IMG/VR virus record: IMGVR_UViG_3300025849_000158
Coordinates: 1 to 28,554 of that record
DNA from: a virus
DNA: 28,554 nt
Strand: one strand, 5' to 3'
Position 1 is the first letter of the stretch. Every line of letters starts with the position of its first letter. Shown piece after piece: positions 1 to 28,554 of the stretch. A program made the position numbers and the translations under genes. The notes beneath the pieces were generated by a model. The model was not told the DNA's origin. It saw only the letters and a list, made by a program, of their open reading frames with translations, and ran no database searches.

Positions 1-482
1 TCACTAAAGAATTCCATGAGTGTGACTGTAACGCCGTTGATATCAACCTTGCGATTTTCCCATGGCAAGTCACTTGTGGCATTTAACCGATAGGCTACAT
101 CATAACCTTTAGCGGTCCACTTGCGGCGATGCGCTAACATCTCAAAGACTAACACGGCCATGAAAGCGTCACGTTGTTTGAAATAGGCTTGCGTCTTTGT
201 AATGCGGCTTGTCTCTTTCTGGTCCATATATGCGGGATTGCCCGCAGTATGTAAGCAAGCCAATACGCAACCTGTTGAAGCCTTAGGACACACTTGAAAG
301 CCGCTAAGGTTAAAAGGTGCAAGGTGCATCGGCGCGGTCATTACATCGACAACCTTACCATTCTTGGCAACCTTAGGATTGCTTTCGGGTTGTGCGAGTA
401 TCGTGCAAATAGCGTGGCCATTGGCGCGAAGGTGACGGATTGCGGACGCTTTAGAAGTGAAGCCGTTGATTGTATAAGACAT
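1..482 (-). CDS. GP88-like Cys-containing phage protein, 3' end cut by window edge
   Basis: This open frame starts with ATG at 482 and reads leftward for 160 codons, off the edge, so the C-terminus is missing. A GGGA-type ribosome site lies just upstream. A central block holds Cys65, Cys72 and Cys76 (CPKASTGCVLACLHTAG), followed by a basic stretch with a KT pair near residue 96 and RLNATSDLPWE at 132-142. The Cys block followed by an R-L-N-x-T-S-D motif resembles what I recall of the mycobacteriophage gene-product-88 family, whose biochemical role is not established. The three cysteines could bind metal. It follows a small membrane-protein gene on the same strand and points away from the control region at 664-1321, which suggests early expression. 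The reading frame is certain; the family name is from memory of the motif pattern. Confidence 0.7.
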   Translation of the reverse strand, partial: MSYTINGFTSKASAIRHLRANGHAICTILAQPESNPKVAKNGKVVDVMTAPMHLAPFNLSGFQVCPKASTGCVLACLHTAGNPAYMDQKETSRITKTQAYFKQRDAFMAVLVFEMLAHRRKWTAKGYDVAYRLNATSDLPWENRKVDINGVTVTLMEFFS

Positions 483-507
483 GGTATATATTCCCTTTGC
501 GTAACTA

Positions 508-663
508 TTAAAGATCAAGAAAGGCGATTGATACGCCAACTATCGCGGTTAAGATCATGGTGAGCGCCGCGCCTGTTATGTCACCCGTTGACGCCAAGAG
601 AAGCGATAGGATGACTGTGAACAACGCACAGGTTGATAGGATGAATTGGAGAAAGGTTGTCAT
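508..663 (-). CDS. small two-helix membrane protein
   Basis: A 51-residue protein starts at ATG 663 after an AAGGA ribosome site 9 bases upstream and ends with TAA at 508. Almost the whole chain is hydrophobic: one helix at about residues 5-25 and another at about 31-49, separated by a short STGDIT turn, so it should span the inner membrane twice. It ends 25 bases before the GP88-like gene and is the first gene leftward of the control region. Small early membrane proteins of T7-like phages often act on the host envelope or in superinfection exclusion, but nothing in the sequence shows a specific function. I do not recognise a family. Confidence 0.6.
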   Translation of the reverse strand: MTTFLQFILSTCALFTVILSLLLASTGDITGAALTMILTAIVGVSIAFLDL

Positions 664-750
664 GGTTATAATCCTTGTGGTTATTTGTTACGTTATAGTG
701 ACTTTTGCACAACCCTTACGATAGCGCAACAATTAATTGTGGGTTGTCGG

Positions 751-779
751 AAAAAAAATAGGTGACCGACTGGCCACCT
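751..779 (-). terminator. leftward intrinsic terminator or attenuator
   Basis: Read on the minus strand, AGGTGGCC and GGTCACCT form an 8-bp stem (one G-U) around an AGTC loop, followed after one A by eight T, a textbook intrinsic terminator. It lies upstream of the leftward gene at 663, with no gene ending into it. It would therefore stop either late read-through or transcripts from the leftward promoter. Bases 783-790 can pair with the first arm instead, giving a competing hairpin. Confidence 0.55.
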
Positions 780-1090
780 CATGGTGACCTATCGAAAAAA
801 AATAAGGTGACGCCGGAAGAAACAAAGACAAGAGATAGGACCGAAGCGGACCCATTGCAGCCCATGATCAACCGCAATTGATCCACGTCAAACTGTGAGT
901 TGGACCGCGACCACATATAAATAAGGCGATGCACCGCCTATCGTGTCACAAGGTTGCGATCCAGACCCACCCAGACCACCCCTATCGTTATGTTATAATA
1001 TCACACCCGCACACCCCCATGAGGGGGGCCGACAGGGGCCGCGTATATATAAGACCTAACAGATATTTTTGTCATTTTAAGTCCTAAAGG

Positions 1091-1117
1091 TTACCCCGAG
1101 GTTAATCACGAGGTTAT
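1091..1117 (+). repeat. 27-base direct repeat, copy 1
   Basis: Identical to 1166-1192 at 25 of 27 positions. Each copy contains GAGGTTA twice, so the motif occurs four times within about 100 bases. The similarity continues for a few bases downstream (CTA-AG-TACC). The copies start 75 bases apart, both upstream of the glutaredoxin gene. This could be a binding-site array, a promoter pair or part of an origin; the sequence alone does not decide. Confidence 0.8.
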
Positions 1118-1165
1118 CCTAAAGATACCTAATGGGGGAGGTACATGGTGGTGTACATCCTTAGC

Positions 1166-1192
1166 TTACCCTGAGGTTAAACACGAGGTTAT
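1166..1192 (+). repeat. 27-base direct repeat, copy 2
   Basis: Second copy of the repeat at 1091-1117. It runs directly into ACTATAG at 1193-1199. The stretch AGGTTATACTATAG matches the SP6 RNA polymerase promoter (AGGTGACACTATAG) at 12 of 14 positions, which hints at a promoter for a single-subunit phage polymerase. Copy 1 reads CTAAAG at that place, so the resemblance is only partial. Confidence 0.75.
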
Positions 1193-1227
1193 ACTATAGT
1201 ACCCTATAGGTGTATCTTTGGGGGATC

Positions 1228-1249
1228 TATTCTAGATACGGTGAATAAT
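1228..1249 (-). promoter_or_regulatory. proposed phage promoter, leftward copy
   Basis: On the minus strand this 22-base element matches the rightward copy at 1282-1303 at 18 of 22 positions without gaps, keeping TCACCGT and CTAGAA. It points left, toward the early genes that begin at 663, so the two elements are divergent. The long leader it would give contains the hairpins and the terminator-like structure at 751-779. Function is inferred from the repeated motif and its orientation. Confidence 0.5.
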
Positions 1250-1281
1250 TAATTATCCTTATTTCATTGGGTTTCTGCGGG

Positions 1282-1303
1282 ATTAATCACCGTTACTAGA
1301 AAA
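1282..1303 (+). promoter_or_regulatory. proposed phage promoter upstream of glutaredoxin
   Basis: Copy of the motif ATTAWTCACCGTTACTAG followed by A-rich sequence. It ends 18 bases before the glutaredoxin ATG and faces the gene. The same motif on the minus strand precedes the MazG gene (19 of 22 identical) and the gene at 27371 (16 of 22). No canonical -35/-10 pair is evident, and the length and form suit a single-subunit RNA polymerase promoter. That reading is inference. Confidence 0.6.
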
Positions 1304-1321
1304 CCCCAAAAGGATAACCTC

Positions 1322-1564
1322 ATGCACCCTTATGTAATCATTGGAACCCCTACTTGTTCCTACTGTTCACAGGCGAAAGCCTTGTTGATGGATAAGTATT
1401 CTGACTACCAATATTATGACCTAGAGAAGAACCCGTGGGTCCGATCATTATTCAAGATAGCCAAGTTAAAGACAGTGCCACAGGTGTTCTCTCCTGAGGG
1501 TGATCTTATAGGTGGCTATGATGAACTTGTGGTTCACCTGAACACCCTGAGTACCCAAGCATGA
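1322..1564 (+). CDS. grx: glutaredoxin
   Basis: An 80-residue cytosolic thiol-disulfide oxidoreductase. It shows the redox motif TCSYC (Cys12, Cys15), the cis-proline loop TVP (51-53) and the GGYDEL segment (64-69) that contacts glutathione, all in the spacing of a complete thioredoxin-fold glutaredoxin. An AAAAGGATAA ribosome site precedes the ATG. It is the first gene of the short rightward operon and overlaps the next gene by ATGA. Glutaredoxins can re-reduce ribonucleotide reductase, so the probable partner is the class II reductase at 4442-6361, though that gene is on the other strand. Family assignment is firm; the partner is inferred. Confidence 0.93.
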   Translation: MHPYVIIGTPTCSYCSQAKALLMDKYSDYQYYDLEKNPWVRSLFKIAKLKTVPQVFSPEGDLIGGYDELVVHLNTLSTQA

Positions 1565-1770
1565 TTGAGATCAACCAACTGGTAGATGTCGGGTTCATTG
1601 TCGTCATCATGTTCATGCTTTGGGAGAACCACAAGACCCAGAGGTTACTGGAGGAAGTGGCGTACCAACACAACCAACTAACCGCAGCCTTTGAGGAGTT
1701 TGGGGAGGCCGTAGTGGCTGACCTAGAGGATGTTGCTGACGTACTGAATGAGGATGCTAAGAATGATTGA
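1561..1770 (+). CDS. small membrane-anchored acidic protein
   Basis: A 69-residue protein whose ATG overlaps the glutaredoxin stop (ATGA), with no strong ribosome site, so translation is probably coupled. Residues about 8-22 (VDVGFIVVIMFMLW) form one membrane helix. The rest is a helical, strongly acidic tail (EEFGEAVVADLEDVADVLNED) with coiled-coil character. It overlaps the thyX start by 8 bases. I do not recognise a family. Its place between two nucleotide-metabolism genes suggests co-expression but does not define a role. Confidence 0.7.
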   Translation: MIEINQLVDVGFIVVIMFMLWENHKTQRLLEEVAYQHNQLTAAFEEFGEAVVADLEDVADVLNEDAKND

Positions 1771-2425
1771 AGTTACTTACATTAACCACATGGGCAATGA
1801 TCTGTCTGTTGCCAATGCTGCTAGGGTATCCTTTGGTAAGACCAGTGAGATGGAGGATGACCCTTGGGGTCCCCCGAAGCTCAAGACTAAGGATGATCGG
1901 TTGATCCGTTATTTGGCCAAGCACAAGCACATCAGTCCTTTTGGTCATTGCTTTGCATCGTTCCACGTTAAGGCCCCTATCTTTGTTGCTAGGCAACTTG
2001 TGAAACATAAGTTTCTTAGGTGGAATGAGATCAGCCGTAGGTATGTCAGCGACCCTCCAGAGTTCTTTGAGCCTAAGGAGTGGCGTGGTCAATCTGCTGA
2101 TAAGAAGCAAGGTAGCTCTGGTGTTGTCCACGATGTGAACATCAAGACCACACAACGGTTAGTCGCTATGCTTTACGATAACCTTCTGGAGCAGAACGTG
2201 TGTGAGGAACAGGCCCGTATGGTGCTACCTCAGAATACCATGACTGAGTGGTACTGGTCGGGTTCGCTAGATGCCTTCAGTGATATGTGCAACCTGCGCT
2301 GCAAGCCTGACACACAGGCAGAGACACGAGAGGTAGCCAAACAGATCGACCACAAGATGATTGAGTTGTTCCCAGTATCGTGGGATGCCCTTACGGAGAG
2401 TGATGATAATGACAGGAACGATTGA
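1763..2425 (+). CDS. thyX: flavin-dependent thymidylate synthase ThyX
   Basis: Converts dUMP to dTMP using FAD, NADPH and methylene-tetrahydrofolate. The signature region reads KHKFLRWNEISRRY at residues 81-94. It corresponds to the ThyX motif RHRx7S, with both arginines replaced by lysine and the serine kept at 91. Also visible are HISPFGHC near 56-63, QEQARMVLP-like residues near 152-160, and an R-C-K substrate-binding stretch near 181. I start at ATG 1763 (MIEVTYI), after an AGG ribosome site 9 bases upstream, rather than at the in-frame ATGs 1748 or 1754; 220 residues is normal for the family. The 3' end overlaps the next gene by 17 bases. Phage ThyX supplies thymidylate for replication; roseophage SIO1 carries one as well. 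Confidence 0.93.
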   Translation: MIEVTYINHMGNDLSVANAARVSFGKTSEMEDDPWGPPKLKTKDDRLIRYLAKHKHISPFGHCFASFHVKAPIFVARQLVKHKFLRWNEISRRYVSDPPEFFEPKEWRGQSADKKQGSSGVVHDVNIKTTQRLVAMLYDNLLEQNVCEEQARMVLPQNTMTEWYWSGSLDAFSDMCNLRCKPDTQAETREVAKQIDHKMIELFPVSWDALTESDDNDRND

Positions 2426-2612
2426 AGTTAAAGACATCAAGATCAACGAAGATGGTGGTGCTACATATACATTCGACCTAGACGAGAAAGCCTCTGGGTT
2501 AGCCCAAGAGGAAGGTCTAAAGCTCTTACTGTACTGTGGTCTTACCAAGGTTGATCTTGATGATGTCTATAATTGGATACTCGATCAGGCTGAGACTCCT
2601 GAGTCCATATAA
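2409..2612 (+). CDS. small acidic conserved phage protein
   Basis: A 67-residue protein. The start at 2409 (MTGTIEVKDIKINEDGG) is preferred because GGAGAG lies 8 bases upstream. A longer frame from 2361 is possible but would sit deep inside thyX. It is acidic, with an N-terminal beta-like half and a helical C-terminus. Small proteins of this look are common in marine T7-like phages, and I know no function for them. It is the last gene of the rightward operon and ends 34 bases before the facing-operon hairpin. Confidence 0.7.
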   Translation: MTGTIEVKDIKINEDGGATYTFDLDEKASGLAQEEGLKLLLYCGLTKVDLDDVYNWILDQAETPESI

Positions 2613-2646
2613 GGCCCTCAGCACCTTGACCCCATGAAAACACGTT

Positions 2647-2665
2647 AGGCCCCTCTAGGGGGCCT
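2647..2665. terminator. hairpin between convergent operons
   Basis: AGGCCCC and GGGGCCT form a perfect 7-bp GC-rich stem around a 5-base loop, between the end of the rightward operon (2612) and the stop of the leftward large terminase (2685). There is no T-tract on either strand, so it may slow polymerase or stabilise 3' ends rather than act as a full intrinsic terminator. Confidence 0.55.
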
Positions 2666-2682
2666 CTCCGTGGCTCTCAGGG

Positions 2683-4392
2683 CTACCTAAAGGATGTGAA
2701 CATGGTAGCTTCTTCAGAGATGATCGGGCGCCTAACCTTATTAGGGTTAGAGGCGTTATCCATGAACTTCTCTAGTTCTCCATCTAAGAGGCTTTGTTTG
2801 TGTGCTTGTTCACCCGCAACCTCGTCTTTGTTCATCTGTTCCACGAAGTAACCCACGGCCATGCTTAGAGCATCTAGGCGGTCATCGTGTCTCAGTGAAC
2901 CTTTGTCGGTTGTGATGCGTGTCAGTTGATAGATCAGCATCTTGTGGAACCTTACGGCTTGCTCGTATTTCTGAGCGGTCCTGTAGTCTTCCTCGATCAC
3001 CTTGGGGTCCATGACGAGCTTGTGTCGCATCATCACAGGTTCAAGTGTGTCGATAATCCTACGTTCCTTCTGTTTACTGTGGCGTACCTCTTCGATCAAC
3101 ACGGGGTGTATCTTACTAAGCACGGGTTGTAGCAGTTTCATGAACATACCATCACCAAAGTTGCTCTCGATCACAACGTGATTAACCTTATATTTTTTTG
3201 CGATATGGCTGAGTTCAGTGAGCGTGGTATCATCATAACCACCACTGAGACCCCCACAGGCAACCACATAGAGATAACCGTTGAGCATCTTAACGACAGC
3301 GTAGCCTGTTTCATCTGCCCCACGACCACTAGGGTCGATGGACATGACACTGCCAGTGAAGTCACTAAAGACATCCCCCACGTTCATTGGTGGGTACATA
3401 CGGTCCCCTCGCATCGCTGCGTTGGGTAGGTCGTTCAGCGCACGGTCCTCTAGAGGTCCCCAAGTTAATCTCAGGGGTCCCTGTTCATCGTCTACGGACA
3501 TGATGATCATATCTCGTACCTTGAGAGGGAAACGCTCCATATCTGATAGCTGGGTCGATAGCATGAACTGCATCGCAAACCCTGCTTTACCGTAGGATGC
3601 TTCTCGCTCCAAAAGGTCAGCCTCTCCAAACCGCTTGGGGTCAGTAGGCTCTGTAGGTTTGAGATCGAGGCCCTTGATGAACGTAGCTAGGCTCTCACCG
3701 TACTTATCCATCTCTTCAGCCTTAGGCATCCGTGCTGGCCAGATTTGGCATTGATAGCCACGTTCAGGGAGTTTCCCGTACAGGCTGTCTTCAGTCTGAG
3801 GGGTCCCCAAGAACACCACACGGGATGTCGGTAGCGGTTTAAGAACCGCATCGAACTCTTTGATAGTCTCAGCTAACTTGTCGCGCATCTGTTGCGTACC
3901 AGAGTTATTCAAGACCTCAATATCGTCTGCTACGATCAGGTCAGCACGAGACCCTGTGATCTGTGAGGTGATACCCACGGATTTAACACTAGGAGACTGC
4001 GAGGCTGTCGCTGGGCCTACGTCAAAGCTGATCTTAGACTGCCGTTGTTCTGATCGGGGCTTCAGGTACTCTAGACCCTCTAGCTCCCATATGAGGCGCT
4101 GACAGAATGTAGAGAACGCATCGGCACGTTCCTTGGACGCTGATACAACAAGTATCTTAGCTTCAGGGTCTTTGAGAAGACGCCACACGACATAACCCGC
4201 TGTGAGGTGTGACTTCCCTACCCCACGAAAAGCCTGAATGATGGAACGCTTAGGTCCATGCTGCAAGTAGTCTGCGATATCTAGCTGTACTGGGGTTGGC
4301 TCTGGAAGGCCGAGGTGTTGGTGGATGTAGTAAACGAATATCTTAAAGTCTGATCTTATTTTTTTGTGAAATGGGGTTTCAGGTATAGCCAT
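2683..4392 (-). CDS. terL: terminase large subunit
   Basis: The DNA-packaging motor and headful/terminal nuclease, which acts at the portal. The 569 residues match T7 gp19-type terminases. The Walker A-like loop is AFRGVGKS at 54-61, Walker B is LIVADD at 152-157, and a coupling-type LGTPQ lies at 195-199. The nuclease domain opens with SIDPSGRGADETG (Asp353) and its later acidic residues appear in the VVIESNFGDG and RHDDRLDAL segments. ATG 4392 follows AAGGA by 5 bases. A strong terminator separates it from the upstream reductase gene, so it is expressed by read-through or from an unseen promoter. It ends facing the rightward thyX operon. Confidence 0.96.
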   Translation of the reverse strand: MAIPETPFHKKIRSDFKIFVYYIHQHLGLPEPTPVQLDIADYLQHGPKRSIIQAFRGVGKSHLTAGYVVWRLLKDPEAKILVVSASKERADAFSTFCQRLIWELEGLEYLKPRSEQRQSKISFDVGPATASQSPSVKSVGITSQITGSRADLIVADDIEVLNNSGTQQMRDKLAETIKEFDAVLKPLPTSRVVFLGTPQTEDSLYGKLPERGYQCQIWPARMPKAEEMDKYGESLATFIKGLDLKPTEPTDPKRFGEADLLEREASYGKAGFAMQFMLSTQLSDMERFPLKVRDMIIMSVDDEQGPLRLTWGPLEDRALNDLPNAAMRGDRMYPPMNVGDVFSDFTGSVMSIDPSGRGADETGYAVVKMLNGYLYVVACGGLSGGYDDTTLTELSHIAKKYKVNHVVIESNFGDGMFMKLLQPVLSKIHPVLIEEVRHSKQKERRIIDTLEPVMMRHKLVMDPKVIEEDYRTAQKYEQAVRFHKMLIYQLTRITTDKGSLRHDDRLDALSMAVGYFVEQMNKDEVAGEQAHKQSLLDGELEKFMDNASNPNKVRRPIISEEATMFTSFR

Positions 4393-4406
4393 AATTATCC
4401 TTGATC

Positions 4407-4443
4407 AAAAAAAGAGGTCCCCTAAGGGACCCCTAATTTTTTT
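4407..4443 (-). terminator. intrinsic terminator after ribonucleotide reductase
   Basis: On the minus strand GGGGTCCC and GGGACCTC form an 8-bp stem (one G-U) around TTAG, followed by seven T. A run of A before the stem, overlapping the reductase stop codon, makes it partly bidirectional. It lies between the reductase and terL. Confidence 0.8.
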
Positions 4444-6361
4444 ATGTTAAGTCTACGATTTCGCAGGACCCACCAGTACAAGCCAATGTTTGTGACCCGA
4501 TTGTTGTGTCTTCCGCTTCGTATTCTTTGAGTTTCGCCCAATCGATGCTTTCAGGCATGAGTGATAGCAATGTGGTGTAGTCTGACTTACCGATTTCCTC
4601 GTATGGAGCCTGTTGATATGTGTGTTCCGAGTAAGGCAGGAACGATACACCAGACATCTCGTCAAAGTTCTTGTAGACAAATGCACCTACAGAAAACCAT
4701 TCAGACGAACGAACATTTATAGTTACAGATGGTTTGTGCTCACACCATGAACGCTGGTAGGCCAACCACATCTCTAGTTGGTCAATCGCGGACATATCTG
4801 AGGTGACCACAGCCTTATCAGGGGCCTTCTGTGGAAAGCTAAAGACCATAGTTTGGTCAGGCTTAAACACATCAGGTTCTGAAGGAATACCTTGATCAAC
4901 CATGAACTGTGTCAGAGGGTCTTTCATGTCACCACGAACACGCCGAATGTAATACTCACTATGACGCGCGTGTATCCCACTCGCAGAGTCACACAGTTGT
5001 GACACCGTTCCACTTGGTTTATTGCAAGTAATAGCTGCGGATACAGGGATGTCGAGCTTTTCAGCCCACAACTTATTTGTTTCCACTGCGATCCACTTTA
5101 GGTGCTCAAGTGTTTTATCAAGCCCTGTGTTCTTCAGGTTCATTAATGGATTATCCATTACCCCCGTGAGAGACACACCGAGCAATCGTTCTTCGGCTGT
5201 ATTTCGTTGCCACACTTTACGCAAATATGGGAACTGTATGAAAGTGGACTGAATAGTTCCGAGAATAGTCGCAAGTCGAACTTTTCGTTCCAAGTCTTTA
5301 ATATTGTCTGTAGCACGAACCACGACCTCCGTTAGGTTGCAAAACTGATACGGTCGCAGAATTATCTCCGAACACGGATTAGTTCCGAAATCGTAAGAGT
5401 CATCCCTGCGACCATTCTTTTTAGCTTGTTTCTTTGATGCTTCACGGTTGAAGATACCACGTTCACCAGAACCTGACTCAACCAATGCCATCCACTCACG
5501 CATGAACGAGAGGCTGTCAGGCTTCTCAGTGTAGGATACTGAGTTGTTAGCCAAAGCACGTTGTGGGTCATTCTCCCACCACTGCCCTGACTTGGCATGG
5601 CGCATCCGATCATCCGAAAGGTTTGACAAGCTGATCATTGCAGAGCGGCGTACACCACCAACAACGACCACCTCACCGATCTTACACATCAGATCATGGC
5701 ACTCCAAGGATGACAATTTACGACCAGCGGCTTTCTTAAAGACATCAACAACGAAGTTGAAGAGATCGACAAGAGGCGCTGGGCCAGAAGCACGACCACC
5801 AAAGGTTTTCAATTTGGCTCCCGCTGGGCGTACCTTAGAGACATCCCAAGATGGAACCTCACCTGAATACAGAAGAGCAATGAGTTGCCGCAGAGCTTTC
5901 GCCCAACCTTCTTTGCTGTCTTTAACGATAATGGTTGTATCGCTATCAAACATCAATTCAGGAACTTCTGGCAATTTATTAATGTACTGCCGCTCTACCG
6001 AGAACCCCACACCTGTGCCACACAATAGGATAAACATGGCTTCATCAAATGATTTGGGATCGTCTACGGGTAGATAGGAACAGTTATAACCTGCGGTGTT
6101 GTCCCGCTCCAAAGCAGGACCTGAGGTCATCAAGGCTCTCATGGAAGGCATAACGTCTAAGCTAAGGATAGCCTCACGGATATCTTTAACAGCGGAAGCA
6201 GATAAGCTGTCTTTTCCTTGTAGAGTTTTACCGACAACATTCTCGATATAACGCTCTACTGTTTCACTCCAGCTTTCACGGCGTTGCTCGTCATCGAGCC
6301 ACCGTGCATAACGTGATGTGTGAATAAATGCTTGATAGTCTGTAGGTAGATAGTTGTTCAT
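4442..6361 (-). CDS. nrdJ: adenosylcobalamin-dependent (class II) ribonucleotide reductase
   Basis: Reduces ribonucleotides to deoxyribonucleotides with a radical generated from vitamin B12 coenzyme, in the cytosol. Numbered from ATG 6361 (639 residues), the diagnostic set is present. Cys94 (GYNCSYLPV) and Cys341 are the reducing pair. NPCSEI carries the radical Cys330 and Glu332, with the 11-residue Cys330-Cys341 spacing of Lactobacillus RTPR. Tail cysteines 628 and 633 form the CxxxxC shuttle pair. GTGVGFS near 115-121 is the RTPR-like loop. The start overlaps the DUF1127 stop as ATGA; a TTG at 6400 would extend it but has no good ribosome site. It is smaller than RTPR (739) and is probably monomeric. 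It belongs to the mazG operon and ends in a terminator. Cobaviruses are named for this kind of enzyme. Confidence 0.93.
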   Translation of the reverse strand: MNNYLPTDYQAFIHTSRYARWLDDEQRRESWSETVERYIENVVGKTLQGKDSLSASAVKDIREAILSLDVMPSMRALMTSGPALERDNTAGYNCSYLPVDDPKSFDEAMFILLCGTGVGFSVERQYINKLPEVPELMFDSDTTIIVKDSKEGWAKALRQLIALLYSGEVPSWDVSKVRPAGAKLKTFGGRASGPAPLVDLFNFVVDVFKKAAGRKLSSLECHDLMCKIGEVVVVGGVRRSAMISLSNLSDDRMRHAKSGQWWENDPQRALANNSVSYTEKPDSLSFMREWMALVESGSGERGIFNREASKKQAKKNGRRDDSYDFGTNPCSEIILRPYQFCNLTEVVVRATDNIKDLERKVRLATILGTIQSTFIQFPYLRKVWQRNTAEERLLGVSLTGVMDNPLMNLKNTGLDKTLEHLKWIAVETNKLWAEKLDIPVSAAITCNKPSGTVSQLCDSASGIHARHSEYYIRRVRGDMKDPLTQFMVDQGIPSEPDVFKPDQTMVFSFPQKAPDKAVVTSDMSAIDQLEMWLAYQRSWCEHKPSVTINVRSSEWFSVGAFVYKNFDEMSGVSFLPYSEHTYQQAPYEEIGKSDYTTLLSLMPESIDWAKLKEYEAEDTTIGSQTLACTGGSCEIVDLT

Positions 6362-6555
6362 TCGCCACGGCCCCGCTGGTCTTTGTCTTCTTTCAGCCAA
6401 ACCATCCGATCAATATCAGAACGAGTAATTCCAATATCTTTCAATTCACGATCTGAAAGTCTGTTAAGTATTTTGATTGCTGCCCTGTGTTCTGACCACA
6501 TGACGCAATATCTCATGAACCTAACGATGATGTTGTTTACAAACCTTGTTTTCAT
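6358..6555 (-). CDS. DUF1127 (YjiS-like) small protein
   Basis: A 65-residue basic protein whose second half, RLSDRELKDIGITRSDI near residues 32-48, is the DUF1127 signature. The N-terminal third is basic and partly amphipathic. In Rhodobacter and other alphaproteobacteria, DUF1127 proteins are small stress-induced proteins; at least one binds RNA and affects sRNA processing and turnover. It overlaps mazG upstream and nrdJ downstream by ATGA at both ends, so it is translationally coupled into the nucleotide operon. This is a bacterial family rarely noted in lytic phages, and capture from an alphaproteobacterial host is likely. Family assignment is strong; a role in controlling host RNA is inference. 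Confidence 0.85.
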   Translation of the reverse strand: MKTRFVNNIIVRFMRYCVMWSEHRAAIKILNRLSDRELKDIGITRSDIDRMVWLKEDKDQRGRGE

Positions 6556-6878
6556 CGGTTGTCACCTGAGCCAGCTAAGGTCCCACGCTTTTTACGTTCC
6601 GATAGTTTTTCAAGGTTCATCTCAGCGGTGCGGTCTAGGCTTTGGCCTAGGTCCTGTGAAAGGACAGCAAGATACCAAAGAACATCGCCTAGCTCTTTAG
6701 CGATTTCCTGTTTGGTTTCTTTATCGAATACACCTTGCTTGTCACGATAGACCTTTTTGATCTTATTCATGACCTCACCAGCTTCTCCTGCGAGACCAAA
6801 AGCTGGGTATGAGATACGGTATTCGGTTGGGTATATTGCGGTCTCTATTGCCTTACGTTGATAAAAAGCGAGGTCCAT
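6552..6878 (-). CDS. mazG: MazG-like nucleotide pyrophosphohydrolase
   Basis: A 108-residue all-alpha NTP pyrophosphatase. The metal-binding pattern ExxE...ExxD is visible as GEAGEV (about 31-36) and KELGDVLWYL (about 61-70). Both sit in the usual places of a short single-domain MazG. Such enzymes hydrolyse (d)NTPs to monophosphates; in phages they may clean the pool or lower (p)ppGpp, but the substrate cannot be read here. ATG 6878 has AGGAGC 4 bases upstream. It is the first gene after the proposed promoter at 6898-6919 and overlaps DUF1127 by ATGA. Confidence 0.88.
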   Translation of the reverse strand: MDLAFYQRKAIETAIYPTEYRISYPAFGLAGEAGEVMNKIKKVYRDKQGVFDKETKQEIAKELGDVLWYLAVLSQDLGQSLDRTAEMNLEKLSERKKRGTLAGSGDNR

Positions 6879-6897
6879 TATTGCTCCTAAGTTTGGG

Positions 6898-6919
6898 TTA
6901 CCTAGGAACGGTGATTAAT
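6898..6919 (-). promoter_or_regulatory. proposed phage promoter upstream of mazG-nrdJ
   Basis: On the minus strand this element matches the copy before glutaredoxin at 19 of 22 positions (ATTAATCACCGTTCCTAG core). It sits in the 46-base gap between the putative small terminase and mazG, faces mazG, and ends 19 bases before its ATG. Confidence 0.62.
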
Positions 6920-6924
6920 GGCCT

Positions 6925-7143
6925 CTAGTTGTAGTATTCTTCACTATCGAAATCAGGCAAGGCTTCCATCAATGCGGTAAGCCCCTCATTCTCTGACGCA
7001 ATAGCTTCGATATTATTGTCCTTTAGAAACCTAATTGCTGTAGACAACTCAGCGGCACTTGCCTCACCACTCTGGATACGAGCGAGTAAGTCAGCCGCGA
7101 TTGCAGAGTGTAGGTTTCCTAGTAATTCTTTTGATGCAGACAT
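6925..7143 (-). CDS. terS: putative small terminase subunit (DNA maturase A-like)
   Basis: A 72-residue helical protein. The segment LHSAIAADLLARIQSGE...STAIRFLKDNNIEA (residues 11-51) resembles what I recall of small terminase subunits of T7-like podoviruses, which often carry an x-RFLKDN-x-I stretch after the first two helices. The acidic C-terminus (LPDFDSEEYYN) is also typical. ATG 7143 has a perfect AGGAGG site. It follows the endolysin by one base. In T7 the small terminase likewise lies after the holin and before the large subunit. Here the large subunit is separated from it by mazG, DUF1127 and nrdJ. The assignment rests on motif memory and gene order. Confidence 0.6.
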   Translation of the reverse strand: MSASKELLGNLHSAIAADLLARIQSGEASAAELSTAIRFLKDNNIEAIASENEGLTALMEALPDFDSEEYYN

Positions 7144-7144
7144 A

Positions 7145-7660
7145 TTATCCTCCTGCCATCTTTAAAGCAGCAATGCGGGTCTCTTCGTTACGCCTGAGCC
7201 ATCCGCGTCCAAATGTGGAGAATGTCTTCAGGCGGCGATAAAACGCTTCACGTTCCGCTGCGTATTGTTCGATGATGTCTTCTGGGTCCATTCTACCGAC
7301 AGCCCCTAAGGTCTGAGGACCTATCGCTCCGTCCTGTGGTACACCTACGACCTTTTGGAGCATCTTAGCTCCTCGACCCACGCCGCCATTAATACAGAGG
7401 TCAAAAACCGCGAAATCAACGCCAGATGGTAGATCATCACATTTAGCTCGATCCCAATAGTTACGCTTGTATATCGGGGTGACATCGGCAACCGTGAGTG
7501 CCTTCATGTCATCTACAGTCACAGGCGCATCGACCCACCCCTCGTAAACCGCTTGGGTAACTCCGAGATTTGTTGCACCGCCGGGATCGTCTTTGTGGTT
7601 CACGAACCCACCTTCGTGGTGCAAAATCATCTTTAAACTCTGTTCAAAATTATCTTTCAC
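7145..7660 (-). CDS. endolysin, GH108-type N-acetylmuramidase
   Basis: Cleaves host peptidoglycan at lysis. The start of the GH108 domain is clear: LHHEGGFVNHKDDPGGATNLG near residues 13-33, with Glu16 as the expected catalytic acid. The C-terminal half (CINGGVGRGAKMLQKVVG followed by DGAIGPQTL) is a PG_binding_3-type domain. The 171 residues are a normal length. The start is a GTG at 7660, overlapping the holin stop (GTGA); no ATG fits without losing the domain start. There is no signal peptide, so export depends on the adjacent holin. Confidence 0.9.
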   Translation of the reverse strand: MKDNFEQSLKMILHHEGGFVNHKDDPGGATNLGVTQAVYEGWVDAPVTVDDMKALTVADVTPIYKRNYWDRAKCDDLPSGVDFAVFDLCINGGVGRGAKMLQKVVGVPQDGAIGPQTLGAVGRMDPEDIIEQYAAEREAFYRRLKTFSTFGRGWLRRNEETRIAALKMAGG

Positions 7661-8049
7661 TTAGATGCGCCTTTGTATTTCTCAAATGTTCTCATGCCGC
7701 CAAGACCTAATAATGCCATGACTAAACTCATGAGTTGTTCCGCCGCTAAACTTGGGAGTTCTACGGGTAGTTTTGCGTATGCGTTAATTAGACCTGCGAA
7801 TGGTAAGATCAGGAACTGATACCCCAAGCCAAGCGCGGCGACCCAGCCAATAGCTGGGCGCCACCCAGCAACGAATATTGATCGATGCTTTGCACCTTCG
7901 ATATTCGCCACTGCTTGGAGCATATGCGGTTGCTGCATGAGTGTTGCTAATTTTAGCTTTGCAGCTTCCCGCTCTTCTTCAGATGTGAAGAGTTCATCTA
8001 AACCTTTCGCCAGCCCATCGACAATACCGCCGATAGGATTGAGGTTCAT
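7657..8049 (-). CDS. holin, GTA_holin_3TM type
   Basis: A 130-residue membrane protein that should permeabilise the inner membrane for the endolysin. Residues 1-50 are soluble and helical. The FVAGWRPAIGWVAALGLGYQ segment (59-78) leads into helices at about 66-90 and 101-119, and the tail is basic (FEKYKGASK). The AGWRPAIGW motif is typical of the gene-transfer-agent 3TM holin family first named from Rhodobacter capsulatus. ATG 8049 has AAGGAA 9 bases upstream. It lies directly before the endolysin and overlaps it, as expected of a lysis cassette. Confidence 0.85.
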   Translation of the reverse strand: MNLNPIGGIVDGLAKGLDELFTSEEEREAAKLKLATLMQQPHMLQAVANIEGAKHRSIFVAGWRPAIGWVAALGLGYQFLILPFAGLINAYAKLPVELPSLAAEQLMSLVMALLGLGGMRTFEKYKGASK

Positions 8050-8061
8050 GTGTTGGTTTCC

Positions 8062-8523
8062 TTACATTTGGGATTTTAAGAAAAGTACAAAATAGAAGAA
8101 ACCAACCAAGCCACTAACGAAAAGAGCTATGCCGACACCTACAGAGATTTTAAACATCATCTCTTCGCGTAGACGCTGTGCTTCTTTTTCAGCTTCCCTG
8201 CGATTTACTCGCGCTTCTTTCTGAAACATCAGCCAGCTATCCCATAGCCCAGCTCGACCTGTGTATATCATGAGTTGCTTTAGTTCAGCTTCAGCTTCCT
8301 TGATGGACTCTAAAGCCATGAACTCTTCTAGGTCTGTAGCTTGCTGGGGTCTCAGCGCACCCATAAAACCGTTGCGCTTCTTCTGTACTTTTTTCTGGAG
8401 TTTGTCTTTGCTTTCGACAATGACGCCTATCTGTTTCGCACAGTCGGCTATTGACCTGCCGTTTTGTACAAACTTTTTGACTATGCCGAAAGCAGCGTTA
8501 CACGCGGCTAGTTCAGCAAGCAT
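8062..8523 (-). CDS. coiled-coil protein with C-terminal membrane helix
   Basis: A 153-residue protein counted from ATG 8523. That start avoids the 56-base overlap created by the longer frame from 8589 and has GAGAGA 7 bases upstream. The N-terminal part (ELAACNAAFGIVKKFVQNGR) and a central LEEFMALESIKEAEAELKQLMIYTGR stretch are helical and recur, as I remember, in hypothetical proteins of many marine phages. The last 30 residues are a single membrane helix (VGVGIALFVSGLVGFFYFVLF). Lying between a second membrane protein and the holin, it could be a lysis accessory or spanin-like protein. It has no Rz hallmark, so function is open. Confidence 0.72.
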   Translation of the reverse strand: MLAELAACNAAFGIVKKFVQNGRSIADCAKQIGVIVESKDKLQKKVQKKRNGFMGALRPQQATDLEEFMALESIKEAEAELKQLMIYTGRAGLWDSWLMFQKEARVNRREAEKEAQRLREEMMFKISVGVGIALFVSGLVGFFYFVLFLKSQM

Positions 8524-8533
8524 TTTAGTTCTC

Positions 8534-8800
8534 TCAATCTCGTTGTGCCATCTTCTCGACAGCACCGCGTATATGTTGAATATTTTCATCGATACGGGCC
8601 ATGCTGACCGCTTGGCTTTGTACCATGTTCTCGACCTTAGACACCCGCTCTGAGAAAGCTATGAGCTTTTCAGTATTCTGTTGAATGTCCGCCATCATCA
8701 TGGAAACTGTCCAGACAATGGCGGCGGCTTGTGTGATTAGGCCAAGAAGGAGAGTTGCGGGGACACTTCGGGATATGTGCCAACCTTCTTGGGTGGTCAT
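8534..8800 (-). CDS. small membrane protein with coiled-coil tail, possible second holin or spanin
   Basis: An 88-residue protein with one membrane helix (about residues 14-36, SVPATLLLGLITQAAAIVWT) followed by a heptad-rich tail (IQQNTEKLIAFSERVSKVENM...ARIDENIQHIRGAVEKM). This N-in single-pass plus periplasmic coiled-coil layout suits an i-spanin or a class III/antiholin-type regulator. The ATG overlaps the stop of the tail-assembly gene as TAATG. It opens the lysis block after the tail genes. Confidence 0.68.
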   Translation of the reverse strand: MTTQEGWHISRSVPATLLLGLITQAAAIVWTVSMMMADIQQNTEKLIAFSERVSKVENMVQSQAVSMARIDENIQHIRGAVEKMAQRD

Positions 8801-9189
8801 TAGGGCGTATCTGGGAACGATACGTTAGGCCATGCATCTGTCGATGTAATGTCACGAAGCGCAGTCCTGTAAGTAACCCACAAAGCCTTCGCTTCATCCG
8901 TTAACGGGCTGTCGGACATCTGTGTCCAATCGCTGTCACTGAGTAACTGATTGCGTGTGTCACGTTTAGAAGCTGCAACCACAGCATCTTGTTCCTCTTG
9001 AGTAGGCAGATCAGAGGTTAAAGTCCAAGGAAGATTTTTACGATTGCCGACCCAGTCCTTAACCTGTTGTTCTGTAGTCCATTGCGCCTGACTACTTGGG
9101 TTATAGCTAGGAAGCCTAATCTCACTAAGCCCATCTTCGCTTACAACACGACAACTCAAGTCATCATTAAATGTAAATGTATTAGGCAT
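8800..9189 (-). CDS. phage tail assembly chaperone (tail-fibre assembly type)
   Basis: A 129-residue protein. The C-terminal third, RNQLLSDSDWTQMSDSPL followed by WVTYRTALRDIT and WPNVSFPDTP, is the Phage_tail_APC pattern (R-x-x-L-L-x-x-S-D-W-T ... Y-R-x-x-L-R-D). The N-terminus is beta-rich. Family members follow tail-fibre genes and are thought to help fibre folding or attachment. ATG 9189 overlaps the preceding gene by 8 bases, and the stop is shared with the next ATG (TAATG). It sits at the end of the host-recognition block. Confidence 0.82.
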   Translation of the reverse strand: MPNTFTFNDDLSCRVVSEDGLSEIRLPSYNPSSQAQWTTEQQVKDWVGNRKNLPWTLTSDLPTQEEQDAVVAASKRDTRNQLLSDSDWTQMSDSPLTDEAKALWVTYRTALRDITSTDAWPNVSFPDTP

Positions 9190-9514
9190 CGAATTCTATC
9201 CCAACTACTGAATGATATGCGTAGTTTGAATTACCACTGACAAAATCGCCAGCGGCAGTTTCTATAGGATAGAAATTTAGATTGCTGTTTGAGCCAAACG
9301 TGTTGTAATGGACGTTCCCAGTATGACCGGGGAACTTACCAAGCTCATAGCTATAGTCGTTCACCCAAACAATGCCTTTGAACTTCCTGCCTTCTGGCAC
9401 AGTGTAGAAAATTGAATTCCTATCGGTAGTGCCATTGTAGTGAGAAATGCTAATTGCCTTGTCAGCTTGTGGAGCAGAAGTAGACGTTCCTTTTGGTATA
9501 GAAGTTAATGCCAT
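9182..9514 (-). CDS. small beta-rich tail protein of unknown function
   Basis: A 110-residue protein starting at ATG 9514 with GGAGAC upstream. Asn, Ser, Tyr and Gly are frequent (NVHYNTFGSNSNLNFY) and there are no hydrophobic helices, suggesting a small beta-sandwich. The N-terminus (MALTSIPKGTSTSAPQADKA) looks like a flexible attachment arm. It lies between the putative adhesin and the tail assembly chaperone, so a minor fibre or receptor-contacting subunit is the likeliest role. I do not recognise the family. Confidence 0.68.
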   Translation of the reverse strand: MALTSIPKGTSTSAPQADKAISISHYNGTTDRNSIFYTVPEGRKFKGIVWVNDYSYELGKFPGHTGNVHYNTFGSNSNLNFYPIETAAGDFVSGNSNYAYHSVVGIEFDA

Positions 9515-9516
9515 TT

Positions 9517-10833
9517 TTAAGTCTCCGATTTAATGCCAAGAAGTTGGATGCCGAATGTAGGAGTTGCAAGACCTAATGCTGTTGCCTCGCTAGCCGATAG
9601 TGTTTTTGTGCTGGTTTTGTAATAGTTCAGCGTCCTACTTGCCCCCGCAATTTCAATACCAGAATATGAAAAAGGTGCGGAGTGTTGAGTACCATCAGGA
9701 TAAATAGAAACGTAATTATTTCCTGTGCTAAAGTAACGTATTCCACCACCACTAATAGCAGTTGGGCTTCCCTTTATAAAAGGAGTACTTACTTGAGATG
9801 GCGAAAGATTAATCTGGCCTAGATTACTAAATCCTATAGTTGCATTATTTGCATCGGCCACTAAATCCGTTAGTGTTGGAGTAACTTTAGCTACCTGAAA
9901 AACATTAGTAGAGCTAACCCTCCAGATGTAAATAGAGTCTGTCGCAGCATCGTGTGAAATTGCAAAATTGTTACCGCCTGTAGGGTAATTAATAGTCGGC
10001 ATTCCAGTAAAACTTTTCATGCCCCCATTGTTAACATTTAATGCGTACATTTGAGATGTATAACTATTACTAGGCATAAACCAAATATGGTCATAAGCAA
10101 AGAAATGCCTAGGATAGCTGGATGTAGGGTGCGGATTTCTATTATAGGTGGTAGCACCACCTGTGAAGTTTCCAGTTGGAGTAGCGTCTATATCTTTAAT
10201 GTAAAAAGTAGAGCCAGAGCTTGCATAACCAATGAAGTCTCCGTTTAATTTATGACCTGTTCCAACAGCAGCATAGTTTAGGTATTCATTTTGGCCGCTC
10301 CCAGATACTTGCCCTACATACCATGTCTGCTGTGCTGAATTCGTATCGTGTTGTGTATAGTACCAATACCCATTTCCGTTATCAGCTATATTGAAATCAA
10401 TATTAATAATTTCATTGTTATTTCCGCTGGAAAGTGCTGCTGTAGAAGTTAAACTCAACGGGGTGGAGAATACGTCAGACTGACCTTTAATCCTAATGAC
10501 TTTTTCGACGTAACCATAGTTAGAGCCATCTAAGCCAATGTTTTCAGTTTGCTCAAAAACAAACGGAAAAGTGCTGCCTGTTTTAATTTTTAAAGTTGAG
10601 CTTGGAGGTACTACTAAACTACCCGTAGCGTTAGATGTTAGATCGCTCACGTTAAAACCGTTTAGCTCAAGGTGTGAGCCTGCATCAAGAGATGAAAAAG
10701 AACCAATTAAATTCATGTCCTTAATAACATAGCTTGTATTGGCGTCTGTTGTTACAAGAGTATGCTCACCATCAGTAAGCTCAGTCTCACCCAATGATGT
10801 GTTCATGTATATTTGGTCTAGTGTATCAGCCAT
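9517..10833 (-). CDS. putative tail-fibre adhesin / receptor-binding protein
   Basis: A 438-residue protein rich in Asn, Ser, Thr, Gly and Tyr, with almost no long helices. Residues 1-100 look like a beta-solenoid or attachment domain (LELNGFNVSDLTSNATG). Later segments repeat a strand pattern with aromatic-aspartate ends (TFYIKDID, HFFAYDHIWFMPS, DSIYIWRVSS), as in beta-propeller folds. Its base composition is visibly more AT-rich than the flanking structural genes. ATG 10833 overlaps the tail-fibre stop as TAATG. Its place right after the gp17-like fibre suggests it forms or caps the distal fibre and binds the receptor. Fold and role are inferred. Confidence 0.65.
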   Translation of the reverse strand: MADTLDQIYMNTSLGETELTDGEHTLVTTDANTSYVIKDMNLIGSFSSLDAGSHLELNGFNVSDLTSNATGSLVVPPSSTLKIKTGSTFPFVFEQTENIGLDGSNYGYVEKVIRIKGQSDVFSTPLSLTSTAALSSGNNNEIINIDFNIADNGNGYWYYTQHDTNSAQQTWYVGQVSGSGQNEYLNYAAVGTGHKLNGDFIGYASSGSTFYIKDIDATPTGNFTGGATTYNRNPHPTSSYPRHFFAYDHIWFMPSNSYTSQMYALNVNNGGMKSFTGMPTINYPTGGNNFAISHDAATDSIYIWRVSSTNVFQVAKVTPTLTDLVADANNATIGFSNLGQINLSPSQVSTPFIKGSPTAISGGGIRYFSTGNNYVSIYPDGTQHSAPFSYSGIEIAGASRTLNYYKTSTKTLSASEATALGLATPTFGIQLLGIKSET

Positions 10834-12230
10834 TATAATGCTCCGAATTTGATTAAGGCTGCGGCTGAAACACCGTCAATGCCAGTTAGGTTAGATGCGT
10901 TCAGTGCGGGTAGTTGTCCTGACCCATCAAGTTGAACGACTTGGTTTGCACCTGTGCCAACATCGAGTGCTGACGCAGTGCCAAGGCCATTGATTGCTGT
11001 GCTTAGATCAGTAGCTGAAGCCTTTGCATCAAGCTGTGTTTGCACAGAAGAGTTAATGCCAGCCACGTTGTTAAGTTCCGGCAGAGTTGCAGTAAAACCA
11101 AGGTTACTTAGAGCTTCAGATGTAGATGCCAAATCACTAAGATTACTATTAGATATCAGAGCACCAGACAGGGATGCGTAAGCGGCAACCCAGCTAGAGC
11201 CTTCGTATACCTTCATGACATTATCAGTCGTATTAAAGTACAAAGAGCCAGACACCAAAGCGTTTCCGTCATTATCAACAGTTACATCAGAAGTCTTCTG
11301 CCCCAAATATCTGTCATCAAATGAATCTAATGCAGCAAGAGCGGCGTCCTTAGATGCCTGTGCGGATGAGGCAGAAGTTGCGGCGTTGGTCGCGCTGGAT
11401 GCAGCATTAGTCTCAGAAACAGACGCATTATCCGCGCTTACACCTGAGGCGATTTTAGATGCTTCAGAAGCCGCAGCACTGACTTGAGAGTTTGTAGCTT
11501 GGGCTGTCGCAAGGGTTACCTGAGCGGCCCCGTTGGTTGTTGCTAGAGTAGCTTGGGCTGTCGCAAGGGTTACCTGTGCTTCACCATTAGTTGTCGCTAA
11601 GGCAGCTTGCGTAGCCGCCGTGGCAGCTGAACCCGCAGCATTTGTGGCAGAAACCTGAGCAGCATCCTCAGAAGCCGCAGCATCGCTCACCAGTGCAGTA
11701 TTTGTGACAACGCTAGCCGCAGCGTTGGTTTCACTTAAAGCGGCAGCTATGCGGTGTAAATCAGCTTCCGCAGCGTCAGACTCAGATAGATTACGGAACG
11801 CTTGGGATTCATCACGAAGTGCCTGTGTGGCGTCCCTAAAACCTTCAGCTTCCTCTTGATACTGTACGGAAAAGTCCACCTGATCTAAGGCTTCTTGCAT
11901 GGAATACAGCAAGTAGTCTGAGTTCTTGTTGAGGTCCGCAGCGAGTAGCGCAGAACCATCAGAGAAGCTAATAGGTCGTGTTGTAATTGGTGTACTACGG
12001 CGTAGTTGGATTTCTTTACCCGCCGCAATAGCACCCCCGATACCATCTGTTACTCTTACCGTTGTGTCGTTAAGTTTTGTGAATGTGTGACTGGCTGTTG
12101 GATCAGCGTTTGATAGACCATCGATTTCGACCGTGATGTGGTCATCATCGAGGTAATCCCAAGTGATCAGGTAGTCAGTCGTCGTGCCATCGGCTATGTA
12201 GGCCGAGACAGAATACTTTACCGTTGGCAT
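10833..12230 (-). CDS. tail fibre protein, T7 gp17-like N-terminal domain
   Basis: A 465-residue fibre. Residues 1-120 match the T7 tail-fibre N-terminal domain: VKYSVSAYIADGTTTDYLITWDYL, then VEIDGL, LRRSTPI near 76-82 and LLAADLNKNSDYLLYSMQEALDQ. This domain docks the fibre to the tail. Residues 120-300 form a long Ala/Thr/Ser-rich helical shaft with an 18-residue tandem repeat (unit LATTNGAAQVTLATAQ). The C-terminus is a short beta-rich domain, without the large gp17 tip. ATG 12230 has AGGA upstream. The missing tip could be supplied by the next gene. Confidence 0.87.
   Translation of the reverse strand: MPTVKYSVSAYIADGTTTDYLITWDYLDDDHITVEIDGLSNADPTASHTFTKLNDTTVRVTDGIGGAIAAGKEIQLRRSTPITTRPISFSDGSALLAADLNKNSDYLLYSMQEALDQVDFSVQYQEEAEGFRDATQALRDESQAFRNLSESDAAEADLHRIAAALSETNAAASVVTNTALVSDAAASEDAAQVSATNAAGSAATAATQAALATTNGEAQVTLATAQATLATTNGAAQVTLATAQATNSQVSAAASEASKIASGVSADNASVSETNAASSATNAATSASSAQASKDAALAALDSFDDRYLGQKTSDVTVDNDGNALVSGSLYFNTTDNVMKVYEGSSWVAAYASLSGALISNSNLSDLASTSEALSNLGFTATLPELNNVAGINSSVQTQLDAKASATDLSTAINGLGTASALDVGTGANQVVQLDGSGQLPALNASNLTGIDGVSAAALIKFGAL
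11494..11576 (-). repeat. tandem 54-base repeat in tail-fibre shaft
   Basis: A 29-base stretch at 11494-11522 is repeated exactly at 11548-11576, 54 bases apart, encoding an 18-residue protein repeat in the Ala/Thr-rich shaft. The exact DNA identity points to recent duplication or recombination. Confidence 0.85.
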
Positions 12231-12239
12231 ATTTATATC

Positions 12240-15200
12240 CTATTGTTCTTGAAATACTTCATTAAATCTACGGAACCGCTCACGGCTGTTCTTGGAGATC
12301 GTAGGTGCTTGCTCAATCAACTGAGACTTAATTGTGTCAATCTTGCTTTGCTCACTTTGTTTTTCGAGTTCCATATATTCAGGAATTTCACTCTTAGCTT
12401 TGTTTCTGTAAGCGTTGATAATTGTGCTGACGATCTGACCTTTAGTTCCTTTTGAACCTAGACCTTTAGTGCCGTCTATTGCTCTCTTGTAACCGTCTGA
12501 CGCCATGACTTTTGCTAACTGTTCACGCATGGTCAAACCATCAATCAAGGTTGTTGATGTTTGTTCTAGAACTTTGTCATAGATCGACTGAGGACCATCA
12601 CCGTAAGGGATATCCTTTAGGTTTTCGTTCTTACCGTTAATAAACATCGTGGCGCTCAACTGAGAGAAAGCTGTTCCATCTGCAATAGATAGACGGCTTA
12701 GTTCACCTACGACAGCATCCTCTTCACGGTAATTACCGATATTAGATAGACCCATCGGGTCGTACTTAGGGGTTGGTCGTGTAATGATTTCACCTAAGAC
12801 ATTACGCTTTGGATCAACATCCTCATACAATCCTGTTCTGGATAGAAAAGTGTCAGTTACACTCCGTACCTCACGGAACGCTTCATCACCGTTAGTCTGG
12901 TTTAGAATGTTAGGAACAAACGACCCTACCATGTTGTAGAAAGCCTTCTCAGACTTAATGGGATCACCTGTCATCATACCAAACAGATCAGCTAGACCTT
13001 TGGTAAATGTTTTGTTGATTGTGTTCTCAGCAAGAGCAAGACCAAGCGCCGCCGTGATGTTTATCTTAGAGTTTTCACGCTCGTTATAAGGGTCACGAAC
13101 GATCTCATTAACGTCAGCAAAGATGGACAACACGTTAGCCAGTGGCTCAAGACGTTGGTATGACATCCAATAGAAGCTACCGTCCTCATTGTTTATTTTG
13201 ATCGAATAAGGTTGGTTGTTCTTCAGCCATTCAGCACGAATACGAGGATCAGTTGGTCCTGAACCTGTAAAGTCCCCACGGCCAGCCAAGAAGTGACCTA
13301 GCCCAAGTAAGGCAAAACCTGTTAAGATTTTTCCACGGGCTTGAGCCGCGCGGATTGGGTCGCCGCTGGTAATATCATCACGGAAACGCTTAGATGCGAT
13401 TTGCAACACAGGCATATTCTGAAACGATTGGCTAAGGATGTTGATAGGTGTCCGAACAAACGGAAGGATAAAACGGAACATTGCCGATCCTACACCCTCA
13501 CCTCGTCCTAAAGATTGAAACTTCTGACCAATTGACCCTGCTTCAAGTGCTTCCGTGAAAGATGCACGTTGTGACTGTAGAAGTGCGTCTGGTCGAATTG
13601 CGTTGCCTTCTTTACCAAAACTCTCTGCAACATACTTGTTGATGAACTCAGAGCGTTTAGCACCTTTAAGTCCTAGATTGTCTGCCTCCATAGCTGCGTC
13701 AGCCATGATGCGACCACGATATGTTGACTGCTTGAAGAACTCGTCCATTGTTAGCAGGAAACGTGAAGGCATAGATATGATCTTCATAGGAAGGTTTTTG
13801 GAACCCTTACCAATGTCTGTTTGCATATCGAATTTAGTGGAGAGAACATCGAGAATAGAAGTGTCATCTTTGAACGACTTTGTGGCCATCCGTAGTGCCT
13901 CTAGAGACGATGATAATTGATAAGCAATGGTTCTCACACCGTGTTTAACCTGCCCACCCATGATTTGCTGTAAAGGGATCATAACAGAGTTAACGGCTGT
14001 GCCGATCATGTTGACCTGTTGTGTACCAACACCAGACAACAGAGCGTTAATACGGAAGTGGTTAACCATATCCATAGTCTTCTGTAGGGACTTACCAAGA
14101 CGCAACGAAGTCTTCAGAGGTTGATCAGAGTTAACAACAGCTTTAGCTACCGCACGGGCGTCTGAGTTCTCCGCAGAGTTCTTGATCATATCCATGAGCT
14201 TTTTATCTTTGGTGCGTGTCATCTTCATAGCGTTCAACGCGCGACCCACGTTTGCTCTAGCTGCATCAACAGACATCAAGACATTAGCGGCTATCTCACG
14301 GCGAGCATTAAAGGCCATCATGACCTCTTCCATGCTCTGATAGTTTCCTGTGACCTTACCGCTATCAATCATCTGACCAAGTTCTTTAATCTCAGTCTCC
14401 ATAGCTAGGAGCATACGATCCTTAGCCATGATATCAGCCGCGAGTTTGTGGTATGGGACGTTAATGCCTCCTGTCATTTCTGCCAAGAAAGCCTCTGGGT
14501 CCTTACCAAGCATATCAGCCATGTGCCGTACACTCTTTGTGCTTTGTGCTTTAACCGTTGACCAGCGTTGTACGTCACCACCACGCATCGCAAGAAACTC
14601 TTTTTCCATAACGTGCTTAACTGCCGCCATCTGAGAAAGAACATCATCATAGTCGTTCATAGTATCTACAGAACGGAAAGATAGTTTAGTCAGCCGAGCG
14701 GCTTCTTGAGGATCAAGATCACCAATTTTGGTCATCATTCGGATGTTCTCGATTTGCTCTGAGGTTAACCGATAAGGAACCTTAACAGCTTTAGCTATCT
14801 CTTCCGCTGACTGCCCTCTGGGAGCCTCTAGGTCGAGCGACAGTTGCCCATCTGCATTTTCCTTAGGGAAGACCCTATCGGTCATGTCTATGGTCTTCTG
14901 GGCGTCCACAGCGACTTCATCAGCCGCCTTTAGGATAGGTGTATCGATCTCTGCGGCGAACTCTTTAGATGTTTGTAAGAATTCCGCTGCGGCTTCTGTA
15001 TCGCCGTTCTTAGCCGCTTTAGCAGCCTTGAGGCCATAGAATATGCTCTCAATCGCTAGACCAAGAACACTACCTTCAACCACGTTACGCGCACGGTTCT
15101 GCCACTCAGGATCGTCAGGGTCTGTAGCTAGGAGTTCTGTCATGTACCCCATGTCAGCGCCCATGTCCTTCAGGGCTGCTGTGAGGTTAGCGTCATTAGG

Positions 15201-15896
15201 ATCAATAATGATCCCATCGACAGCCGCGCCGATAGCTAAACCTTGCACCAATTTGCCACCTTTTGCGACTTTAGAGGCAATCCCAACATAGGGAACTGCA
15301 AAGGTCGTAAGGCCTTGTACAAAGCGCCCTACCCCTGTGTCAGCATCATCAACAAAGTCGATAAGACCGTCACCGAGTTTACCACTGGCACGGAGAGCCT
15401 CATATTCCTCACCAGAGACAATCTGAAACCCCAGATCGCTCGTAGCAATGATACGAGACTTAATACCGAAACCTGCATCAGCAATCCACGATCCAGCCTT
15501 GAGGAGACCGTCAGCTACGTCTTCAACACCCGCTAGGGGTGCTTGCACGAGCGTGTCGTACATATATCCATTCTTCTCGTCAGCTTGTGGGGCGTCTTGT
15601 GGGGCCGCTTGTGTAGCCCCACTTAGAATTGTTTCAGCTTGACCAGCGCCGTGCATTTTATTGAAGGCTTCAATAGTTGCTGGATTGTCTGATTTAGATT
15701 TCAGGTACTCTATGTCCGCCGCAGGAATAACCAAGGCTTCATCTTCTAGAGTTGCACTTGCTGTGTCGTTCAAATATCTCTCAGCGGCCCCAACACCGTA
15801 ACGGTTGTTGAAAGCGCCAAGAACATCAGGATTACCTCTGTTTTCAAACAGACGATCCAGAACCACCTGAGATGGTTGCTCTTGGTTATTTTCCAT
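12240..15896 (-). CDS. internal virion protein, T7 gp16-like (DNA ejection)
   Basis: A 1218-residue protein at the gp16 position between the gp15-like protein and the tail fibre. In T7-like phages the largest internal protein is ejected first and builds a channel through the envelope. The N-terminus carries two copies of a motif: NPDVLGAFNNRYGVGAAERYL (about 18-38) and NPATIEAFNKMHGAGQAETIL (about 72-92). Hydrophobic stretches near 125-235 and a segment near 880 (GKILTGFALLGLGHFLAG) could enter membrane. The rest is long and helical. I see no lytic transglycosylase signature of the kind found at the N-terminus of T7 gp16. ATG 15896 follows AAGGTAAAAT. Confidence 0.82.
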   Translation of the reverse strand: MENNQEQPSQVVLDRLFENRGNPDVLGAFNNRYGVGAAERYLNDTASATLEDEALVIPAADIEYLKSKSDNPATIEAFNKMHGAGQAETILSGATQAAPQDAPQADEKNGYMYDTLVQAPLAGVEDVADGLLKAGSWIADAGFGIKSRIIATSDLGFQIVSGEEYEALRASGKLGDGLIDFVDDADTGVGRFVQGLTTFAVPYVGIASKVAKGGKLVQGLAIGAAVDGIIIDPNDANLTAALKDMGADMGYMTELLATDPDDPEWQNRARNVVEGSVLGLAIESIFYGLKAAKAAKNGDTEAAAEFLQTSKEFAAEIDTPILKAADEVAVDAQKTIDMTDRVFPKENADGQLSLDLEAPRGQSAEEIAKAVKVPYRLTSEQIENIRMMTKIGDLDPQEAARLTKLSFRSVDTMNDYDDVLSQMAAVKHVMEKEFLAMRGGDVQRWSTVKAQSTKSVRHMADMLGKDPEAFLAEMTGGINVPYHKLAADIMAKDRMLLAMETEIKELGQMIDSGKVTGNYQSMEEVMMAFNARREIAANVLMSVDAARANVGRALNAMKMTRTKDKKLMDMIKNSAENSDARAVAKAVVNSDQPLKTSLRLGKSLQKTMDMVNHFRINALLSGVGTQQVNMIGTAVNSVMIPLQQIMGGQVKHGVRTIAYQLSSSLEALRMATKSFKDDTSILDVLSTKFDMQTDIGKGSKNLPMKIISMPSRFLLTMDEFFKQSTYRGRIMADAAMEADNLGLKGAKRSEFINKYVAESFGKEGNAIRPDALLQSQRASFTEALEAGSIGQKFQSLGRGEGVGSAMFRFILPFVRTPINILSQSFQNMPVLQIASKRFRDDITSGDPIRAAQARGKILTGFALLGLGHFLAGRGDFTGSGPTDPRIRAEWLKNNQPYSIKINNEDGSFYWMSYQRLEPLANVLSIFADVNEIVRDPYNERENSKINITAALGLALAENTINKTFTKGLADLFGMMTGDPIKSEKAFYNMVGSFVPNILNQTNGDEAFREVRSVTDTFLSRTGLYEDVDPKRNVLGEIITRPTPKYDPMGLSNIGNYREEDAVVGELSRLSIADGTAFSQLSATMFINGKNENLKDIPYGDGPQSIYDKVLEQTSTTLIDGLTMREQLAKVMASDGYKRAIDGTKGLGSKGTKGQIVSTIINAYRNKAKSEIPEYMELEKQSEQSKIDTIKSQLIEQAPTISKNSRERFRRFNEVFQEQ

Positions 15897-15904
15897 ATTT
15901 TACC

Positions 15905-18121
15905 TTATTTAAATCGTGCGATTGCAGCCAATAGAAGTTGTTGCACAACGTCTGCGTTAATACGCAAACCAGTCTCTTCTTGAATTGCACCTAAATCTTC
16001 AGCCAAGAATTTTACCTCTTGGTAATTAGTAGGCAACGTCAGATTAAAGCGTTCTTGTATGCCTGTGAGTAGTTGATCAAATTCATCAGTAGACACATTA
16101 TCAACAACTATTTCATTCAAATCTTGAACAACCTTAGCTGCCTCAGACATTAACTCCTGATCAGCAACAATCTTGTTTTGACGTTCAGTCTCTAACCTTG
16201 CAGCTTCAGCAGCAGCTTCAGCTTCGGCTTGTGCTTTACGCTCTGCCGCTTGTGCGTTTGCTTGCTCCATTGCATTTTGAACTTCAACTTGTGCTGGGTC
16301 CTCAGGAACAACGATAGTACCCTCTTCAACCTGTTCACCAAACAACACAGCTTCACCCGCCTGAATATCTATATCGGGACGAACAAACGGTGTGGTCTCA
16401 TTAGAGCGGTTAGCGTTCATTATTGCGGCTTCTTCAGCTACTCTAGCTTCGTTCTCTGCCCGCAATTGTTCGAAGTACGGGTTAGCTGTCAACGACAAGT
16501 CCCCGGCATCAACGTCCTTCTCAAACGCATCAAACTGCTTATTAAAGAGATCAGGATCGTTCTCTTTATAGAACTCCATGACTGAACGCTCCGCATTAGC
16601 GATAGCGGCTTTGATAGCCTCAGGGTTATTGTCTGGGACACCTTTAAGGTGGTCATCTAGATAACCTTGAAACCTTAATTTAATGTCATCCACCATTTCG
16701 CCAAGGTAACCCCCACCGAAGGGGTCCATAATCAATTTAGAACCCTCAGGAGACATAGCATTAACAACACGGTTAAGTGTCGCTTGCTTGTAGTCTTTAT
16801 ATGTCTGGCTGTTATAGACAGCATCTGGGTCTTGTCGTTGTTTCAGTTCACTATAGCCGTGCTTATGGTTTTCATCGTTGAACCTAAAACCGTCTTTTTG
16901 CGCTCCCTTAATCCACGCCATCAATTCATTTTGGTTGGTAATAGCCCCTGTGTCGAAGGCTTCTGTAATGGCATAATTGTTTGCTAATTGTTGGCTCATA
17001 GGGATTTCATAGACCGTGTTTACGGTCTCATACGCAGACTTCACTTTACTCATGATTTCAGTCGAGTTAGTGCTTGCGTTAATCATTTCACCCATTGTTG
17101 TCCCGTCTTCTTTTACGGGTGAATTTAGAAGTTGTGTAAGTGGGACCCCAACATTATCAGGGTTGTTATAAAAGTCAGTTATAATTTCTTGGTATTGGTT
17201 AAGCTCTGCATCAAGTTTTAACTTAGATGCACGTTCCTTCTGGGCTGTACGGAAATTGATATCCCGTTGGATACCCTCGCCTTGCTTAGTAACAGCGTTC
17301 CATTCCGCTGGGGTCAGCTTCAAATCACCGCTTTCTTGTGCCGCTATTAACGCCTCAATCATCTCTGGGTTATCTGTAGCATCAGCAACTGATAGGAACG
17401 AACTAATCAACGCTTTACGGGCTTTAGGGCCGCTAAGACCTGTACCATAAGCCTGACCGTTCAACGTAGTGATCGCAGAAATGCCATCCTCGATAGATAT
17501 CTCACCAGTAGACATCTTCATCATGGTGTCATCAGCTTGCTTCTGGATCGCCGCTAGGTGATTAGCTTCCATCTGGTTAGATACGTTGCTCATATGGGCC
17601 GCACCCATGTTGAACGTAGTCTGTTCGATGTAAGGCATAGCCCCTGCTAGAAAGTAAGGACTTTGGTTGGCTTCATTAGACAGAAAGCCGTGAACTTTTG
17701 TGTTCATCCACTCACGGAACTTGTTGGGGTCCGTGCTGTATTTTAGACCAGACTTTTCATACTCTATTGTGGCGTTCTCTTTGAACTCAATAGCTGCCTT
17801 CTTACCCATCGTTTCGGAATATGTCTGGTTATACGCGCGAGAGTTGGAGCGGAACAGCAGCCCATTGCGGACCTTTGAGAGTTCCACATCAGGATCATCC
17901 CCCTGCAAGGCATCTTGTTGTGCTTGTGTAGCGATTTCTTCTAATTGTTGTTTCTTAGCTTTCCCTGCCTCATTCCCTAGGAAATTAGATGCAGCCTGAA
18001 AGCCTTGGGACATTGCAGCTTCACCAACTCGATCCCTTGCGGGTCTGTAGTAATTATCAACGACCTGCAACAGGTTCCGTGCAGCCCCACGTTGGGGCAT
18101 ATCAGGTGTAATTCGTGCCAT
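15905..18121 (-). CDS. internal virion protein, T7 gp15-like
   Basis: A 738-residue mostly helical protein at the gp15 position. The start (ARITPDMPQRGAARNLLQVVDNYYRPA) is typical of internal core proteins of marine T7-like phages, with an early helical domain rich in Ala, Gln and Glu. Near residues 610-660 there is a long charged coiled coil (NAQAAERKAQAEAEAAAEAARLETERQ). ATG 18121 follows GGGAGC. In T7, gp15 is ejected with gp14 and gp16 and forms the periplasmic tunnel. Assignment is by order, size and composition. Confidence 0.78.
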   Translation of the reverse strand: MARITPDMPQRGAARNLLQVVDNYYRPARDRVGEAAMSQGFQAASNFLGNEAGKAKKQQLEEIATQAQQDALQGDDPDVELSKVRNGLLFRSNSRAYNQTYSETMGKKAAIEFKENATIEYEKSGLKYSTDPNKFREWMNTKVHGFLSNEANQSPYFLAGAMPYIEQTTFNMGAAHMSNVSNQMEANHLAAIQKQADDTMMKMSTGEISIEDGISAITTLNGQAYGTGLSGPKARKALISSFLSVADATDNPEMIEALIAAQESGDLKLTPAEWNAVTKQGEGIQRDINFRTAQKERASKLKLDAELNQYQEIITDFYNNPDNVGVPLTQLLNSPVKEDGTTMGEMINASTNSTEIMSKVKSAYETVNTVYEIPMSQQLANNYAITEAFDTGAITNQNELMAWIKGAQKDGFRFNDENHKHGYSELKQRQDPDAVYNSQTYKDYKQATLNRVVNAMSPEGSKLIMDPFGGGYLGEMVDDIKLRFQGYLDDHLKGVPDNNPEAIKAAIANAERSVMEFYKENDPDLFNKQFDAFEKDVDAGDLSLTANPYFEQLRAENEARVAEEAAIMNANRSNETTPFVRPDIDIQAGEAVLFGEQVEEGTIVVPEDPAQVEVQNAMEQANAQAAERKAQAEAEAAAEAARLETERQNKIVADQELMSEAAKVVQDLNEIVVDNVSTDEFDQLLTGIQERFNLTLPTNYQEVKFLAEDLGAIQEETGLRINADVVQQLLLAAIARFK

Positions 18122-18130
18122 GTTTGCTCC

Positions 18131-18610
18131 CTACGTCATATAAGGCAAACTGGCGCTACCAGCTTTCATTATGTGACCCATGTTAAGTTGTGTTGTCGAG
18201 ACTGACGCAATACGGCCTTTAGCCTCTTGCTCATATCCTTTGAGATTACGGTTGGTTTGTATCTTGAGGCTGTTGCGCTCTAGACGGTCTCTGTAGAGAT
18301 TACGGGCTTCAACAGATCGGCGTTCTGCGATCATATCTGTCATCGCTTGACCGCCTCCACCTGTCTCAAACATACTAACCATAGCGAGGTCTGTGTTCGA
18401 TCTGGCTTGCAATGCGCGATCCATCGATGTCATCAGTAACTGACGGTTCATCTCTACATAGGATTGCATTTCTTGGTCTTGTTTATGCGCCGCCGCCCCT
18501 CGTGCCATATAGGCGTTATTTAGTGCAGCTTGGTTCTGGGCGTTAACCTCAGACATACTACCAAGCAGGTTCATGCCACCTGAGAGTAACGCTAGTGTTA
18601 CTGGGTCCAT
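18131..18610 (-). CDS. internal virion protein, T7 gp14-like
   Basis: A 159-residue protein at the gp14 position. The N-terminal hydrophobic segment (VTLALLSGGMNLLGSM) is followed by an Ala/Gln-rich helical domain (NAQNQAALNNAYMARGAAAHKQ) and a glycine stretch (FETGGGGQAM). This is the usual look of the outer-membrane pore protein of the ejectosome. ATG 18610 has AGGA 7-8 bases upstream. It follows the gp13-like gene closely and precedes the gp15-like gene by 9 bases. Confidence 0.8.
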   Translation of the reverse strand: MDPVTLALLSGGMNLLGSMSEVNAQNQAALNNAYMARGAAAHKQDQEMQSYVEMNRQLLMTSMDRALQARSNTDLAMVSMFETGGGGQAMTDMIAERRSVEARNLYRDRLERNSLKIQTNRNLKGYEQEAKGRIASVSTTQLNMGHIMKAGSASLPYMT

Positions 18611-18619
18611 ATCTATATC

Positions 18620-19081
18620 CTAAAGTATTTTAACGAACTCATAGAAAGGCTCATTGTCCTGACCAAAGTTCTCGTGTTCTTTAATGAAGGTAAAACCGCA
18701 CCACTTTAGCCACTTATGGTGGACAGTGTTCCGTGCGTCTGTGCAATTGAATACACATGAGTATCCTTGAGACACCTCATAGATACCTTCCCTACACTCT
18801 CGTAGGAACTGACGTTGATGTTTAAGGAGGTCTGGGGTTGCCATCATCCAGATGGACCCCAAACCAACCGTTTGTGTGTCGTTAACGCCAAAGACCCCGA
18901 TAGGTGTACCTTCAGGATCACACATGGTTTTGCATTGTCGTGAGAACAACAACGCCAACTTTAATGCTACCTTGGGAGGCAAACCAGCTTGTGCGTTTAA
19001 TTCCTGAACGTCTGCTTCCCTAAGGTTTTCCGCTAGATGGTCTAGGTCATCCTTATGGGTGTTGCGGACGTATACATTCAT
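18620..19081 (-). CDS. GNAT-fold protein, T7 gp13-like
   Basis: A 153-residue protein from ATG 19081, whose start is shared with the tail tubular B stop (TAATG) and preceded by AGAGGC. The longer frame from 19141 would overlap the previous gene for no reason. The N-terminus (HKDDLDHLAENLREADVQEL), the GVFGVN and LGSIWMMATPDLLKH strands, and the C-terminal ARNTVHHKWLKWCGFTF follow an N-acetyltransferase fold. T7 gp13, in the same gene slot, belongs to a family of this kind and is needed for virion assembly. An acetyl-CoA loop is not clear, so enzymatic activity is doubtful. Confidence 0.75.
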   Translation of the reverse strand: MNVYVRNTHKDDLDHLAENLREADVQELNAQAGLPPKVALKLALLFSRQCKTMCDPEGTPIGVFGVNDTQTVGLGSIWMMATPDLLKHQRQFLRECREGIYEVSQGYSCVFNCTDARNTVHHKWLKWCGFTFIKEHENFGQDNEPFYEFVKIL

Positions 19082-21399
19082 TATAGCCTCTGTGATTTCC
19101 CGACATACATACCTGACCACTCCATAGACCCGAAGGCACATGGAAAGGCACTGTCGTTAATTATTTTGATTTGAACTTTGTCGTTTTGAGCAAACACAGG
19201 GAACTTATATTCACCAGTGTCTCTAGGCATCAGACCAGCTACGTTGTCTTCATCCGCCAGAATACGCGCGTTGAACAAGTGCTCAAACGTGTCGTTATTC
19301 TTAGGTGTTACTTGGATTTTAAAGTAAGCACTGTCCGTGTAGATTAGGGACATATATCTTAGCTGTACCCTGCCCTCTTGAATAGCGGCTTCACCCGTAG
19401 GTGTATCCTCTCGTATATACTGAGGAGAGAACTCGTATTCAAAGACGTAAGGTACACCAGCATTTATACTCCACGAAGTCGCATCAACTTTAGCTAAATG
19501 ATAAGTGTTATCACTAACCTTAGTCACCGCCATCTTTTGACCCTTAGGGTTCTCCATTTTAAAGAACTCTAGGTTAGCTGGGGTCGAATAAGGAAGCACA
19601 AGCTCTGTACGATTGTCTGTTTGGTTGTATGTGACTGTGATTGCTGTCTCGTCCACGCGGTGATCCAAGAGAGCCTTGTCGCTAGGCTTGGTATCCAAGA
19701 ACATCTTATCGAGATAAACCTGTCCACCTGTCTTATACACGATGTACAAGAAGTCCTCTAGGAACTGACAACCCATGATGGTTACATCTTCACCGAAATC
19801 CCAATGGGACCACGCTGTTTGTATCTTTTCACCACCAGATGTGTACCATTTGTAGACGTAGAGTTTACTTGGTTCTAAGGCTGACAGCTGCACCATAACA
19901 TCATCATAAGTTGATACAGCTTGTGTGCGTACCTGATTGGGAATGTAGTTAGGGATTTGGATTGTAATTTCATCCGCATCCACGGTCTTCAATTCTTCAT
20001 CGATATAGAGTTCACGAACTGTTGAGTTTGTCGATCCGTCCGTAACAAAGAACACAATAGGCCCAGAAGCCACAGGTGCTGTATATGGAGAACAAGCAAA
20101 CTTTGTTGAGGGAACGATGCCGACCGTAAGAGGCGATAGTACGTTTTCAGATACCAGCTTAAACTGTTGGCTATCAGAGAACAGAACCAGTGTGTCACTA
20201 AACATCGCAGCATGATATAGGTTGTTAACTCGACCAGTAATAGATGCCACATCGATCCTATCAGAGGCGAATACTTGAACAACTGTACTTCGATACAGAC
20301 TCTCTAGTTCACCTACTGCGGACATGATTAGGTTCTCTTCACTGAGGAAGCCCATGCGTCCTTTAAAAAGGAATAAAGAGTTAATTCTTTTACCTACAAA
20401 GCTAGGCGCAGGGTTAGTGTCCCCATCACCTACTGTACGTTCACCCCATATGTGTTGTTTAAACGTAAAGGTTCCATCAGCTTCCCTCACGAGCACATGA
20501 GGCATTGTTGAGGCGTTGAAGCCCTCACCCGCGTTATATCCTGCGGTTTCTTCCCACACGTTGTTATCGAACTCGACCCAATAATCCTCTGTAGCGTCAT
20601 TAAGGTTACCCTTAATTTGTACGATACGCCCCTGCTTCTCAGAGGGAGGTAATTTGTCGAATGACTGTATGCGGTCTGTAAATGCTTCCATAGCCGCGCC
20701 ACCGAACTGGTCGAGCACCCTGATATCGGCCCCAGCGGGTACAGAGAATGTAAGAGTGGGTCCAAATGTTTGTGCGTCAGAATAACCACGGCTAATAGCG
20801 TCAGCCTTTAGTTCCTCTGCAATGTCTGAAGTACCCTCTAGGGCAGTCTGAGCAGTGGTGTTATCTTCTGTAGAGGTTGTCGCAGCCAGTACGTTGTTGA
20901 TGTACACAGCATAGGTCGTAGAGGCCACAGCACGTTTAATGAAAACGGACGCGGTTGCGCTGGGGTCAGAACGTGTCTCTGGTAGAGCTAAGGTTTCAAT
21001 TGTCTTTTCAGTATTAAGAATGAACGTGGTGTCAGCTACCGTGGCAAACCGTAACTTTGTCCACATATCGGATGTGGGGAGGTATGATTTACCATCAGGG
21101 TAGTTGACGGTCTTTTTAACACCATCAGTATCAAAAACCTCAACATCGCCTGAACCACCGACAACAATATATCTCTCGTTGAAATCTCTGTTAATCACAT
21201 GGATCGCTGTGGTGTCATCGTCAGTAATGTTAGTATTCAGTGGTGATACAAATTGGGTTGGAGGACGTTTCTGCAAACCCGCCACAACAGACGGGTATGC
21301 GTTTTTCATTTCCTGACCAGAAGTCCTAAGACGCTGTGGTGCGGGTTGTTGTGAAACACCACTTACTAGGTTGGAAACAGTTGTTGAGACTAAGGGCAT
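19081..21399 (-). CDS. tail tubular protein B (nozzle), T7 gp12-like
   Basis: A 772-residue beta-rich protein. The opening is characteristic: VSNLVSGVSQQPAPQRLRTSGQEMKNAYPSVVAGLQKRPPTQFV, the conserved start of tail nozzle proteins. GRMGFLSEENLIMSAVGE near 352-369 and VLFSDSQQFKLVSE near 408-421 are further nozzle landmarks. It forms the hexameric tip of the short tail to which fibres attach. ATG 21399 has AGAGGTGA upstream. It sits 11 bases after tail tubular A. Confidence 0.93.
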   Translation of the reverse strand: MPLVSTTVSNLVSGVSQQPAPQRLRTSGQEMKNAYPSVVAGLQKRPPTQFVSPLNTNITDDDTTAIHVINRDFNERYIVVGGSGDVEVFDTDGVKKTVNYPDGKSYLPTSDMWTKLRFATVADTTFILNTEKTIETLALPETRSDPSATASVFIKRAVASTTYAVYINNVLAATTSTEDNTTAQTALEGTSDIAEELKADAISRGYSDAQTFGPTLTFSVPAGADIRVLDQFGGAAMEAFTDRIQSFDKLPPSEKQGRIVQIKGNLNDATEDYWVEFDNNVWEETAGYNAGEGFNASTMPHVLVREADGTFTFKQHIWGERTVGDGDTNPAPSFVGKRINSLFLFKGRMGFLSEENLIMSAVGELESLYRSTVVQVFASDRIDVASITGRVNNLYHAAMFSDTLVLFSDSQQFKLVSENVLSPLTVGIVPSTKFACSPYTAPVASGPIVFFVTDGSTNSTVRELYIDEELKTVDADEITIQIPNYIPNQVRTQAVSTYDDVMVQLSALEPSKLYVYKWYTSGGEKIQTAWSHWDFGEDVTIMGCQFLEDFLYIVYKTGGQVYLDKMFLDTKPSDKALLDHRVDETAITVTYNQTDNRTELVLPYSTPANLEFFKMENPKGQKMAVTKVSDNTYHLAKVDATSWSINAGVPYVFEYEFSPQYIREDTPTGEAAIQEGRVQLRYMSLIYTDSAYFKIQVTPKNNDTFEHLFNARILADEDNVAGLMPRDTGEYKFPVFAQNDKVQIKIINDSAFPCAFGSMEWSGMYVGKSQRL

Positions 21400-21410
21400 T
21401 ATTTCACCTC

Positions 21411-22004
21411 TTAATACGCTGTACGGGAGAGGATACCAAACACAGAGGCGTTTCCTGTCATCATATTATTATCTTCAATTTCCATGTTCTCAGCCAGTAA
21501 AGCAGCACGGGCCATATCTTCGTCAGATGTGTTAAAGTTTGAAATAGAACTGTTACCCATCACCCGTTCTTGGTAGATACGAGCGGCTCTAACCGCGATA
21601 TAGCGGCGAGCTATTTCTGGTAGTTCTTCAAAACCAAGAGCTACAACGATGTCTACATAAACTGGTTCTGTGAATGTGTATGTGTGCTTAACGCGGTCAT
21701 ATAAGATGCGTCCACGGGCAACGAGGTCTTTGTTCTTATCGTCACCTGTGGTGTCTACTGACAACACGTTAGCGGGTAGAGCAAGGTTGTCGGCTGTGTT
21801 TGGAATTAGTTTATAGTTAAGTTCTGTGTTCCAATAGAACCCGTGTGTTTGAACTTCGCGGGTCACCTGTCGAAGTAGGTCTCTCGCTAGAGCCGCATCA
21901 ACGGTGATATTACCCGTAATGGCACTCACTGGCGACTCGCCAATGTTCGCAAGGCATACGTTGACAGCTTCGAGTTCTGTCGTTGGGGTCAAAAGAGTTG
22001 CCAT
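21411..22004 (-). CDS. tail tubular protein A (adaptor), T7 gp11-like
   Basis: A 197-residue protein with the classic opening TTELEAVNVCLANIGESPVSAITG (residues 8-31), followed by AALARDLLRQVTREVQTHGFYWNTE and, later, RRYIAVRAARIYQERVMG. These are the hallmarks of gp11-type ring adaptors between portal and nozzle. ATG 22004 follows AGGGAT. A strong terminator lies between it and the capsid gene, so it needs read-through or its own promoter. Confidence 0.93.
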   Translation of the reverse strand: MATLLTPTTELEAVNVCLANIGESPVSAITGNITVDAALARDLLRQVTREVQTHGFYWNTELNYKLIPNTADNLALPANVLSVDTTGDDKNKDLVARGRILYDRVKHTYTFTEPVYVDIVVALGFEELPEIARRYIAVRAARIYQERVMGNSSISNFNTSDEDMARAALLAENMEIEDNNMMTGNASVFGILSRTAY

Positions 22005-22023
22005 GAGTTATCCCTGTAAATGT

Positions 22024-22058
22024 AAAAAAGGACCCCTCTAGGTTAACTAGAGAGGCCC
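22024..22058 (-). terminator. intrinsic terminator after capsid gene
   Basis: On the minus strand a 12-bp stem (two G-U pairs) around a TTAAC loop (22030-22058) is followed by six T. It begins just after the capsid stop. In T7 the terminator T-phi occupies the same position after gene 10, so this should partly cut transcription to keep capsid above tail expression. Confidence 0.82.
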
Positions 22059-22066
22059 ATGTTTGG

Positions 22067-23020
22067 TTAAGCCGCAGCGCGGAGTTCGATGATGCACTCT
22101 GGGCGCAATACACCGTGACCAACAGCCATTTTAGATACAGCGAGTGTACCTTGACGGCGGATGTCATATTCCATTTCTGTGGCCATATCCATCAACTGAA
22201 CTGTACCCAGAGCTTGACGCTGGATGATCAATGCAGATGTGTCTGTAGCATTTACGGCATACTTGGCGTTGAAGTCTGGGTATGCAGCGGCTGTAGAGTG
22301 ATCCACGGCTACGTTGTTAGACTTAACAATAGTCATACCTGCCACGTTCATTACTGAACCGTCAGAGTAAGAACCGTTAGCACCGAAGTCGCGGTTGATC
22401 AGCTTGTCGTCTTGCACGAGTGCGTAATAGACGGTTGGCGATACAATCACAAAACGCTCTGCTTCTGGTACATTGCGTGTATCAAGAGTAGCAGCGGCGT
22501 CATAGATGCCAGCAACAATTTGTGCTGTAGTTGGAGCAGCACCGAGAGCTTCAGAAGCAGCGGAGCCTTGACCAGCAATACCAGCGCCGAGGCCAGATGG
22601 GTCACGAGCAGCTTTGATAGCCATAGACAGCAAGTTGCGGTCATATGTTTGTGCGAGAGCTTGGCCCATTTGCTTTGAGTATTCAGCGCGAACATCATAA
22701 TGGTTCTTAGCTTCATCGATATTTGCGATGAAAGTGTTTGAGATCAACAGGTCATCGATTGTGATGACTTTCTCACCATGCTCGATGTTGTTGCCCAAGA
22801 TTTCTGCACCAGCGGTGTGGTACTCAGCTACGGTCTTGCCGATTGCTGGGAATTGAGCGGACTTACCGTTCTGGATAGAGCGGATACGGGTCTTTTCTTT
22901 CATCACAGTTTGTGCGTTGAAAGTAGACATTACCTCACCTGAGAAGACCTTCAGAAACAGGGCGTCAGTTGCACCTGTTAGACCAGCCTGACCCACGCGG
23001 GATGGATTAGCATTAGACAT
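22067..23020 (-). CDS. major capsid protein, T7 gp10-like
   Basis: A 317-residue coat protein with the HK97-type fold expected of this family. Recognisable pieces are the N-arm (GQAGLTGATDALFLKVFSGEVMSTF), the E-loop region (MKEKTRIRSIQNGKSAQFPAIGK), IDDLLISNTFIANIDEAKNHYDVRAEYS near 88-115, and VVSPTVYYALVQDD near 198-211. ATG 23020 follows AAGGTGA. It is bounded upstream by a terminator at 23150-23183 and downstream by another, so it should have its own transcript or be enriched by processing. I saw no 10A/10B-type frameshift signal. Confidence 0.95.
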   Translation of the reverse strand: MSNANPSRVGQAGLTGATDALFLKVFSGEVMSTFNAQTVMKEKTRIRSIQNGKSAQFPAIGKTVAEYHTAGAEILGNNIEHGEKVITIDDLLISNTFIANIDEAKNHYDVRAEYSKQMGQALAQTYDRNLLSMAIKAARDPSGLGAGIAGQGSAASEALGAAPTTAQIVAGIYDAAATLDTRNVPEAERFVIVSPTVYYALVQDDKLINRDFGANGSYSDGSVMNVAGMTIVKSNNVAVDHSTAAAYPDFNAKYAVNATDTSALIIQRQALGTVQLMDMATEMEYDIRRQGTLAVSKMAVGHGVLRPECIIELRAAA

Positions 23021-23149
23021 TTTATTTCACCTTGGAAAAGAGTTTAGATTGTTAGGTTGTTCTCTAACGTGTCCGTGTGCGCTCTTTCCGATAAGGTTAT
23101 CCCTCGTAAGGGGCCTCAACGTAATTAATTGCTTTGGTTGAGTTAGATG

Positions 23150-23183
23150 AAAAAAAGAGAACACCCGTGGCCGTTGGATGTTC
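23150..23183 (-). terminator. intrinsic terminator between HNH-like gene and capsid
   Basis: On the minus strand GAACATCC and GGGTGTTC form an 8-bp stem (one G-U), followed by TC and then seven T. On the plus strand the same stem has an A-C mismatch, so it favours leftward transcripts. It lies in the 216-base gap before capsid. The same gap also holds a CTCAAC/GTTGAG inverted repeat near 23116-23143. No promoter motif of the kind at 6898 is intact here. Confidence 0.7.
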
Positions 23184-23219
23184 CTGTTTTCGCCACCCAC
23201 TAATAAGCGGCGTGGTCGA

Positions 23220-23237
23220 GGAAGCCCGAAGGCTCCC
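23220..23237 (-). other. UUCG-loop hairpin after HNH-like gene
   Basis: On the minus strand GGGAGCC-TTCG-GGCTTCC forms a 7-bp stem (one G-U) with a UUCG tetraloop, starting at the HNH-like stop codon. There is no T-tract, so it is more likely an mRNA 3'-end stabiliser or processing site than a terminator. Confidence 0.6.
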
Positions 23238-23467
23238 TACTTTTTTGCTCTATTTGCAGAGCTAGACATGATTTTTAAGTTACTAGAAGAGTTGTCAGTA
23301 GCGTTACCGTTTGAATGATCAATGTCCTTACCAGTTAATTTGGACTTACCGTGTTTAGAGATCATCATACGCCGTGCCTTATTACGCGACACACGCTTCT
23401 TAACTTGTTCAGGACGAGCCTGATACTCTTTATCATAGTCTGAATAGACCCGTCCTGATTTGCTCAT
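23237..23467 (-). CDS. small HNH-like protein
   Basis: A 76-residue very basic protein. The C-terminal half, DIDHSNGNATDNSSSNLKIMSSSANRAK, matches the core of HNH homing-type endonucleases (D-H-x-x-G-N-x-x-D-N...N-L-x-x-x-S-x-x-x-N-R). The usual upstream strand and DNA-binding extension are short, so it is a minimal HNH unit. Small HNH proteins of phages can nick DNA or assist packaging. It sits between scaffold and capsid, a usual site for insertions in this gene order. ATG 23467 follows AGGAAG. Catalytic competence is uncertain. Confidence 0.72.
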   Translation of the reverse strand: MSKSGRVYSDYDKEYQARPEQVKKRVSRNKARRMMISKHGKSKLTGKDIDHSNGNATDNSSSNLKIMSSSANRAKK

Positions 23468-23476
23468 GTGTTCTTC

Positions 23477-24226
23477 CTATAGGATGTTAGAACGTCCCAA
23501 CTTAGCCTCGACTTGTGCGCGGAACGCTGGATCATTTTCGTAGGATGGGCTTTGCATATCAGTCATCAATTGCTGCACACTGTCGTATGATCCGCCTGTA
23601 CCACCCGACAAACTGCCAGATAGGTTACGGGAAGGCTCGATACCTTCACTGGCTTCACGCCGTGCGGCAATAGATCGAACAGACATACGGATAGCATTGA
23701 AGTCATTGCTGTCCATCATCCGATTAAAGTAGTCTATCTCAGCTTCATCTAGGTTATCAGCGGCCCACGCGGTTAACTCTTCGTAACCTTGCTCACCACC
23801 TACCTCATTCATTATGTTAGACCGTTGGCTATCCATAACGCTGATTTGGCTTTTAATGTAGCTATCAACTATTTCACGAGGAATACCTGCTTCCTCTAGC
23901 ATATCATAGCTTTCAACGGAGAGGTCTCCATTGTCCCAGAATTCACGAGAGAGTGCATCGTAATCCACTCCAGCGTTATCTAGTTCCTCACGGACCTCGC
24001 CTTCCTCATGCTCACTTTCAGCTTGAGGTTCTTGAGAACCCATACGGGACTCTAGTTCTGAGTATGCTTTAGCCATATCTTCTGGAGAACCGAACTTCTC
24101 AGGGAGCCACTCTGGGCGGTCTGTCTCGTTCTGTTCTTGTACACCAGCATCCATTTCAGCGGCTTGTTCTTCCAAACTTGGACCTGCTGTTTCAGCGGAT
24201 GTGTCGATAACTACTTGTTCGACCAT
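23477..24226 (-). CDS. scaffolding protein, T7 gp9-like
   Basis: A 249-residue strongly acidic, helical protein with a Pro-Glu-Trp-Leu-Pro-Glu-Lys-Phe motif (RPEWLPEKFGSPEDMAKAYSELE, about 38-60) that opens many podoviral scaffold proteins. The C-terminus (MQSPSYENDPAFRAQVEAKLGRS) is the usual capsid-binding tail. It sits between portal and capsid, 2 bases after portal. It directs capsid assembly and leaves before maturation. Confidence 0.9.
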   Translation of the reverse strand: MVEQVVIDTSAETAGPSLEEQAAEMDAGVQEQNETDRPEWLPEKFGSPEDMAKAYSELESRMGSQEPQAESEHEEGEVREELDNAGVDYDALSREFWDNGDLSVESYDMLEEAGIPREIVDSYIKSQISVMDSQRSNIMNEVGGEQGYEELTAWAADNLDEAEIDYFNRMMDSNDFNAIRMSVRSIAARREASEGIEPSRNLSGSLSGGTGGSYDSVQQLMTDMQSPSYENDPAFRAQVEAKLGRSNIL

Positions 24227-24228
24227 TC

Positions 24229-25812
24229 TTATTCACCATTTCCTGCGACACTATCACGGGCTGCACCCGCAGCTTCTCTAGCAACAGGACCAGTAGCAGC
24301 TTTCGCCATCTCCATCATCTGTGCTTGCTGCATCTCTTGAGCCTGTTGTTGTCGTTCTTGTTGTAATTGTTCTTCAGATTTAATCAGACCATCCATGTCG
24401 ATACCCAATGCAGTCCCAACACGAGTGATATAATCATTCACGTTCATGAACTGGGCGACAGCCTCAGGCCCTAATGGGGCTAGAGCTTGTAGGAACATTT
24501 GATATTTATTCATATCATGCCCACGGCCTAATGCCTCAAGACCTGTGACGATGGTTGGATTTGCCACGCCCTTAGGGAGTGACGGAAGTTTCTTCTTTTT
24601 AGTCATCCGAGCAATGATGCGGTTGACCAATGGTAACTGAAATTCTTGGCTCAAGATCGAGTAGACACCGCCCAAGGCGTCCTCAAGTTCCCCTGCCATA
24701 TACCGGACTTCCTCTGCGGTAACCCGTTCACCCGCGCGTTGGATCGCGGAGTTCATGAGGAAAGCATAGGCCAGACGCTCAGTAATAGTAGAGGCTGTCT
24801 GAGAAGCGATAGACATATCAGCTTGTTTCTGTACCTGTAAGGTAGACACTTCAGCAGCGTTTCCTGCCACAATAGCGCCGTTCTCAGCTTTGGAGATATC
24901 TCGCGCCCGTGTAGTCCCGTTAGGAGCCACAAGGAACACAACCTTAGCCGACACAGCGGAAGCCTCTAGGATAGCCTTAGACAGGCCCTCTAGGGAGATC
25001 AGATCACCAATGTATTCTTCTACATAGGAACGGCCATAGTCTTCACCATCGATGCGGGTCCACCGCAATGCCAGCATAGGTGCTTTATCCAGTGGATACT
25101 TACCGTGTGAGTTAGGAACGATCATACCATCTAGCTCTTGGTACAAGATATACTTGTTACCTTCACGGTACATCTTTGTGTATAGGTTGATCTCGTCAGA
25201 TTTCTTATTGTTGTCATCGCTTGGGAGGTCACCCTCTTTGGCGGTCAACATTTCTTGGATGTCTTCAGGCAATGTAGCCCGTGACATGGTTTCCTTAACG
25301 ATAACCTCGATCACCTCACCCATCGGGTCACGCTTAACAACATATCGGCTCAACGGGAAAACCCGCGCACCACCTTCAGGTGGGAGATATAGAAGGACGT
25401 TACCTGCGACAATCAACTGTTTGAGAGCCTCAAATATGGGAGACCGCATACCAGAGTTTTCAATCTCTGTCATTACGGCTCGTTCATACTTATTGAGAGC
25501 TTCGTCTACCTTGGCCCTTGCACCTTCTGTTTGAGCTAACTCTTGGATTGTAAAATCATCCAAACGCATAGCGAAGAAAGGAGCATTAGGTGGAAGTAGA
25601 GACAACAGAAGTTTAGAGGCTAGGTTGTTCACACCACGCGCACCAACACCTTGATATGGGGTGTACAGTTTGCTTGAAGAGGTGTGACCTTCCTCTGGAA
25701 CAAGAGAAGGGATAGTTAGTTTAGCCGCTTCCCTTGCTCTCTCTAAATATGTCGTTCTGTGTGAGGATAGGTTTTCGTACTTCTTAGCGCAGACTGCTTC
25801 GTCTTTATGCAC
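24229..25812 (-). CDS. portal protein (head-tail connector), T7 gp8-like
   Basis: A 527-residue portal subunit. Landmarks are RTTYLERAREAAKLTIPSL near 19-37, the GVGARGVNNLASKLLLSLLPPNAPFF stretch near 55-80, YGRSYVEEYIGDL near 258-270, and the AQRAGERVTAEEVRYMAGELEDALGG core near 355-380. A Gln/Glu-rich coiled coil ends the chain. The start is a GTG at 25812, with AGAGGTGT 3 bases upstream. It forms the dodecameric portal ring through which DNA passes. Confidence 0.95.
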   Translation of the reverse strand: MHKDEAVCAKKYENLSSHRTTYLERAREAAKLTIPSLVPEEGHTSSSKLYTPYQGVGARGVNNLASKLLLSLLPPNAPFFAMRLDDFTIQELAQTEGARAKVDEALNKYERAVMTEIENSGMRSPIFEALKQLIVAGNVLLYLPPEGGARVFPLSRYVVKRDPMGEVIEVIVKETMSRATLPEDIQEMLTAKEGDLPSDDNNKKSDEINLYTKMYREGNKYILYQELDGMIVPNSHGKYPLDKAPMLALRWTRIDGEDYGRSYVEEYIGDLISLEGLSKAILEASAVSAKVVFLVAPNGTTRARDISKAENGAIVAGNAAEVSTLQVQKQADMSIASQTASTITERLAYAFLMNSAIQRAGERVTAEEVRYMAGELEDALGGVYSILSQEFQLPLVNRIIARMTKKKKLPSLPKGVANPTIVTGLEALGRGHDMNKYQMFLQALAPLGPEAVAQFMNVNDYITRVGTALGIDMDGLIKSEEQLQQERQQQAQEMQQAQMMEMAKAATGPVAREAAGAARDSVAGNGE

Positions 25813-25829
25813 GATACACCTCTTTAATA

Positions 25830-26060
25830 TTATTTGTTAGTATTGTTTTTCTGGACCATACCACCGAGTTTATTGGTGTCTGAGGTCATTTTATTTCTTG
25901 CTTTAATCTTGTAAGATTTAAAGCCACGAGACCGCCGATCCAGTGCTGTCCCATCTTCACTACCTTCACTCAATTTAGGAGCTTCTTGCTCTAAAACTTG
26001 TGGAGCTTGTGGGGGAGGAGGCGGGGGTGGGGGCGGCTCTGGTGTATTCATGAAACACAT
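25830..26060 (-). CDS. proline-run small protein upstream of portal
   Basis: A 76-residue protein with a run of nine prolines after MCFMNTPE, an acidic middle and a basic C-terminus (RRSRGFKSYKIKARNKM). ATG 26060 is used; 26051 is also possible. Genes of this form lie just before the portal gene in many marine T7-like phages. The slot is that of T7 gp7.3, a tail-assembly and adsorption protein, so a virion role is possible. There is no clear sequence identity to gp7.3. Confidence 0.68.
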   Translation of the reverse strand: MCFMNTPEPPPPPPPPPQAPQVLEQEAPKLSEGSEDGTALDRRSRGFKSYKIKARNKMTSDTNKLGGMVQKNNTNK

Positions 26061-26066
26061 TTTAAA

Positions 26067-26780
26067 TTAAGCCTTTCGTTTATTGATAGCCATAGGGTTT
26101 GATCGAGCCGTTTGGTAACGAGAGATGCCCATAGATTTACGCTTAACAGCGATCTTATCTTCATTGGTCTTCGATGCTTTACTCTTACGAGCCTTACCGC
26201 CATCACGACCACCACCAACACCATCTTTAGGGTCGATAGTCTGAGGCGCTGTCACAGGCGCGGATGAACCACCACCGCCGCCAGTCGTAACTGTGGCTGT
26301 TGTTACAGGAGCACGGACATCGGTAGAGTCATACACTTCTTGGTTAGTCTTGCCACCACTGGTCGCGTCAACCTGCGGAGCTTGATCCAAGGTAGTCCCA
26401 CGAGAAACGATCAGACCACCACCGCCTGTTTTAGCTTTATACTCACTGACATTACCGTCAGCCAAATCCTTAGCAGACACACTGCTTTTACTGTTAAAGC
26501 TAGTTGTCGAGCCTGTCACAGGAACCTGCCTACGATCATCACGATCAGTAGCGTGTGTGTATGTAACCTGCTTGGCCTTAGAGGTCCCAGCGTTCTTTGT
26601 TGGTGCATAACTTGATCCTGCGAAATTATCCGCATCTAAGTTACGCCCAGAACTCTTTTTAGCTTGAGGCTTAGGCGCGGGTTTCGATTTGGACTTGGAC
26701 GAGCTTCCGCCGCCGCCTCCACCACCGCCACCATCACCACCAAATACAATTTTTGATTGAAATAGTTTAGTTAAGAACAT
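26067..26780 (-). CDS. low-complexity Gly/Ser/Lys-rich protein
   Basis: A 237-residue protein. After a short hydrophobic start (MFLTKLFQSKIVFGG) comes a run of nine glycines, then Ser/Lys/Pro-rich sequence and several more Gly runs. The tail is basic (GISRYQTARSNPMAINKRKA). It is likely disordered. It overlaps the upstream gene by TAATG and precedes the proline-run gene by 6 bases. No family was recognised; the position suggests a minor virion or assembly protein. Confidence 0.68.
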   Translation of the reverse strand: MFLTKLFQSKIVFGGDGGGGGGGGGSSSKSKSKPAPKPQAKKSSGRNLDADNFAGSSYAPTKNAGTSKAKQVTYTHATDRDDRRQVPVTGSTTSFNSKSSVSAKDLADGNVSEYKAKTGGGGLIVSRGTTLDQAPQVDATSGGKTNQEVYDSTDVRAPVTTATVTTGGGGGSSAPVTAPQTIDPKDGVGGGRDGGKARKSKASKTNEDKIAVKRKSMGISRYQTARSNPMAINKRKA

Positions 26781-27196
26781 TATGTAATCCGTTTACTAAG
26801 GGTTATATGGCTTAGATCATAGCCACCATTCTTTAAGACCCTTTCCCAACCCTTACGTCCGTGTATTTCCACAGATGCACATTGATTGATACGGGCAAAG
26901 CGTTCAAATATAGACATTCCAGAAAGCCAGTCACCATCATCACCTGATAGCAAGACAACCCTGAGATTAGTAACCTGAGGGTATTCAATAAACTCAGTTA
27001 TTGCCGCAGATGTTATCTCTCCTGTCTCAGGAACTTGGTGCAACCAAAGCAACCAAGTACCGTCCAAACAGAAATTATAAATATCTTCCATATGGACTTT
27101 ATCATTAACAACTCTTGAAAATAACATATCTATTACAGGCCACAGAGTATCTATCGCTTTAGTTGATACGAGCGGGAATGACTCACCGTTCAACAT
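26780..27196 (-). CDS. GNAT-like phage protein of unknown function
   Basis: A 138-residue protein with GTWLLWLH near 46-53 and a C-terminal EIHGRKGWERVLKNGGYD near 109-126. The E-x-x-GRxGWxRxL ending recurs in a phage family with an acyltransferase-like fold, often placed near portal genes. The normal acetyl-CoA loop is not evident. It overlaps the preceding gene by 14 bases. Fold-level similarity is from memory and should be treated as likely, not proven. Confidence 0.62.
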   Translation of the reverse strand: MLNGESFPLVSTKAIDTLWPVIDMLFSRVVNDKVHMEDIYNFCLDGTWLLWLHQVPETGEITSAAITEFIEYPQVTNLRVVLLSGDDGDWLSGMSIFERFARINQCASVEIHGRKGWERVLKNGGYDLSHITLSKRIT

Positions 27197-27371
27197 TTAG
27201 AACATCCTCATTTTGTTCTGAGTAAATTCTATTCAATGTTCTAATCACATCAACCGCACCACGCCGAAAGAATATCTCTCGTTCTGACATGGATAGTTCT
27301 GGTGAAACATCAGGGTACATCCGCGAAAGGAAGTCGATTAAATTTTTGTCAATCATAGGGGTTTGGGTCAT
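27183..27371 (-). CDS. small helical conserved phage protein
   Basis: A 62-residue protein. IDFLSRMYPDVSPELSMSEREIFFRRGAVDVIRTL forms two helices. ATG 27371 has AGGGTGG upstream. It is the first gene after the proposed promoter at 27386-27407 and thus opens the structural block. The pattern E-x-x-F-x-x-G-A-x-x-V-I-R-x-L resembles small proteins before the portal in other T7-like phages. Function unknown. Confidence 0.68.
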   Translation of the reverse strand: MTQTPMIDKNLIDFLSRMYPDVSPELSMSEREIFFRRGAVDVIRTLNRIYSEQNEDVLNVER

Positions 27372-27385
27372 AAAACCACCCTTCT

Positions 27386-27407
27386 AGGTCTAGTAACGGT
27401 TAATATT
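27386..27407 (-). promoter_or_regulatory. proposed phage promoter upstream of structural block
   Basis: On the minus strand this matches the copy before glutaredoxin at 16 of 22 positions, with ACCGTTACTAGA identical over 12 bases. It overlaps the PhoH stop codon, faces the gene at 27371 and ends 14 bases before its ATG. Confidence 0.52.
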
Positions 27408-28080
27408 ATCCCCAAGCACGGGTCCATTGGGCGCAAATGCCTGACCTTACCACATCATCATGGTTGAAATGGCATACAGCGGCTTCAATGTTGTGTTTAA
27501 AAATCAGATCAATAGCTACTGCTAACCCTGACTTTTCCTTGAGATCGTGTTGCAAAAGATCGCCATTCACCAACACTTTTGTGTCCTCACCTATCCGAGT
27601 AAGAAACATTTTCATCTCATGGGGTGTTAGGTTCTGCCCTTCATCCAAGATAACGAAGGCGTTGTTAAATGATCGACCACGCATCACCTCGAAAGGCACG
27701 ATCTCGATATCCTTACGCTTCATAGCAATCTCGAAACGACCCTTACCAAGTCGTTGTTCAAGAACCTCAGTGAGCGGGATTACCCAAGGCGCAATCTTGT
27801 CCTCGATAGTACCTGCAAAAAATCCCAGAGACTTACCTGCGGGAATATTTGGGCGAGTTAAGATGATCTTCTTTACATCTTTTCGTAAGAACATATCAGC
27901 AGCCGAAGCCGCAGCAATGTATGTCTTACCTGTCCCAGCGGGACCAGTAACGAATATCTGCGGGAAACGGTTGATACACTCGATGTAGTTTTTCTGAGCG
28001 GGGTTTTTTGGTACGAGAGGCTGTACCTTTGTGTTATCGGAAGCCTCTCGCACTTTGTCATTATAGGTTTTCTTACGCAC
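27406..28080 (-). CDS. phoH: PhoH-like P-loop ATPase
   Basis: A 224-residue ATPase with Walker A GPAGTGKT at 46-53, Walker B VILDEGQN at 143-150 and an LTRP/RG-type block (KKIILTRPNIPAGKSLG, 70-86). The length and motif spacing are those of phage PhoH. The start is a GTG at 28080 with GGAA 8 bases upstream. PhoH is common in marine phages. It was named from the phosphate regulon, but its real role (possibly RNA metabolism) is not settled. It lies 2 bases after the DUF3310 gene, at the end of the DNA-metabolism block. Confidence 0.94.
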   Translation of the reverse strand: MRKKTYNDKVREASDNTKVQPLVPKNPAQKNYIECINRFPQIFVTGPAGTGKTYIAAASAADMFLRKDVKKIILTRPNIPAGKSLGFFAGTIEDKIAPWVIPLTEVLEQRLGKGRFEIAMKRKDIEIVPFEVMRGRSFNNAFVILDEGQNLTPHEMKMFLTRIGEDTKVLVNGDLLQHDLKEKSGLAVAIDLIFKHNIEAAVCHFNHDDVVRSGICAQWTRAWG

Positions 28081-28082
28081 CT

Positions 28083-28352
28083 TTAAAGTTCCATTTCACC
28101 TTGAAGTAAATTGATACGCATTTCTGCATAACGGATGACTTTCTTGAGGTCTGTGATTTCACTCTCAACCGCTGTCTGATCAGGATACAACTTGAACCCT
28201 GCCCTGACGGCATACTTACAAATATTACCTGTGTGGAACGGTAGATCATTACGCATAATGAACGTCACAGGCTCGATTGCATAACGTGTGTAATGGGAAG
28301 GTTTGTTAACGATATCACCGTCAACAGGTTCAACAACATCGAATGGGTTCAT
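28083..28352 (-). CDS. DUF3310 protein (SaV-like nucleotide kinase family)
   Basis: An 89-residue protein with the DUF3310 signature: VNKPSHYTRYAIEPVTFI (15-32), GNICKYAVRAGFK (42-54) and DLKKVIRYAEMRI (68-80). The ATG at 28352 is preferred, with AAGGTG 8 bases upstream; the in-frame GTG at 28361 lies only one base after the Shine-Dalgarno. It overlaps the exonuclease stop as ATGA. The family is frequent in phage replication operons. Some related proteins are called nucleotide kinase-like, but activity is not shown. Confidence 0.87.
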   Translation of the reverse strand: MNPFDVVEPVDGDIVNKPSHYTRYAIEPVTFIMRNDLPFHTGNICKYAVRAGFKLYPDQTAVESEITDLKKVIRYAEMRINLLQGEMEL

Positions 28353-28554
28353 GGGGTCCACACCTTTATAGTATTAGTTGTTAGATCGTAATTATCGTAC
28401 CGCAGTATCCGCGCTACCTGAGCTTGTTGCAGGGCCTCTGCTTCAGTATGACCTTGCTTTATGAACGCAGCGACAACGGCTGACCAACTACAGTCATTGT
28501 CTAGGACTTTCCTAGCGCCGACAGCGCCGATCTTATTTGCGCCTTTATAGCCAT
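28349..28554 (-). CDS. 5'-3' exonuclease, C-terminal part (T7 gp6-like)
   Basis: An open minus-strand frame enters from the right edge and stops with TGA at 28349, giving the last 67 residues. GYKGANKIGAVGARKVL near the start is a helix-hairpin-helix (G-x-x-G-x-x-x-A) as in FEN/PIN-type nucleases. The end (QAQVARILRYDNYDL, then KVWTP) matches the tail of T7 gp6-like exonucleases. Such enzymes degrade host DNA and remove RNA primers. The N-terminal nuclease core is outside the window. Confidence 0.75.
   Translation of the reverse strand, partial: GYKGANKIGAVGARKVLDNDCSWSAVVAAFIKQGHTEAEALQQAQVARILRYDNYDLTTNTIKVWTP

Follow-up and report, generated by a model that had tools for sequence, protein, structure and literature searches.

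A tagged tail fibre and a probable plug-in propeller adhesin in a T7-like marine roseophage

Which part of a T7-like marine phage grips the cell, and how is it held on the fibre? This question is raised by the window, i.e., the whole stretch of 28,554 nucleotides analysed here (IMG/VR record IMGVR_UViG_3300025849_000158), a fragment of a T7-like roseophage and thus of a marine virus of bacteria, with genes for portal, scaffold, capsid, tube A, nozzle, gp16 and fibre in T7-like order. Four intact open reading frames, all on the minus strand like the features described below, are of concern: the fibre gene (10833-12230, 465 aa), the gene for a 438-aa adhesin candidate (9517-10833), whose start overlaps the fibre stop by 1 bp (TAATG), the gene for a small beta protein of 110 aa in the third slot (9182-9514, ending GIEFDA), and a chaperone gene (8800-9189, 129 aa). 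The first-pass annotation had all four genes in place, although the span it gave to the module (9182-12230) omits the chaperone; it proposed that the receptor tip had been moved from the fibre to a separate, exchangeable gene. A scan of 8500-12600 for promoters and terminators yielded sites no more numerous than in shuffled sequences, and co-transcription of the block is therefore an assumption, made from the gene overlap only.

The N-terminal residues 1-127 of the fibre (11850-12230) match the T7-type docking domain (Pfam PF03906, Phage_T7_tail; 71.4 bits, E 8.7e-20, cut-off 25.2 bits), as had been annotated, and this is the only domain seen in the fibre at E ≤ 1 by Pfam profile search. The N-terminus also matches tail-fibre N-termini in the PDB, including that of T7 gp17 (E 1.2e-6 to 1.1e-7). 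Residues 128-300 (11331-11849) are Ala/Ser-rich repeats of variable length, which probably form a coiled shaft; total fibre length is 465 aa in the window versus 724 aa in the related contig L012. Residues 301-350 (11181-11330) constitute a widespread marine-phage fibre domain (YLGxK..DNDGNAL..LYFNTT) with 55-79% identity to fibres of Lentibacter, SIO1, P12053L and RC1/RS1. They are followed by a "foot" module (residues 351-452; 10875-11180), identical to 71% with L016, 67% with L020, 52% with L025 and 42% with L018; in other phages the foot stands alone, encoded by a gene of its own (82-151 aa) immediately before that of the adhesin. A short fibre is not the hallmark of the arrangement: in other phages, the gene that immediately precedes the adhesin gene encodes between 82 and 895 aa, and the common feature of these genes is not their length, but their last residues.

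These residues form a short C-terminal tag (in the window GVSAAALIKFGAL, fibre residues 453-465, 10836-10874, with the motif at 455-462), and the pattern [SN]xA[AST]xx[KA][FY] at the end of fibre genes upstream of the adhesin is a new observation. All 15 loci in the first set carried the strict tag, as did 20 of the 25 later ones (11 of 16 distinct ends), whereas it was absent from all of 450 other ORF ends; four of the five later loci which missed it have near variants, L070 has not. Left out of this count were four of 45 loci, which had no upstream ORF (L057, L033, L026, L024), and L048, where a stop splits the adhesin and the ORF before it is the adhesin's own beginning. As the loci are related, such counts do not represent independent events. 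Since the ends of the later loci were known before the pattern was drawn up, the blind test comprises only five new tagged contigs, found through the fibre end alone (L081, L094, L100, L111 and L132, the last two with one common end): the adhesin was the next gene in all five, and in none of 35 de-duplicated untagged contigs from the fibre-end search. That search found 501 loci, of which 80 were kept and 78 entered the later count, seven being left out because the fibre ORF runs off the contig; L103 is tagged and was scored as lacking an adhesin, its contig ending 54 residues into one. Fibres of unlike shaft have only their end in common. Among cultured relatives, both with an adhesin carry the tag, which is absent from the seven fibre ends of six relatives without one. 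A foot-like stretch occurs also in some untagged loci, where it sits inside a long fibre and not at its end.

Among 26 ORFs tabulated, the gene for the 438-aa protein is lowest both in GC content (39.6%; next lowest 40.0%, window 46.3%) and in GC3 (30.5%), and its product has the highest share of Asn, Ser and Thr (31.5%; fibre 28.4%, 110-aa protein 28.2%), which bears out its first description as AT-rich and rich in these residues. An AlphaFold2 model built with 29 sequences is almost all strand, with an N-terminal beta domain and a beta-propeller; because of its mean pLDDT of 73.4 and pTM of 0.67 it is graded moderate. Foldseek gave 50 matches in the PDB at E ≤ 0.001 (best 1.6e-5) with low TM-scores (about 0.2-0.5), and VIA-align placed residues 94-411 on LRP6 (Z 12.4, rmsd 4.8, 246 residues) as well as on TolB, SMP30, AofleA and others. 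Most of the matched entries are beta-propellers, as a part of their titles also says. In keeping with the propeller-like strand repeats noticed at first, the protein is predicted to fold as a beta-propeller behind an N-terminal beta domain. The latter (residues 1-88, 10570-10833; strands at 6-84 in the model) is conserved, the predicted propeller (residues 94-411, 9601-10554) is hypervariable, and a C-terminal strand (residues 412-438, 9520-9600, ending LLGIKSET) is again conserved; mean pairwise identities among 29 sequences were 48% (1-88), 23% (89-411) and 41% (412-438).

Neither the 438-aa nor the 110-aa protein matched a PHROG or Pfam family, the sole Pfam match of the former being DUF5633 at E 0.45. 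By sequence, the adhesin matched no PDB chain at E ≤ 5 except one coat protein (E 1.3), and a PDB search with the adhesin and 110-aa family profiles gave nothing useful. The 438-aa protein as a single query against viral contigs yielded eight pattern matches and no relatives, so that family profiles were required for finding them. A pattern-based scan of 84,980 bacterial and archaeal genomes gave 87 matches, none of which was confirmed as a relative; distant ones can be missed by a scan of this type. The family was not described in the titles or abstracts of the literature searched, although a prior description is possible. Tentaclins were considered and ruled out, as they possess C-type lectin and Ig domains (PMC10743442).

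The 110-aa protein was annotated from the start as a small beta protein, and the prediction (seven strands, pLDDT 77.2) concurs. In all 22 loci found by its family, an ORF of the adhesin family lies upstream, in two cases as a fragment at a contig edge. In 39 loci, the third slot holds the 110-aa family (27 loci), a family of about 200 aa (11 loci) or, in L038, a glycine-rich domain protein (PF21722); these small proteins mostly start M[AG]LT (28 of 42, versus 8 of 689 other ORFs). No tblastn match to the 110-aa protein was obtained among 50,697 phage records. Since its structural neighbours are weak (Foldseek best E 0.04; VIA best Z 7.7, STIV A223 turret protein), no function is drawn from them. 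It is not a small copy of the adhesin N-domain according to profile comparison (probability 0.2), and the 110-like proteins of CRP-361 and CRP-227 were ruled out as relatives (13-20% identity). The chaperone which ends the block had been recognised correctly, with PF16778 at 55.7 bits (cut-off 26.6). Its residues 1-65 (8995-9189) are variable and change with the adhesin, with identities to the window of 62% in L012 and 26% in L015, and are absent or unalignable in L081 (20 of 65 residues aligned); residues 66-129 (8803-8994; PF16778 at 73-129) are a conserved tail-assembly domain, 69-89% identical in the three contigs.

Is this tip exchanged? Most flanking genes of L012, L015 and L081 are 92-99% identical to those of the window, whereas the propellers share only 29%, 25% and 29% with it, respectively; the abrupt loss of similarity in close relatives, proposed as a check by the first-pass annotation, was therefore found. 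With L012, the identity is 95% in gp16 (415 residues), 94% in holin and 97-99% in the 88-aa, 175-aa and endolysin genes; fibre residues 1-120 are 98% identical in both L012 and L081, and the 88-aa gene (8534-8800), the conserved 3' flank of the exchanged block, shows 99% in L012 and L081 and 92% in L015. L012 and L081 themselves agree to 99.3% over 3446 bp upstream (part of gp16, the whole fibre and the first 14 bp of the adhesin) and to 99.5% over 2598 bp from the middle of the chaperone on. Between these flanks they are unrelated by blastn, everything from near adhesin codon 5 to near chaperone codon 78 having been replaced. L081 has no match to the 110-aa family (best E 0.84, on the opposite strand) nor to the family of about 200 aa, and its adhesin, missed by the default search, was found with HMMER filters off or by comparing the full-length protein with the iterated profile (E 1.3e-22). 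L012 and L081 are both metagenome contigs and either could be misassembled, though each gene is intact. By these alignments, exchange of an adhesin cassette between relatives is well supported.

The tip as a separate, exchangeable gene is hence upheld, but not its removal from gp17. In the fetched loci, no ORF matching the adhesin profile is longer than 589 aa and none is joined to a fibre, and the cassette occurs on several backbones: the gene trio is present in CRP-113 and CRP-171, whose backbone differs, and in contigs with amidase-type neighbours. In these two phages, adhesin and third-slot protein are numbered gp38 and gp39. Since the near relatives CRP-118, CRP-403 and CRP-804 have neither adhesin nor 110-aa gene, import of a ready-made cassette would be simpler than relocation. 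CRP-113, CRP-171, CRP-118 and CRP-114 were all isolated on strain FZCC0023 and carry three different tip designs; tip type could thus not be mapped simply onto host strain.

It is likely, on the whole, that a plug-in adhesin with a propeller sits on the tagged end of the fibre. The fibre would be anchored to the virion by its N-terminal domain, as profile homology suggests, and its tag would be the seat of the 438-aa protein, which may dock by its conserved N-terminal beta domain, the proposed socket, with the hypervariable propeller facing the cell surface. The 110-aa protein may be a second, optional plug-in beside it. By analogy with Pam3 gp25, the variable half of the chaperone would serve the adhesin of the same cassette and the constant half would serve assembly. 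Because the shared adhesin start and the shared chaperone half flank the variable part, adhesin, third-slot gene and chaperone N-half could be replaced together by recombination, while the fibre with its tag would stay.

A gene directly after the fibre and before the chaperone could also encode a folding helper which caps the fibre end and then leaves, so that the fibre end or the 110-aa protein would bind the cell; T4 gp38 is such a helper, and its T2 namesake a receptor binder (PMC12892980). This is quite improbable, as 35 of 39 loci already possess a recognised PF16778 chaperone, and the most variable part is the propeller while the putative fibre-contact domain is conserved, the reverse of what would be expected. 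Might the tag then be a signal for the chaperone? It tracks both genes, since these co-occur in 35 of the 39 loci; yet five of the six adhesin-less cultured relatives (CRP-118, CRP-361, CRP-804, CRP-114 and CRP-227) match the chaperone profile and have no tag on any fibre end, and in L073 and L075 a strict tag and an adhesin occur without a recognised chaperone, which leaves little probability to this reading.

Very unlikely, in our opinion, is a second receptor binder which is attached as a side branch to the fibre or to a different tail protein (G7C, KP32-type), with the tag not being its seat. T7-like Klebsiella phages have a second receptor-binding gene after a PF03906 fibre, its product attached at a branch point (PMC6872550); here, however, unlike shafts share the same end only, and several loci have an upstream partner of 82-151 aa with little beyond foot and tag. 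It is unlikely, too, that the propeller is a hub or spacer and that the receptor is really bound by the 110-aa protein. The slot of the latter holds quite different proteins (110-aa family, ~200-aa family, PF21722), and receptor binding by glycine-rich domains is known from the fibres of other phages, for example Pam3 (PMC9608196); but L081 has kept the adhesin without either small family, and between the window and L012 the 110-aa protein is 78% identical, the propeller 29%.

Beyond the tagged fibre and its probable adhesin, four contigs (L088, L096, L098, L099) carry this foot with a different terminus, K-x-[YHF]-[YF]-LATA, and there the next gene belongs to another family of 515-635 aa starting M(A)SGxLG. 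Marine phages could perhaps possess a common foot with several short tags, each matched to its own plug-in adhesin family, and an interchangeable third slot, a tentative idea to which we give slightly less than even chances. If the tag were such a standard, phages of different families could exchange tips wherever the tags match. Close relatives of the window carry quite different tips on a nearly identical fibre, and a virus would in this way be able to alter what it grips and leave the fibre as it is. The tag provides a sequence rule for predicting the likely receptor-binder gene in a marine phage contig of no known host. The adhesin family is absent from Pfam and PHROG, and the 99%-identical pair L012/L081 with different tips offers a natural experiment on the effect of a tip change. 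The paper on the cultured roseophages does not mention tail fibres or receptors in its main text (PMC11092137).

Fibre-tip adhesins encoded apart from the fibre have been described for T4-like phages; a comparable design is suggested here for T7-like phages of marine Roseobacter relatives. As with gp37-gp38 of T2, S16 and PP01, a separate gene for a small and, in the window, putative fibre-tip adhesin lies directly after the distal fibre gene, with a variable receptor-facing part and a constant remainder, and exchange changes the receptor in gp38 phages (PMC12892980). These phages are T4-like, however, and the 438-aa protein (glycine 9.8%; beta domain and propeller in the model) does not show the glycine-rich motifs or the poly-glycine sandwich of their gp38. 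The podophages KP32, KP34 and G7C likewise have a PF03906 fibre gene followed by a second, exchangeable receptor-binding gene with a conserved N-terminus; there, a short N-terminal peptide docks on a T4gp10-like branch domain, and the protein is often a depolymerase (PMC6872550), whereas in the window's family the conserved domain extends over some 88 residues instead of 7-30, and the fibre carries the tag at its C-terminus. The propeller fold, only predicted here, is present in the receptor binders phi11 gp45 and PRD1 P2 (PMC6115969), which differ in virus type and N-terminal parts. Pam3 gp25 is also a two-domain chaperone with a variable N-terminal and a conserved C-terminal part (PMC9608196), and Alteromonas phages V22 and A5 represent a host-recognition module common to distant phages (PMC10579305); those modules move fibre and chaperone, but here adhesin, third-slot gene and chaperone N-half are replaced behind a fibre that is kept.

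In the window, an IMG/VR virus contig of 28,554 bases, all of this gene set lies on the minus strand and follows the T7 gene order (portal, scaffold, capsid, tube A, nozzle, two large internal virion proteins, fibre, tip block, small genes, holin, endolysin, small terminase, MazG, ribonucleotide reductase, large terminase). The first-pass annotation had described a fibre with docking domain, shaft and short end, a separate propeller-like adhesin, a small beta protein and a tail chaperone, and all of their named features were found: the fibre (465 aa; 10833–12230), the candidate adhesin (438 aa; 9517–10833), a 110-aa protein in the third position, or slot 3 (9182–9514), and a chaperone of family PF16778 (129 aa; 8800–9189). 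Fibre residues 1–127 constitute the T7 docking domain, with PDB matches to T7 gp17 and two other fibres. The closest cultured relatives over the structural block were the Roseobacter phages CRP-118, CRP-403 and CRP-804 (DNA identity of 74–76% over 92–100% of 7.8 kb; gp16 73–75% for CRP-118 and CRP-403). Genes homologous to those for the 438-aa and 110-aa proteins were present, in the same order and with a chaperone of 52% identity, in the cultured phages CRP-113 and CRP-171, both isolated on strain FZCC0023. The backbone of these two phages differs: for CRP-171, blastn aligned 7% of the structural block with the window, and gp16 was 26–29% identical.

Profile scans of IMG/VR yielded 14 and then 35 adhesin loci, and 3 and then 22 loci of the 110 family; removal of copies gave 45 distinct adhesin loci, counting the window, CRP-113 and CRP-171, and kinship among loci inflates such counts. 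An adhesin ORF was located upstream in all 22 loci reached via the 110 family, two being fragments at contig edges. Throughout the family, an N-terminal beta domain (residues 1–88) and a C-terminal strand (412–438) are conserved and residues 94–411 are variable. Scans of 29 adhesins produced one PHROG (E 0.005) and one Pfam match (E 0.004), both weak and to different families; 23 proteins of the 110 family gave two PHROG matches (best E 9.8e-5, "secreted protein"). In one locus (L048:4986–6245) the adhesin gene is broken by a stop or frameshift behind its N-terminal domain.

Fibres encoded upstream of the adhesin have unlike shafts and similar ends (GVSAAALIKFGAL, GFSYASTLAFGDY, GVSYATIVAFS, GANIATTMAFA, TSYATFLKYQ). 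A tag, defined as [SN].A[AST]..[KA][FY] inside the last 16 residues, was present in 15 of 15 loci of a first set, in 20 of 25 loci of a later one (11 of its 16 distinct ends) and at 0 of 450 other ORF ends. These counts were not blind, because the fibre ends were known before the pattern was defined. For a blind test, a scan was performed with the fibre foot alone (residues 351–452), and 80 of 501 loci found were kept; among these, all five tagged contigs new to the analysis (L094, L100, L111, L132, L081) had the adhesin as next gene. Following de-duplication, the adhesin was next in 22 of 23 tagged loci, the lone exception being a contig end, and in none of 35 untagged ones. Since the foot itself is widespread, it is the tag, rather than the foot, which accompanies the adhesin. 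None of seven fibre ends from six cultured relatives lacking the adhesin carried the tag; a chaperone match was obtained in five of the six.

A sharp natural replacement of the tip was observed between loci L012 and L081, which, judged from contig names, stem from different metagenomes, although such assemblies can be chimeric. Their DNA is 99.3% identical across gp16 and the entire 724-aa fibre, up to 14 bp into the adhesin gene; from there to mid-chaperone no alignment was obtained, and beyond it identity is 99.5%. Between these edges L012 encodes an adhesin of 442 aa, a slot-3 protein of 107 aa and a chaperone of 129 aa; L081 encodes an adhesin of 427 aa, a distant relative of the family (E 1.3e-22 to the profile), and a chaperone of 86 residues, with no slot-3 match. 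Comparison with the window gene by gene gave the same picture of kept flanks and replaced tip for L012, L015 and L081, except that a downstream 175-aa gene of L015 is only 21% identical, and thus the exchange there extends further. Locus L024 matches the window at 99.55% identity for 4008 bp, as far as its contig edge, and is therefore of the same type. The common adhesin start and the common chaperone half would be the edges of recombination.

Among 39 loci with enough sequence, slot 3 held the 110 family in 27, a glycine-rich protein in one, and in 11 another family, with members of some 200 aa (start MGLT; e.g., L019:7251–7859), which also occurs downstream of a second adhesin family (L088, L098); no similarity between the two main families was detected. 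A start M[AG]LT was found in 28 of 42 slot-3 proteins vs. 8 of 689 other ORFs, which is only suggestive, because the 42 are related among themselves. A chaperone was present in 35 of the 39 loci; the other four (L069, L071, L073, L075) all have long adhesins.

A separate gene, located between other fibre genes and that of the adhesin, encodes the foot in L016, L018, L020 and L025; in the window the foot is fused to docking domain and shaft, and the "short" fibre thus consists of docking domain, shaft and a ready-made foot. Upstream of the adhesin in L016, L018 and L019, three to four fibre-like genes follow in succession (L018: 635, 304, 504 and 106 aa), as if the fibre were made of several polypeptides in series; the run in L016 adjoins a T7-like internal virion protein. 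Fibre residues 301–350 (11181–11330) form a widely shared marine fibre domain, likely a recombination point between shafts and tips. The same foot with another ending (…LATA) precedes, in the same slot, a different family of 515–635 aa starting M(A)SGxLG (L088:4296–5840, L096:4457–6361, L098, L099); the L096 and L099 members are cysteine-rich, which is unusual for a tip protein, and those of L088 and L096 had no Pfam or PHROG match.

In a structure model of moderate confidence, adhesin residues 94–411 align with propellers (best Z 12.4), and a propeller fold is predicted. The kinds of structural match lead us to guess at six blades; LRP6, TolB and SMP30 are six-bladed propellers. Of the predicted viral proteins, the uncharacterised A0A6J5MM96 from an uncultured phage matched best (E 7e-19, TM 0.69/0.71, identity 16%, nearly the whole model covered). 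The adhesin N-domain would be seated on the fibre tag, the propeller would bind the receptor, and the slot-3 protein may be part of the tip. Fibre stop and adhesin start overlap (TAATG), which suggests coupled translation. CRP-114 (L004:3471–7363), which shares its host strain with CRP-113 and CRP-118, has two consecutive long collagen-like fibre genes in place of fibre and tip block. Strain FZCC0023 is infected by isolates with three tip designs, and thus the kind of tip does not simply mirror the kind of host; the designs may address different receptors on one cell.

The N-half of the chaperone varies along with the adhesin and the C-half is constant. A variable N-half fits the expectation from Pam3 gp25, in which a variable N-domain holds the fibre's receptor-binding part (PMC9608196). 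The arrangement, probably a separate fibre-tip adhesin, is real and, in principle, ordinary; new are the family, its setting and a compact, putative docking tag that can be tested.
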